This document shows, piece by piece, positions 1 to 50,287 of a stretch of 50,287 bases of DNA; the first letter of the stretch is position 1; the number at the start of each line of letters is the position of its first letter. The DNA is from a virus. A program made the translations under genes and the position numbers. The notes below the pieces were generated by a model. The model ran no database searches, had not been told where the DNA came from, and was given only the letters and a program-made list of their open reading frames with translations. The DNA lies in IMG/VR virus record IMGVR_UViG_3300024999_000149, positions 1 through 50,287 of that record. One strand, given 5' to 3'.

Positions 1-32
1 GGCTACTGTTTACGCTGCCACGAGGCTTGCTT
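1..32. repeat. Inverted copy of 151-182 at the contig end
   Basis: These 32 bases are the exact reverse complement of 151-182. The copy at 151-182 lies inside a reading frame that continues smoothly from the other end of the window, whereas these bases would replace the end of that gene with unrelated codons. I read this as a fold-back assembly or library artefact. A real invertible or hairpin terminus cannot be excluded from sequence alone. Confidence 0.8.
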
Positions 33-158
33 GCCCTCAACTCTCGAAGCCTCCGCAGGATTGTCCCGTCCATAAGGTACTCACGGTTGGTTATCCGTCT
101 TACGGCCCTGATCAGGTCCATGACATTGAAGATGTCCCGTTGTTGATTGTAAGCAAGC
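33..158. repeat. Direct terminal repeat, left copy (contig overlap)
   Basis: This 126-base stretch is identical to 50162-50287. Joining the two copies restores one uninterrupted coding sequence across the junction, so the molecule is circular or circularly permuted. The repeat is most simply an assembly overlap, not a biological terminal repeat. Confidence 0.9.
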
Positions 159-331
159 CTCGTGGCAGCGTAAACAGTAGCCTTGCCCGTTACCTTAAAC
201 TCGTTATAAGAGTAATTCTTAAATTTAGGATCGCCGTCAATGTAGACGACAACGCCTCCGGTGATGACCTCGGCAAGCCCCTCACGGCCTTCAAAGGTGT
301 CGCCTGATTTGGTGATTCTGATCTTTTGCAT
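33..331 (-). CDS. Junction gene, 5' part (hypothetical protein, split by the contig ends)
   Basis: The gene starts with ATG at 331, four bases from the stop of the Ala-rich gene (TAATATG arrangement). It reads through to base 159 and continues at 50287 down to 50107 once the terminal overlap is collapsed, giving a protein of about 117 residues. The N-terminal half looks beta-rich (GGVVVYIDGD). The C-terminal half is a basic helical region with several Arg pairs (RAVRRI, LRRLREL), which could bind nucleic acid. I do not recognise the family. Codons below 33 are artefactual because of the inverted 32-base end. Confidence 0.7.
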
Positions 332-332
332 A

Positions 333-995
333 TTACCTCAGTTTGGCATAAGCGGTTAAAACTTCTTCGGTTAGTATCTCTCTGCAAAAGTCGGCAGACT
401 TCTTTAGGCTTTCTTTATAAGCATCAGCAGCAGCAACAGCAACAGCAGCATCAGCAGCAGCATAAGCATCAGCAGCAGCAACAGCAACAGCAGCATCAGC
501 AGCAGCATAAGCAGCAGCAGCAGCAACAGCAACAGCAGCATCAGCATAAGCAGCAGCAACAGCAACAGCAGCATCAGCATAAGCAGCAGCAGCAGCAACA
601 GCAGCATCAGCAGCAGCATAAGCAGCAACAGCAGCATCAGCAGCAGCATAAGCAGCAACAGCATAAGCAGCAGCAGCAGCATAAGCAGCAACAGCATAAG
701 CAGCAGCAGCAGCAGCATTTAACTCGTCTCTGCTTATCTCTCCGTTGCCATATTTCTCAGCAGCGTCAAGAGCCGCAATGCTTCGCTGATCTTTTATTAA
801 ATGCCTCACCTGATTAGCACATTTGAACTTTGCAAGTGTCAGTTTACGGTCATCAACTTTCAGTCTTTTGGCAAGCCACAGCATCCAATCACCACGTTCG
901 CAGTTCTGCCATGCTTCTTTGTAGTTTTTTTGCGTAGCTACCCATTCTCTTGCATCATTACAAGCATCAAGTTTTTTAAGTTTAGTTGTTTGCAT
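333..995 (-). CDS. Imm-5-like protein with a long Ala/Tyr/Asp/Val repeat tract
   Basis: This 220-residue protein has three parts. Residues 1-90 resemble the Imm-5 (putative immunity protein) family, with the motifs DAREWV and RGDWMLWLA. Residues 93-192 are a near-pure tract of Ala with regularly spaced Tyr, Asp and Val (units like AYAAADAAVA), likely one long helix. Residues 193-220 form a normal helical tail. The assignment of the N-terminus rests on those motifs only. Imm-5 proteins often sit in phages and toxin loci, but their biochemical role is not known to me. The tract is encoded by trinucleotide repeats and should change length easily. The start ATG is preceded by a leader motif shared with the next upstream gene. 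Confidence 0.75.
   Translation of the reverse strand: MQTTKLKKLDACNDAREWVATQKNYKEAWQNCERGDWMLWLAKRLKVDDRKLTLAKFKCANQVRHLIKDQRSIAALDAAEKYGNGEISRDELNAAAAAAYAVAAYAAAAAYAVAAYAAADAAVAAYAAADAAVAAAAAYADAAVAVAAAYADAAVAVAAAAAYAAADAAVAVAAADAYAAADAAVAVAAADAYKESLKKSADFCREILTEEVLTAYAKLR
421..718. repeat. Imperfect trinucleotide (CAG/CAT/AAG) tandem repeat tract
   Basis: About 300 bases consist of CAG, CAA, CAT and AAG triplets in an irregular higher-order pattern, for example the unit cagcagcataagcag recurring many times. The tract stays in frame with the minus-strand Ala-rich gene, where the triplets read as Ala, Val, Asp and Tyr. The opposite strand reads as a Gln/His-rich open frame, which I treat as a shadow. 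Length polymorphism by slippage is expected, and the assembled length may be inexact. Confidence 0.95.
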
Positions 996-1010
996 CTCGA
1001 TAGGTTTTAA

Positions 1011-1247
1011 TTAAATATTTATTTGTAATTCTTCTTTCATAATATCTGTATCATAACCCCACGTCCATCCCGCCTCATCATGTTTATAAACCCACCCATA
1101 TTCATCTTCCCAATTATCGGCATCTCTTAATTCTGCCTCATACCGATTTTTGCAGCACCATTTCAGTTTTCTTTCAACATCAATGGCTTTTATAGGCATA
1201 GTAGTGTGCCCGCCACGTCTGTCAATGTAACTCAAAATTAATTTCAT
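1011..1247 (-). CDS. Hypothetical small protein, 78 residues
   Basis: Unrecognised. The protein is rich in Trp, Tyr, Asp and Glu and has a Cys pair (WCCKN). The ATG at 1247 follows a leader AAAACCGAGAG, similar to other starts in this genome. A later ATG at 1199 is also possible. It is the first gene after the terminator at 1355-1387 and has its own TATCTTTG box, so it begins a separate unit together with the Ala-rich gene. Confidence 0.6.
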   Translation of the reverse strand: MKLILSYIDRRGGHTTMPIKAIDVERKLKWCCKNRYEAELRDADNWEDEYGWVYKHDEAGWTWGYDTDIMKEELQINI

Positions 1248-1270
1248 GTCTCTCGGTTTTAATTATACAC

Positions 1271-1278
1271 CAAAGATA
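1271..1278 (-). promoter_or_regulatory. Bacteroidetes-type -7 box (TATCTTTG)
   Basis: The minus strand reads TATCTTTG, a perfect match to the TAnnTTTG element of Bacteroides promoters. It lies 24 bases upstream of the ATG at 1247 and just downstream of a terminator, which fits a promoter for the 1247-to-junction genes. No clear TTTG -33 element is visible. Confidence 0.5.
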
Positions 1279-1354
1279 AAATCTATTTTTCGAGTAAAAC
1301 ATGGGAGAAAGTCATGTTTCTCAGATTTCTGTCAATGATTTTCGGCTGTTAGTC

Positions 1355-1387
1355 AAAAAAAAGGAGGCTACCCCTGTGATAACCTCC
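1355..1387 (-). terminator. Rho-independent terminator after the lysis operon
   Basis: On the minus strand GGAGG (1387-1383) pairs with CCTCC (1367-1363). The stem is extended by two more pairs after a mismatch and is followed by an uninterrupted run of eight T (1362-1355). It lies 57 bases past the stop of the DUF5675 gene and ends the long morphogenesis and lysis transcript. Confidence 0.85.
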
Positions 1388-1444
1388 CTCGCAACCTAAA
1401 AACTAACCCTAACTAAAAACCTATGAAGAGACAGAACAAAGATA

Positions 1445-1885
1445 TTAATTTATTTCAATCCACACATCCTCCCCGTTACTTTCTGCTGCAGTAATCTTCG
1501 AGTTTAACAGATCACTCCATGCACGGGAGTTGACAAGCCTGCCCTGCTGGGTATTCTCCCCGACTAAAATACACCCGCGGGTGTGTTCTATGCCTAATCC
1601 GTTATGAAGCATTATTGAAGTGAAGCCGTAAACATCCTGTAAATACGGCATAGGCCGGTTGAAAGTAGGACTGTGAGCCATTTTAATCCGGTACGTACCC
1701 GCAGGAATAGCTGTGTCACCGTAAATCTTACCCTCGTCAGGATCATTAAAGTCACCGTCATCATTGAGGTCAATAAGCTCCCTCACCGGATCTTCTAAAG
1801 TGTTGCACTGAAATTGCACCCCGATATACAGTTTGCCTATCGTGTAGGTGGCCTTTTTTATCTTCCGGTAGAGGTAGAGGTTCAT
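1445..1885 (-). CDS. DUF5675 family protein (putative peptidoglycan-active lysis protein)
   Basis: This 146-residue protein matches the DUF5675 pattern: an N-terminal strand pair with YTIGKLYIG and CNTLED, then AIPAGTYRI, then LHNG followed by HTRGCILVG, and NSRAWSDLL near the end. The His and Cys in LHNG/HTRGC recall the L,D-transpeptidase active-site layout (His, then a Gly-Cys pair), so a cell-wall role is plausible but inferred. The gene is last in the lysis module, directly after a secreted protein, and before a strong terminator. No signal peptide is seen, so export would depend on the holin-like neighbours. Confidence 0.75.
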   Translation of the reverse strand: MNLYLYRKIKKATYTIGKLYIGVQFQCNTLEDPVRELIDLNDDGDFNDPDEGKIYGDTAIPAGTYRIKMAHSPTFNRPMPYLQDVYGFTSIMLHNGLGIEHTRGCILVGENTQQGRLVNSRAWSDLLNSKITAAESNGEDVWIEIN

Positions 1886-2385
1886 CAGAGAACGTTAAAC
1901 AGGTCAATCTTTATTCCAGTCATTAGTGACAATCCCTCCTTTAATGGTAGTCCTACATCATATTTTAATCCTACCTTAAAAATAGAATAAGCCCCTGCGA
2001 CCCCTAATCCATAACGCTCATATCCTGCCGCTACGTTTGGCAGTGCCACAAACGGACCTGCGGACCAATCCTGAAAACCGTCAGGCTTAGCATGAGTAAA
2101 GAATATGCCAAAGATAAAAGCCGAAAACTCACGTGGATCAAGTCCGATCATTTTACCCTCTTCGTCAAGTTTCGGGTAAAGTGCAACGGCCTCCATGCCA
2201 GTATTAAATCGAGCCTGCCATAATCCAGATTTCAGATCCCGTTCTCCGGTAGCTTTCTCAACAGCGTTTTTAAGATTAGTAGGTTCAGTATTTCTGAAGA
2301 ACCCATTAAACCCTACCCACTGACTTTGAGCATGAAGACCCACCGTCATCAAACAGACAACGGTGAGTAACATGAGGCGCTTCAT
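1885..2385 (-). CDS. Secreted protein with signal peptide, lysis region
   Basis: The 166-residue product begins with a classical signal peptide (basic MKRL, hydrophobic core, cleavage after LHAQ). The mature part has alternating Gly and aromatic residues, such as GLGVAGAYSIFKVGLKYDVG, and ends in a hydrophobic LFNVL. That pattern resembles a short outer-membrane beta structure. It overlaps its neighbours at both ends, so translation is coupled to the holin-like and DUF5675 genes. An outer-membrane disruption role is an inference from position only. Confidence 0.65.
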   Translation of the reverse strand: MKRLMLLTVVCLMTVGLHAQSQWVGFNGFFRNTEPTNLKNAVEKATGERDLKSGLWQARFNTGMEAVALYPKLDEEGKMIGLDPREFSAFIFGIFFTHAKPDGFQDWSAGPFVALPNVAAGYERYGLGVAGAYSIFKVGLKYDVGLPLKEGLSLMTGIKIDLFNVL

Positions 2386-2606
2386 TATTCGCCTTGTTTA
2401 GCAAAGATACCAATCAGTGAAGTTATACCGACAATGATTGTCGAGATAGCACCAAGCGTGGTAGTGATAATCGGCTGAGCTTCGGCTGCCTGATCAGGGG
2501 TGATAACACCAACGTTGACGAGAACCAGGAACACCAGTGCAACAATAGAAACAGCGGTCTGAAGCCAAGTTGACTTCCAATCCCGTGCAGTAACTTTTCT
2601 TTTCAT
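2385..2606 (-). CDS. Holin-like small membrane protein, 73 residues
   Basis: Two predicted transmembrane segments (about residues 15-36 and 46-68) are separated by a short polar turn containing TPDQAAEAQP. There are basic residues at the N-terminus and a short charged tail. Size, topology and position among lysis genes suit a class II holin. No family signature confirms it. A TATATTTG box at 2638-2645 lies upstream, so it may be transcribed separately. Confidence 0.6.
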   Translation of the reverse strand: MKRKVTARDWKSTWLQTAVSIVALVFLVLVNVGVITPDQAAEAQPIITTTLGAISTIIVGITSLIGIFAKQGE

Positions 2607-2637
2607 AATAACGTTATTAGTTTGTACTTAAGTAAAG

Positions 2638-2645
2638 CAAATATA
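2638..2645 (-). promoter_or_regulatory. Bacteroidetes-type -7 box (TATATTTG)
   Basis: Perfect TAnnTTTG match on the minus strand, in the gap between the caspase-like gene and the holin-like gene, 31 bases upstream of the latter's ATG. The region is A+T rich, so the match alone is modest evidence. Confidence 0.4.
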
Positions 2646-2651
2646 TAAAAT

Positions 2652-3419
2652 TTATTGGAATACAAGTTTATCTAACAAATAATCCGGTCCGCTTTTCATT
2701 GGTGTCTGTGAAAATTGTTTGTTCGGAAGGTAAACACGGATCTGATCAAACCACTTGCGATAAGTGAAGTCAGACCTGAGATGTGTCATCTCCATATAAG
2801 TGAAGATCCCGTATCCCTCACCGTTTATTAACCCCTCTTCTGAAACTTCATTAGCCATACATCCGGAAAAGACTATGTGATTCCTATTGTTCCTGAAGAG
2901 CCTGTTTATATGCCTTCTGTTGACAAGTTCGTGTTTAGGTGGCATAAACCTCACCTGCTTCAGGCTTCGTTCGTCAGGACCGCTATAACAGCAGTCCAGT
3001 GAAAACAGAACAGTAACACCCTCGGGTATCAAAGTAGTCAATTCTCCTATCTCGTCATCCGTGAAGTGTCCATCCATATAAAGCGTTTCGTCAAGGCCGT
3101 CAAGTTCATCACCTGAAACATCTTTGATGTAACTTCCGTGTCCGCTGTATTTTATGTAAATAACATCTCCGGCAACGGCATTCGTGAAGGCATAAGTCAA
3201 CTGATTGCGGAAGTTCTTACACGTTACGTCACTGTCTGCAAAGTAACGCATCTGAAAGCCATACGGGATAAGCGTCCGGCTTGCAAGATCAATATCATTG
3301 ACACAAAAACTCAATTTATTGCTTCCGTAATGAGTATTGTTTTTCCCGAACAGGAGAGCCACCTTGTTATGATGCTCCCAATTAATGGGTGCTTTTTTAA
3401 ACCAGTCCTTACACATCAC
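2652..3419 (-). CDS. Caspase/metacaspase-like (C14) cysteine protease
   Basis: This 255-residue protein has the p20 fold motifs of peptidase family C14. A strand containing VALLFG is followed by the catalytic His in YSGHGS (His94) and the catalytic Cys in DCCYSG (Cys144, in the place of the DxCxSG motif of metacaspases). A later strand (HIVFSGCMANEVSEE) resembles the SGC element that follows in caspases, and GYGIFTY matches the C-terminal part. Both catalytic residues are present, so it should be active. It has no signal peptide. The gene overlaps the upstream coiled-coil membrane protein by 4 bases (ATGA). A protease in a lysis block might process a lysis or host protein; that is inference. 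Confidence 0.85.
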   Translation of the reverse strand: MMCKDWFKKAPINWEHHNKVALLFGKNNTHYGSNKLSFCVNDIDLASRTLIPYGFQMRYFADSDVTCKNFRNQLTYAFTNAVAGDVIYIKYSGHGSYIKDVSGDELDGLDETLYMDGHFTDDEIGELTTLIPEGVTVLFSLDCCYSGPDERSLKQVRFMPPKHELVNRRHINRLFRNNRNHIVFSGCMANEVSEEGLINGEGYGIFTYMEMTHLRSDFTYRKWFDQIRVYLPNKQFSQTPMKSGPDYLLDKLVFQ

Positions 3420-3823
3420 TTTGTATTTTCTTTAATTTCCTGCACATCACGGCGCAGTTCTTTATTTTTAAGGTTATCTCTCATAGTCGAAAACGTTCCG
3501 TATGAGCTTACTAACAGAGAAATCACAAAGAACGCAATGATGATAATCGTCCATGTCGGGTGACGTTTGAAGAACTTATATTCTATCAGGTCGTCTTTTA
3601 AGGCTTCAATATCCTTCGCTTTAGAACACTCAATAGGATGTAGTGTCAGTTTTTCTTTTAACACACTAACATCTTCTTCAAGTTCATTAACCCTGTGATT
3701 AGTTGTCGTCGTCTGTGTTTCTATCCTGTCAAGTCGGTCATGGACAGTATCAAATTGAGCGTTAACAAGTTTACCCAATCCCTCAACCTTTTCAACAAGA
3801 TACTTTACTTCGTAACTTTCCAT
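3416..3823 (-). CDS. Coiled-coil membrane protein, lysis region
   Basis: The 135-residue protein has a long heptad-rich region (residues 5-85), one transmembrane segment (about 90-112, WTIIIIAFFVISLLV) and a short charged tail. The layout resembles XhlA-type and spanin-like phage membrane proteins, but no specific family signature is visible. The stop overlaps the start of the caspase-like gene, so the two are likely co-translated. The membrane anchor could place a partner at the inner membrane. Confidence 0.6.
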   Translation of the reverse strand: MESYEVKYLVEKVEGLGKLVNAQFDTVHDRLDRIETQTTTTNHRVNELEEDVSVLKEKLTLHPIECSKAKDIEALKDDLIEYKFFKRHPTWTIIIIAFFVISLLVSSYGTFSTMRDNLKNKELRRDVQEIKENTK

Positions 3824-3873
3824 TTAAATTAAGTTGTAACCCCCTCCCGCTTCCGACGACGAGCGAAGGTTGG

Positions 3874-4164
3874 TTAATACCACGGCAAAGGCTCAGCCAC
3901 CCCTAATATCAATTCACCTATCATCCAAAGTGCGGGACCAACGATAGCTCCCGTAACCCCCCAAAAGAAATCCATCAGTTGAGGCGTGCCCATCTTTAAC
4001 CATTTATCCCACACCACCTCCTTGAATACCGTTGCAATAAAGGCCACGGCAAAACCAAAACCCATATCCCAATTATAGTGCATCGGGAACCACATGTGTG
4101 AAGCAATTATAGCTGCTATGGCTATCACTACTGCTGCTATGAAATGTTTTACTTTGTCGTTCAT
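3874..4164 (-). CDS. Small multi-spanning membrane protein (possible holin)
   Basis: The 96-residue product starts NDKVKHF and has three hydrophobic segments (about 8-24, 35-50 and 68-88) with Trp-rich joints. The DKxxHF start and KEVVWD in the middle recall YfiM/DUF2279-like membrane proteins. It is the first gene after the tail appendages and begins the lysis block. A second holin or antiholin role is possible but unproven. Confidence 0.6.
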   Translation of the reverse strand: MNDKVKHFIAAVVIAIAAIIASHMWFPMHYNWDMGFGFAVAFIATVFKEVVWDKWLKMGTPQLMDFFWGVTGAIVGPALWMIGELILGVAEPLPWY

Positions 4165-4197
4165 TCTTTTCTTTATTAACCTCTGACAGCGACTACA

Positions 4198-6186
4198 CTA
4201 ATAAACCCTTGCAAAATATATACTCTCTCTACCCCAGTAAGCCATTGCCCCTTTTGAATATGATACATATAATTTATGATCAAAATATTTCAAGGAAGGA
4301 TAACTTATCCACGTTGCGGAAGTTGTTTTATTTATCCTCTTAAAATTAACAAAGTCTGATGTTGAATAAATACCTAACGTTGTACGATACAGATAATTAC
4401 TACCAATTATTTCTCCATATTCGTTCAATGCAATTACAACTTCATCATCATTACCTGCATTTATCATACACGGTTTTGCTGTTACTACATTCATCGGAAC
4501 GTTTGCAAGTTGCGTGAACGTAAGTCCGAAATCATAAGAAACGAAATGATAAATAGGATTTGTTGATGTATTTGGAGTTGGCATAGACCTTGCAATTATA
4601 TGTAACTCATTGCCAATTCTCGCAGCACATAATTCTATTGTTGATAATCTATTTGCTACCGTATATTTTATAATAGAGCCAAAAGACCATGTATCTCCTT
4701 CATCTGTAGAGTTTATCATAATACCGATACATCCCAAATGATGACTCATTTCATCGGATAAGTCCATTGTTGAATACCAGTTTCTTCCAAATACAGCTGG
4801 TACTAATTGCCTAAACTGAGGCATTAAATCTTCATACCCGGCATAAACATCTCCAAGTGTATATTCAAGATGAGTTTGAATGTTTGCTGAAGTTACATTT
4901 ACTAAAACATCAGCACCAACTATATCCTTCATGGTCATCTGAGCGATAGAAATATTACTCATTACCCAAAGTGCGGGGTCAGGATTTGAGATGTCTATAT
5001 TTCTTACATATAAGGTCGAAGCATTACATCCATAAATCCTCAGATAATCACCAATGAAATAACCCCTTGACGTGCCAAGTGCTTGATTTACGTCAAGTGT
5101 TTCACCTGCCACTATGCCTGCATAAAAACATTCAAATGTTCTTATAAATACCCTTGTGGCTAAGTCAAACACTTTGCAATATATCCTTGCATTTAGTCTA
5201 AATTCAGTGTGTGACGTTTTATCACTGCGATAAATGACAAATAGATAGTCAACACCTCCTACCGACTTCATTAATATCTGACTTTCATGAGCATATAAAT
5301 CATCAATATCAGATACCCGCACAGCATTAGTGTCAAGATTTAATCCGTTTAAATATAACTGCCACGCATTGGACAATACTGTTAAATCAGCAGTTGAAAG
5401 TAATCCTCCTATATACCCAAGTGATGCCTGTTGATTAATATAATAATTTACCCCATCCGAAAGGAATTTTATGCTGACAGACTCAAGCACACCGGAGTTA
5501 TCGGCTTCATCCGCAAATGGAACTTCGTTTTTATATTTTACTGACGTTGTGGCATTTTTCCTTATGATTGAATATAATACAGGGAAAGCTGATTTTGTTT
5601 TCCCATTTAACGCAAGCCAACCCGAATTTATATAACCACGAAAATCTGAATTATTGGAATTAGTAGGAGAAACCAAAGTTCTAATTCCATTTCCTATTGC
5701 ACACCTTGATGTACCAGTACCAACATATTCTGGATCGTTGATAAATATTCCTAATGATGCTTCATTTAAAGTATATTTTCCCCCTGCCGTCACGGGATTA
5801 AAATTGGAGTCAATAATTGACTTATTTGTCACATCGCCACGAAATCCCCAGTCAGCCTGAAATACGGGCACTGAACCGCCTGCTCCGAACATTAGTGTAG
5901 CATCATAAATGCCGGGACTAATCCAGTTTTTCAGCGCATTGGTTTGAGTATTATTTGCAAAGACATAAAGACAATCTAATTTATCCCACACGCCCGATGC
6001 CACCAGTGTTTCAACAAAGAGGTTTTGAGCAATAGCAACTGATAATGGTGGCTTAGTAATAAAAGAATTATAAATGGATAAATATTCGACACAGTACGGC
6101 AAGTTTATCCTTGACACACAAAACATCTTTTTAATGGTTTGTGTTAAGGAAAATTTCTTTCCGCTATGTACTAAGGTAAATTTCAT
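4198..6186 (-). CDS. Tail appendage protein with sialidase-like (BNR) C-terminal region
   Basis: In this 662-residue protein, residues 50-300 resemble the product of the next upstream gene: both have LVxxGxxxKxxxL, then NW.SPG.(Y/F)(D/N), then an F.A..G..G motif. This looks like a shared lectin-like appendage module. Residues 300-662 have repeated beta-sheet units, with two stretches resembling BNR/Asp-box signatures (STDEGDTWSFGS, SYDFGLTFTQL), as in sialidase-type beta-propellers. I infer a receptor-binding or glycan-cleaving tail tip. I could not assign catalytic Arg/Asp/Tyr residues, so enzyme activity is uncertain. The start overlaps the previous stop by 4 bases. Confidence 0.7.
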   Translation of the reverse strand: MKFTLVHSGKKFSLTQTIKKMFCVSRINLPYCVEYLSIYNSFITKPPLSVAIAQNLFVETLVASGVWDKLDCLYVFANNTQTNALKNWISPGIYDATLMFGAGGSVPVFQADWGFRGDVTNKSIIDSNFNPVTAGGKYTLNEASLGIFINDPEYVGTGTSRCAIGNGIRTLVSPTNSNNSDFRGYINSGWLALNGKTKSAFPVLYSIIRKNATTSVKYKNEVPFADEADNSGVLESVSIKFLSDGVNYYINQQASLGYIGGLLSTADLTVLSNAWQLYLNGLNLDTNAVRVSDIDDLYAHESQILMKSVGGVDYLFVIYRSDKTSHTEFRLNARIYCKVFDLATRVFIRTFECFYAGIVAGETLDVNQALGTSRGYFIGDYLRIYGCNASTLYVRNIDISNPDPALWVMSNISIAQMTMKDIVGADVLVNVTSANIQTHLEYTLGDVYAGYEDLMPQFRQLVPAVFGRNWYSTMDLSDEMSHHLGCIGIMINSTDEGDTWSFGSIIKYTVANRLSTIELCAARIGNELHIIARSMPTPNTSTNPIYHFVSYDFGLTFTQLANVPMNVVTAKPCMINAGNDDEVVIALNEYGEIIGSNYLYRTTLGIYSTSDFVNFKRINKTTSATWISYPSLKYFDHKLYVSYSKGAMAYWGRESIYFARVY

Positions 6187-7013
6187 ATTAAACCCATTCC
6201 ATAATTATCAAGATATGATTCCATAATAGTCATCACTCCTTGTACTTCAGCTTCAGTAAGATATGAAAACACAAAGGCATATCTCACCTGCCTTGTGCTT
6301 GGCTGGGCATTTCCATTAAAATTCCATCCACAAGCATGAAGTTCCACATTGATATATCCGGTTGAGGCTTGAGCAATATTTTTCTTTGTTGAATTTTTAT
6401 ACCTCTCAAAATTTGCCGCCGCCCCACGTGATACGGCCAAATGTGCAATTGCATTAAGTCCCACATCACTGCCATCCTCGGTTCCGCTGTTGCATGACAT
6501 GGAAATTTTCTCGCCCAAATTCCTTGCTGTTAATCTAAGAAATGTTGTCGCTCCTAAATTAACAGCACCAAACTCCCACATATCCCCATCATTATCACTG
6601 CCGACCCCTACTATAACACATATATTATCCTGCCCAATAAGTGTTCCATTGACTGACGGGATAAAATTAGTTCTCACATATTTTTTAGTTCCGACAACAT
6701 TACCAGCATAACCACCGTAAGCCTGAAATGTGGGATCACTAACTAACGAGGGATTAAATGTTCCCGGTGATTTCCAATTAATAAGAGAACTGTCTGCTGT
6801 TGGTGTTGAAAAAATGTCTAATAATTCTGCCTTAGCATAATACCCACCGTCAACTAATGCTTTTAGCATAGTGCTTTGTATTGTCTTATCCGCAATTGAT
6901 GGTTCTGTCGGCATTGCGGCAAGTACCGATTCATATTCAGGAGAGTATGTTACCACTGATATTCCACCGCCAAACGGTATAGGAAACTTTGAAACACTAA
7001 TTCCTGGACTCAT
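6183..7013 (-). CDS. Tail appendage protein, lectin-like module
   Basis: The 276-residue protein shares its central module with the following 662-residue appendage: a helix with ALVDGGYYAKAELLDIF, then SSLINWKSPGTF, then a beta-sandwich region with GTLIGQDNICVIVG. It lacks the C-terminal propeller. The fold is probably a ConA/LamG-like sandwich, as in many phage fibre tips. The C-terminus (YLTEAEVQGVMTIMESYL) is a helix typical of these modules. Duplication followed by domain addition would explain the pair. Confidence 0.65.
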   Translation of the reverse strand: MSPGISVSKFPIPFGGGISVVTYSPEYESVLAAMPTEPSIADKTIQSTMLKALVDGGYYAKAELLDIFSTPTADSSLINWKSPGTFNPSLVSDPTFQAYGGYAGNVVGTKKYVRTNFIPSVNGTLIGQDNICVIVGVGSDNDGDMWEFGAVNLGATTFLRLTARNLGEKISMSCNSGTEDGSDVGLNAIAHLAVSRGAAANFERYKNSTKKNIAQASTGYINVELHACGWNFNGNAQPSTRQVRYAFVFSYLTEAEVQGVMTIMESYLDNYGMGLI

Positions 7014-7360
7014 ATCAACCCTCCTTCAATTTTAACTGTTCCCTTCCAAAGCGTAGCTTGTGGCGTAACCTCAACCAATTGTCCGTCAAATGAGCCGCAA
7101 CAACTCACGGCATTTATGGCAGCAGCAGAGATGTTCAATAACGAAATCGCAGCCGTTAACTCACCCGTTGCCGTTGACCAGTCAGCAGCAATATTCCCAT
7201 GCTTATTAACAATAACCATCCGCAAATTTATCCCCGTGAGATCATAATCCTCCCACGTCTCGGTCGTTTCGTTATACTTTTGGATATTAATTGTTAAGTC
7301 AACGGCATCACCGGCGACAATCAATATCGGTTCTGTGGCGTATTTTACGTTGTAGATCAT
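7010..7360 (-). CDS. BppU-like baseplate/fibre attachment protein
   Basis: The 116-residue product begins with a beta-sandwich resembling the N-terminal domain of lactococcal BppU: ILIVAGDAVDLTINI, then DYDLTGINLRMVIVN. I chose the ATG at 7360; the longer frame starts with a TTG that lies inside the terminator hairpin at 7371-7417. A basal role in attaching the two downstream appendages fits the gene order. Overlap with the next gene is 4 bases. Confidence 0.65.
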   Translation of the reverse strand: MIYNVKYATEPILIVAGDAVDLTINIQKYNETTETWEDYDLTGINLRMVIVNKHGNIAADWSTATGELTAAISLLNISAAAINAVSCCGSFDGQLVEVTPQATLWKGTVKIEGGLI

Positions 7361-7370
7361 AGCCTTAAAT

Positions 7371-7417
7371 AAAAAAGGCAAGTGCGGAGAAAGTATTTAT
7401 TTGTCCGTCGTCTTGCC
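7371..7417 (-). terminator. Rho-independent terminator within the tail region
   Basis: On the minus strand GGCAAG (7417-7412) pairs with CTTGCC (7382-7377), with an inner CGGA/TCCG helix, and is followed by six T. It separates the 110-residue structural gene from the appendage genes and may reduce appendage expression. Confidence 0.7.
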
Positions 7418-7429
7418 CATAAGTTTAAA

Positions 7430-7762
7430 TTACCACCCTACAAGAAACGTTCCGGCCGTCCCTGTTTTATATACGGTACGGATGTTCAACGGCAACCATT
7501 GACCAACATTAGCCCCTGCCATGACCGCAGTTATAGTGAAGTCCGTCAAGTCAGCAAGCTGTACCTCGATCACACCCGCAACCTCAACAGCAATACGAAA
7601 CGTACCGTCAGGCGCACCGGGGAAAGTGTAGTCATCGGCAAGGGCAGTCATATCGACTATCCCTACATCTTCATCAGTTCCGTTAATAAAGAACCCGATG
7701 TAGTTTCCAAGAACGTCTTTTAACGCCCCTGGATATTTGATTATGCTGCAAGGATCAGCCAT
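7430..7762 (-). CDS. Putative structural protein, 110 residues
   Basis: Unrecognised beta-rich protein with a conserved-looking start (ADPCSIIKYPG) and an end rich in Gly and Thr. It sits in a run of three short genes (7430-8607) between the fibre genes and the terminator. The context suggests a tail or virion accessory protein. Confidence 0.6.
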   Translation of the reverse strand: MADPCSIIKYPGALKDVLGNYIGFFINGTDEDVGIVDMTALADDYTFPGAPDGTFRIAVEVAGVIEVQLADLTDFTITAVMAGANVGQWLPLNIRTVYKTGTAGTFLVGW

Positions 7763-7764
7763 GA

Positions 7765-8037
7765 CTAAGTAGTAAGTGTTCCGTCACAAACAACAAGACG
7801 AAGGGCTAATTTACCACACTCATCAAGACCAAAACCAAGCATAGCAAGGTCTTCAGGTTTAGCAGAGTTGTTGTCGCAATCCATAAAGGAATTGCAGTCA
7901 CATTCTACATCGGGCACACTTATAGTTGTGCGAAAGCCAAGCACGTTACCGTCGTCATCTTTGACAAGTACCGAGGCTAACAGTTGTGCGAGTGATACCG
8001 GTAAGGGGTATCCGCAGGTTTCAAAGAGATTTGCCAT
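7765..8037 (-). CDS. Cys-rich putative structural protein, 90 residues
   Basis: Unrecognised. Six Cys residues are present, including CDCNSFMDCDNN, a compact Asp/Asn/Cys cluster that could bind a metal or form disulfides. The central strand VLVKDDDGNVLGFRTTI suggests a small beta domain. Two bases separate it from the downstream gene. Confidence 0.6.
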   Translation of the reverse strand: MANLFETCGYPLPVSLAQLLASVLVKDDDGNVLGFRTTISVPDVECDCNSFMDCDNNSAKPEDLAMLGFGLDECGKLALRLVVCDGTLTT

Positions 8038-8049
8038 TTCTTTATATTT

Positions 8050-8607
8050 TTATGCCATTGGAGATACTGCCCTCAACGGTGAGAACTGTGCCTTCCACTT
8101 AGCGGTTCCGATGAATTTCACTAACTCAGTAGTTTCACGAGGTATGACCTGGTTAGCCCTGATCGTAGCCTGAATACCTTCATTGCCTCCGTAAAGCATC
8201 CCGTCAAATGTTTCATACCACAATTTAAAGGTCATGTTACACTCCAAAGTTAACAGCCAGTTGTAGTTCGTGTCGTTAGTCTCGTCAACCTCGAAAGGTA
8301 CGGAGAACTGTTTCAGCCCGACGGCAATGCGATCCCACGAAGTAGCAATCTCACTTTGTTCGGGTTCAGGAAGTTCGGCGATCACCGGCAGCTCACGGAT
8401 TTCGTCACCCGTTGCAGTTGCGGTATCGTCGAGCCTCGTAGTCCACTCCGCCAAGTCCTCGACGTTGGTGAAGTCAGCAGCATCAGCAGCAGCAATGTAA
8501 AAAGTCTTGATTTGCCCGTAGTGATACTCCGGTGCGCATAAGTCTTTCTCTATTGCAGGCAGTCCAGTACAATCTTGTGGACAAGCGGGTAAAACCAAAA
8601 TTGACAT
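8050..8607 (-). CDS. Putative tail tube-like structural protein, 185 residues
   Basis: The protein is mostly beta with Cys near the N-terminus (PACPQDC, LCAPEYHYG). Its second half contains FSVPFEVDETND, LWYETFDGMLYGGNEGI and ANQVIPRETTELV, a pattern that suggests a tail tube or virion-surface beta-sandwich. The gene has its own TAATTTTG box, suggesting strong expression. The position, after the fibres instead of before the tape measure, argues against a classical tail tube, so the role stays open. Confidence 0.55.
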   Translation of the reverse strand: MSILVLPACPQDCTGLPAIEKDLCAPEYHYGQIKTFYIAAADAADFTNVEDLAEWTTRLDDTATATGDEIRELPVIAELPEPEQSEIATSWDRIAVGLKQFSVPFEVDETNDTNYNWLLTLECNMTFKLWYETFDGMLYGGNEGIQATIRANQVIPRETTELVKFIGTAKWKAQFSPLRAVSPMA

Positions 8608-8638
8608 TTTTCTTTAGAATTTAGTTATTATTAATACC

Positions 8639-8646
8639 CAAAATTA
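8639..8646 (-). promoter_or_regulatory. Bacteroidetes-type -7 box (TAATTTTG)
   Basis: Perfect TAnnTTTG match on the minus strand in an 88-base A+T-rich gap, 31 bases upstream of the ATG at 8607. No TTTG at the usual -33 distance is seen. Confidence 0.45.
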
Positions 8647-8695
8647 CCTATTGTTATTCTTTATGTGTTAAACGTAATATTTAAAACTCATAATA

Positions 8696-10447
8696 TCATT
8701 TGTATTCAAATGGCCCTATTGATGGTGTTGCATTCCAACTATCACCGTCACCGTCTGCCGCTAATCCTACGTTTGTACCCGCTGCTACGAGGTCTGATCC
8801 GGGAGTCAAATGATAACAGTCTACTCTTGGCAGCGATCCGTCTGACCTTCGTGCTGCCCGTAACTGTGATAGTACAACAGACTTATAGTCTGCATCTGAT
8901 GCTACCGGACCCGTAGGTTCAAAATTTACATCATAACTATTATGATCAAACGTAATAAAAGCATCTATGTAACTAAATTGGTATTGGTAATTGCCATACG
9001 ATACGTTATTTCTTATTATTGATGCTCCATTAGTTCGAGCGTTATACCATTTAAAACCATGATCATCATTACCTACAGCTATATTATTATATATCTTCAT
9101 TTTTGCATTGCAGTTATTACAAACATAACCCGGATCTGTATTGTATGCACTTATACAATTCGTAACTTCTCTTTGATATGTAAGAGGGTCGTCATCTACC
9201 CATCCTAATTTAAACCCTGAAGCTGAATGCCCGGAAGTTACCCCATTCAAGAAGGCCCAGGATTTATCTATTATAACAATGCCTTCATTTCTCATAAGAT
9301 CTACTCCGTCATCAGAGTTATCCCACATACGACATCCGATAATGTAGTTCTTATAAGTCCCGACTGTAATATCCGCTATTTCAATTCCGTCAGAATTATT
9401 CCCAGGTGTAGGTACGGATAGGTGGTCATAATTATCATATGAATCACAATTTATTATATAATTATCATCACAATCATACAAGAAACAAATTCCAGATCCA
9501 CCATTGTCATGTACCTTTAATAATTCAAGCCTATTATGATGAGCGTAATCGAAGAAGCGAACTACCCCTACACCTATCTCATCGGTTAACTGCAATAGAT
9601 TTCTTACTTCAAGTCCATATAAATGCCAGTAACTGCATCTTCTGAATAGTAATTGAAACCTTGATCCTGCACCACCGTTATTTGCTGCATTATTATTCTG
9701 CCCATCTAAAATAGGTACTTCTCCGGGGTAGTTTCTGACAATAATCGGATTTAGGGCTGTACCGCTTTTGTTGTTTGCTCCAGCACAAGCATACCAATCA
9801 GTGCCAAATGGATTATATATGAATGTACCTATGGGAGAATATATACCTCCCCTGATATATAATGTATCACCAGCAACGATCTCATTAAACCCCTTCTGCC
9901 ATGTAGCCCACGGATTATCAAACGAACCGTCGCCCGTGTCATCATCCCCTGTTGTTGATACATAATAACCTCCTATATCAACCGGCTCAGGAATTGTGTC
10001 TCCCGGATACACATCTACTTCACTCACAGTTAAGTTATCACAGCACGCTCCGACAACGATCTTTTCATCCATGTCAAAGGTCAAAACAACAGTTGCCTGA
10101 TGGCACTTTTTCTCAAACTGCCATTCCATCTCTACATCGACGTTGTAAACTTGCTCGATCTCCCCGGTTTTAAACGTGAGTTCAATATGATCGTGCAGCT
10201 TCATTCGCTGAATAGCATCGACCATATAATCAGGAACCAATCCCGTGCGAATGCGATAACGTTTCATCCCACGTCGGTAGGTAGGGATAAAGTCACCGTC
10301 GCCGTTCTCTTGGCCGTCTTCTGTTTCTTCGTGAAACGGCTCAAGAACGTCACCGTCGAGATAGAACCAAAAGTGTTGACCGCCCTGATAGTAAATGTTA
10401 CCGAGGTCGCAGGTGTCCCAGTATTCAAATTTCAGATATTTATTCAT
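8696..10447 (-). CDS. Tail fibre/depolymerase: phage N-terminal module fused to a PL9-like pectate lyase beta-helix
   Basis: Residues 1-130 are a beta-rich tail-attachment module (GGQHFWFYLDGDV, then RRGMKRYRIRTGLVPDY). After a short linker, residues 160-580 form a right-handed parallel beta-helix opening with STTGDDDTGDGSFDNPWATW and IRGGIY. It carries the motif series of polysaccharide lyase family 9: SDGIEIADI, NSDDGVDLM and SGFKLGW, where Asp residues bind calcium and the Lys of FKLG is the catalytic base in Pel9A. The expected residues are present, so capsule or pectin-like polysaccharide cleavage is likely. The start overlaps the previous stop by one base. Confidence 0.8.
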   Translation of the reverse strand: MNKYLKFEYWDTCDLGNIYYQGGQHFWFYLDGDVLEPFHEETEDGQENGDGDFIPTYRRGMKRYRIRTGLVPDYMVDAIQRMKLHDHIELTFKTGEIEQVYNVDVEMEWQFEKKCHQATVVLTFDMDEKIVVGACCDNLTVSEVDVYPGDTIPEPVDIGGYYVSTTGDDDTGDGSFDNPWATWQKGFNEIVAGDTLYIRGGIYSPIGTFIYNPFGTDWYACAGANNKSGTALNPIIVRNYPGEVPILDGQNNNAANNGGAGSRFQLLFRRCSYWHLYGLEVRNLLQLTDEIGVGVVRFFDYAHHNRLELLKVHDNGGSGICFLYDCDDNYIINCDSYDNYDHLSVPTPGNNSDGIEIADITVGTYKNYIIGCRMWDNSDDGVDLMRNEGIVIIDKSWAFLNGVTSGHSASGFKLGWVDDDPLTYQREVTNCISAYNTDPGYVCNNCNAKMKIYNNIAVGNDDHGFKWYNARTNGASIIRNNVSYGNYQYQFSYIDAFITFDHNSYDVNFEPTGPVASDADYKSVVLSQLRAARRSDGSLPRVDCYHLTPGSDLVAAGTNVGLAADGDGDSWNATPSIGPFEYK

Positions 10448-12384
10448 TATATATGCCCTCCGTCAGCAGTTATTGTCCATAAATCGTCATTAATAAGTGA
10501 GGTACGGGCTGCTTGCCCTGTATCAGAATATTTTGAAGTTCCCCCGTGAAACGTTATGCTATTCGGCACGTCTGCTGCCGCCCATGCGATCAGAGTATTA
10601 TCATAATTCGTGGATGTCCCAGCGGCATTAATATCACAGCCCTCAAGCATTGAATTTAAAAATGCTATTGAGGTAAGAGAAAATGTCGCAAGTGATTGTT
10701 TAAATGCGCTGCAATTACCAAACATTTGCTGCATAGTTGTTACTGAAGAAGTATCGAACGTGGCAACGCTCTGGTTAAATGATATACATCCATAAAACAT
10801 GAAAGTCATAACAGTTGCCGATGATGTGTCAAAGCTTGCGACGCTCTGATTAAATGCAGCGCATGACATAAATAACGCATCGAAACTTACTATTAGCGAA
10901 GTATCAAAGTTTGCTACTGACTGATTAAAAACAGTACACCCACGAAACATTGAGGCTATTAAAGTAACATTTACAGTATTGAAATTACTGACACTCTGAT
11001 TAAATGCAGCGCAATTACGAAACATAAACCTCATGTCGTCAACTAAAAACGTGTCAAAGCTTGCGACACTTTGATTAAATGCAGTACACCCATCAAACAT
11101 ATAGGACATTTTAGTCGCCGCCGATGTATCAAATGCTACTGCCTGATTAAATACTGAACATCCCAAGAACATAAGTTCAAAGTTTGTTGCCGCCGAAGTA
11201 TTTGGTATATCGATATATCTGCCGGTCATATTAGAACAATAGGCAAACGCTTGATACATACTCGACCATTCAATATCACCCCACTGATCAATATAAATGA
11301 GTTTTAACTGTTCGCCTCCACTTAATAATGATAATGCTGTCATCCCCCCGCTCACGCTTACTTGATAAATGCCCTGTGCGGCGTAGGTATGGGATTTATT
11401 TCCTATTGTCGTAAATGTTTCTTCAGTACCGTCACCCCAATCAACTGTATAATCACCTGAGATAGCCGTAACTGGAAGAATGAAAGTGTCTGCCGCTGAA
11501 CCTGCCTTTGTGGTATCAATGGTTATCATAAACGGCTCTGGCATATCTGCACACTCTTCTGTCAATATTTCCCCTTCGTCATCTCGCATCACACACCCGT
11601 TAGCATCACGCATAGCACGGTAGCCGTCAGGAATATCATTCATTTCACAAACAGCATCAAACCACGCAGAGAAATAAACATAAGCCCCGTCGTCAATTCT
11701 TATGTAATATCTTCCACATTCAAGAAATGGGTAAAAACACTCTCCGTCGTGTATGTAATAAGTCCGTCCGTCGATTGTCAGAACATCAACCGTGATCGTT
11801 AAGGCCGTTTCCGTGCCGTCTAACGACACCAATGTGTAAGTAGGTGTACCACTTGTTGCGTTCTCGGTCGTGTACATAAACGGCAGAAACGAATCACACG
11901 GAGCAACAATAGAACCACAACTAACCAACTGCTCAGAGAACTTCAGAGGTGTCATCAGAAGGTCACGCAGTTTATAAGCGTTCTCAGTAAACTCAAAGTC
12001 CTCGACCGTAAAAGGTTCAAACCACCACGTCTCACCGGCCACAACTCGAAACTCATAAGCTCCACAATCTAATTCAGCAATAGTCGACCCGTCGTAAGAG
12101 TGAATATAAAACCCTTCGGTAACGACTGAAGTAACCGGCAAAGTGATTTCAGTCCACACACCTGACCCATAAACACTTATCTCTGACCTTATGTAGTCAC
12201 CCTCAGAAATGATCTGAAACGGAAGTAAAGAAAAGTTATCCGTGACAAGCGAAGGACAACACCCACCCGGGAAGCATATCTTCGACTGCGAGATGTATGA
12301 CATCCACGGCTGCGGCTCTTGCTTATGACAGTTAAATATCGACATAAACAACCTCTTTAGAAATAACCATATCTTTCTGAACAT
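10447..12384 (-). CDS. Tail adhesin with PKD-like domain and DUF285 (BspA-type) repeats
   Basis: Of 645 residues, roughly 1-285 are tail-specific beta domains with scattered Cys. Residues 290-350 resemble a PKD domain (VDWGDGTEETF, then KSHTYAAQGIYQVSVSG). Residues 370-560 are tandem DUF285/BspA-like units of about 25 residues with the core MF.GC..FNQSVA.FDTS, also found in bacterial surface adhesins and mycoplasma lipoproteins. The C-terminus (YDNTLIAWA, then DDLWTITADGG) is the usual capping segment. This should be a receptor-binding protein with a repeat number that can vary. A later ATG (MSIFNC) could be the true start. Confidence 0.8.
   Translation of the reverse strand: MFRKIWLFLKRLFMSIFNCHKQEPQPWMSYISQSKICFPGGCCPSLVTDNFSLLPFQIISEGDYIRSEISVYGSGVWTEITLPVTSVVTEGFYIHSYDGSTIAELDCGAYEFRVVAGETWWFEPFTVEDFEFTENAYKLRDLLMTPLKFSEQLVSCGSIVAPCDSFLPFMYTTENATSGTPTYTLVSLDGTETALTITVDVLTIDGRTYYIHDGECFYPFLECGRYYIRIDDGAYVYFSAWFDAVCEMNDIPDGYRAMRDANGCVMRDDEGEILTEECADMPEPFMITIDTTKAGSAADTFILPVTAISGDYTVDWGDGTEETFTTIGNKSHTYAAQGIYQVSVSGGMTALSLLSGGEQLKLIYIDQWGDIEWSSMYQAFAYCSNMTGRYIDIPNTSAATNFELMFLGCSVFNQAVAFDTSAATKMSYMFDGCTAFNQSVASFDTFLVDDMRFMFRNCAAFNQSVSNFNTVNVTLIASMFRGCTVFNQSVANFDTSLIVSFDALFMSCAAFNQSVASFDTSSATVMTFMFYGCISFNQSVATFDTSSVTTMQQMFGNCSAFKQSLATFSLTSIAFLNSMLEGCDINAAGTSTNYDNTLIAWAAADVPNSITFHGGTSKYSDTGQAARTSLINDDLWTITADGGHI
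10670..11200. repeat. DUF285-coding tandem repeats
   Basis: Seven or so imperfect repeats of about 75 bases encode the FNQSVA units. Short identical blocks such as ctgattaaatgcagcgca recur, which should allow recombination between units. Confidence 0.75.
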
Positions 12385-12387
12385 TTC

Positions 12388-14433
12388 TCATGCTGTATTC
12401 ACTTCTACACATTCCTCATTTGAATAAGCCGAACATCCAGCAACGTTACAAGCCTTAATCTGATAACAGAAGTCAGCTGGTCGATAATCATGGTTAGTGC
12501 TTTCACAGTCATCATAAGCATCCCACGTTCCAGGCACGGTATCAATGAGCGTATAAGCCCCTCCATCAATACTTCTCCAAATCTCAAAATACGAAGTAGT
12601 AAGCGGGACGGACCACCCTATATGAACGCATTCCCATTGATCCGATTGAGTGGCACCGTAAAGCGTCGGAGCAGCAGGCGGTGACCCGGGAGGCGCAGGC
12701 GGTGATCCGCAGTCGGCTATAATATCAAACGTCCCCGACCCGTTAACATAAATTACCCATCCGTCAAGTGAAGGATCGTAAGGATACATACCGTCAAAAG
12801 TAGTATGTTCGGTTGCTGTGTCTTCATCCTGATAAACAGTACCGGCAGGGATAATCACTTCGTAACATTCTTCCTCAAACAGTCCGTCGTCAAATAATAA
12901 GGTAAAATAAGTATCAACCGTATTAGGTTCGGATAAAGTAGTAGTAATGCTTCTCGGTGTGCTAACCACTACGTTTATTACCTTATATTTTGTTACCGGG
13001 GTCGGAGTGGTGTTTTTATCTTCACCGTAAACAAGGGTAAACTCTGCATGACCGTCAGGGTGAAGTGTAGCACTGTGAACATATCCCTTCTGACCTCCGA
13101 GGTAAGTCTCGCCTAATTCAGTTGTGATATAATCCTCAGGCGAATAGCCGTCTTCATAACATACAATAGCTTTAATCGGTTGTTTTCTTGTTTTAACAAC
13201 GCTTATAAAGTCAATCGGTGAACGTTCAATCTCTCCCGAAATCAGTACCCGTCCGTGCATGAACAATGTCCTTAGAAGATACGACCATGAACACACATAG
13301 TTATTACTTGCATTAGCGTTGTTATAGGCCGTACCGTAGTGAACATAATAAGCACCGCCGCTTTCGTAATTGGCCAAAATTACCCATCCTTCGTCAGATA
13401 TAGCACTCTCGATAAATCCGTCAGTCTCATTGGCACTCTTATAAATATAATCCAAATCAGTAGTCACTTCATACGCCACTTCGACCTTGTGTTTTTCGTC
13501 AACACAATTAGGATCATAACTGATTACATGAGGTGTATAATTTGTGTCATCGGCTTCCATGAAAGAAAACTTCTCATACCTCGGCATGGATTCTTTCAAG
13601 TAGTCATACTTGTTTTGCCGTGCTGCAATGGGCTGTGTACGCAGGTCCATACCCTCAAGTCCCTGCCAGTAATCGTAATGTTCTATTCTAAAAGTCGTCC
13701 CGTCGTATGACCAGAATAGATTGAAGATTTGCAGCATCTCCACCAGATCATTAAACGACAGTATGCCGTTTGTTGCAGGATTAGTTGAATTAGGTCTTTT
13801 AATATCCGACTTCTGCGCGAGAGTAAGATAACGCCACTTGTTTACATCGTTAGTAACAGGGTTTGTAGCGTTGTTCAGGAAGTTGCTCGCAATAACTGCC
13901 GCAGGCTCAATGTTCTGAACCATGTATTCAATAACGTCTGTTAACCAGAAATTACGGTCATAACTCTCTGCAGGGAATACCGTCGAAGTTACTACATCGT
14001 TATCCGGTCCTCCGGCCTGAAGGATATTATACTCAGTATCACCTTCAAAGTCAAAGTTCTTATAATTGTCATAAGGTAAAGGCGTAACGTCAAAAGTAGA
14101 GTTATCCAGGTCCCACGCTCCATCTGAAGTTGTAAAATATCCAGTCCAATAGTTGTGATAAGTATTTGCCCCGCTATCTTTTTGTTCAATTTCAAGAATG
14201 ATCTCCTGACAACCCAATGCACCTGATACAATTAGTTCTTCAGTGTAATAAAGTAAATCAAAATCAGAAGTGCCTATTTTTGTGTTACAATAAAACCGCA
14301 AAGTGCCGCTGAACTTGCGACGATAGTAAGCCTTGCCGTCTTCTTTCTGATCAACTAACGAGGTTTTAAGAAAGTTCTGCGGGAAGCATTCAACCCTCGA
14401 CGAGCCTACTGTTATGTAAAAGCGGTAGTTCAT
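12388..14433 (-). CDS. Distal tail/baseplate protein with C-terminal fibronectin III domain
   Basis: The 681-residue protein follows the tape measure gene with a 4-base overlap, the usual place of distal tail and baseplate hub proteins. Residues 1-150 are a beta-rich hub-like domain. The middle part includes a low-complexity Asn/Thr segment. A Pro-rich linker (GSPPAPPGSPPAAP) leads to a C-terminal FN3 domain with WSVPLTTSYFEIWRS and CYQIKACNVAGCSAYS, carrying several Cys. FN3 domains on phage tails often bind host surface sugars. Confidence 0.7.
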   Translation of the reverse strand: MNYRFYITVGSSRVECFPQNFLKTSLVDQKEDGKAYYRRKFSGTLRFYCNTKIGTSDFDLLYYTEELIVSGALGCQEIILEIEQKDSGANTYHNYWTGYFTTSDGAWDLDNSTFDVTPLPYDNYKNFDFEGDTEYNILQAGGPDNDVVTSTVFPAESYDRNFWLTDVIEYMVQNIEPAAVIASNFLNNATNPVTNDVNKWRYLTLAQKSDIKRPNSTNPATNGILSFNDLVEMLQIFNLFWSYDGTTFRIEHYDYWQGLEGMDLRTQPIAARQNKYDYLKESMPRYEKFSFMEADDTNYTPHVISYDPNCVDEKHKVEVAYEVTTDLDYIYKSANETDGFIESAISDEGWVILANYESGGAYYVHYGTAYNNANASNNYVCSWSYLLRTLFMHGRVLISGEIERSPIDFISVVKTRKQPIKAIVCYEDGYSPEDYITTELGETYLGGQKGYVHSATLHPDGHAEFTLVYGEDKNTTPTPVTKYKVINVVVSTPRSITTTLSEPNTVDTYFTLLFDDGLFEEECYEVIIPAGTVYQDEDTATEHTTFDGMYPYDPSLDGWVIYVNGSGTFDIIADCGSPPAPPGSPPAAPTLYGATQSDQWECVHIGWSVPLTTSYFEIWRSIDGGAYTLIDTVPGTWDAYDDCESTNHDYRPADFCYQIKACNVAGCSAYSNEECVEVNTA

Positions 14434-17039
14434 TTTCTTATGATCCTCGTCTTATTACCAATCTTTTCAATTATTCTATCCCCTAAGTCAGTGCGTTCTC
14501 TCTTCTGTCCGAACTTGCTGTTTAATCGCACGAGTTCACCGTGAACCCTATCTAACCTTTCATTGGTCTGATTAACGTCAATAATGATATTCGGATCACC
14601 TGTTACTGCATCTATCGGCACACGGTCTTTATTAAATGAAGTAACTATTTCTGAAAATGCCTTGCCGTATTTTGCCGAAGCCCTGCGGTTCAGTACACCC
14701 CATCGCTCGCCACGTTCAACCTCGACATGATCCAGGAACCGTTCACCACCCTGTGAGTGACGACGACCTGTAATTACACCGGTGTCATCACCCGTACCAC
14801 CTTCTGCGAGTTTCGTGGCCTGCGCAGCCTTGACCTTAGCAGCAGCAAACGCACCGAACATTGAAGCCACAGCAGCAATAGCAAGTATCTGACCGACGAG
14901 AGGAATTGTAGAGAACCCCTTAAATATATTTGCCGTCGCAGACAATAATGAAGATATTTGAGTAGCAGTATCCATTGCTTGTTTAGCCTTCAGCGCCTTC
15001 TCTTCATCTTTTAACGCCTTTTCACGTGCAGCCTTAAGATCTTCAATCTCTTTGCGTTTTGCATCGACGTTATTGGCATAACCTATCTCGGCTAACTTAA
15101 CTTCAGTTTCTAATGCCCGCTGTGCCTCGGATATTTGAGTGTCCAATAGTTCACGGGTACGCTCTGCATCCTTTACACGTGCATCAAATATCTCATCTAA
15201 GGCATCAACAGCGGCCTGCACGCCCTCTTTAAGTGCGCTCTGAAGTTCTTCATTGTCACCTATGCCGAGAGCGTCCCAGAAGGTCTTTTTATCTCCTTTA
15301 TCAAGTTGGCCTATCTCTTTATTCCAAATATCAATGCGTTGCTTTAATATAGCTATCTCGGTTTGCGAGGTTTCGTCGCCTATTGCCTGAAGGAGTTTTA
15401 TATCCTCTTCGGCAAACTTGATTTTTAACTTTAACTTTTCTTCTTCATTGTCCTCAATCAGATCAAGTGCCTCTTCTTGTAACGTGCGCTCAAGTTCACG
15501 TACCTTATCACCGTGACCGACCATCTCATCAAACGCTTTCTGATCATAGTCAGCCGATTGTTTTAAGAACTCGATGTTTACGCTCTCTTCTAATCCCGCT
15601 AACCAACGATAATGATCTTCAGTAAGGTCGCCCATGCTTTCAAGGTGTGCGCGAAGCATTAACAATTGTTGTAACTGAAAATCACGTTCAGCAGCGAAAC
15701 GCTCCGGCCCTTCAAGTCGATCTATCTGATCTTTATCGTACTGGTCCTGTAACTGAAGTGAAGCCTGTAAAAACTCTTCAAGTTTCTTTTGACGGTCATC
15801 TAATGTTTTACCCTCTTCTCTGGCAAGCATATTTCCGGAAAGCTCCATCATTGTATTTGCACGGATAGTGCTTCGTTCTACATCTATCTGTTTTTGCTTT
15901 ACAGCCTCTAATGCAGAGGTTATCTTTTCTCTCGGTATATCAGTGACATTACCCCACTTTTCATATTCCTGTGACATTTTTTGTATCTCAGGCGGGATAG
16001 ATGCAATGGCCGCCCTTAAATCTTCAATCTTTTTAGTATCTATTTTTGTACCTATCTGCGTATAAACACCCTCCGGACTTGTTTCCATAATCGGAGTGCC
16101 TTTCTCGGCAGCAGCAAGTTGCTTTACAAGAGACTGATAGTTTTTAAGTGCCTCTTCGTTTTCTTCAAATGCTTTGGCACTTCTGATATTGTTAATAATT
16201 TGTTCATTTACTCGTTTCTTTTCTGCATCTGAAATATCCGCAGAATAACCCATTATCTGACGTGCAGCATCCAACTCGGCATCAACTCTCAGTTGTAATA
16301 GTTCAATAGCAGCTACCTCCCCCTCTTCTGCAATCTTAATATATTCCTCTGCCGCCTCTTTACGCTTGCGATAACCCTCTACACCTACAAGTCCTGTATT
16401 ACGATAAATCTTTGCCAATTCAGTCATCCTGTCCTGACGGTCAAGTTCTTCAAGTCGTAACTGTTTTTCACGGTCACCGATAGCATCAAGAGCCTCAGAG
16501 TATTCAATCCCTGCCCTTCGAGCTTCGGCTAATCGTTTCCCTAAATCAGCCCAATTGCCCGAAGCAACGGAACGACTTAATTCATCAAGTGCAAACTTAA
16601 TACCTGTTAGTTCTTTTTTCAGTAAGTCCCCAGTCTGCTGAGTGGAGTTCATTATCGCATTGAAAACCTTTATTGCAGCATGAACGGTGAGATAAGTTCC
16701 GGCAAGCCTCTTCAGCCCGGTAATCATGTCGTTATTACCTTTCTTCTGCTTCTCCTGCGTTTTTTCAACCTCAACTCCTGCGTTTTTAACCCTATCAAGT
16801 TCTTTCTGAGTATTTTTTATAGCCTTATTAAATTCTACAACATCCTTCTCATTAAATGCTTTTCTCCTCTGCTCATTCAACTCCTTCATATCAGCTTCTA
16901 AGCCCTCAATCAGCCCTTTAGTTGATGAATAGGTTTTCTTTTGAGTTGAGGCCATTTTCTCAGTAGCCTGATTAACCTCTTTGGCACTCTGGATGTACTG
17001 TGAATTGTCCGCTACTATTTCAAGCTCTATGCGTTTCAT
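14430..17039 (-). CDS. Tape measure protein
   Basis: The 869-residue protein is almost all alpha-helical and coiled-coil, with a start (KRIELEIVADNSQYIQSA) typical of phage tape measure proteins. One hydrophobic region at about residues 705-745 (VGQILAIAAVASMFGAF) may insert in the host membrane during DNA ejection. The C-terminal 100 residues are globular. It follows the frameshifted tail chaperone pair and precedes the distal tail gene, the standard siphovirus order. The tail length should be about 130 nm, by the usual rule of 0.15 nm per residue. Confidence 0.9.
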   Translation of the reverse strand: MKRIELEIVADNSQYIQSAKEVNQATEKMASTQKKTYSSTKGLIEGLEADMKELNEQRRKAFNEKDVVEFNKAIKNTQKELDRVKNAGVEVEKTQEKQKKGNNDMITGLKRLAGTYLTVHAAIKVFNAIMNSTQQTGDLLKKELTGIKFALDELSRSVASGNWADLGKRLAEARRAGIEYSEALDAIGDREKQLRLEELDRQDRMTELAKIYRNTGLVGVEGYRKRKEAAEEYIKIAEEGEVAAIELLQLRVDAELDAARQIMGYSADISDAEKKRVNEQIINNIRSAKAFEENEEALKNYQSLVKQLAAAEKGTPIMETSPEGVYTQIGTKIDTKKIEDLRAAIASIPPEIQKMSQEYEKWGNVTDIPREKITSALEAVKQKQIDVERSTIRANTMMELSGNMLAREEGKTLDDRQKKLEEFLQASLQLQDQYDKDQIDRLEGPERFAAERDFQLQQLLMLRAHLESMGDLTEDHYRWLAGLEESVNIEFLKQSADYDQKAFDEMVGHGDKVRELERTLQEEALDLIEDNEEEKLKLKIKFAEEDIKLLQAIGDETSQTEIAILKQRIDIWNKEIGQLDKGDKKTFWDALGIGDNEELQSALKEGVQAAVDALDEIFDARVKDAERTRELLDTQISEAQRALETEVKLAEIGYANNVDAKRKEIEDLKAAREKALKDEEKALKAKQAMDTATQISSLLSATANIFKGFSTIPLVGQILAIAAVASMFGAFAAAKVKAAQATKLAEGGTGDDTGVITGRRHSQGGERFLDHVEVERGERWGVLNRRASAKYGKAFSEIVTSFNKDRVPIDAVTGDPNIIIDVNQTNERLDRVHGELVRLNSKFGQKRERTDLGDRIIEKIGNKTRIIRK

Positions 17040-17332
17040 TTCTTTTTCCTTTTTGCCTCGTCTGCCCGTTTCTTCATAGCGTTTACCTTCGCCTCGTAGT
17101 TACTCAGGAATGAAAAGAACTCAAACACATCAAACCTACAAAGGCGGTCAATCTCCGAAGGCTGCCCGTCACTGACGGCGTATAAAAGATTGTTCCAGTA
17201 TTTTTCATTCTCTACAAGTGTTTTATAAATGTTCCTCAGTCCTCCTTCACCTTTGTTAAAGTATTGCGGGTAGTGAGTTTGTAGGCTGGCATCCAACCGT
17301 CCACTAAGCTGGCTGCCAAGTGGAAGAAAGGG
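17036..17332 (-). CDS. Tail assembly chaperone, -1 frameshift extension (gpT-like part)
   Basis: This frame is open from the slippery site at 17326-17332 to a stop at 17036 and overlaps the tape measure start by 4 bases. It has no ATG near its 5' end (the first possible start is a TTG at 17296), which argues for production by frameshifting. The fused product would have about 223 residues. The segment is helical and ends in a highly basic tail (EAKRKKK). The arrangement matches lambda gpG/gpGT. Confidence 0.7.
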   Translation of the reverse strand, partial: PFLPLGSQLSGRLDASLQTHYPQYFNKGEGGLRNIYKTLVENEKYWNNLLYAVSDGQPSEIDRLCRFDVFEFFSFLSNYEAKVNAMKKRADEAKRKKK

Positions 17333-17706
17333 CTTACCTCCAATTCCTTCGACCAGCAGTCGATCTTTTCCTTCATCCGCTTTTCGTCAAATACCGTCGT
17401 ATCTTCATCCTTTTCATTAATAAACAAAGCACACAATCTCAGAGCAGGAGCGTCCTTTTCTTCGATCATTGCCGTACCCGTCAAAATATTGTAAAGCGTA
17501 ACTGATACATCAGCGTAATTCTTTGCCGTCTGCATTAGATCGTAACATTTCTGAACGTCCTTAAACAAGTCTACGAAAGTCCTCGAAAACCCGAACTCAA
17601 TACTCAATCTTTGCAGTTCACGGTAACGATTAAATGAAAGCGTATCCTCAATAAAAAAGGTACGCCCTCCGCATTCAAACTTATCCTTTAGGTCAATTAC
17701 TCTCAT
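17236..17706 (-). CDS. Tail assembly chaperone (gpG-like)
   Basis: The 156-residue, mostly helical protein starts with an E-set-like beta hairpin (FECGGRTFFIEDTLSFNRYREL), as seen in tail chaperones of several phages. It lies two genes downstream of the 195-residue tail gene and right before the tape measure. Codon 126 (CCT) begins the CCT-TTC pair of a slippery heptamer. Most ribosomes should stop at 17236, giving this short form. Confidence 0.7.
   Translation of the reverse strand: MRVIDLKDKFECGGRTFFIEDTLSFNRYRELQRLSIEFGFSRTFVDLFKDVQKCYDLMQTAKNYADVSVTLYNILTGTAMIEEKDAPALRLCALFINEKDEDTTVFDEKRMKEKIDCWSKELEVSPFFHLAASLVDGWMPAYKLTTRNTLTKVKED
17326..17332 (-). promoter_or_regulatory. Canonical -1 slippery heptamer C CCT TTC
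   Basis: The minus strand reads C CCT TTC in the zero frame of the chaperone gene, an exact X XXY YYZ pattern. A one-base slip gives CCC TTT and enters the downstream frame, which is open to 17036. No classical signal beyond the heptamer was identified by eye. Confidence 0.7.
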
Positions 17707-17983
17707 AGGTTATTATTTTGTCAATAATCAAAACTGTTAATATCGTAGCCGAGATAAACCAAATATGATCAAACAGGTTATAAGTGTGAAAGTGAGCGAT
17801 CAGGTAGTACCATGTAGCACACTGTCCTGAAAAGCACGCTAAACAGCCACCCAATGGTTTATAAAGATAGTCGCTCTTTATCCGTTCAATCAGTCGCCCG
17901 TACCACCCGAAGATCATTTTATCCTCGGTCAGAAGAATAAACACATAGGCTATAACCGCAACTTTCAGTATCTCGACTAACAT
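17693..17983 (-). CDS. Small membrane protein with CLACFSGQ motif (DUF1360-like)
   Basis: I chose the ATG at 17983, which overlaps the previous stop by 7 bases; an upstream non-overlap-friendly start at 18013 exists. The 96-residue product has three hydrophobic segments and the motif CLACFSGQCATW, similar to DUF1360 membrane proteins with their CxxCxxxW motif. A membrane protein between tail genes is unusual. Its function is unknown. Confidence 0.6.
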   Translation of the reverse strand: MLVEILKVAVIAYVFILLTEDKMIFGWYGRLIERIKSDYLYKPLGGCLACFSGQCATWYYLIAHFHTYNLFDHIWFISATILTVLIIDKIITYESN

Positions 17984-18564
17984 TCCGTACACCCTTCCGT
18001 TGGTACAACACATTCAGGTACAAGGTAGAACTCAGTCCGAAGATCGAGTGAAAAGAAATCATAGGGGAGCATAAGGAACTGTGAATGTTTTTCGTCAAAC
18101 GTGTACTTCGAGAACACACCCGATGACCTCTGTGCCTGTGAAGTTACCGTAATCGACAACCTGATCATATCGCCGACGTTCTGCGGAAATGCCGGTAAAG
18201 CCTTGATAATAGAGATAATGTAATCACCCGACGACCCGCAACCTCCCTCGGTGAGCTTCTTATAATTTAACCATGCTACTAATCGTAGGCGGCTTTCATA
18301 AATGAGTTTACCGCCCTCCTGACGAATGAAATTAAATGACCCATCTTCAAAGAAGACGACACTGCTGTATTGTGAGTTAGGCATCAATTCATCATAACAC
18401 CCCTGAGTACACGCATCATCAAAGGTGAGATCACATGAAATAGGGAAGCGTTTTTCTACCCCGCCCTGCGTGACCTTTGCTATCTGAGTTAATCCTGCGA
18501 TCTTGTCGATCCAATCCAGGTCTTTGATGTAACCCACGACAATATTTGCGATCTTGTTATTCAT
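17977..18564 (-). CDS. Putative tail protein (tube or terminator candidate)
   Basis: The 195-residue protein is beta-rich with scattered Cys (DDACTQGCYDE, GGCGSSGDY, PTEGCTEC). By order it lies between the gpG/gp10-like completion protein and the tail chaperones, the usual place for a tail terminator or tube protein. No specific motif confirms either. The start overlaps the upstream stop by 8 bases. Confidence 0.55.
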   Translation of the reverse strand: MNNKIANIVVGYIKDLDWIDKIAGLTQIAKVTQGGVEKRFPISCDLTFDDACTQGCYDELMPNSQYSSVVFFEDGSFNFIRQEGGKLIYESRLRLVAWLNYKKLTEGGCGSSGDYIISIIKALPAFPQNVGDMIRLSITVTSQAQRSSGVFSKYTFDEKHSQFLMLPYDFFSLDLRTEFYLVPECVVPTEGCTEC

Positions 18565-19177
18565 TCCACTTTGCTGCTAACCATTCCTCAATCGTATCAC
18601 TCAAGATGCTTATCTCACTATCTGATAGCATCAGGATATCTCCCCTGCGTTCTGTATTACCGGCCAGTTTGGTGTTTTGTTCCTCAGATAATGTACCTAT
18701 ACGTGCGTGACCTTGACGATGCTCATCATCTGAACTAATAACCTGGACACCGTCTCCCTGTGCGCCATTGGCCTGTAAATTACCCATCATCTCTCCGGTC
18801 CACGTGAAGTCAACATGATTAGTCTGCCGACCATGAAGATCACGAAACTCCTTATATCCGCCTTCAATTACAAATACCCGTGCAGGCTTATTTGTCTTAC
18901 TAATCGTAACCCACTTTAATTCTTTGCGCTTTTCTTTTGACCCTGCAAGCTGATTACAAACAGCTGCGCTCATGTACTTACTTGAGCAATTCGCAAGCAT
19001 AGGCTTAGTCGAATAAGGAGAGAAAGGAGTACCTTCAGCATTAATACCTGTGTTAACAACACGTTCCTTTATCATTGTTGCTCCAGAAGCGGCAATACCA
19101 ACCATAAGATTACCGAACTCGCTGACCGTTTCAACAGTAACTGCATCCATGTGCTTTATGGCCATTTCAATCTTCAT
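18557..19177 (-). CDS. Tail completion/virion morphogenesis protein (Mu gpG-like)
   Basis: I chose the ATG at 19177 because it forms an ATGA overlap with the upstream stop; a start at 19219 would overlap by 46 bases. The 206-residue product has a helical N-terminus and a pattern like phage virion morphogenesis proteins: GTPFSPYS, then DFTWTGEMMGNL, then a C-terminal RRGDILMLSDSEISIL resembling the family's R..(F/L)LGLS.ED motif. The role would be at the head-tail joint. Confidence 0.65.
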   Translation of the reverse strand: MKIEMAIKHMDAVTVETVSEFGNLMVGIAASGATMIKERVVNTGINAEGTPFSPYSTKPMLANCSSKYMSAAVCNQLAGSKEKRKELKWVTISKTNKPARVFVIEGGYKEFRDLHGRQTNHVDFTWTGEMMGNLQANGAQGDGVQVISSDDEHRQGHARIGTLSEEQNTKLAGNTERRGDILMLSDSEISILSDTIEEWLAAKWNE

Positions 19178-20250
19178 ATCCTCTGCGATCTCATTCTCAT
19201 TCCCTGCGGCGGGCGGCATCTTATACAGTCATTGTCCTCCATTGACTTTGAAAGCCAGTCGATCATTACATTATACCTCTCAGCATAATAAGTTCTATTT
19301 TCGTTCAACTGTTCCATGCCTAAAAGTGTATAACGTGAAACTTCAGGTGATCCCATAATATAAGTAGTTAAAAACTCACCGGCCTTGTACCAAATTGCAT
19401 AAGCCATTGAGGCATCGATCTCGTTGTTTACAAAGTCGCTTTCGTCACGGCAGAAGTTGTCAAACACATCACAAACGAAGTTACCGTGAAGTATCATGCC
19501 CGAAGCCTTACTGTTTACAGTCCAGTCCTCACGGTCAGCCAAAACATCACCGTAAACACCACCGGCCATAATCCATTCTGTCCATAGTTCACGGCTCTGA
19601 CGAATACACGGGTCATTAACATCAAAGCACCACTTAAAGCCTCCGCAGTTGCACGTTAGTTTATTAGAATATGCACGCCCGACGGGAGCAATCAAAAGGT
19701 AATAGTTACGATCTAAGGTTAATTCAATAGGGGTTATTAAGGTCTTATTTGGCCTATCGGCAACTGAAGTAAGGGCAACAGTATGAAGCAGATCGTATTC
19801 GTCATAGATTTCAAGGTTGACCGCTTCGGTACTATCGAGTATCAAAGATACACCCCTCAAAATATACTTACCACCCTTTATATCAGAGTAAATTCGCATC
19901 CCGTAATAGGTGCTATCGGTAACAAGATCGGTTATTTTTTTACCACCAGTTGCATAACGGCCTCCAATGTCACCCGAAAAAGGACGACGCACGGGCTCTT
20001 TGTATTTCATTAAAGCCTGAACCAAATCCAGTTTAAACGCATTAATAGCATTCTCACGGGCTGCGGTCATCTTATCCCAGAGATCCTCACAGCCTCCCAG
20101 AGAGTCGAGAATACGAAGGCTCATGCCTTGTAATTCTGAGATATAAAGTCCACTGTCGCTTACGGCATACGATTCGTCCCAGTCATCGACACAGGCGCAC
20201 TCGGTCCGAGAAAATCCCACAACATTATAAAGGCAATTATAAATGCTCAT
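19174..20250 (-). CDS. Putative virion structural protein, Cys-rich, 358 residues
   Basis: I place the start at the ATG at 20250, preceded by GGAGGACAAA; the longer frame to 20307 adds an unlikely N-terminus. The protein contains a Cys-rich segment (CNCGGFKWCFDVNDPC), CACVDDWDES near the start and CDVFDNFC later. Its central part looks like a beta-sandwich (LRGVSLILD, then NLEIYDEYDLLH, then DRNYYLLIAP), similar to carbohydrate-binding or virion decoration folds. Located right after the major capsid gene and a terminator. Confidence 0.6.
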   Translation of the reverse strand: MSIYNCLYNVVGFSRTECACVDDWDESYAVSDSGLYISELQGMSLRILDSLGGCEDLWDKMTAARENAINAFKLDLVQALMKYKEPVRRPFSGDIGGRYATGGKKITDLVTDSTYYGMRIYSDIKGGKYILRGVSLILDSTEAVNLEIYDEYDLLHTVALTSVADRPNKTLITPIELTLDRNYYLLIAPVGRAYSNKLTCNCGGFKWCFDVNDPCIRQSRELWTEWIMAGGVYGDVLADREDWTVNSKASGMILHGNFVCDVFDNFCRDESDFVNNEIDASMAYAIWYKAGEFLTTYIMGSPEVSRYTLLGMEQLNENRTYYAERYNVMIDWLSKSMEDNDCIRCRPPQGMRMRSQRI

Positions 20251-20330
20251 TTTGTCCTCCTTGCTCTTGGTTTGACAATAATTACCGGTTTCGGACGGCG
20301 GCCACAATTACACTTCTGTTCCATAACTTA

Positions 20331-20364
20331 AAAAGAAAGGATACCCAAAAATATGAATATCCTT
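20331..20364 (-). terminator. Terminator/attenuator after the major capsid gene
   Basis: AAGGATA (20364-20358 on the minus strand) pairs with TATCCTT (20343-20337), followed by TCTTTTT. It lies 24 bases past the capsid stop. Partial termination here would raise capsid mRNA over the downstream tail genes. Confidence 0.65.
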
Positions 20365-20387
20365 CCTCGTTTCATTAAATGTTACGT

Positions 20388-21404
20388 TTAAATTCCCGTA
20401 CCACAAGCAAAAGCTAATATACCCGTGTTATCCTCATCACACGGAGCAGGATTGACAGCAAACACACCGTGAAGCTGAATTTTTGAGGCAAGGTAAAACT
20501 CGTTGCTCTCGCAGGTCTCCTTAGTGATGATGTCGTAATACACACCCGGTATGTTCAGCGACGGCTCACTCCAAAGAGCGTAAACACCGGCTTCCTGCTG
20601 TGCATTGACAGGACCGAGAGGGTTCCATGCCTTATTGATGAACGCAGCAGCAGTTTTGTGCAGAAGGAACGTGTATCCCGGAGCGATTACTTCGACGTTC
20701 TCCGGGTCTTGGTACACTTTCTTAATCGTACCGATCTTTGACATAGCTGCCTTACCGGCATCGGTCATCGACTCGTGCATACGGTTAAAGACATACTGAA
20801 ACAGGTTCGTTCCGGTGATCATGTACGGGTCTTTGATTTTGTTCAACCTGTTTACAAGGTTGAAGTAACCCCAGATATTGTCATCCCAGAAATTCGCAGG
20901 GATAGTTGTCAACGCAGCAGCAACGGTTCCTATACCTGCGGTATAAGCATTAACACCTGCATTGGCAAGTATGCCAGTCAATATGTACTGAGCCAACCAC
21001 TCGTCGAGGGCTTTCTTATGCATCAGCATATTGAACATATACGACTTTTCGAACTCAATTGTCCGCTCGCGGTATGCCCGTTTAGGCATCTTGAAAGACG
21101 ACTCCTGAAGACATTCGATTTCGTATTCCTGGCACAGCGGATCAGCATCTTCACCTGTAATCGTACAGTCATCCGAGCAATCCGTGGTCGTGATATCGCA
21201 CTTCGACAGCCATTCGACTGACATGATGCGCTTCTTCTTTCCCGTGATAGGGGTCATGTTCACCTGTTGATTTTCGAGTACTGCCTTTGCACTTTCGACA
21301 TCGGCAATAGCATCAACGTTGGTCTGAGGATCAGTCCAATGCTGGTCGAGCATTCCCTGATAAGTGGCTAAAAAGCCGCAATCAATACTTCCTATTTGAC
21401 TCAT
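20388..21404 (-). CDS. Major capsid protein
   Basis: The 338-residue protein follows the scaffold-like gene with a 4-base overlap and is followed by a terminator, as expected for the most abundant virion protein. The middle has a long helix (EKSYMFNMLMHKKALDEWLAQYIL) and a beta region (ITGTNLFQYVFNR, then APGYTFLLHKTAAAFIN), consistent with an HK97 fold. A Cys/Asp-rich loop (residues 68-97, SKCDITTTDCSDDC) and a C-terminus with PCDEDNTGILAFACG are distinctive. There is no obvious N-terminal delta domain, so the neighbouring gene probably serves as a separate scaffold. Confidence 0.8.
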   Translation of the reverse strand: MSQIGSIDCGFLATYQGMLDQHWTDPQTNVDAIADVESAKAVLENQQVNMTPITGKKKRIMSVEWLSKCDITTTDCSDDCTITGEDADPLCQEYEIECLQESSFKMPKRAYRERTIEFEKSYMFNMLMHKKALDEWLAQYILTGILANAGVNAYTAGIGTVAAALTTIPANFWDDNIWGYFNLVNRLNKIKDPYMITGTNLFQYVFNRMHESMTDAGKAAMSKIGTIKKVYQDPENVEVIAPGYTFLLHKTAAAFINKAWNPLGPVNAQQEAGVYALWSEPSLNIPGVYYDIITKETCESNEFYLASKIQLHGVFAVNPAPCDEDNTGILAFACGTGI

Positions 21405-22258
21405 TTCGTTTTTGAATTTTCGTAAGACACCTTAATAGCTAATCGCTCTTCGGGGGTCTTAGCAGCCTTCAGTTGATCAAAGTATTCCTGACCATCCTTT
21501 GGAGGCTTAACTGGCGGCTTAGAGGGTTCGTTCTTGTTACCACTGGAACTGCGGTCATCAGCTGCCTTAAAGTCAAAATACCCACCGGCAGTATCACGTG
21601 CGAAATCTTCAAACGTGATCATGTGTCCGTGACTATCTTTAACCGGCTCGCCGTCCTTTATCATAATAAAGTCGCCGTCCTTTTCCTGGTAATCAAACAC
21701 TCGAAACTCTTCGATGTACTTTTCACGCCATCTCTGTGCTTTCTTTGCATCTTCCGGTAGTATGGGCCTCAGTCGGTCAAGTTCATCGAGGGCACGCTTT
21801 TCGATCTTCGACATAACAGAACGCTTTTGAAACTCACGCTCTTTGTCTTCAACCTTCTGCTGCCATTCTTTTTCTTTAACCTTTAATTGCTTTTCCCATT
21901 CGTGCTGATGCTTTAAAAACTCAGGATGTTTTGTAATGTCATCTGAAGTTCCTTTTACCTCTGTGATCTTCTCTGTGACAAGAAAATCAATAAGCTCAAC
22001 CCCTTCGAGTTCAGAGTCAATGTCATACTTATCCTTTACTGCCTTCTCAATCTTCGTTGCACCTTCCTTTATGCCACGCTTGTATTGATCAGTACCGTCG
22101 CCTTTCAGTTTCTTAATCCTGTCAGCATCGGCCTTTTCAGCTACGGTCAAATCGACTAACTCTCCGGCATCGTTGTAAAGGCTTGCCAGTTCCTCGGTGT
22201 CAATCTTTAAGGTTTTTGACAAAAACCCCTCCAGTTTCTTTTTTTCTTCTGGTGTCAT
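21401..22258 (-). CDS. Scaffolding protein
   Basis: The 285-residue product is highly charged and coiled-coil (about residues 85-190, Lys/Glu-rich), with a flexible Pro/Ser/Asn segment and a short basic helical C-terminus (DQLKAAKTPEERLAIK). This is the typical look of phage scaffolds such as the phi29 and P22 classes. It lies directly upstream of the capsid gene. No protease motif is visible. Confidence 0.75.
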   Translation of the reverse strand: MTPEEKKKLEGFLSKTLKIDTEELASLYNDAGELVDLTVAEKADADRIKKLKGDGTDQYKRGIKEGATKIEKAVKDKYDIDSELEGVELIDFLVTEKITEVKGTSDDITKHPEFLKHQHEWEKQLKVKEKEWQQKVEDKEREFQKRSVMSKIEKRALDELDRLRPILPEDAKKAQRWREKYIEEFRVFDYQEKDGDFIMIKDGEPVKDSHGHMITFEDFARDTAGGYFDFKAADDRSSSGNKNEPSKPPVKPPKDGQEYFDQLKAAKTPEERLAIKVSYENSKTK

Positions 22259-22447
22259 TTATTTTGATTTAGTGATCTTCTTTACTTCAGGCTTTAACTC
22301 AGGCTTTAAAATCACCGGAGCCTTAGTCATCATAGGTTTCATGTCCCGCACTTTGTATTTTCGTTTGCGTTCAGGGTCAAGTCCCTCCCAAGCATCGTCG
22401 GAAAGAAACTGAACCTTGCCTGTTTTCTTCGAGGTCAGCTCTTTCAT
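22259..22447 (-). CDS. Small Lys/Pro-rich head-region protein, 62 residues
   Basis: Unrecognised. A basic protein with an N-terminal ordered part (VQFLSDDAWEGL) and a tail of Lys-Pro repeats (LKPELKPEVKKITKSK). The gene directly abuts the scaffold gene and overlaps the upstream gene by 4 bases. The Pro/Lys tail resembles that of the neighbour, suggesting a common origin. Confidence 0.6.
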   Translation of the reverse strand: MKELTSKKTGKVQFLSDDAWEGLDPERKRKYKVRDMKPMMTKAPVILKPELKPEVKKITKSK

Positions 22448-22779
22448 TTCTTTTTGCGCTTTATAGGTGCTTTCTTGATGACCGGCTTTTCAGTAATAGG
22501 ATCACCCGTTACGTCTGGGACATTTGCCTTAACCTCTACGGCTGCGGGATCGCCCTCAGTCACTTCAGGTAATTTAACCTCAGGAACTGCCTTTAACGGA
22601 GGCTTTATGATAACCGGCTTCATTGTCGGCTTAATCAGAGGCTTTGAGAGTTCGATAGGCTTTGTGAGCTTCAGTTCTTCTTCACTGATTGCCCCGTAAA
22701 AACGCTTCGCAACCTTGAAAGCAGCGGCACTCAATGTAATTGACTTGCCGTTAATGATACATTTTACCTTATCTGCCAT
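22444..22779 (-). CDS. Lys/Pro-rich head-region protein, 111 residues
   Basis: Residues 1-40 form a small ordered domain (KCIINGKSITLSAAAFKVAKRF). The rest is a Pro/Lys repeat region (LIKPTMKPVIIKPPLK and similar). It begins the scaffold-capsid operon after the array unit. A minor head, decoration or linker function is possible. An imperfect -7 box TACCTTTA lies at 22801-22808. Confidence 0.6.
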   Translation of the reverse strand: MADKVKCIINGKSITLSAAAFKVAKRFYGAISEEELKLTKPIELSKPLIKPTMKPVIIKPPLKAVPEVKLPEVTEGDPAAVEVKANVPDVTGDPITEKPVIKKAPIKRKKK

Positions 22780-22860
22780 AATAATTATGTTATTCGGACG
22801 TAAAGGTATGAATATCTTTTTATATTAATATCATTTTATCTGTTATTTTTTAAACACAAT

Positions 22861-22890
22861 AATAAAGCCCCGAATATTGGAGGCTTTATT
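22861..22890 (-). terminator. Strong hairpin terminator at the end of the array unit
   Basis: AATAAAGCC (22861-22869) and GGCTTTATT (22882-22890) are perfectly complementary over 9 bp, with two further C-G pairs inside and a 7-base loop. The stem is T-rich on its 3' side in both directions, so it may act bidirectionally. It closes the transcript of the HNH/Transposase_20 gene before the capsid operon and touches the first degenerate array block. Confidence 0.7.
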
Positions 22891-23077
22891 TTCACTAAAT
22901 GGCAATGGTTATCCTGATAATGGTGGTTCACTTCTGCTTTCTGGCTGTCTTCTCACTTATGATTCACTTTGGCGATATATGTATCTTCCGCTTCATGATT
23001 CACTTGCATATTTTGGGTATCTTAAGGCTAGTGGTTCATTTTCTCAGTTTGGTTGTATTATATGGAATGATTAAAAT
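22888..23077. repeat. Left array: 11 ten-base blocks at exact 18-bp spacing
   Basis: Ten-base blocks start at 22888, 22906, 22924 and every 18 bases to 23068, with no indel. They alternate between type A (TGRTTCAYTT: 22924, 22960, 22996, 23032) and type B (TGGNTRTCTT: 22906, 22942, 22978, 23014, 23050). The outermost two blocks are degenerate, and the last overlaps the stop codon of the adjacent gene. The intervening 8-mers all differ. The array has the same orientation as the right array. Confidence 0.9.
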
Positions 23078-24009
23078 ATCCAACCTCTTTCCTCCGGCCT
23101 GATAATTCCGGTATGACCTAACTTTTCTTCAACATAAAGTGCAGCCGTCGGCAAACCTTCAAACGTTCTCCACACGTACCAGAAGTCAGCAAGAAAATGC
23201 TTTATCAATTTGCGAATTGCAGCGCCGTGTCTGTGGCAAGGCTTAGCATCACACCAACGGCACTCAATAAGTTTGCCCTGCGTGTTCCTGGATTTAACAA
23301 TCTTATGAGAGGCTTCAAGTTTTGTCTTTTCAGCATCGTACACATCACGGTAAACGGCACGGGTTTTAATCATGCTGTCTGCCATTGTATAAAGCACTGT
23401 TCTCAATGTCTTATTGCCGCCTCCTGCTTCTCCTTTGGTGTACCTCTCATGTGAGGGCTTGTCAAGTCCAACGTAGCACCACAAAGATGATGCGTACTCA
23501 GCCTTTGTGATGTCAATGTAAACAAGTAGGTATGCAACGGTCATTGCACCTAATCCCTTAATCTGAAGTGCAGCCTGAATAATAGGCATATCAAGACCTT
23601 TGATATACTTCTCAATCCTCCGGCCCTGTTTGCCTAACTGACTGTCGGCCTCTTTCAACTGAAGTTTAAGCCACTTTTCAGTTGTTGCATCCATCTGATC
23701 CGTTCCACGTTTTGCGGCAAGCATACGGTTATTAATGGAGTTTACGAGTTTTCTGATCTGTTCCCGACCGTCAATCAGGACTTTCAGTTCAGTCATCTCA
23801 GGTGTGCGTTCACGGTAAATGAAGTGCCGTTTCATGTGTTCAACCGGATCAAGTACACGGCTGTTTTCGTCGGTATAAATACCTCCTTTAGCTTTTGGCA
23901 CAATACGGTCAGTATCATACATCCTCGGCATTTCTGCCAGTGCTACATCAGACAGTGCGCACTTGCCGTTCTGTCTCGTCTTGGTTCTTTCTTTTAATGC
24001 TTCTTTCAT
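23071..24009 (-). CDS. HNH-like plus Transposase_20 (IS110-type C-terminal) domain protein
   Basis: The start chosen is the ATG at 24009; a GTG two codons upstream is possible. In the 312-residue product, residues 15-62 resemble an HNH nuclease (CALSDVAL, DTDRIVPKAKGG, ENSRVLDPVEHMKRH), with Asp where the first His usually stands. Residues 70-140 are helical and coiled-coil. Residues 149-205 match the helix-hairpin-helix of Transposase_20 (IKGLGAMTVAYLL, then GNKTLRTVLY), the C-terminal domain of IS110 recombinases. The RuvC-like DEDD domain of IS110 is absent, and the Ser expected before GN is Ala/Gly (GEAGGGNK). A CxxC plus CHRH cluster (250-261) may bind zinc. Flanking 18-bp arrays suggest a dedicated DNA partner. 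Confidence 0.75.
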   Translation of the reverse strand: MKEALKERTKTRQNGKCALSDVALAEMPRMYDTDRIVPKAKGGIYTDENSRVLDPVEHMKRHFIYRERTPEMTELKVLIDGREQIRKLVNSINNRMLAAKRGTDQMDATTEKWLKLQLKEADSQLGKQGRRIEKYIKGLDMPIIQAALQIKGLGAMTVAYLLVYIDITKAEYASSLWCYVGLDKPSHERYTKGEAGGGNKTLRTVLYTMADSMIKTRAVYRDVYDAEKTKLEASHKIVKSRNTQGKLIECRWCDAKPCHRHGAAIRKLIKHFLADFWYVWRTFEGLPTAALYVEEKLGHTGIIRPEERGWIF

Positions 24010-24044
24010 TGTCACTCTTTTTAGTTAATAATCACTTAAAATAA

Positions 24045-24414
24045 TAGATCACTCTCGTGATATGGTTATCTTATGATTGTTGGTTCACTATTCGTTAATA
24101 GTTATCTTATCACTCATGGTTCATTTTCGTTTTCTGGTTGTCTTATTGTCGATAATTCATTTGTGACCATTGGATGTCTTTTGTACCGTGGCTCACTTCA
24201 ATTCATTGATTGATTTATTTCACATGATTCACTTCCGACTACTGATTGATTTGTAGGCTATGGTTCACTTAACATTAATGGTTGTCTTCATGCTAATGAT
24301 TCACTTTTGACACATGGGTATCTAATTTATAATGGTTCATTTTTCATTAATGAATGTCTTAAAACCGGTAATTCATTTACGCATCATGGATGTCTTTCGG
24401 CCTGTAATTCAAAG
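24045..24414. repeat. Right array: 21 ten-base blocks at exact 18-bp spacing
   Basis: Blocks start at 24045 (degenerate), 24063, 24081 and every 18 bases to 24405, without a single indel. Type A (TGRTTCAYTT) alternates with type B (TGGNTRTCTT), giving a 36-bp super-repeat. Two B blocks (24207, 24243) read TGATTGATTT. The 8-base intervals are variable, although TTCGTTAA, TTCATTAA and AACATTAA resemble each other. Both strands contain in-frame stops, so this is not coding sequence. This and the leader fill the 550-base gap upstream of the HNH/Transposase_20 gene. Confidence 0.92.
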
Positions 24415-24418
24415 AACA

Positions 24419-24474
24419 ACCCCGAAAAACTATGCGACGGGAGAGTGACCAGACCGAAGATAATTAAACGGGGT
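24419..24474 (-). ncRNA. Possible structured leader before the right array
   Basis: ACCCCG at 24419-24424 and CGGGGT at 24469-24474 can close a 56-base domain that includes internal G/C-rich segments (around CGACGGGAG and GACCAGACC) unlike the surrounding A+T-rich DNA. It lies between a weak promoter-like site (TTTG at 24538-24541 and TTAATTTG near 24513-24520 on the minus strand) and the array. IS110 elements encode a structured bridge RNA in the equivalent place; the comparison is inference. Confidence 0.4.
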
Positions 24475-24558
24475 GTTTATATTTTACCCTTAAATTGTCA
24501 CTTTTTGAATGTCAAATTAACACATTTATTTCAAATGCAAACTTTTGTGTGATTTTTT

Positions 24559-24708
24559 TTACTCAGGCTCGTAATCCAGTCCGCTGCCCTCACTGTCTAT
24601 TGACTGGATCATGTATTCACTCATAACGTACAGCACCTCTTCTTTGGTGTAAGTCGCCTTATCGCCCCACGTACTCTCAAGTACCTCCTTCGGATTTTTG
24701 TCTTTCAT
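24559..24708 (-). CDS. Small acidic protein, 49 residues
   Basis: ATG at 24708 lies inside the 3' end of the Mu-F-like gene (32-base overlap), and the frame stops at 24559. The product is acidic (MKDKNPKEVLEST, then EEVLYVMSEYMIQSID, ending LDYEPE) and helical. Unrecognised. It is the last head gene before the array unit. Confidence 0.5.
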   Translation of the reverse strand: MKDKNPKEVLESTWGDKATYTKEEVLYVMSEYMIQSIDSEGSGLDYEPE

Positions 24709-25654
24709 TTTGTGCTTTTATCATTCGTTCTGCAATACTATCCAAAAGCCAACCAATGTAATGACGGCAGTTGTAGCCGCCCCGGTCAGTAATAGGATCG
24801 TAACCCGGATAATTCAAATACGACGGCACAGCACTCTGATCCTTTTGTTTAACTTTATACCCCGCAGGATATACACCCTGATCAGGCGTCCACGTGCGCC
24901 ACTTTTCGGCATCCTCTTTTTTGAATATCTTACCGAGGTTTGCGACACAAAAATCTCTGCTATCCTTTACGATGCTGCCCTGATAAATAAAGTAGTTCAT
25001 TCCGGTTTCGTCAGCCAACGCAGTTGCATAGGCAGAATCGTACTGCATATAAACGTCGTGAGCAAAACGGTTGAATTGCTTTTCTATGCCTCCTGGTTTC
25101 ACGTCGTCACCCACAATCAATGTATTCAGACCTTTAATGTAGTCCTTCATCGGGAACTGACCCGTTACTGCCTGAGCCGTGAACTGCTTTACATCCAAAA
25201 GTAAGTTCTCATTCTTTATAAGTGTCTCGAAGAACCCTCCTGAAACGATCTTACCGCCTTCAAGTCCTAACCTCATGCCGATTTTCTTTGCAGCGTTCTC
25301 AGCGACCTTAGTAAATAACTCAGGCGTTTCCAATCCCATCATCACCTCGAAGTAAGTGACGTTTGCCTTCGTTATCCCTGCAACCGTACCGCCGACCTCT
25401 TTAACAAACGGTATCCTCTGACCTTTCTGAAAGTCTGAATAAACTTTGTCAAGTGCAGCCAGTAGCCGGTAGTTCTTTAGAGTGTTGCGGATCCTACCGT
25501 TTGACATATCCAATTGCGGGATGATCTCAGCCGTCACCTTTGAGATAAGCATATCCTGCATCTTGCGGATAGTCTTGTTCAGGCTTGTTTCGCTTGACAA
25601 AAGATACTGCTCTTTCTTATTCAGTAATTCCGATATTCTTTTCGGCAGCTTCAT
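24677..25654 (-). CDS. Head morphogenesis protein (Mu F/SPP1 gp7-like minor capsid)
   Basis: The 325-residue protein is helical in its first 200 residues and ends with the Mu F-like C-terminal pattern: YQGSIVKDSRDFCVANLGKIF, then CG-type spacing up to GGYNCRHYIGWL. The Cys and His residues of this domain are conserved. Such proteins sit inside the head near the portal and aid assembly or DNA ejection. It lies between the glycosyltransferase block and the scaffold. Confidence 0.75.
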   Translation of the reverse strand: MKLPKRISELLNKKEQYLLSSETSLNKTIRKMQDMLISKVTAEIIPQLDMSNGRIRNTLKNYRLLAALDKVYSDFQKGQRIPFVKEVGGTVAGITKANVTYFEVMMGLETPELFTKVAENAAKKIGMRLGLEGGKIVSGGFFETLIKNENLLLDVKQFTAQAVTGQFPMKDYIKGLNTLIVGDDVKPGGIEKQFNRFAHDVYMQYDSAYATALADETGMNYFIYQGSIVKDSRDFCVANLGKIFKKEDAEKWRTWTPDQGVYPAGYKVKQKDQSAVPSYLNYPGYDPITDRGGYNCRHYIGWLLDSIAERMIKAQNERQKSEGGT

Positions 25655-25884
25655 TTATTCGGCTTATAAAACTGTTTTTTTAATCTTGAATATGTTGCCA
25701 TTGCGCTTTCGATATTAAAGTCCTCAATGCAAAGGTACTTGAAATAACTGTAAATCGACTGTTCAATAGTTATTGCCGGAACAATGCTTCTCTGAGCCTC
25801 GACCCAAAAGTAAAGTGCAATATCTTCGAATGCCCATCGATAGATACTCTCAATTGTTCCTATGTAACCTTTTTTGCGAGGCAT
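25651..25884 (-). CDS. Hypothetical protein, 77 residues
   Basis: Unrecognised, helical, with a basic start (MPRKKGY) and many aromatic residues. It overlaps the upstream glycosyltransferase by 35 bases and the downstream Mu-F-like gene by 4 bases. Position suggests a head or morphogenesis role. Confidence 0.55.
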   Translation of the reverse strand: MPRKKGYIGTIESIYRWAFEDIALYFWVEAQRSIVPAITIEQSIYSYFKYLCIEDFNIESAMATYSRLKKQFYKPNK

Positions 25885-26497
25885 GAGTGTAACGTGTTCT
25901 TAATTTACGATCCGTTTTTACAAGTGTCTGCGAAGTGATATGGTCAACTTGAACGGCACATATTAACCAGTGTTCAATCTTTGCAGCCTTTAGTTGTTCG
26001 GCATGAACGTTGTCAGAATACCAAAACTCATAGTATTCATCCAACTTGTCTATTTTTGTCCAAATGTCTTTGTGCTGAAATATACACCAGCCCGTAAAGA
26101 ATAAGCCGATATTATAACCCTTGTAAGCGTTGTAGCCTTTAGTTAAGTGACGGTGCTGAAGAGCACTACTCAAAGCTGAGGCCGAAAGGATTTCGTTCTC
26201 TTGCATGATACCGCCTATCTCTGACCAGCCTTTGTGAAATATCAGATCGTTGTTTGCCAGGATTTGAATATCACCGGTGCGGTGCTTTAAGCCTTCGTTT
26301 AAGCAACGGTTGTAATTGAACGGCCCGGTAAAAAGTATATAATTGTTTACCCCTCGGTAACGTGCCCTTGCAAAAGTCTCGATTAAAATAACGTTCACGT
26401 CAGCCCCGTCAGCTAAACAACTGTCAATAGCCCGTTGGGTCATCTCTATAAGTGACCTGTCCCGTGAGGCGACGACCATTATTAAATCGTACTTCAT
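25850..26497 (-). CDS. Glycosyltransferase, GT-A fold (GT2-like)
   Basis: ATG at 26497 forms an ATGA overlap with the upstream membrane peptide, so I prefer it to 26512. The 215-residue product begins with a Rossmann-type strand (YDLIMVVASRDR) and has NYNRCLNEGLKHRTGDIQILANNDLIF, where the NND takes the place of the DXD metal-binding motif. FTGWCIFQHKDIW matches the acceptor region of GT2 enzymes. It is one of three GT genes between portal and Mu-F genes, possibly modifying virion proteins or host glycans. Confidence 0.75.
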   Translation of the reverse strand: MKYDLIMVVASRDRSLIEMTQRAIDSCLADGADVNVILIETFARARYRGVNNYILFTGPFNYNRCLNEGLKHRTGDIQILANNDLIFHKGWSEIGGIMQENEILSASALSSALQHRHLTKGYNAYKGYNIGLFFTGWCIFQHKDIWTKIDKLDEYYEFWYSDNVHAEQLKAAKIEHWLICAVQVDHITSQTLVKTDRKLRTRYTHASQKRLHRNN

Positions 26498-26613
26498 TTT
26501 TTCTTTAACCAATCACGAATATAAAGCCACGAAATAAACAATCCGCTAACTGCACCCACGCAAATAAAAAGCAATAAACCAATTTTTAACAAAACCCATA
26601 TAACTGCTTCCAT
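26494..26613 (-). CDS. Single-span membrane peptide, 39 residues
   Basis: The start at 26613 lies 2 bases after the upstream GT stop; the longer frame would overlap that gene. The product is a single transmembrane helix (AVIWVLLKIGLLLFICVGAV) with a basic C-terminus (RDWLKKK). It may anchor a neighbouring glycosyltransferase, but this is inferred from position only. Confidence 0.55.
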   Translation of the reverse strand: MEAVIWVLLKIGLLLFICVGAVSGLFISWLYIRDWLKKK

Positions 26614-26615
26614 AC

Positions 26616-27236
26616 TCAAAAGATATAAACGTTCCCCGGTGTTGACTGGTTTAATCCTATGTGCTTCATGGCATAGTCCTTTAAATAGCACGGAGGACAG
26701 TCCCTTGTACGATAAAAGCCTCCGATTGAATAGTCACCTTGCTTTAAATGAACAAAGTCGTCACAGAGCATCTTAACGTACTTCGTAGGAGCAAGCTGAA
26801 ACGCACCTCCGGTGTGAGAAACGTATTCAACATTCAATCCTCCGACAACTCGTTTCTTTAGTATGTTCGGGTAAAAGTTAGGATCAATCAAAAGGTCAGG
26901 CGGCGAAACAGCATGAGGACCGGATTCTTCAATGAACTTTACCATCTTTGCGATTAAATCCTCTGTGACAGTTTCAACATCGTTGTCAAGTTTCAGGATG
27001 TAGTCGTATTCCAAAAGGTTCATCACTCCATAATAAAACGCTGCGGCTATGCCTTCGTTCTTGCCTAACTCAATCCGGTCACGATCTTTGAGCCATTCCA
27101 AAGTTCCGTCCGTCGATCCGTTGTCAACAAATAGATGAAAGTCAACTCCGGTCTTACTCTCGAAACTCTCTATTGTCCGCTTCGTTAAATCAAGGCGATT
27201 GTAGGTTATTGTTACTGCGGCAACTGTTTTGCTCAT
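26616..27236 (-). CDS. Glycosyltransferase family 2
   Basis: The 206-residue product has the GT2 start AAVTITYNRLDLTKRTIES, then VDNGSTDGTLEWL and the metal-binding motif LKLDNDVE. HTGGAFQLAP corresponds to the acceptor loop. It lacks a membrane segment. The upstream neighbour ends 2 bases away, indicating one operon. Confidence 0.85.
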   Translation of the reverse strand: MSKTVAAVTITYNRLDLTKRTIESFESKTGVDFHLFVDNGSTDGTLEWLKDRDRIELGKNEGIAAAFYYGVMNLLEYDYILKLDNDVETVTEDLIAKMVKFIEESGPHAVSPPDLLIDPNFYPNILKKRVVGGLNVEYVSHTGGAFQLAPTKYVKMLCDDFVHLKQGDYSIGGFYRTRDCPPCYLKDYAMKHIGLNQSTPGNVYIF

Positions 27237-27237
27237 A

Positions 27238-27456
27238 CTACATTCTATTCAGTGATAATAAATAATTTGTTACTAATTTCATCTTATCTACTCCACCCGC
27301 CTTTACGAAATCCACGGTAAAATTATTTATTTGACTAATGGGATCATCCCCGAATCCCTCAATCTTTAACCATTCTTCACCCTCTTTAGGAAATAATATT
27401 GTTATTCCCTCCCCATCAATGATAAGTTTTCCGTTTTCATCTTTTGTAATTTTCAT
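27238..27456 (-). CDS. Hypothetical protein, 72 residues
   Basis: Unrecognised. A short beta hairpin (KLIIDGEGITILFPKEGEEWL) is followed by a helix (VDKMKLVTNYLLSL). It sits between two glycosyltransferase genes in the same transcription unit. Confidence 0.55.
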   Translation of the reverse strand: MKITKDENGKLIIDGEGITILFPKEGEEWLKIEGFGDDPISQINNFTVDFVKAGGVDKMKLVTNYLLSLNRM

Positions 27457-27471
27457 GTTCTTAGTTTTTAG

Positions 27472-28074
27472 TTACCAATCATAAGACCCCGGCAAATGAC
27501 AAACAAAATACTCCGGCGTAGCAATCTTACCAAATTTTCTCGACTTCATCATCAAACTCTGATTAAAATAATGATCATGAGCATAACCCCGATGACCCCA
27601 ACGTGCGCCTAATGACCGCTTATGGCAGATATTTGACGTTCCATTCTGCCCTAACTTCCTTATGTCACAGTTACGCTCGACCCAATCACCACCTGAGTAA
27701 ACAATGTCATTGTAAAATACCCAATCATAGTCTTTGAGGTTATCCGCAATGATCTGCAAATGATTTTCTCCCCAATAGTCGTCAATGTCACAGTAAATAA
27801 TAAACTCGCCCGTTGCCTGTTCTATTCCCGTGTTACGTGGTGCACCGTCCCACATCGGGGCTTTCTTAATCAAAGTAGTTGTTATCCTTTCGTCGGTGAA
27901 TTGCTTCATTAAGTCCATTGTCAGTTGACAGCCGTCAGCCACGACTTGTAATTCAAGGTCTGTAAAGGTCTGATCCAATACTGACTGAACAGCACGAACA
28001 ATCTTTTCTTCACGACGGGAAGCCGCACCTGGATAAGGCGACAATAGCGACGGCATTATACAGCTGAACTTCAT
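27472..28074 (-). CDS. Glycosyltransferase family 2
   Basis: ATG at 28074 overlaps the upstream stop as ATGA. The 200-residue product has FSCIMPSLLSPYP, then LELQVVADGCQ, GAPRNTGIEQATGEFIIYCDIDDYW, where DIDD is the DXD-type motif, and a His-rich acceptor part (RWGHRGYAHDHYF). The resemblance to GT2 enzymes is clear. The acceptor is unknown. Confidence 0.85.
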   Translation of the reverse strand: MKFSCIMPSLLSPYPGAASRREEKIVRAVQSVLDQTFTDLELQVVADGCQLTMDLMKQFTDERITTTLIKKAPMWDGAPRNTGIEQATGEFIIYCDIDDYWGENHLQIIADNLKDYDWVFYNDIVYSGGDWVERNCDIRKLGQNGTSNICHKRSLGARWGHRGYAHDHYFNQSLMMKSRKFGKIATPEYFVCHLPGSYDW

Positions 28075-28262
28075 CTCGCTTGCTTGCATTTATGACAATA
28101 TGCCTCGGCATCATAATAGGTGAGTTCTCCCTTGCAGACAGGACATACATCTTGTTCTTTTATCTTATTCAATCTAAACTGTCTCTCTACTATTATCTCT
28201 ATTTGTCGCATTAACCTCTTGTATGAGTCCGGCCCCAAAATCATGTATGGTTCTCCTGTCAT
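28071..28262 (-). CDS. Small zinc-ribbon protein, 63 residues
   Basis: The C-terminal half holds CPVCKGELTYYDAEAYCHKC, a four-Cys zinc ribbon. The N-terminal half is helical and basic. It is the first gene after the TATCTTTG box at 28283-28290, so it may head the glycosyltransferase operon. Confidence 0.65.
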   Translation of the reverse strand: MTGEPYMILGPDSYKRLMRQIEIIVERQFRLNKIKEQDVCPVCKGELTYYDAEAYCHKCKQAR

Positions 28263-28282
28263 CTCTGTATTATTATGTCAAA

Positions 28283-28290
28283 CAAAGATA
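28283..28290 (-). promoter_or_regulatory. Bacteroidetes-type -7 box (TATCTTTG)
   Basis: Perfect TAnnTTTG match, identical to the box at 1271-1278, in the short gap between the DUF1508-like gene and the zinc-ribbon gene. It lies 21 bases upstream of that gene's ATG. Confidence 0.45.
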
Positions 28291-28306
28291 AAATAATTTC
28301 CGAATT

Positions 28307-28513
28307 TCATACAGTCAGCACATCAGAATTATCAACCACTTTTGCAAATAGGCACTTTCTTACAGCCGCAATACCTTTCTTTGCCGCTTGCTTGCTGTTA
28401 TACATCTCCGACGTGGCAATACACTCACCGTTACCGGCTATTAAAACAAAGTAGTAGTATTCGTTTAGCTTATTGTGCTGAATACCTTTCGACCTTAATA
28501 TTTCAAACCTCAT
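28307..28513 (-). CDS. DUF1508 (YegP-like) protein
   Basis: The 68-residue protein has the family pattern: FEILRSKG, then YYYFVLIAGNGECIATSEMYNSKQAAKKGIAAV, then a final strand. DUF1508 proteins are small beta-alpha proteins of unknown role, common in bacteria and phages. The start lies 11 bases inside the portal gene. Confidence 0.75.
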   Translation of the reverse strand: MRFEILRSKGIQHNKLNEYYYFVLIAGNGECIATSEMYNSKQAAKKGIAAVRKCLFAKVVDNSDVLTV

Positions 28514-30308
28514 CTTCTGTTTCTATTGGTTCATTAAATGCTAACTCCGGTTCTTTCGGATTGGCCTCTTCCATTTGCAAAATGTATTCTTCGCATTTGG
28601 CTTTAACCTTTTTAGTTATAACGTCGTCGGCCATGTCATATATCCAGACTTCGCTTTCCTGTTCGAGATCATTGAAGATACTCTCCAAATTAGCCCATAG
28701 AACAGCGTTGTAATGCGTTGTAAGGTTCTGAGAGATCAATAGCCTCACGTTCTCTTCACTGTAGCCTCTGAATGGATTGTATGAGTTTTTAATGCGTATA
28801 ATCTTCAGTTCTTCGGGACGGTCAGCGTAAAGCATCTCGTTAATGTCATCCTCAATAGCTGCAATAGTAGAGGTTGAAGCACCAGCATCTTTTGCACGTT
28901 TGAGTTCATCCATCATATCAGACTGAGTTTTGAACTTGAAGTCATCGGGATATTGGTGTTCGACGATCAATCCTTTACCTAAGTCAGTAAAAGTAGCTAT
29001 GTCCGTGACAACAAACTCCCACAAAGTAGAAAGCCCCGAGGCAAAAGGCTTCAATGTGTCGTTCATGTTGTCCTCAGTGATCTTCACCTCTGTTGCGGTA
29101 TTCGTGAGTTCATTGCGGGTCATCAGTTCTTTATTGAACATCATCAGATAAACAGAAGCCCTCAAACCCTGAATGTACCTTTCCTGAAAGTCCAATAATT
29201 CAATAGGAGGCGACTTGTAAACAAGCAGCTTTTCAAGATCAAACATCTCTTGCGGGTCACGTGGCAGTTCAAGTGTCTGAATGTCCATTGTCGAAGCATG
29301 AACCGGCTCTCTACCCGTACCCTTGCATACACCACAAGTTGTACCGTCTAAGCAAGTTCCGCCTTTACACTCAGGATTAGGACACGGATTAACATAACGA
29401 AAACGTTGCGGGAAGGCCGTCATAGCCGTAGAAAGATCCAGCTCGCTGTCGATCTTCAAAGTCTTATTCAGGTAAGGAATAACATCATGAAATACCGAGA
29501 CAAACGTTCTGCCCTGTGTCTGCGAATCATGTTTAAAGCCAAATCTTCGGGCTGGTATCTTATCGCTTTTGGGAATAAAGTAACTGACCGTGTAGTATTT
29601 GCCTCCTATTTCAATACCTTCGGGAAATTCATTATCCAACGAATAAAACATCGGTTTATCCCGCACCTCAGTAAAAACAATCGTATCCGTGCCGAGGTAA
29701 ATAGTGTATTTCGAGCCTTCGTAATCATTGCCCTTTTCGTCGACAAGCGTAATAGGCAACTTGACAACCAGGTACTGAAGGATGTTATTCTTGAACTCAA
29801 ACATTATAGCCTGTTGCGATGTAGCAATGAACGGGTAAGGCTTGGCTTTCTCTTTGTTCGAATCAAACTCATCAAACTCTGTAATTAAAAAAGCATTAGG
29901 ATCAAGGTAGTTGTAATCGACATAAGCATACTCAAAGAACTTTTCAAGTGAAGCGTCGCCCCAGTATTCAGCTATTTTTAGTTCCAGTTCTGCCTGACGC
30001 TTTTCATAGTCGCCCTCAGTCTCCCAGTCGATCTTTCTGACTTTAGGTTTCTTGCGGACTGCTTTTTGAAATGACAACTTTGTCGAGGCAAGTGTCGGCG
30101 GGATAATTGAATTTGTAATCGTTTTACGCATCGTAAACTCATCCTCTGTTTCACGTGAAACAACCCTCCGAAGTAGGTCGCTGATCCCGTCACCTGAAAC
30201 CATCTTATAGTATTTCTCCGCAAGGTCGCAAACGTGTTTATAATCCCTGTGCGTCACGTTATCCGTGATGATGCGCCACAGTTCCTGAAAGCCCTGTAAT
30301 TTGTCCAT
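28503..30308 (-). CDS. Portal protein with an inserted zinc-knuckle segment
   Basis: This 601-residue protein follows TerL by one base, the standard order. It has the long helical core and a GYSEEN-type tail motif (NSYNPFRGYSEENVRLLIS) seen in SPP1-like portals. Residues 306-329 carry an unusual Cys cluster with CPNPEC, CGVCKGTG and two more Cys, resembling a DnaJ-type CxxCxGxG zinc module. I assign portal by position, length and architecture. The C-terminus is acidic. Confidence 0.8.
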   Translation of the reverse strand: MDKLQGFQELWRIITDNVTHRDYKHVCDLAEKYYKMVSGDGISDLLRRVVSRETEDEFTMRKTITNSIIPPTLASTKLSFQKAVRKKPKVRKIDWETEGDYEKRQAELELKIAEYWGDASLEKFFEYAYVDYNYLDPNAFLITEFDEFDSNKEKAKPYPFIATSQQAIMFEFKNNILQYLVVKLPITLVDEKGNDYEGSKYTIYLGTDTIVFTEVRDKPMFYSLDNEFPEGIEIGGKYYTVSYFIPKSDKIPARRFGFKHDSQTQGRTFVSVFHDVIPYLNKTLKIDSELDLSTAMTAFPQRFRYVNPCPNPECKGGTCLDGTTCGVCKGTGREPVHASTMDIQTLELPRDPQEMFDLEKLLVYKSPPIELLDFQERYIQGLRASVYLMMFNKELMTRNELTNTATEVKITEDNMNDTLKPFASGLSTLWEFVVTDIATFTDLGKGLIVEHQYPDDFKFKTQSDMMDELKRAKDAGASTSTIAAIEDDINEMLYADRPEELKIIRIKNSYNPFRGYSEENVRLLISQNLTTHYNAVLWANLESIFNDLEQESEVWIYDMADDVITKKVKAKCEEYILQMEEANPKEPELAFNEPIETEDEV

Positions 30309-30309
30309 C

Positions 30310-33300
30310 TTATTTATAATAATTGTTAAAAACTTCGACTAACTGATATTCGCAATTGTGTACAAGAATACCGTTTGCAAAGTATTCGTGCATCCCGTCT
30401 ACTGTAATATCATACACTACCGCGTTTCTTTCTTCTTGCTTTTCCTCCACAAGAACGGGAACAACATACAGATTTACTCCATCTATTGACCTCAAATATT
30501 CCGCCACATTCAACACAGGTGCGCTGTTCATTATATTTCCCCTCTGCCCTGTATCTTCGTGCTTGATATTTATTTTGGCATTTTCTGGTACACCATTCAG
30601 GGGTATTCCGAAGTATAGTTTTAAACTCCGTCCCACATCCTTTACATTTAGTCGCATATTCGTCCGTGAAAAGAACTTCCGCAGCGTGAATCTTATGCCA
30701 CTCCCTACCCTCCTCCGACTTATGCCATTCAGTTGCCTTTGGATGTGCTTTTTGCTGTAAGACATCTTTAAGCATCTGTTTGTAATCATCCGAACTTCTT
30801 TCGTAATGCCCCCCCAAATGCTCTTTATACGATAATAGAGCGATGTTCTCAATTCTGTTATCTCCGAAGTCACCATTAATATGGTGTATTGTAAGTCCTT
30901 TTGGAATCGGCCCATTAGCCTTCTCCCAAATGTATCTGTGAAGATAACGCTTTGTCCATTTGCCATTAATACGAACCCATCCCTTATAGTAGTTCCGGTC
31001 GCTTGCGGACTTACCATTGGGGTAACGGTGAAATCTGAAGTCGTCGTAGATAACTGTTTCTTTTTCCATGTTTCTTTTTCTGCAAAGATACATAATATAT
31101 TTGTACCTATCAGACCTTTTACCATAGAAAAATGATTGTTTGCAAATATTTTATGATCATCCGTACAAGCAATTTCCTTGTCTCCGATCACATATGTATT
31201 TACTTTCTTAATGCCATTATTATGAAAGGCTATAACAGGCATAAACCCCGCCCTTGTTAATACTTTATCACCGAACTTAATCTGATCAATACGTTTCTCT
31301 CCCTTGTCGGTTAGGATTAATGTTTCACCCACAAAACAAGTATCGGATAGGTGGCCGTATTTCTGATACTTATCGCCTGTTTCTTTGTCAGTGACGATAT
31401 GCTTGTCCTTTGCTCCGTTAATATCCTGTTTAACGTACATCATGTCAGCAATCATCAGTTTACAACTCTCATCAATCAGTATTCGTATTGGTAATTTCTC
31501 TTCAAAGATACGATTTATAAAGTCACGGCGTTTAGTAATTGAAGGGTTCTGTCGCATCATACGCGCCGAGCCGTTGACAAGAAACCTCCTTAGTTTATAT
31601 TCTATGATCTCATAATGATGTTTAAACTCCTTGTTCATCGTTGAACGTGCCTTGCCAGAAGCATCACCGTAATAGTAAATCGCTGACTTATGCGAAGCAT
31701 ACCGCATTAGTATATCTTCACAGACCTCTTCAGTTGAGTTACGGGGGTTCTCAAGAGCGATCTCGTCAATACAATACGACCACCAGATATCTTCTTTGCG
31801 CTCAAACTGCCAGATAGAACATGAGTTATAAGGAACAGAGTTCTGGTCAAACGAGATGTGCAAAGGCTTCGTTTTATCGTAGGTACACTTACCGACGTGC
31901 TTAAGGCGATCAAAAGATGAATAGAACTCGCCGCCTGCACTGACGAAAGGGCAAGCGTATATCAGAGCTTTGCCCCTTTGGTCGGAGTTATTGTCAAGAA
32001 CATTGCGGATATAATTTTCACCTACATTGTGGACGTTGTGCCAAGTCGACGAAATAACGACACACTTATTGTCGAACTCCTTCCAAAAGAATGTTTTGTC
32101 AGAGTAAATGCTATTATTAATCTCCTCAATGTAGGTTTCAAGTGAGAATAGCTCATTAATCCAGTCAACTTTTGCCGGGGATGTTACGATAAATAACGGG
32201 TTATATTGTTCTTCGGGCTTTCCCTCAGCCTTTAATTCACCGTTTACCATAAACATTCCCCGTTGCCTAATACGTGCAATAATGATTTCCTTTACATCCT
32301 CTTCACGTGTATCCCATGTTTCATCTAATACCCCCCACCCTGCCTCCTTTCCACTATGTGCGGAACTATTTTCTAAAGACCCAATAAATACTATTGCCCC
32401 ATTAATAAATGAAATAATGTTATAATAAGAATCAAAACTGTGACCCTCTGTGCTAAAATGAGATGGAGGTTTCTTTCCTACAACGTATTGACCAAGAGGA
32501 CTGCCTTCCTTATCGTACTCCACAATGCCGATGCTCTTCCAATACTCTCTTATACGGAACAGCGTTGATTGAGTCAGCTGCATTGCCGTATTTGCACCCA
32601 CAAAGCCCCGCACCTTCGGGAACTTTCTTATAAGTTGGTAGGTCTTTATTCCAAGCAAATAAGTTTTCCCGCTATTGTGAGCTATTATATTATCAGTCGT
32701 TACACAGTAGTTATGGTTATCAGCTACCTGTAAATCATAAACAATATCACAATCAAATGGTGTTACCTCAGTTATGTCCTCTATGGAAATTTCACGTGCA
32801 GCCAACTGCGGGTACAACAATCGTTGATTACCTCCTTTTTGAATCCCAATACTTCCCCTATTTTTTTGTATGTCATCCCCGCTTTGTGCATCTCCCTTGC
32901 ACGTATTACAATTGCATCCGTTAGTTTGTGTTTCGGATGATTTTCCCCCGCATTGCTCTCCAACCCCGTCGCAAACGCATGAGTCACATTCTCTGATCGT
33001 GTTGCCCATTCCAGGTTTTCTATCCTGTTGTCCGTCTTTATTCCGTTGATATGATTTATTGTTGGCTTGTTCAGCGGATTCGGAATAAACACCTTCGCAA
33101 TCTCTCTGTGCATTTTGATCGTATGATACTCTCCATTCCTCAGTATCATTGTCCTGAGATAGCCGCAAGCATCCAACGCAGGCTTCATTATCGCCGGAGA
33201 GTATCCCCCGTGCCACTTTCGGGTTAATAGCCTTCCCATATTGCTCACGTAATACCTGTCCTTTGTTTCCGGTATTACTCTCCAAACTTCGTTGGGCAAG

Positions 33301-33642
33301 CTCTCTAATGGCAACCCAAGTTCCTTTAAAGTAAAATCTGTGTTCATTTGTGCAGATAATTTTATGATTATTCACCACAAATATACTACACTTTTGTTTA
33401 ATATCACCCGTTTTATAGCAATATTTTTGCACAACTGATTTATACTCTGTTTTTTGTAAGGTTTCATTAAATGATAATACCCTATCCCCGCTTTCAATAT
33501 CTCTGATTTGTTTGTATCCCTTGTCAGTCGGAATAAGCGTTTCACCGTGAAAACATCCGACACCTCCGAGAAACAAGTTCATTGCTTTCGTGCTTTTAAG
33601 TATGGCACGTTGAGGCTCGGAGATTGTCTGTTCTATTGTCAT
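30310..33642 (-). CDS. terL: Terminase large subunit precursor containing two inteins
   Basis: The 1110-residue frame contains a 488-residue terminase split by two inteins. The Walker A motif is cut: GGVG (26-29) is followed by intein 1 (30-323) and then SGKT (324-327), which together rebuild GGVGSGKT. Walker B is GWGVLDE (435-441). The nuclease domain has FDQN, YYYGDASG and HLSD (764-767), with the third catalytic Asp two residues before intein 2 (769-1096). The C-extein resumes as CEYQLVEVF. After splicing both ATPase and nuclease motifs are intact. It follows TerS with a 4-base overlap. Confidence 0.95.
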   Translation of the reverse strand: MTIEQTISEPQRAILKSTKAMNLFLGGVGCFHGETLIPTDKGYKQIRDIESGDRVLSFNETLQKTEYKSVVQKYCYKTGDIKQKCSIFVVNNHKIICTNEHRFYFKGTWVAIRELAQRSLESNTGNKGQVLREQYGKAINPKVARGILSGDNEACVGCLRLSQDNDTEEWRVSYDQNAQRDCEGVYSESAEQANNKSYQRNKDGQQDRKPGMGNTIRECDSCVCDGVGEQCGGKSSETQTNGCNCNTCKGDAQSGDDIQKNRGSIGIQKGGNQRLLYPQLAAREISIEDITEVTPFDCDIVYDLQVADNHNYCVTTDNIIAHNSGKTYLLGIKTYQLIRKFPKVRGFVGANTAMQLTQSTLFRIREYWKSIGIVEYDKEGSPLGQYVVGKKPPSHFSTEGHSFDSYYNIISFINGAIVFIGSLENSSAHSGKEAGWGVLDETWDTREEDVKEIIIARIRQRGMFMVNGELKAEGKPEEQYNPLFIVTSPAKVDWINELFSLETYIEEINNSIYSDKTFFWKEFDNKCVVISSTWHNVHNVGENYIRNVLDNNSDQRGKALIYACPFVSAGGEFYSSFDRLKHVGKCTYDKTKPLHISFDQNSVPYNSCSIWQFERKEDIWWSYCIDEIALENPRNSTEEVCEDILMRYASHKSAIYYYGDASGKARSTMNKEFKHHYEIIEYKLRRFLVNGSARMMRQNPSITKRRDFINRIFEEKLPIRILIDESCKLMIADMMYVKQDINGAKDKHIVTDKETGDKYQKYGHLSDTCFVGETLILTDKGEKRIDQIKFGDKVLTRAGFMPVIAFHNNGIKKVNTYVIGDKEIACTDDHKIFANNHFSMVKGLIGTNILCIFAEKETWKKKQLSTTTSDFTVTPMVSPQATGTTIRDGFVLMANGQSVIFTDTFGRRLMGRFQKDLQYTILMVTSEITELRTSLYYRIKSIWGGITKEVRMITNRCLKMSYSKKHIQRQLNGISRRRVGSGIRFTLRKFFSRTNMRLNVKDVGRSLKLYFGIPLNGVPENAKINIKHEDTGQRGNIMNSAPVLNVAEYLRSIDGVNLYVVPVLVEEKQEERNAVVYDITVDGMHEYFANGILVHNCEYQLVEVFNNYYK
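30410..31069 (-). CDS. HNH homing endonuclease, out of frame inside intein 2
   Basis: The frame lies +2 relative to terL. I prefer the ATG at 31069 (preceded by AAAAAGAAAC) over the ATG at 31093. The 219-residue protein has HNH_3 motifs (LHRYIWEKANGPIP, IHHINGD at 61-67, DNRIEN at 70-75) and two zinc clusters (CKGC at 142-145 with Cys160/164, CVEC at 185-188 with Cys residues near 203-207). It ends 55 bases before the intein end, just reaching the first residues of the C-terminal splicing region. Function: cutting intein-less terL alleles to spread the intein, inferred from class. Confidence 0.85.
   Translation of the reverse strand: MEKETVIYDDFRFHRYPNGKSASDRNYYKGWVRINGKWTKRYLHRYIWEKANGPIPKGLTIHHINGDFGDNRIENIALLSYKEHLGGHYERSSDDYKQMLKDVLQQKAHPKATEWHKSEEGREWHKIHAAEVLFTDEYATKCKGCGTEFKTILRNTPEWCTRKCQNKYQARRYRAEGKYNEQRTCVECGGIFEVNRWSKSVCCSRSCGGKARRKKRGSV
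31083..31090 (-). promoter_or_regulatory. Internal -7 box (TATCTTTG) before the intein 2 HNH gene
   Basis: Perfect TAnnTTTG match on the minus strand, 13 bases upstream of the ATG at 31069, inside the intein. It could give a separate HNH transcript. No -33 TTTG is visible, so confidence is limited. Confidence 0.35.
32781..33347 (-). CDS. NUMOD4-HNH homing endonuclease, out of frame inside intein 1
   Basis: The frame is +1 relative to terL. The ATG at 33347 falls within the block B codons and the stop is 107 bases before the intein end. The 188-residue protein has NUMOD4 (20-45, EVWRVIPETKDRYYVSNMGR), an HNH_3 core (REIAKVF, INHING at 97-102, DNRIENLEW at 106-114) and a C-terminal HTH-like DNA-binding part (140-175, KLTDAIVIRAREM, YKKIGEVLGF). 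It is complete and should be active. The role would be intein homing into the P-loop codons. Confidence 0.88.
   Translation of the reverse strand: MNTDFTLKELGLPLESLPNEVWRVIPETKDRYYVSNMGRLLTRKWHGGYSPAIMKPALDACGYLRTMILRNGEYHTIKMHREIAKVFIPNPLNKPTINHINGIKTDNRIENLEWATRSENVTHAFATGLESNAGENHPKHKLTDAIVIRAREMHKAGMTYKKIGEVLGFKKEVINDCCTRSWLHVKFP
33378..33385 (-). promoter_or_regulatory. Internal -7 box (TATATTTG) before the intein 1 HNH gene
   Basis: Perfect TAnnTTTG match on the minus strand, 30 bases upstream of the HNH ATG at 33347, embedded in the intein N-terminal coding sequence (SIFVVN codons). The distance suits a short 5' leader. No -33 TTTG is seen. Confidence 0.4.
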
Positions 33643-34058
33643 TTTATAACAATGTCAGGCAGTGTGGGTACATTTACAGTGTGGTCAATTTCCGTCTTGT
33701 CTGACCAACCCATATTCTTTAATGCAAAAATAGACCCCGTACAAGCCTTATCGATTAGGTTCTCTTCATAGTTCATTTCAATTCTGAGCCTTGCCTTTTT
33801 TATAATGTCCGTAAACTCAACCTTGTTTTCGTATTCATAGAAACTTGAACGTGAATTAAATCCAAGAAAATAAGCAAGTCCGCTAATGGTATAAATGGGA
33901 ATTTTAACTGAGCCGTTTAATGTAGGATACTCTTTCATGTTCGCACCTCCATTAAAATACTCGTCAACCTTCGACTGTAACTCTTCCGGTGAATTAAACA
34001 AAGCCGGACGGCCTCCGTCGTTACCTAATGCGTTCTTATTTCCTTTCGGTGCTGCCAT
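33639..34058 (-). CDS. terS: Terminase small subunit
   Basis: The 139-residue protein starts APKGNKNALGNDGGRPALF, a typical flexible TerS N-terminus, followed by a helix-turn-helix region (PIYTISGLAYFLGFNSRSSFYEYE) and helices used for oligomerisation. ACTGSIFALKNMGWSDKTEID is the conserved C-terminal motif of this TerS class. It overlaps terL by 4 bases. Confidence 0.9.
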   Translation of the reverse strand: MAAPKGNKNALGNDGGRPALFNSPEELQSKVDEYFNGGANMKEYPTLNGSVKIPIYTISGLAYFLGFNSRSSFYEYENKVEFTDIIKKARLRIEMNYEENLIDKACTGSIFALKNMGWSDKTEIDHTVNVPTLPDIVIK

Positions 34059-34330
34059 TATTTTACCTTTTCATTTAGGAACTTCTTTAAGTCATCTCTG
34101 TTATTTTCACTCATCAAAAATTCATCCCATGCGCCAAAACGAGACTTATAGCCAAATATGTATTTAATGGCATACCAAATGCGTTTAAAGATACTTCTAT
34201 GCGTCATCAAGTGTATTAGAATGCCTAATACATCATAGTTGTCTTCTTTCCAATAATAGAACTTTGCCTGATGCTCTATTGAGTTACAGTCGCAAATCAT
34301 TATTTCCGTTTCTTCAAACTTATCTCCCAT
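34058..34330 (-). CDS. Hypothetical protein, 90 residues
   Basis: Unrecognised. It begins acidic (EETEIMICDCNSIEHQ), with a strand pair, and contains aromatic-rich helices (IWYAIKYIFGYKSRFGAWDEFL). Phage proteins of this pattern are common before terminase genes. It overlaps the terS start by one base. Confidence 0.6.
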   Translation of the reverse strand: MGDKFEETEIMICDCNSIEHQAKFYYWKEDNYDVLGILIHLMTHRSIFKRIWYAIKYIFGYKSRFGAWDEFLMSENNRDDLKKFLNEKVK

Positions 34331-34493
34331 CAGAATTTAATATAAACGTTTTGATAACAACAGCATCGTATTCACGACGACCATCTCCCTCAACTTCAGT
34401 CTTAGCCTTTAATGCCAATTCATAACTATCATATATACCTAATAAATCATGGCCTACATGATATTCAACTCCAAATACACAATATAGTTCCAT
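34320..34493 (-). CDS. Hypothetical small protein, 57 residues
   Basis: ATG at 34493, stop at 34320, overlapping the next gene by 11 bases. The product reads MELYCVFGVEYHVGHDLLG, then a helix (SYELALKAKTEVEG) and a strand (AVVIKTFIL), a plausible beta-alpha-beta mini-fold. A TAACTTTG sequence lies at 34498-34505, almost touching the ATG. Confidence 0.55.
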   Translation of the reverse strand: MELYCVFGVEYHVGHDLLGIYDSYELALKAKTEVEGDGRREYDAVVIKTFILNSDGR

Positions 34494-34515
34494 ATCGCAA
34501 AGTTACGTTTTTTTA

Positions 34516-34722
34516 TCATACCGTTGTACCCTCTTCGAAATCGTATGTCACAGAGCCGGTGGTGTAAACTATCTTACACTTTTTTACGATGTTTATTATA
34601 TCCTGCTCGACTTCTTTTAGTTTAAACCGTCGGCACTGCTTTTGTATGTGCCCAAGTGTTTCATCCATTTCCTCACAGTCGAGCAAAATGTTTGCCACGT
34701 GTATTAAGTCTTTTGATGTCAT
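34516..34722 (-). CDS. Hypothetical protein, 68 residues
   Basis: Unrecognised helical protein (DLIHVANILLDCEEMDETLGHIQKQ) with a short C-terminal strand pair. It overlaps the upstream radical SAM gene by 4 bases and ends the sugar and sigma-factor cluster. Confidence 0.55.
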   Translation of the reverse strand: MTSKDLIHVANILLDCEEMDETLGHIQKQCRRFKLKEVEQDIINIVKKCKIVYTTGSVTYDFEEGTTV

Positions 34723-35804
34723 ATTAACGTACTCCAGTATCTTAAAGTTTCAATTGATTGTTCAAATGTATAAAAAGGTGCGCCGCTTTGCACATAAATG
34801 TCATCATTCAATCCTGCGGCTTTTGCACGTCGGTAAATATCGGTCCCCGGAAGTACCCATGCAATATTCACACCGTAACGAGACATTTTTACCCTCCGTC
34901 TTATCCGTGCTGTTTTTCTTATATCCTCTATTGTGTCTCCGGGCAGTCCGATAATAAACTGGCTCATTGTAGCGATCCCATGTCGTTCGGCTGTTTCTAT
35001 TCCTTTGATCATTCGCTCGACGGTTGTATTTTTGCCGCAGCGATCCAAACTGTCCTGAGAGAAACTCTCTATGCCTAACCACAGAGTATGGCAACCTGAC
35101 CGCTTTAAGGCTGCACAAAGTTCATCGTCGAGGTTCTCGGCACGTGAAGCGCACTGCCATGATCCCTGAATGTTATTACATATTTCAATAGCACGTTTAC
35201 GGTTTGCTGTAAAGTTGTCATCTTCAAACATCCAGGTCTTATACCCAAAATGATTAATTTCTTCAATAACACTTTCAGATGAACGGGCTTTCCACTTATT
35301 GCCCCAGAATGAAGTAGAGCCGCAAAAGTTGCATTTAAAAGGACAGCCACGTGAAGAAATGACAACGTTATCGGTATAGTGTAGCCCCGTGTAATCAGGG
35401 AACGGAATATCATTTACTGTCTTATAGTGTTGTGTTGATGTTTTTTTTATCTGCTCTCTATCTCCATTTAAAATATCAATCATTGCGTTTTCGCCTTCAC
35501 CAATAACGACCTGATCATACCCTATTGCGATCATTTGTTCAGGTAAGGCCGAAGGATGATGACCGCCACAGACTAAATGCGTATTCTTAAAATGTTCTCT
35601 TATCCTCTGAGCATACTGAACCGAAAAGGAATGAAAGGTCACTCCGACAATATCGTAATTATCAGGCTCGCACATCGCAGCATCAAGGTCGAGGGATTTT
35701 ACTTCAACGCCCTGTGCCAAGATCGTCGCCTGAAGATAACCGATGCTCGGCGGCGGAAATAACTCTCCCGGCCACGGATTGACCAACAATACTCGTAACG
35801 ACAT
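34719..35804 (-). CDS. B12-binding-domain radical SAM protein
   Basis: Residues 1-110 are a Rossmann-like cobalamin-binding domain of the class B radical SAM enzymes (RVLLVNPWPGELFPPPSIGYL, then GGHHPSALPE). Residues 150-330 are the radical SAM core with CxxxCxxC at Cys154, Cys158 and Cys161 (CPFKCNFC). The start is fixed by the first strand, so the 101-base overlap with the epimerase gene is real. Such enzymes methylate or rearrange lipids, sugars or peptides. Neighbouring sugar genes suggest a glycan substrate, but this is inference. At 361 residues it is a little short for the family. Confidence 0.85.
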   Translation of the reverse strand: MSLRVLLVNPWPGELFPPPSIGYLQATILAQGVEVKSLDLDAAMCEPDNYDIVGVTFHSFSVQYAQRIREHFKNTHLVCGGHHPSALPEQMIAIGYDQVVIGEGENAMIDILNGDREQIKKTSTQHYKTVNDIPFPDYTGLHYTDNVVISSRGCPFKCNFCGSTSFWGNKWKARSSESVIEEINHFGYKTWMFEDDNFTANRKRAIEICNNIQGSWQCASRAENLDDELCAALKRSGCHTLWLGIESFSQDSLDRCGKNTTVERMIKGIETAERHGIATMSQFIIGLPGDTIEDIRKTARIRRRVKMSRYGVNIAWVLPGTDIYRRAKAAGLNDDIYVQSGAPFYTFEQSIETLRYWSTLI

Positions 35805-36669
35805 TTATCACTCGGTTTATCCCTTCGGTAACTGATACTTCGGGAATTATTTTTAATATGTTTGCTTGCTTTTCAAGATTAGGATACTTCGTCAGTGTCA
35901 TCTTTGACGGCAAGTCTGAAATCTTTATCAGATCCCTTGACCTACCCATCCTTAAACAGACAATATCGGCAAGCTCTTCGACTGAGATAACATTAGGATG
36001 ACCGATGTTTATTATCTCGTAGTTTTCAACATACATAACACGCTCTAAAGCACGGACAGCATCCGATATATGCATCCATGAACGCATTGCTCCACGGTGA
36101 ACCTCTATCTCACGGCCTTTAGCAAGTGACCAAACAAAGCGTATCATTGCCGACCTATGGTTGCCTATATCCTCATTCTCATCATAAAACATAAACGGGC
36201 GCACGGTCACGGCCCTCAATCCTTCATTCAAAGAATATTCGACAAGTTTCTCACCGAGGTATTTCGTCAGACCATAAAAGTTATTCGGTACACAACGTTC
36301 ACCTTCTGAAAGCATCCCTCCGGTGTTACCATAAACCTCTGAGGTAGAAAAGTAAATGAGTTTTGCATTATATTGTTTGCATAACTGAATGACATTTTCA
36401 GTCCCGGTTAAATTCACTTCGGTAGTATAAGACGGTGCAGTCTCACACGTGACCCGTGAAACCATCGCTGCCATATGATAAACTACTTCAGGCCTGAACT
36501 CATTGAAGGCCTTTTGAAGCTCATAAGCGTTGCAAACATCTCCGGTTAAATAATCTTCACCGCACCCCTGACGAATATCAAACCGAAATACTTCATGCCC
36601 CATTGACTTAAAATATGGTACAAGCCTTCGACCTATATTACCCTCTGATCCGGTTACGAGTATCTTCAT
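35704..36669 (-). CDS. NAD-dependent sugar epimerase/dehydratase (extended SDR)
   Basis: The 321-residue protein opens with the NAD-binding motif KILVTGSEGNIGRRL (GxxGxxG, residues 7-13) and has FSTSEVYGNTG with the Ser and the catalytic Tyr-Lys pair in NFYGLTKYLGEK. VRPFMFYDEN and MRSWMHISDAVRALE are typical of nucleotide-sugar epimerases. The last 30 residues look atypical and lie in the region overlapping the radical SAM start. It likely supplies a modified sugar to the adjacent glycosyltransferase. Confidence 0.88.
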   Translation of the reverse strand: MKILVTGSEGNIGRRLVPYFKSMGHEVFRFDIRQGCGEDYLTGDVCNAYELQKAFNEFRPEVVYHMAAMVSRVTCETAPSYTTEVNLTGTENVIQLCKQYNAKLIYFSTSEVYGNTGGMLSEGERCVPNNFYGLTKYLGEKLVEYSLNEGLRAVTVRPFMFYDENEDIGNHRSAMIRFVWSLAKGREIEVHRGAMRSWMHISDAVRALERVMYVENYEIINIGHPNVISVEELADIVCLRMGRSRDLIKISDLPSKMTLTKYPNLEKQANILKIIPEVSVTEGINRVINVVTSIVGQSVAGRVISAAEHRLSSGDDLGTGR

Positions 36670-37457
36670 AGATCCAGTGTGTTTGTATGAACAGCCCTAA
36701 ATCCTTTCTCTGTCTGTTCAATCTTTAAATAAAGCGAAAGTCCCATATCCCCGGCATCAGTCATGTTAATATGTGAGTGATCATGCCACTGGTGAACGAC
36801 AAAAGGCTCGTAAGGGATCGTGACCTCAAGTCCCAGACGACGCACACGCAGAATGAGATCATTGTCCCCGTAAGCAATGTAATGAGCAAAGCGTTCATCG
36901 TACCCGTTCAGTTTACGAAGGTTCTCTGTGGTGACCGCAGCGCAAAAGTCATACGCCCTCGGTATCAGTGTCGGGTGATTGTACCATCCTATTTCCTGGT
37001 TCGCTGGATTATTTGGAAAGTCATACTCTATAGGTAAAAGCGCCATAATAACCCGGTCGCTTATTCCTGTAAAAGTAGTGGCCATGTCAATAGCTAATGC
37101 AGAGAAGGGAATATAATTACTCTCGGTCACGTTCTCTGCGGCATACTTTATAACATCTCCGTAGTGATAACATTCAGCGTTCTGAAGTATTATAATATCA
37201 GGATTTAAAGGCAGTGCAGTATGTATTCCGAGATTGTAAGCTATCACGGGATTAGTCCACCACTTCTCTTCGCCAACTCTGTAAGTATGAATACGTGGCC
37301 CGTATTTTGAGAAGTCCACAACGTCATCACTTTTGTCGTCAACGATAACGATCTCAAAATTCTTATGCTTTGTTTTATAAATTGACCTCAGTGTTCTCTC
37401 AAGTTGAAAGAGCCTGTTAAAATACGTCATAACGACGACAACTTTCAATTCTGCCAT
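36666..37457 (-). CDS. Glycosyltransferase family 2
   Basis: The 263-residue protein has VVVVMTYFNRLFQLERTLRSI, then IVIVDDKSDD (nucleotide binding), LQNAECYHYGDV in the place of the DXD region, and GYDERFAHYIAYGDNDLILR, the galactosyltransferase-type ED/ND motif near the catalytic base. VHQWHDH supplies a late metal-binding His. It overlaps the epimerase by 4 bases, so the two act together. Confidence 0.87.
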   Translation of the reverse strand: MAELKVVVVMTYFNRLFQLERTLRSIYKTKHKNFEIVIVDDKSDDVVDFSKYGPRIHTYRVGEEKWWTNPVIAYNLGIHTALPLNPDIIILQNAECYHYGDVIKYAAENVTESNYIPFSALAIDMATTFTGISDRVIMALLPIEYDFPNNPANQEIGWYNHPTLIPRAYDFCAAVTTENLRKLNGYDERFAHYIAYGDNDLILRVRRLGLEVTIPYEPFVVHQWHDHSHINMTDAGDMGLSLYLKIEQTEKGFRAVHTNTLDL

Positions 37458-37612
37458 AATGAAGTCGAGAGTAATTGTATGTGACTGTCGAAACTCTGTA
37501 TTAATATCTTGTCGAGGTTTGCGGTTTCTTCAAAATATTCGTATAAAAAAAATCCTTCGTGCATAAGGTCAAAGTGGCAATCTCCGATAGTCTGAAGGTA
37601 AAAGAACATCAT
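37445..37612 (-). CDS. Hypothetical small protein, about 55 residues
   Basis: The ATG at 37612 is preferred; an upstream TTG at 37633 would add seven residues. The protein is aromatic-rich and acidic (MMFFYLQTIGDCHFD, then HEGFFLYEYFEE). A TATATTTG box at 37650-37657 lies upstream. Unrecognised, but coupled by overlap to the GT2 gene. Confidence 0.5.
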   Translation of the reverse strand: MMFFYLQTIGDCHFDLMHEGFFLYEYFEETANLDKILIQSFDSHIQLLSTSLWQN

Positions 37613-37637
37613 CCATTGCTCTGAGGTTTTCAACCTG

Positions 37638-37877
37638 TTATTGTTTACACAAATATAGTTTTTTTTTAATATAAAACATCCTTCGACGTGGCGAAAAGTT
37701 ACTCACCTTGCGAAGTGAAAACATCACCAACTCATTAGCGGTATTTTCAAATATCATCCAATAGCTATCGACAATAACAATTTTCCCATAAATTGATATT
37801 GGGTAATTGCATTTATCTTCACGGGCCTCTATACGTCCAAACGCACCCTCTATTCGGCGAGCATCATCGACGGTCAT
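37638..37877 (-). CDS. Hypothetical protein, 79 residues
   Basis: The ATG at 37877 forms an ATGA overlap with the lipoprotein stop; the longer frame from 37916 is less likely. The product is a helix plus beta-sheet (MTVDDARRIEGAFGR, then YGKIVIVDSYWMIFE) with a basic C-terminus. Unrecognised. Confidence 0.55.
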   Translation of the reverse strand: MTVDDARRIEGAFGRIEAREDKCNYPISIYGKIVIVDSYWMIFENTANELVMFSLRKVSNFSPRRRMFYIKKKLYLCKQ

Positions 37878-38428
37878 CGTATAATCAAAGTATCTCCCTG
37901 CCGTGCAAAAGTCCACACCCTCATACCCTCTCCGTTGAAGGCGTGACCAGGATCAGTCCATGAAACTAAAACGTCGTTCCAATAGTCTTCCCATACATGG
38001 ATTGAATCGGGCAGTTGTGCCGTAGCCCATAAATCTGTCCGTGCAAGAATCCTGTCGGCTATATTGTAAAGTGCATCTATTTTTTCGTAGTTACCGCTTA
38101 TAAGTGTGCTGTCGATTAGTGAAATTGTCGGAGGCACGGTGTCAACAAGCGTCACGTTAAAAAGTAAATCAGTGTAGTTACCAAACTTATCTATCGCTCT
38201 TATCATGGCATTCGTGGTCGGTGCGGTGAGCCACGTTCCATAAGTAGGCGACTGCCATATAGTATCTATCCCGCAATTATCGGTGTACAGAAACTTTGGG
38301 ATATAGTTTGGCATAGCAGCCCCACACTCATCCGTCATGTTGATGAATTGCGGAGGGATAGTCTGTGATTGAACACAAGTACAGCTTGTCACTACAGCAG
38401 CAAAAAGAATAAGCATTAATTTTTTCAT
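37874..38428 (-). CDS. Lipoprotein, 184 residues
   Basis: The N-terminus is a signal peptide ending in a lipobox-like VVTSC. The mature part includes a repeated HYR/Ig-like pattern (TVPPTISLIDST, AIDKFGNYTDLLFNVT). The C-terminal half is helical and then WTFARQGDTLII. It directly follows the sigma factor gene with a 4-base overlap, so it may be made early or mid-infection. A surface role such as superinfection exclusion is possible but not shown. Confidence 0.7.
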   Translation of the reverse strand: MKKLMLILFAAVVTSCTCVQSQTIPPQFINMTDECGAAMPNYIPKFLYTDNCGIDTIWQSPTYGTWLTAPTTNAMIRAIDKFGNYTDLLFNVTLVDTVPPTISLIDSTLISGNYEKIDALYNIADRILARTDLWATAQLPDSIHVWEDYWNDVLVSWTDPGHAFNGEGMRVWTFARQGDTLIIR

Positions 38429-38955
38429 CTCAATTGTTTTAATTGTTTACAGATTTGATTCCGTCCTCTCATTACTTTAACTCGCAGAGTGGACTGATTT
38501 ATATGATATTTTTCTTCAATCTCATTAAAACTTAACCCGTTAATATAAAAATCCTCTACATAAACCCTTAACTGAGGTTTTAGATTTGAAATAGCCTTGC
38601 AAATTATATCCCGGCTTTCAAGTTCAATAAACTTATCCTCAGGATTTAGTTGTGCTGATTGCCAACGTTCGTCAACTGGTATAAACGTCGTACGGCAACG
38701 GAGATAATCAATACAGTTATTTCTCCCAATAGTAAATAGCCATGTGCTAAATCTATGTGTCGGGGCGTACTGGTTTATTTTGATGAACGCATCCTCAAAG
38801 GTATGTGTTGTAATCATCCTGGCATCACCTGAGTTGTAAATAAATCCCATTACAAGTTGCATCATACGATTCCAATAACGGGAAATTATCATTTCGTATG
38901 CCCATCCCTCGCCTGAACGCATCCCGTCAACTGCTTTTTGCTCGTCATAATCCAT
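38425..38955 (-). CDS. ECF-type RNA polymerase sigma factor
   Basis: ATG at 38955 gives 176 residues. Region 2 is visible (ISRYWNRMMQLVMGFIYNSGDARMITTHTFEDAFIKI, then FSTWLFTIGRNNCIDYLR) and region 4 is a helix-turn-helix (QLRVYVEDFYINGLSFNEIEEKYHINQSTLRVKVMRGR). The expected motifs of sigma-70 family group 4 are present. It could switch host RNA polymerase from early to sugar/packaging genes, which lie directly downstream. Many phages use other late regulators, so this is noteworthy. Confidence 0.88.
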   Translation of the reverse strand: MDYDEQKAVDGMRSGEGWAYEMIISRYWNRMMQLVMGFIYNSGDARMITTHTFEDAFIKINQYAPTHRFSTWLFTIGRNNCIDYLRCRTTFIPVDERWQSAQLNPEDKFIELESRDIICKAISNLKPQLRVYVEDFYINGLSFNEIEEKYHINQSTLRVKVMRGRNQICKQLKQLR

Positions 38956-38988
38956 CAATGCAAAAATACGAAATTGAATTGAATAAGG

Positions 38989-39078
38989 TTATGCAAATAA
39001 CCATAATCCCAACATGATACACCCGATTATCACGGCTGCGGCAAGCAAGCCTCCGAATACACTTGGTTTTAATTTCAT
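38989..39078 (-). CDS. Small single-span membrane peptide, 29 residues
   Basis: ATG at 39078 is preceded by AAAGGAGAA, one of the few good Shine-Dalgarno sequences here. The product is MKLKPSVFGGLLAAAVIIGC plus a hydrophobic end, a single membrane helix. It lies in the gap between the early genes and the sigma factor. Confidence 0.55.
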   Translation of the reverse strand: MKLKPSVFGGLLAAAVIIGCIMLGLWLFA

Positions 39079-39097
39079 TTCTCCTTTAGTTTATAAT

Positions 39098-39268
39098 TTA
39101 ACCCCTTAATAATCTAAAGCTCCATTTACCTATCTGAAGTTTTTTTGTTATCCCGTTTCTTTCGCTAAAAAGCAATGGATGTTTTCTGATGTTCTTAGCA
39201 GCTATGCCATACCTGAATATTCTTATCCACCACTGTCCGTCTCCAAAATAAGTACCTATCGCTTTCAT
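39098..39268 (-). CDS. Hypothetical protein, 56 residues
   Basis: ATG at 39268 overlaps the upstream stop as ATGA. The product has GDGQWWIRIFRYGIAAKNI, then HPLLFSERNG and IGKWSFRLL, a Trp/Arg pattern that I recall from small conserved proteins of Bacteroidetes phages. Function unknown. Confidence 0.65.
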   Translation of the reverse strand: MKAIGTYFGDGQWWIRIFRYGIAAKNIRKHPLLFSERNGITKKLQIGKWSFRLLRG

Positions 39269-39564
39269 TTCTTCTCCCCTCCCGTGTTCGGTTTACTCAT
39301 GCGGTTGCGGATTTCATCAACAATCTCATGCGGCTTCTTATTTAGTTCTTTTAGTCTCTTTAACTCATCGCCAAGTCCGTCAAGTTTTGCTGAGTTAAAT
39401 GCGCCTATGATGTAAGCCATGTCAACATCCTTTGCGGTGTATCTTTCCTCTGTCAGCATCGGCTCGGCAAATAATGCCATGATTTCATCGGCACATTCAG
39501 ACGATTGTAGGCTCCGATATTGCTCTTTAAACTTTCTCAGTATTGCAATTATCTGTTCTTTCAT
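39265..39564 (-). CDS. Hypothetical early protein, 99 residues
   Basis: Helical, with an N-terminus (MKEQIIAILRKF) very similar to that of the 105-residue protein at 48980-49297, and YTAKDVDMAYIIGAFNSAKL in the middle. Likely a paralogous family of small phage regulators or accessory proteins; function unknown. Confidence 0.6.
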   Translation of the reverse strand: MKEQIIAILRKFKEQYRSLQSSECADEIMALFAEPMLTEERYTAKDVDMAYIIGAFNSAKLDGLGDELKRLKELNKKPHEIVDEIRNRMSKPNTGGEKK

Positions 39565-39565
39565 T

Positions 39566-39733
39566 TTATTCTATTTTAATGACGATATAATAATGCTTTT
39601 GTCCATAATATTCAGCAGCATCAATTGGAGGGGCTTCAATAGCCATCTTAATTTCATATCCAGCATTAACCAAAGCAGTAATTACATTACACCTATCACG
39701 ATAATCATCAATCATTAATTTTACTTCTTTCAT
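39566..39733 (-). CDS. Hypothetical small protein, 55 residues
   Basis: ATG at 39733 overlaps the upstream stop as ATGA. The product starts KEVKLMIDDYRDRCNVITAL and ends YYGQKHYYIVIKIE, a likely alpha-beta fold. Unrecognised. Confidence 0.55.
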   Translation of the reverse strand: MKEVKLMIDDYRDRCNVITALVNAGYEIKMAIEAPPIDAAEYYGQKHYYIVIKIE

Positions 39734-40059
39734 TTCCTTATGTTTTGTTTCCAGTATTCAAAAAGTTCATCAGTAGTAAATGATTGCATAAATTGTTCTT
39801 GCTCTTTACTCCAATCATATAACCATAAATCTTTTTCTTCGCAATAACAATTTTTTGTTGCCCAGTCTATAAATGCTTTCGGGTACATCTCTTTTGTTGC
39901 CTCGGCTACCTTGAGGGAGAATAGATTGTCAATCATTTTGTCAATGCTGCCCGTCTGCTTAATCATGTCGAAGGATGGCATCCCTATTTCCTGAGCTGCC
40001 ATTCCCATCTCAAATACATCAAGCAATATTTCCTCTGCCTGTTTTCTTTCGTCTGTCAT
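39730..40059 (-). CDS. Hypothetical early protein, 109 residues
   Basis: Unrecognised acidic helical protein, with CYCEEKDLWLYDWSKEQEQFM in the middle. It is spaced two bases from the upstream gene and overlaps the downstream gene by 4 bases. Confidence 0.55.
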   Translation of the reverse strand: MTDERKQAEEILLDVFEMGMAAQEIGMPSFDMIKQTGSIDKMIDNLFSLKVAEATKEMYPKAFIDWATKNCYCEEKDLWLYDWSKEQEQFMQSFTTDELFEYWKQNIRK

Positions 40060-40061
40060 CT

Positions 40062-40325
40062 CTATTCTCCCGTTGGTTTGTTTATTTCTCTTTCTTTCAT
40101 CAATTTATTGATGACTGTAATTACATCGGTCAGGCACGTATTATTCCAGACCGTATCAAATTCCATAGTAGGCATGAAGCAATACTGCCTCCATGCTCCG
40201 TACCATTCAATCGTCGCAAGCCTATGTGTATTTGATTTGTTAATAACATGGACTATCTTAGTTTTCCTGCCTTCAGTTTTTTCGGTGGCGAAAACCAAAT
40301 ACTTTGTTTCGTGAATCGTTGTCAT
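40062..40325 (-). CDS. Hypothetical early protein, 87 residues
   Basis: Contains LGxI-like ATIEWYGAWRQYCFMPTME, a Trp-rich strand motif that, from memory, recurs in small phage proteins of Bacteroidetes, followed by a C-terminal helix. The start context is GAGAGATG. Function unknown. Confidence 0.6.
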   Translation of the reverse strand: MTTIHETKYLVFATEKTEGRKTKIVHVINKSNTHRLATIEWYGAWRQYCFMPTMEFDTVWNNTCLTDVITVINKLMKEREINKPTGE

Positions 40326-40347
40326 CTCTCTGATGTTTGGGGGTTAT

Positions 40348-40515
40348 TCAATTGCCATTTTTAGTCCATACCGCATAACCACATCCCTCGCACTTCTTTA
40401 GTCCGGGAAACTTATAGCCCTTTTTATTTCGTGGACACCAAAAGTGCTTTGGAGAGATTAATGCTTTTGAACACCTTACTGTTTCACCATTTTTATTTGT
40501 TGTTTGCCTACTCAT
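40348..40515 (-). CDS. Small Cys-containing protein, 55 residues
   Basis: ATG at 40515 with the context GAGAGATG. Four Cys residues (RCSK, FWCP, KKCEGCG) in a basic protein suggest a small zinc-binding module that could contact nucleic acid. Unrecognised beyond that. Confidence 0.55.
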   Translation of the reverse strand: MSRQTTNKNGETVRCSKALISPKHFWCPRNKKGYKFPGLKKCEGCGYAVWTKNGN

Positions 40516-40540
40516 CTCTCTTCTGCTTTAGTGATTAGCT

Positions 40541-40885
40541 TTAAATCTGAGTATTATTTATCGCTGCTTCTGCTTTCTCAACCGCCTTCATCCATTGCTC
40601 AAATGTCGGCTGTCCTGAGCCTATACCCTCCTGTTCGCACATATGGAGGTAAACAAGCCTTTTCAGTGCCTCCAGCAGTTCGTCTCGCTGCTTCAGTAGC
40701 TCGGAAGGCAATAGGCCACACTTTTGAGCGGTGTTACCGGCATCACAGAATAACTCAAAATGTTTGCGGTATTTAGGGCTATCTGACCATGACCGGCAGA
40801 TTTCCATTGTCGGAGTATCAATGAAAAGCTCTTGCCCGCTTTTCCTGATCTTGTATTCTCCCTTTGTTATTCCAAGTTCTTTCAT
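40541..40885 (-). CDS. Hypothetical early protein, 114 residues
   Basis: The N-terminal half is a beta domain (GEYKIRKSGQELFI). The C-terminal half is a helix with CGLLPSELLKQRDELLEALKR, a pattern common in phage early proteins of unknown role. Start context AAGAGATG. Confidence 0.6.
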   Translation of the reverse strand: MKELGITKGEYKIRKSGQELFIDTPTMEICRSWSDSPKYRKHFELFCDAGNTAQKCGLLPSELLKQRDELLEALKRLVYLHMCEQEGIGSGQPTFEQWMKAVEKAEAAINNTQI

Positions 40886-40893
40886 CTCTTTGG

Positions 40894-41130
40894 TTATTGG
40901 TTATTATTCAGAAATTCATCAATCAATGTATCATCCCATTCAAAGTCTACATTGTAACCCTCCTTTTCAAGCCATGTTAAGAACGTGGGTAAAACTCCCC
41001 GTATCACGCTGCGGAGGTCGGCAAGAAGTTCCTTTTTAATAGCTTCTTTCAGTCCCTCTTGCATACCAAATTGCGAATATTTATCCGCGAACTCCTCCTT
41101 CGTCATATCCGCCTTTTGTTCTGTTGTCAT
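40894..41130 (-). CDS. Hypothetical early protein, 78 residues
   Basis: Unrecognised helical protein with MTKEEFADKYSQFGMQEGLKE-like charged N-terminal part and a C-terminal acidic end (DDTLIDEFLNNNQ). It overlaps the upstream gene by 4 bases. Confidence 0.5.
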   Translation of the reverse strand: MTTEQKADMTKEEFADKYSQFGMQEGLKEAIKKELLADLRSVIRGVLPTFLTWLEKEGYNVDFEWDDTLIDEFLNNNQ

Positions 41131-41405
41131 TTTTTCAGTCTGTTAAATCTCGCATCAAATACCTCTTCGCACGCCTTTACCAAATGTAGGGCTTTTTCGT
41201 CTTTCTGTAATGACCTCTCGCCTTGAAGTCTGTCAGCAATGTAGCTACGGTTCTTTTCGTCTACCTTGCACGTTCCAACAAAATGGTAGAATTCCCATAA
41301 GCAGGAATACTTTTCACGTGACTTGCATTTCCGGGCAATCTCTGACTGCTGCATCAACACAACAAAAGCCAGGATTGCAATGATAATGATGATTAGTGCT
41401 GTCAT
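41127..41405 (-). CDS. Membrane-anchored hypothetical protein, 92 residues
   Basis: Residues 2-20 are a membrane helix (TALIIIIIAILAFVVLM). The rest is cytoplasmic or periplasmic, helical and Cys-containing (CKSREKYSCLWEF). It may be an Rz- or exclusion-type protein, but no evidence beyond topology exists. Confidence 0.55.
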   Translation of the reverse strand: MTALIIIIIAILAFVVLMQQSEIARKCKSREKYSCLWEFYHFVGTCKVDEKNRSYIADRLQGERSLQKDEKALHLVKACEEVFDARFNRLKK

Positions 41406-41415
41406 AGGGTTAGTT

Positions 41416-41661
41416 TTAAAGGTTTTTTAAATATTCTATTTGCTTTTTAAGCCTAATGATTTCATGTTCTCTCCATGCCTCAAATTTTTTGCGCACAACA
41501 TCAAACCGCCACGACGGATTTTCAAGCCCTCTCTCCATTTTAGAGTAATTGCCTTGTTGCGTTTTAAGTTCAGCAGACATATCGCACTGCTTAATACCCA
41601 TAAGCCCACGATATAACTTCATTAATTTGCCTTTCTTGTAAATGTCTTCCACGTCTATCAT
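41416..41661 (-). CDS. HTH (XRE-like) DNA-binding protein
   Basis: ATG at 41661 is chosen; the longer frame starts with TTG at 41670. The 81-residue protein has a helix-turn-helix of the Cro/C1 type (KLYRGLMGIKQCDMSAELKTQQGNYSKMERG) and a C-terminal coiled-coil helix for dimerisation. It has the best Bacteroidetes promoter in the window right upstream, so it is a likely transcription regulator of the replication-region genes. Confidence 0.7.
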   Translation of the reverse strand: MIDVEDIYKKGKLMKLYRGLMGIKQCDMSAELKTQQGNYSKMERGLENPSWRFDVVRKKFEAWREHEIIRLKKQIEYLKNL

Positions 41662-41679
41662 GTCATTCAATTAAACAAT

Positions 41680-41711
41680 CAAATATATATTCTTATTTTC
41701 TTTTATGCAAA
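41680..41711 (-). promoter_or_regulatory. Promoter TTTG-N20-TATATTTG
   Basis: On the minus strand TTTG (41711-41708) is followed by 20 bases and TATATTTG (41687-41680). Both elements and the spacing match the Bacteroides sigma-ABfr consensus. The start site would lie near 41673, 12 bases before the HTH gene's ATG. Confidence 0.75.
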
Positions 41712-41715
41712 TTAT

Positions 41716-42108
41716 TTAAAGATTATTTTTCAATTCTTCAATCATTTTTTCATAGTCTGACCGGGTAAGTTTGACCTGAGTGTGCCTCTGTGCTTCTAAA
41801 GCCTCAACTCTTTCAAGACCTATTTCTTCAATCAGCCTTATCCGAAATTCAACCGTGTTGCCATGCAGAAAAACATTGCATCTCATATCCTGTGGCCGAG
41901 AATTATCAGGATGAAACGTCAATCCAGGATACCCACCACGTGAAAGGTAGTGTCCGCCCTGACAGTTTGATGTGTTTAACTTCATTACAGCCCCGCAAGT
42001 AAAACACCTGACATTTCCCTCGTCGTCAGCGTAACGTTGCTTTAAACGGGCAGAAAACAGGCTCCACGCCTCTTCTTTGAGCTTACTGAGTGATTTTTTT
42101 TTCTTCAT
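41716..42108 (-). CDS. ninG: NinG-like recombination protein
   Basis: The 130-residue protein has the NinG/Rap pattern: a helical N-terminus (LSKLKEEAWSLFSARLKQRYA), the zinc motif CFTCG at Cys35/38, then CQGGHYLSRGGY and RPQDMRCNVFLHGN. NinG is a lambda recombination factor related to HNH-like zinc proteins that resolves branched DNA. It overlaps the upstream gene by 4 bases. Confidence 0.85.
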   Translation of the reverse strand: MKKKKSLSKLKEEAWSLFSARLKQRYADDEGNVRCFTCGAVMKLNTSNCQGGHYLSRGGYPGLTFHPDNSRPQDMRCNVFLHGNTVEFRIRLIEEIGLERVEALEAQRHTQVKLTRSDYEKMIEELKNNL

Positions 42109-42293
42109 CTGTAAATCTTTATGTCCCTGATCACATCATACGCAAGCTCTATGCAGCACCAACGACTGTCGTTTACAATATCCGTAATCGGACATTCCTT
42201 TGTCGGGTCCGCCTTAAACACCCACTTGCCGTCAACACTGGTTATAGTGCCGTACATCTTTACAAGTCGTAGCTTCTCTGCTGGGGTAGTCAT
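42105..42293 (-). CDS. Hypothetical protein, 62 residues
   Basis: Unrecognised small alpha-beta protein (SVDGKWVFKADPTKECPITDI, then CCIELAYDVIRDIKIYR). Overlaps of 4 bases on both sides place it in one translational chain with NinG and the upstream gene. Confidence 0.55.
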   Translation of the reverse strand: MTTPAEKLRLVKMYGTITSVDGKWVFKADPTKECPITDIVNDSRWCCIELAYDVIRDIKIYR

Positions 42294-42778
42294 CTTACAA
42301 CGTATTTAGTCAGCTTGTATCTCTCAACATCGTTAGCGAACACCCACACTACCTTTGGCATATCCGGGAACTTCACCGCCACATGACTGCTCCATAAATC
42401 CTCCTTGCACATCTGCTCATGCGTCTTAAACTTTACTGTCCTGTCGTAGCTTATGAAGTTAGCAATAGTAGGCTGCGGGTAGATGCAGTTGTCTATAACG
42501 AAGTTTACAGCGTCAGTTAAACGTTCATCACAGAACTCATTGTCCTTTATCCTGTCCGTAAAAGCATCATAGAAGCCAGCAGGCAGTTGCGGAAACGCTT
42601 TCTTAATCTTTGCGACACTATCCACAACAACGGCAGTAGTTAACTCACCTTTGTAGAGGCTTATCTCGTCACGCTCTATCGCTGGCAAACTTTCCGGCGA
42701 CGATGGCTGCAATCTCATCGGGTGTTGCTCCATTATCTTTTTGATATCCTGCATTGTTTTTCTCTTTAAATAATCCAT
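42290..42778 (-). CDS. Putative replication accessory protein, 162 residues
   Basis: The C-terminal 120 residues (FPQLPAGFYDAFTDRIKDNEFCDERLTDAVNFVIDNCIYPQPTIAN-like region) match small phage proteins often found next to replication initiators; I have no firm family name. The first 36 residues overlap the previous gene by 110 bases, so the true start may be the ATG at 42754 or 42718. Confidence 0.5.
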   Translation of the reverse strand: MDYLKRKTMQDIKKIMEQHPMRLQPSSPESLPAIERDEISLYKGELTTAVVVDSVAKIKKAFPQLPAGFYDAFTDRIKDNEFCDERLTDAVNFVIDNCIYPQPTIANFISYDRTVKFKTHEQMCKEDLWSSHVAVKFPDMPKVVWVFANDVERYKLTKYVVR

Positions 42779-43370
42779 CGTAATTTTTGGAAGTCGAATA
42801 TAAAATCATGCTCCGCAATTCTTCAACATCGCCCCCGGTATCATTCATCACTTTTATAAGCAAACTTTTCAATCCTGTTTCTTTATATGTCTGTCTCTTT
42901 TCAGATTTGTATTTCAGCCATACTAATATTAATTCTTTAAACTCTTCACTTAAATTAATATCATTCTCTTTTATTACTTTATTAAATAATAAAACATAAG
43001 ATATATTTTCATCTTCAGGTAGGTTATTTTTAGCTTTGGCATATGGTTTCGCATATGGTTTAGCATTAGCTTTTGGCGGCCTGCCTCCTTTTCTGCCGTT
43101 ATCTCTCCGGCTCTCAATGAATTGCATCCTTTTTTGTATCTCTTCCTCCATCCGTTCATTATAAAAATTACCCTCTTCATCTCTCAAAAACTTATCCATC
43201 ACATCAACCGAGACAGAACCTAAGGTTAACCTAATGGTTTTATCACTCAAATGTCCCTTTTGGTGTTGAAGGCAAAGCATGGTAATGTACTGACCCCGCT
43301 CTTCAAAAGTGAGGTCAGCACATCCAGTTAAGAAGTCTTGCGTATAGAATAAGACGGCAGGATCACGCAT
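42669..43370 (-). CDS. DUF1376-like replication protein
   Basis: Residues 1-80 fit the DUF1376 pattern: DPAVLFYTQDFLTGCADLTFEERGQYITMLCLQHQKGHLS, a winged-helix-like domain found in phage replication initiators. Then comes a basic linker with AKPYAKPYAKAK repeats (residues 96-110) and a helical C-terminal half. It probably recruits host replication proteins to the phage origin, since no polymerase is encoded. Confidence 0.75.
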   Translation of the reverse strand: MRDPAVLFYTQDFLTGCADLTFEERGQYITMLCLQHQKGHLSDKTIRLTLGSVSVDVMDKFLRDEEGNFYNERMEEEIQKRMQFIESRRDNGRKGGRPPKANAKPYAKPYAKAKNNLPEDENISYVLLFNKVIKENDINLSEEFKELILVWLKYKSEKRQTYKETGLKSLLIKVMNDTGGDVEELRSMILYSTSKNYDGLFKEKNNAGYQKDNGATPDEIAAIVAGKFASDRA

Positions 43371-43372
43371 GA

Positions 43373-43795
43373 CTATTCTGTTAACTCATGCAGTTTTGCC
43401 GGAGGTAACATACTGCCAGCAACAGCTGTTTTTAAGAAGCGTATTGTTGAGTTTTTTCTTGCATCTCCATTATGCAATTTATACATCAATTCATCTTCAA
43501 TATACTTCTTATCACCTATCGTGGCAATCTTCCATGCAGTAATTTTGAAGCCCCTGGTACTGTTAGGGATTTTCTTTCTCATAGGTATAATGAGAGTACC
43601 CTCTTCTTCTGCAAGTTCACGAACTTTCCACATCCGTTCCTTAATCATCTTATTAAAGATATGGGCAGTTTGGGCTATGTAACCATTACCCCAAATCATA
43701 ATACCAATATCTTCATTGGTAAGCCATTCAAGCCCTTTGTTTAGCCCTTCATGGAAGGCAGCTAAGATTTGCGTTTCAAGATTAATCTTTCTCAT
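43373..43795 (-). CDS. Hypothetical early protein, 140 residues
   Basis: A winged-helix-like start (ILAAFHEGLNKGLEWLTNEDIGIMI) and a mixed alpha-beta middle (FKITAWKIATIGDKKYIEDEL). Possibly DNA-binding, by analogy with restriction or replication accessory proteins. Not recognised with certainty. It lies two bases from the DUF1376 gene. Confidence 0.55.
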   Translation of the reverse strand: MRKINLETQILAAFHEGLNKGLEWLTNEDIGIMIWGNGYIAQTAHIFNKMIKERMWKVRELAEEEGTLIIPMRKKIPNSTRGFKITAWKIATIGDKKYIEDELMYKLHNGDARKNSTIRFLKTAVAGSMLPPAKLHELTE

Positions 43796-43801
43796 CTTTA
43801 T

Positions 43802-44701
43802 TTAAATTTGGTTAATAAATCTTTCAATATCAGTACTGGTTTTCTTCAGCGTTTCCTTAACCCTCACAGTCCAGTTAATGCCATTCCAGTATTCAGGCAC
43901 ACCAACATCATCACATAGTCTTGATAAGCGTGATATTGCCATACGAAGATCCTCTGCAATAGCATCAACACTTGCAAACTCTGCATCGAATTGTTTGATG
44001 TTCTTATCGGAATTTGACACCCTTGTTTTCGGCACAAACATTTCTTCCATTGCTGCATCACGCATACCAATTTCACCACCTCCCTTTTCTTTGTATCTCT
44101 CAACAACGGCCTTTTGTCTTTCCTTTGGTATATCATACTTTTTAACTACATCAACGAAATTACGGGCAGCCCTTTCGGTTGGAAGCTCGGTAAAAACCGA
44201 ATGCTCAACTTTGTCGTCATCAATCATTTTTAGCCGCTCAAGTGAATAATAAACACGATATGCATCCCACCCTAAAAATGCAGCGACATTGTTAGTTTCA
44301 TTACTATATCTATTTTCCTTACCATGGTAGGGAACTTTCTCCTCCGGGTGTTCCTCAAGAAACTTCTTTGTCACCCGGACAGTTTCATCAATAACCTGTG
44401 GCGTTGCCTTCCAGTCATCCATATTCTCATTAGCCATGATCTTCAGCATGAGTGCATCGGTTAACTCTTTTACCGGAATGTCAACCTCGTCGGTAGGTTT
44501 CATTACCTCTCTGATTGCAGCAAGCCTGTGATGCCCGTATGCAATCTGATATTTACTGCCCTGTTTTCGGGCAAGGATGTTGTCCCAAAACCCCGTCTGT
44601 TGAATGCTATCAACAAGGGTTTTCACCTTCTCTTCACTTATGGGATAGTTATTCATGTCCCGGTAAGGATTAGGTTCTAATTGATTAATTTTTACCTTCA
44701 T
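43802..44701 (-). CDS. ParB-like DNA-binding/nuclease-domain protein
   Basis: The 299-residue protein has the ParB/Srx N-terminal domain: INQLEPNPYRDM, then IQQTGFWDNI and the CTP-binding GHHR (GxxR type, residues 56-59). Residues 120-230 form the helix-turn-helix and dimerisation part. It lacks a ParA partner in the window, so it may serve replication, modification or gene regulation. A structured 5' leader (44717-44793) ends 15 bases before its ATG, suggesting post-transcriptional control. Confidence 0.8.
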   Translation of the reverse strand: MKVKINQLEPNPYRDMNNYPISEEKVKTLVDSIQQTGFWDNILARKQGSKYQIAYGHHRLAAIREVMKPTDEVDIPVKELTDALMLKIMANENMDDWKATPQVIDETVRVTKKFLEEHPEEKVPYHGKENRYSNETNNVAAFLGWDAYRVYYSLERLKMIDDDKVEHSVFTELPTERAARNFVDVVKKYDIPKERQKAVVERYKEKGGGEIGMRDAAMEEMFVPKTRVSNSDKNIKQFDAEFASVDAIAEDLRMAISRLSRLCDDVGVPEYWNGINWTVRVKETLKKTSTDIERFINQI

Positions 44702-44716
44702 ATATTACATATTAGA

Positions 44717-44793
44717 AGCCCCCACAAAACGCAAAACCACTCGGTGAAGTAGGGAAGTAACGCCCAGCCGAATGGTATGCGCCTGTGAGGGCT
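44717..44793 (-). ncRNA. Structured RNA leader upstream of the ParB-like gene
   Basis: On the minus strand AGCCCTCACA (44793-44784) pairs with TGTGGGGGCT (44726-44717), ten pairs with one U-G wobble. Then CGCATACCATTCGG (44781-44768) pairs with CCGAGTGGTTTTGCG (44744-44730), with one small internal loop, and a GGG/CCC hairpin sits at the tip. Mismatches on the plus strand become G-U wobbles on the minus strand, which fixes the RNA strand. It ends 15 bases before the ATG, so it is a candidate cis-regulatory RNA. Confidence 0.7.
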
Positions 44794-44844
44794 ATGGTTA
44801 AAATGTGAATGTTTAAGCTCATTGTTACTTTATTTCTTCGAGAG

Positions 44845-44852
44845 CAAAAATA
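44845..44852 (-). promoter_or_regulatory. Bacteroidetes-type -7 box (TATTTTTG)
   Basis: Perfect TAnnTTTG match about 50 bases upstream of the structured leader. Transcription from here would begin near 44838, giving a leader that contains the whole RNA element. The -33 region reads GTTG instead of TTTG. Confidence 0.45.
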
Positions 44853-44856
44853 CAAC

Positions 44857-44946
44857 TTATTTTTTACCCCGCAACTTTTTTGCAGGTTTATTTACCACCG
44901 GCTTAATTATCCCGGCCAGCAGGTTGAACAGTTCTTTGTCGGTCAT
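44857..44946 (-). CDS. Basic peptide, 29 residues
   Basis: ATG at 44946 forms an ATGA overlap with the NinB-like stop and the frame ends at 44857. The product has a hydrophobic helix (ELFNLLAGIIKPVV) and a basic end (KPAKKLRGKK). Short, but the coupling supports it. Confidence 0.45.
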   Translation of the reverse strand: MTDKELFNLLAGIIKPVVNKPAKKLRGKK

Positions 44947-45404
44947 GTCGTTTCATTTATTAATTCTTCACGTCGTTTTTTCCAGTCAGGATCAGGGTCA
45001 ATGATGTTAGTGTTTAAATACTCTGAAGCAAACTTCCTAATACAAGCCACATAGCCCATGTGATCAATTGTAAGAAATTCCGACTTACTCAAAGGCATAC
45101 GCATTAACTCCCCTGTTTCAGGGTTCAGGATGTCTTTATTTGCCCACATCAGTTTACAGAACTGATCCACCTCTTCGACGTTGGTAAATTCATAACCGGC
45201 ATCATTAAGAGCAATTAACATCTGAGGATAAATGCCTCCGTATAACCATTTGAATTGTGAATGACTGGCCTTGCTCCGCCATGATTCAATCGTCATGCGA
45301 TAGTTCCCTTTCGGCAAAGAGCGGAGGTCTTCCTCCATCACCTTTCGGTTTATGATGTGGAAAACATCTCCCTCTTTTCGTGCCTTGTAAACTAACTTCT
45401 TCAC
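44943..45404 (-). CDS. NinB-like recombination protein
   Basis: The 153-residue product has the NinB pattern: GNYRMTIESWRSKASHSQFKWLYGGIYPQ, then a helical C-terminus with FASEYLNTN. NinB/Orf binds single-stranded DNA and RecA-family pathways in lambda. It sits with the RecE-like nuclease, the annealing protein and NinG, forming a recombination module. Confidence 0.65.
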   Translation of the reverse strand: MKKLVYKARKEGDVFHIINRKVMEEDLRSLPKGNYRMTIESWRSKASHSQFKWLYGGIYPQMLIALNDAGYEFTNVEEVDQFCKLMWANKDILNPETGELMRMPLSKSEFLTIDHMGYVACIRKFASEYLNTNIIDPDPDWKKRREELINETT

Positions 45405-45619
45405 TTCACCTTACCCTCACCTTTGTACAACTCATACCGGCTGCGCTTGTTCTCCATGTCCTCTTTTGACTTGAAGTAGTACGTTATCCGTAGTCGTGGA
45501 ATAGTTAAACTTACCTTGCCTTTAAGGTCTCCACACTTGCAGAGTTTACGGGCAGTGTCCTTGTCTACTATGGCCTTCTCCCTATCGGTGAACTGGGCCG
45601 GGTCGTCAAGGTTCTTCAT
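45401..45619 (-). CDS. Hypothetical protein, 72 residues
   Basis: I chose the ATG at 45619 (TGATG junction with the upstream stop). The product has a CKCG motif and a basic strand part (VSLTIPRLRITYYFKSKEDME). It may be a small partner of the recombination module. Confidence 0.5.
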   Translation of the reverse strand: MKNLDDPAQFTDREKAIVDKDTARKLCKCGDLKGKVSLTIPRLRITYYFKSKEDMENKRSRYELYKGEGKVK

Positions 45620-45972
45620 CAAAACGGAAGCTTGGTTCCTGCCGGTAATGGTTCAATGCTACTCACTGGCTCACTTGTTGAAGCCTCAAAGGATGAAACA
45701 TTACCGAGTATGGGCATTGCTCTTTTCTGCTCTTCAGTCTGAGCTTTGTAAATTTCCTTCGGCAGAGACTGTTTGATTAAGTGGGTTTGATTGTCTTTTG
45801 GCTCCTTCAATTCAAAGGCAGTCATGTCAAGGTAAATACCCGACTTGCCCCTGAATAAATGGTTTGCCTCAATGGGAATGATTAAACATTCCACTGGCCC
45901 GGTTTCACCGTCTTCAAATCTCACAACGGAGATCAGATTACTTAAATTCAAATTAATGTTCAGCTTTGTCAT
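45619..45972 (-). CDS. Hypothetical protein, 117 residues
   Basis: The N-terminal half is a beta domain (NINLNLSNLISVVRFEDGETGPVECLIIPIE, then GIYLDMTAFEL), and the C-terminal half is low-complexity with Pro, Ser and Glu. This looks like a conserved accessory protein of the phage recombination region, unassigned. Confidence 0.55.
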   Translation of the reverse strand: MTKLNINLNLSNLISVVRFEDGETGPVECLIIPIEANHLFRGKSGIYLDMTAFELKEPKDNQTHLIKQSLPKEIYKAQTEEQKRAMPILGNVSSFEASTSEPVSSIEPLPAGTKLPF

Positions 45973-45974
45973 AA

Positions 45975-46580
45975 TTAATTGTTATTAGTTTCGTTATCCA
46001 AATCTTCAAGTTTATCTTTTTTCGGAAACTTAGCCAACTCATCATATACAATTTGGTCTGCCCGATTCAAATCTTTGCCGAATATCTTACCGATCTTTTC
46101 AGCGGCATCCTTTACGGCATAGCTTTCGGCAGCAGGTGCGGCTTTCATCACTGCATCACTCTTTGTTTTATTCCAATCCATTGCTCCGGCCCCCGAATCG
46201 GTTTGAATAGGTGCTGCTCCAACGCCGTCCTGCCACAGCATTCTATCTGAAAGAACATCCTGATAATACAGTCGTACTGTTATTGTCACAGCATTAGCAA
46301 TAACCTGCACGCTCTTTATCTCTACATTCCAGACAATAAATATGGCTGTAAGCAAGGCCTCCACCCTTTCAATAGGCAGATATTCCGTAGGTACTTTTAC
46401 CTTTTGACCGTTAACTACAACCTCTTTTTTTGCAAACGGGTGCTTTTTAAGCCACTCCTTCGGAGGTTCACAATTCAATAAAAGGTTAAGATCATTCTGA
46501 TCCTGCTTAATTGCAAGATCACCTTTTATCAGATCTTCATACTTTGGCAGATGTCTTACTGCCGGTGTGTTCTCACTCAT
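45975..46580 (-). CDS. Single-strand annealing protein (Rad52/ERF-like)
   Basis: The ATG at 46580 is chosen because the longer frame overlaps the RecE-like stop. The 201-residue product has the annealing-protein core: LPIERVEALLTAIF, then ITVRLYYQDVLSDRMLWQDG and a conserved KSDAVMKAAPAAESYAVKDAAEKIGKIFGKDLNR-like helix (KAAPAAESYAVKDAAEKIG). Together with the RecE-like nuclease it should perform phage recombination or concatemer formation. Motif match only, without structure. Confidence 0.75.
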   Translation of the reverse strand: MSENTPAVRHLPKYEDLIKGDLAIKQDQNDLNLLLNCEPPKEWLKKHPFAKKEVVVNGQKVKVPTEYLPIERVEALLTAIFIVWNVEIKSVQVIANAVTITVRLYYQDVLSDRMLWQDGVGAAPIQTDSGAGAMDWNKTKSDAVMKAAPAAESYAVKDAAEKIGKIFGKDLNRADQIVYDELAKFPKKDKLEDLDNETNNN

Positions 46581-46584
46581 AATT

Positions 46585-47517
46585 TTAGATTTTATGGTTG
46601 TAAAATTCAATTTTCTTTACTGCCCACGGCGGTAGGTTCAGTTCAATATTTCCTGACTTCCACTGGCAGAATACCTGATACCCCGGCCACCGGCCCTCTT
46701 TCAGGCACATATTATACAGTTTCAGGAGTTGTTCATACTCATACCTACCTTGCCCGATAAACTGAGCCGAAGCCTCAAAGATGTTAAAAGCATAAGGCTT
46801 GCGCTTCTCCTGAGCAATAAAGTAAAACGACCAACCCCGGCCGTCGTTGGTGATCATCTCCATAAGATCAGAGTAAAGAGCAGCCTGAATATGATAGCCA
46901 CCGTCAGCCGCCGCACGTGTGAACCCGTCAACCGAAGCATCAAAGGTTGTTTTTAAGTCAATGATAAAATGCTTGTCGGGTCTGATATAATCTGGTCTGC
47001 CCTTTAGGTTAATGTCACCCTCGGTTGTATGAAGAATGCCAGTTATTGACTTCTCTGCTTCACCTTTCGAGAGTAATGCACGGCAATAGTAATGCTGCAT
47101 CAGCTTCTCTTTCATGTCTTTGATCTTCTGAAAGTCGCCTTTGTCAATGGTTTTTCTATCTCCAATAATACGCATTTCACTTTCAGCCCATTGGGTGTAT
47201 TCCTTAGTTGACCGCACTTTCTTTATCTCTTTCCCTTTAGATGCGGCCTTTGCAACTATAGCCTCACAAATACCCTCATCATTAAATACATAATAGTCGG
47301 ATTCAAATCTTTCAGGCTCCAGGATGTAAGTATGATAAGCCGATCCGAAAGCCATAGCATCAGTTTCAACTTCAGCCGGTTCATCTTTGTATTGTTTGTA
47401 ATGTGCTGGTGAAGTTTTAAGGTTCTTCAGTCCTGAATAGGATATGAAGTCTTTCAGGCCGTAGTAATCACCTTCAGGTTTGACGGGTGTAAACCCTGTA
47501 ATAAATTCGCTCTCCAT
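46585..47517 (-). CDS. RecE-like PD-(D/E)XK exonuclease (DUF3799)
   Basis: The 310-residue protein has the DUF3799/RecE signature: YSGLKNLKTSPAHYK, then DAMAFGSAYHTYILEPERF, then LKGRPDYI and HFIIDLKTT, which supply the PD-(D/E)XK catalytic residues (Asp, Asp and Lys). QAALYSDLME is the downstream helix motif. It degrades one strand to expose DNA for the annealing protein. Confidence 0.9.
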   Translation of the reverse strand: MESEFITGFTPVKPEGDYYGLKDFISYSGLKNLKTSPAHYKQYKDEPAEVETDAMAFGSAYHTYILEPERFESDYYVFNDEGICEAIVAKAASKGKEIKKVRSTKEYTQWAESEMRIIGDRKTIDKGDFQKIKDMKEKLMQHYYCRALLSKGEAEKSITGILHTTEGDINLKGRPDYIRPDKHFIIDLKTTFDASVDGFTRAAADGGYHIQAALYSDLMEMITNDGRGWSFYFIAQEKRKPYAFNIFEASAQFIGQGRYEYEQLLKLYNMCLKEGRWPGYQVFCQWKSGNIELNLPPWAVKKIEFYNHKI

Positions 47518-47534
47518 AGTTTAAAGATAATGAA

Positions 47535-47792
47535 TTATTTCTTTATTTCAATTCCGTCAACTAAAATTAACTCACCGCACGAGTATGTTCCCGTGCCTTC
47601 ATAGGTCACGCCGTTCCACGTGGTGGTCATAATGTAGTACCCTTCACGTTCTTCAGCGTCGAAGTCTATAAGGTCGCCTCTCTCCCATTCGAGTTTGTTC
47701 CACTTCGGCAGGAAGTCGTCAGGTGTCGCCTCGCTCATTTCTTCTCTGTATAAACTGTCTCTGTTGAGCCAGTGGTTTTCGTAGTCGCTCAT
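47535..47792 (-). CDS. Hypothetical early protein, 85 residues
   Basis: Acidic N-terminal part (WLNRDSLYREEMSEATPDDFL) and beta-rich C-terminus (YYIMTTTWNGVTYEGTGTY). Unrecognised. It overlaps the upstream gene by 4 bases. Confidence 0.55.
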   Translation of the reverse strand: MSDYENHWLNRDSLYREEMSEATPDDFLPKWNKLEWERGDLIDFDAEEREGYYIMTTTWNGVTYEGTGTYSCGELILVDGIEIKK

Positions 47793-48085
47793 TTCTCGGG
47801 GGTATAAATAATAATGTCTGAAGGACTAACATATTGGATTAATTTATCGGAAACCCTTTTGCAATTATAATCGCCGTCAAAATCCCTTTTGAGTATCTCT
47901 ACTATTTCCCCAATTTCAAAGCTGTGATTCATGGGCCCACTCTTACCAATAATTGTCCCCAGCTGTTCCGGCACTTCCAGTTCCGGCCACGTTATCCCCG
48001 GTGTGTTCATCAACCCTTCAAACTTCTTTGCTGTTGCCTGCATCTCACTGAGGCAGCCCTGTAACTCTTCTTTAAGTGTTTTCAT
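47789..48085 (-). CDS. Hypothetical early protein, 98 residues
   Basis: Helical N-terminus and a C-terminal beta domain (FEIGEIVEILKRDFDGDYNC, then SDIIIYTPEK), similar to small SH3-like phage domains. Unassigned. It is coupled by overlap to the 27-residue gene. Confidence 0.5.
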   Translation of the reverse strand: MKTLKEELQGCLSEMQATAKKFEGLMNTPGITWPELEVPEQLGTIIGKSGPMNHSFEIGEIVEILKRDFDGDYNCKRVSDKLIQYVSPSDIIIYTPEK

Positions 48086-48165
48086 AATGATTTTATTAAG
48101 GTGTTTATTACAAAATACAATGCCCCGATGACTATCAAGGCGGCGGTAGGATTAATCTTTTTCAT
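48082..48165 (-). CDS. Single-span membrane peptide, 27 residues
   Basis: ATG at 48165, stop at 48082, with an ATGA overlap to the next gene. Product: a basic MKKINP, then a membrane helix (ALIVIGALYFVINTLI). The leader contains AAAACGAAGAGAC, similar to other starts in the genome. It is the first gene after a 79-base gap. Confidence 0.5.
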   Translation of the reverse strand: MKKINPTAALIVIGALYFVINTLIKSL

Positions 48166-48244
48166 GTCTCTTCGTTTTAGAATTGTAAATTACGAGAAAT
48201 AAATATCAAATAACAATGACTTTTACCCATGTTTTGAATTATTT

Positions 48245-48673
48245 TCACAAATCCACCATCTTTTTATCCGCCAGAACGCAGTAAACCTTTGCTATCAGTT
48301 CCATCTCAGCAATCTTTGCAAGTAACATCGACGCAAGTTCTTTCTCTTTCTTTACACGTGTTGTTATTACATTGCCGTCGATCCACTTGCTCACGGCTTC
48401 AATGTAGTTTGTGATTCTGGTATCGAATACCTTTTCGGTTTCACGTAGATTATTAATGACCTTAATAGAGTGTATGACGTTGCAATGTTTCTGTCCGAAC
48501 GGTTCACCGAGTTGATTTAAAGTCATGCCGTTGTAAAAGATACTCCCCAGGTAAACGCATATCTGCCGTGCAGTCTTTATCTCTGCTGTACGGCTCTTGT
48601 CAAGTCTCGCCCATCTCCAGTCGGGAAAGCCCTCTTCTTTGAAGATGTACTTACACATATCGGTATAATTCAT
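48245..48673 (-). CDS. DnaA C-terminal domain-like protein
   Basis: Residues 30-95 match the DnaA domain IV pattern: TAEIKTARQICVYLGSIFYNGMTLNQLGEPFGQKHCNVIHSIKVIN, the helix-turn-helix and signature that contact the DnaA box (here GQKHCNVIHS replaces GRDHTTVLHA). There is no AAA+ domain. It probably binds DnaA-box-like sites to direct or block host initiation at the phage origin. Confidence 0.8.
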   Translation of the reverse strand: MNYTDMCKYIFKEEGFPDWRWARLDKSRTAEIKTARQICVYLGSIFYNGMTLNQLGEPFGQKHCNVIHSIKVINNLRETEKVFDTRITNYIEAVSKWIDGNVITTRVKKEKELASMLLAKIAEMELIAKVYCVLADKKMVDL

Positions 48674-48674
48674 T

Positions 48675-48974
48675 TTAAGCTGCCATTAATAGTTTAACAG
48701 TGTACTTATCTACTTCTTTGTCCAAGCTCCTCAGAACGCCTGAAATGTACTTCCTTTTGCGTTGTAGGGCTAAGTATTGATACCGCCTTAACTTAATCAG
48801 CCTTGTCAAGTCAATTAATACAGCACACGGGACAAGCCCTAAGTTCACAAACAGCCCCACGATAGCAGCCGGGAGAACAATAGCAGTTGTCAACTCCTTT
48901 AAATAAGGTTTGTCGCTGATGAAAATCTCAGGCTGGAAGGGGTGACGGGTTAAGATGTAGGTAGTATAGTTCAT
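48675..48974 (-). CDS. Membrane protein, 99 residues
   Basis: Two hydrophobic stretches (residues 29-45 and 46-60, ELTTAIVLPAAIVGLFVNLG and CAVLIDLT) and a basic helical C-terminus. It is located next to the DnaA-like gene. Function unknown. Confidence 0.55.
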   Translation of the reverse strand: MNYTTYILTRHPFQPEIFISDKPYLKELTTAIVLPAAIVGLFVNLGLVPCAVLIDLTRLIKLRRYQYLALQRKRKYISGVLRSLDKEVDKYTVKLLMAA

Positions 48975-48979
48975 GTCTG

Positions 48980-49297
48980 CTACCAGTTAGATCTATCATT
49001 AAAATCACGAGTACTTAATTCCTTCCTCATCTCTTCATTTTCTTTTTGCAATTCGCCTATATATTTAACGGCCTGATTATACTCTTCTCTCTCAACGTAG
49101 TTTTGCATCATCACGGCCTCATTCATAGACGCCTCTCCATAATCGGGGTTGCACAATTCCTCAAACTCGGCTACCTTCATAATCTCATCAGCAATCTTAC
49201 CAATAAGTGGCGTATTTGTTTCGTAACCATATCTCAATCCGTGAAGATATAAGTCAATTAAATGCTTATTGAGTATTGTAATTATCTGCTCCTTCAT
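48980..49297 (-). CDS. Hypothetical early protein, 105 residues
   Basis: Starts MKEQIITILNKHL, nearly identical to the start of the 99-residue protein at 39265-39564, and has a helical coiled-coil C-terminus. The start context is AAGAGATG. Likely a paralogue with an unknown role. Confidence 0.6.
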   Translation of the reverse strand: MKEQIITILNKHLIDLYLHGLRYGYETNTPLIGKIADEIMKVAEFEELCNPDYGEASMNEAVMMQNYVEREEYNQAVKYIGELQKENEEMRKELSTRDFNDRSNW

Positions 49298-49315
49298 CTC
49301 TTTGTTAGTTTATAG

Positions 49316-49744
49316 TTAATCCTTAATTTCTGTTACTACCCAAACACCGTCAACCATTTTACGATGCCTGGTTCTGTTCCCTTGTTCATCGGCAAGTGAT
49401 CGTTTCATTCGTGGTGCTTTTGATTTAAGTTGTTTCGGAATCTTCCTATTCCTGCGTTTTAATTTCTTCTTTTTCTTGTTTCTTTTTTTTGAGTGCAGGT
49501 TCTTATGGCATATAACGCATAATGTTTCAAGGTCATCAAGGTGATCTGATTCATCCCCTAAATGCTGATACGTTTTATGATGTACGTGTAATGTATTGTT
49601 ATTGCCTCCGCACTTAATACACTTATACCCGTCTCTCCTTAGTACCAACCTCCTGATTGCTCTCCATTGCTTTGACAGTATGTATTTCTCATAATTAATT
49701 TTACCATCAACCTCATGCCAATCAGCGAAGTCACAATACTTCAT
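49316..49744 (-). CDS. HNH endonuclease
   Basis: The 142-residue protein has the phage HNH pattern: RRDGYKCIKCGG (Cys42, Cys45), then LHVHHKTYQHLGDESDHLDDLETLCVICHKNLH (the His-Asn-His core with the second Cys pair), and a very basic tail (KKRNKKKKKLKRRNRK). A role in packaging or nicking is known for similar phage enzymes; this one lies in the early region. The gene overlaps the upstream one by 4 bases. Confidence 0.85.
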   Translation of the reverse strand: MKYCDFADWHEVDGKINYEKYILSKQWRAIRRLVLRRDGYKCIKCGGNNNTLHVHHKTYQHLGDESDHLDDLETLCVICHKNLHSKKRNKKKKKLKRRNRKIPKQLKSKAPRMKRSLADEQGNRTRHRKMVDGVWVVTEIKD

Positions 49745-49908
49745 TTGTTCAACACTTTAAATTCCTGTCCCGTGTGAGCGTTTGTCACCACCCATCTGCC
49801 ATTTAAGAAGTTAAACAGCAGGTCATGGCTTATAAAGCTCTTCTTACCCTCGGCCTCGGCTTTCTTACACAAGGCTTTTTGCAGTTCGTTTAAAAATATC
49901 TCAGGCAT
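49741..49908 (-). CDS. Hypothetical protein, 55 residues
   Basis: I chose the ATG at 49908, which overlaps the upstream stop by 8 bases; the longer frame from 49998 would overlap it by 98 bases and add an unlikely hydrophobic N-terminus. Product: a helix (MPEIFLNELQKALCKKAEAEG) and a strand pair (GRWVVTNAHTGQEFKVL). Unrecognised. Confidence 0.55.
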   Translation of the reverse strand: MPEIFLNELQKALCKKAEAEGKKSFISHDLLFNFLNGRWVVTNAHTGQEFKVLNK

Positions 49909-50110
49909 GGCGTACGTTGTTAAGCCAATGATCATAAGCGTCATCAAGATCCCCAAAATAACGGTCAAACACATCTTCATCTTTACGGCGTAATACATAT
50001 CTCATACATAAGTTTTCGTTAATATACCCATGTATTAAAAGAAGATTATTGTCTGTTAGACACCAGTCAATAAATTCCTTTATATGTGTCTCAAGTACCT
50101 TTTCTTTCAT
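49901..50110 (-). CDS. Hypothetical protein, 69 residues
   Basis: Unrecognised acidic alpha-beta protein (EFIDWCLTDNNLLLIHGYI, then DVFDRYFGDLDDAYDHWL). The ATG overlaps the stop of the junction gene as ATGA. Confidence 0.6.
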   Translation of the reverse strand: MKEKVLETHIKEFIDWCLTDNNLLLIHGYINENLCMRYVLRRKDEDVFDRYFGDLDDAYDHWLNNVRHA

Positions 50111-50287
50111 AGCTTCTTGTATTTACCCGTTTCGTATTCTTTGTACATAGCCCGTCCGTCAGCCCTCAACTCTCGAAGCCTCCGCAGGATTGTCCCGTCC
50201 ATAAGGTACTCACGGTTGGTTATCCGTCTTACGGCCCTGATCAGGTCCATGACATTGAAGATGTCCCGTTGTTGATTGTAAGCAAGC
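50107..50287 (-). CDS. Junction gene, 3' part (hypothetical protein, split by the contig ends)
   Basis: This is the C-terminal part of the gene that starts at 331. The frame reads ...RRLRELRADGRAMYKEYETG and ends in KYKKL with stop TGA at 50107-50109. The stop overlaps the next start (ATGA). It carries the true C-terminus, in contrast to the artefactual end at 1-32. Confidence 0.7.
   Translation of the reverse strand, partial: LAYNQQRDIFNVMDLIRAVRRITNREYLMDGTILRRLRELRADGRAMYKEYETGKYKKL
50162..50287. repeat. Direct terminal repeat, right copy (contig overlap)
   Basis: Identical to 33-158 over 126 bases. See the left copy; the two should be collapsed when the genome is circularised. Confidence 0.9.

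What the first reader, a model, noticed from the sequence alone, without database searches (positions are those of the whole stretch)
22888..24414. Two arrays of 10-bp blocks at exact 18-bp spacing flank one gene
Seen directly: 21 blocks on the right (24045-24414) and 11 on the left (22888-23077) keep a perfect 18-bp step with no indel. Types A (TGRTTCAYTT) and B (TGGNTRTCTT) alternate, so the real unit is 36 bp with two variable 8-mers. Conservation is at DNA level: in the plus-strand frame the Ser codon of all 14 good A blocks is TCA, while Gly/Asp/Asn vary, and two B blocks give in-frame stops. Both arrays have the same orientation. This is neither a CRISPR (spacers are 8 bp), nor iterons (the repeats alternate), nor a known IS end. 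I know of no described system with this layout. Inference: a ladder of binding sites, or a guide-like or recombination array, for the adjacent protein.
Basis: partly seen in the sequence, partly recalled or inferred. Interest (0 to 1): 0.92.

Follow-up and report, generated by a model that had tools for sequence, protein, structure and literature searches.

The report
A phage TIGR-TasH RNA-guided nuclease locus
The two "ladders" are guide-RNA arrays of the recently described TIGR-Tas family and the gene between them is its RNA-guided DNA-cutting enzyme (TasH), so this is a new example, in an uncultivated phage, of a system published in 2025 rather than an unknown kind.

Summary
The reading "no described system" is wrong. 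The gene (23071-24015, minus strand) is TasH: phmmer E 6e-103 over 299 residues to TasH in the PDB, and 52% identity to TasH of Salicola phage CGphi29, shown experimentally to be an RNA-guided nuclease. The arrays are TIGR arrays on the minus strand, like the gene: edge AARTGAAYCA, 8-nt spacer A, loop AAGAYANCCA, 8-nt spacer B, 36-nt period. They encode 10 guides upstream and 5 downstream, with truncated edge repeats at their ends and a predicted terminator after the second. Of 29 TasH loci in viral contigs, 28 carry such an array on the coding strand (the other is cut off at its contig end). Edge positions 4/7 covary C-G with U-A. A syntenic sibling phage lacks the cassette and has four tRNA genes there. 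I looked for natural targets, which the founding paper could not identify: across 332 guides and 1.1 Mb there was no excess over mismatched spacer pairs; two 15/16 matches in the cassette-less sibling are only suggestive. Verdict: a real, ordinary new member of a known kind; its targets remain open.

The parts
24045..24414 (-). TIGR array 1, upstream of tasH: 10 units (truncated edge, then spacer A 8 nt - loop 10 nt - spacer B 8 nt - edge 10 nt, ten times; last edge truncated)
   Evidence: edge AARTGAAYCA, loop AAGAYANCCA; first edge 5'-truncated (CTTTGAATTA), last 3'-truncated (GAGTGATCTA)
23071..24015 (-). tasH: 314-aa TasH effector, N-terminal HNH-type domain plus Nop/IS110-like RNA-binding domain
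   Evidence: PDB TasH 21kl/9vzx etc., E 6.4e-103; PF02371 Transposase_20 above cut-off; CGphi29 TasH 51.6%
22888..23077 (-). TIGR array 2, downstream of tasH: 5 units; its first truncated edge overlaps the tasH stop codon
22861..22890 (-). predicted intrinsic terminator directly after the last truncated edge repeat of array 2
   Evidence: 11-pair stem AATAAAGCCTCC/GGGGCTTTATT; the only terminator-like site in the region, but the count is not above the shuffle expectation (mean 1.5)
24416..24553 (-). region upstream of array 1, presumably carrying the promoter; right edge of the cassette that the sibling phage lacks
   Evidence: homology to G006 resumes at 24554; promoter-like site 24509-24481, count not above shuffle expectation

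Best explanation
A TIGR-TasH system carried by a tailed phage. [quoted passage not shown] A TasH dimer binds one tigRNA; spacer A pairs with one strand and spacer B with the other strand of an approximately 16-bp DNA target, and the HNH domains nick both strands. In the phage this most likely serves conflict with other mobile DNA (other phages or plasmids in the same host). Shown here: protein identity, array anatomy, co-occurrence, spacer difference between siblings, repeat covariation. Taken from published experiments on homologues (PMC12045711): processing, dual-strand pairing, cleavage; the dimer is from the TasR structure. Inferred: activity in this phage and what it attacks.
For: phmmer to solved TasH, E 6.4e-103 over residues 14-312; 51.6% identity to CGphi29 TasH, whose tigRNA- and HNH-dependent cleavage was reported (PMC12045711) and whose array, read from the record, has the same 10+8+10+8 layout. 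The alignment of four TasH shows D34, N51, H60, H64 and the GGGNKTLRT and KHFLAD motifs invariant. The published array rules (5'-truncated edge at the start, 3'-truncated edge and terminator at the end, arrays up- and/or downstream) are met. 28 of 29 TasH loci in IMG/VR have arrays on the coding strand; the 29th is cut off at the contig end. Edge positions 4/7: CG 153, TA 98, other combinations 14 of 265, as expected for the covarying edge pair described for tigRNAs.
Against: No RNA or cleavage data for this phage. PADLOC-DB 2023 has no model and Rfam no match. No convincing natural target: no excess over mismatched spacer pairs for 332 guides. In the window protein the usual HNH histidine position reads Asp-Arg (DTDRI); CGphi29 TasH has the same motif (DVDRI) and is reported active.
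Confidence: 0.96

Rival explanations
1. The guides target sibling phages that lack the cassette (superinfection exclusion between related phages): same machinery, specific role.
For: In the syntenic sibling G006 (51.9 kb, no TasH) two guides match 15 of 16 bases in the geometry deduced from the published cut pattern: guide 3 at G006 882 (gap 0, in the interval that replaces the cassette) and guide 9 at G006 16806 (gap 2); expected from mismatched pairs 0.21. The own genome has no match within 1 mismatch.
Against: No exact match. Across all owners there is no clear excess (39 one-mismatch hits in gaps 0-2 against about 34 expected). The guide 3 site is AT-rich; both were picked out after the fact.
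Confidence: 0.2
2. The guides target the tasH genes of rival TasH phages.
For: 16 sites within 2 mismatches against 4.8 expected at gap 0; G033 guide 6 spells the conserved ADYWFV motif with only synonymous differences from several tasH genes.
Against: Counted per guide instead of per site, the excess vanishes: 2 guides with no non-synonymous mismatch against 1.5 expected; one conserved motif was counted several times.
Confidence: 0.05
3. DNA-level ladder of protein binding sites (operator or centromere-like array) rather than guide RNAs.
For: Regular 18-bp spacing and fixed orientation.
Against: Protein and array belong to a family with demonstrated RNA processing (PMC12045711). Edge positions 4/7 covary as an RNA pair would. 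Spacers vary freely (306 of 312 spacer A distinct).
Confidence: 0.02
4. IS110-type insertion element with a bridge RNA.
For: PF02371 (IS116/IS110/IS902) is the only Pfam match above cut-off.
Against: The whole protein including its N-terminal part aligns to TasH over 299 residues. No N-terminal IS110 domain match in Pfam, one copy in the genome, and arrays in place of a single bridge RNA.
Confidence: 0.01

Closest known systems
SpTIGR-TasH of Salicola phage CGphi29 (Faure et al. 2025, PMC12045711)
   Same: TasH 52% identical over nearly full length; 10-nt edge and loop, 8-nt spacers, 36-nt unit; array on the coding strand; tasH within the head/structural gene region
   Different: CGphi29 has a downstream array of 11 units with edge AAGCGAGYCA; the window has an upstream array (10) and a downstream array (5) with edge AARTGAAYCA; spacers differ
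TIGR-TasR (Thermoproteota TaTIGR)
   Same: Nop domain, dual-spacer arrays, 36-nt tigRNA
   Different: RuvC instead of HNH, 9-nt spacers, different box motifs (UG/CCA)
IS110 transposases and box C/D snoRNP Nop proteins
   Same: Related RNA-binding domain, paired guides
   Different: Different catalytic domain or partner and different RNA organisation
CRISPR arrays
   Same: Repeats with variable guide segments next to an effector gene
   Different: Here two alternating 10-nt repeats and 8-nt split spacers, and a single Nop-domain effector

Membership tests
TIGR-TasH | Effector with Nop (IS110-like) domain and N-terminal HNH domain, homologous to TasH | tested here: met
   (HNH assigned by homology to TasH; Pfam gave no separate HNH match)
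TIGR-TasH | Array of two alternating 8-12-nt repeats separated by ~8-9-nt spacers, 36-nt unit | tested here: met
TIGR-TasH | Array begins with 5'-truncated edge, ends with 3'-truncated edge plus terminator | tested here: met
   (predicted terminator after array 2; array 1 runs on towards tasH without one)
TIGR-TasH | Edge repeat base pair kept by covariation | tested here: met
   CG 153, TA 98, other 14 of 265 edges across TasH loci
TIGR-TasH | Processing to 36-nt tigRNA bound by the protein | not testable with these tools
   reported for the CGphi29 homologue (PMC12045711)
TIGR-TasH | Cleavage of DNA paired with spacers A and B on opposite strands | not testable with these tools
   reported for the CGphi29 homologue (PMC12045711)
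TIGR-TasH | Natural targets in genomes (not part of the definition; unknown for the family) | tested here: inconclusive
CRISPR | Single repeat type of about 25-36 nt with spacers of similar size | tested here: not met
IS110 element | N-terminal DEDD catalytic domain | tested here: not met
   no such Pfam match; N-terminal part aligns to TasH
IS110 element | Single bridge RNA instead of an array | tested here: not met
   (two arrays of 10 and 5 units)

The most novel reading that the evidence does not exclude
The arrays are inter-phage weapons aimed at sibling phages that lack the cassette, including a site within the interval that replaces it, so TIGR-TasH would act as a phage exclusion or cassette-spreading device. 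As far as the held literature shows, this would be the first natural target identified for a TIGR system.
Probability: 0.15. Interest if true: 0.75.

Novelty: new member of a known kind. Interest (0 to 1): 0.3.

Why it matters
It adds a well-preserved member, and a set of TasH phage loci around it, to a family whose natural targets and biological role are open questions. The TIGR-bearing window phage next to a syntenic sibling without TIGR is a useful pair for asking what the guides attack. By itself it does not change what is known.

Tried and rejected
Target searches. Own genome: nothing within 1 mismatch. Nine related contigs and the sibling G006: two 15/16 matches. 332 guides against 1.1 Mb of TasH phages and relatives, with mismatched A/B pairs as control: no excess. 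tasH genes as targets: an excess by site vanished when counted by guide. A genome-contig scan with the TasH profile found no bacterial or archaeal relative, so the host is not identified. The reversed geometry rc(SA)-SB was tested and shows no excess either. Known RNA families: none. DNA binding ladder, CRISPR and IS110 readings rejected as stated.

Full report
Observation. In 300 dinucleotide shuffles no alternating chain is longer than 2; the sequence has 9 at the same tolerance. Read on the minus strand, which is the coding strand of the gene between them, the types are AARTGAAYCA and AAGAYANCCA.

The gene. 23071-24015 (minus) encodes 314 aa. Its only Pfam match above cut-off is the IS110-type domain PF02371. 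Against the PDB it matches entries named TasH with E 6.4e-103 over 299 residues and, far more weakly, a second protein with an IS110 C-terminal domain. The closest cultured-phage protein is SLPG_00018 of Salicola phage CGphi29 (51.6%); the TIGR locus of that phage is the SpTIGR of Faure et al. 2025 (PMC12045711). Four aligned TasH keep D34, N51, H60 and H64 and the GGGNKTLRT, NTQG and KHFLAD motifs.

The arrays. In that paper a TIGR array is edge - spacer A - loop - spacer B, begins and ends with truncated edge repeats, and is followed by a terminator; SpTIGR has 16 nt of spacer in all. The window fits: truncated first edge, 10 units, truncated last edge (array 1, upstream); truncated first edge overlapping the tasH stop codon, 5 units, truncated last edge merging into an 11-pair predicted terminator stem at 22890-22861 (array 2).

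Relatives. A TasH profile found 29 loci in IMG/VR and none in GTDB genome contigs. Arrays of 36-nt units are present in 28, on the coding strand and close to tasH; the remaining locus is cut off at the contig end. Two contigs are the same phage as the window. The 79%-identical sibling (L049/L050) shares no spacer pair with the window while its repeats are almost the same. Over 265 internal edges, positions 4 and 7 are C/G in 153, T/A in 98 and otherwise in 14, the covariation expected for the edge pair of a tigRNA.

Context. The window phage is a tailed phage (portal, terminase, tape measure). Sibling G006 (51.9 kb) is syntenic and has no TasH match. Between the homologous blocks that end at window 22779 and resume at 24554 it has four tRNA genes instead. 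The cassette is thus a discrete accessory module.

Targets. From the published 8-nt 3' overhangs I deduced that a target reads spacer B followed by the reverse complement of spacer A. With mismatched spacer pairs as control I found no general excess. The two 15/16 matches in G006 are suggestive only. An apparent excess in tasH genes disappeared when counted per guide. Natural targets remain unknown, as in the original paper.

Conclusion. Known kind, new member. Mechanism by homology: RNA-guided cleavage of both DNA strands by TasH using split guides; the role is most likely conflict between mobile elements, and the target is unresolved.

Noticed in passing
window 30310-33642 (-): Terminase large subunit gene appears interrupted by one or two inteins: Pfam Intein_splicing at residues 40-323, a Hint_2 match at 768-801, and an intein-like C-terminal end (HEYFANGILVHNC).
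   Followed up: partly
G006 869-1559 (L031) versus window 22780-24553: A four-tRNA cluster (Tyr, Ser, Leu, Leu) in the sibling phage occupies the place of the TIGR cassette: an accessory-gene swap site.
   Followed up: partly
arrays in L061, L067, L074, L059, L063, L072: Several TasH arrays hold duplicate or near-duplicate spacers or units (e.g. L061 gcaaaaat with gaatcgaa/ggatcgaa; L067 caaaggtt/acccgcgc twice), suggesting growth by unit duplication or guides against variants of one target.
   Followed up: no
   Followed up: partly
window 417-717: Degenerate tandem CAG-type repeat (periods 33-45) inside an open reading frame.
   Followed up: no
window 34719-35804 (-), 27472-28089 (-), 36666-37457 (-): Radical SAM/B12-binding protein and two glycosyltransferase family 2 proteins in the phage genome.
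   Followed up: no
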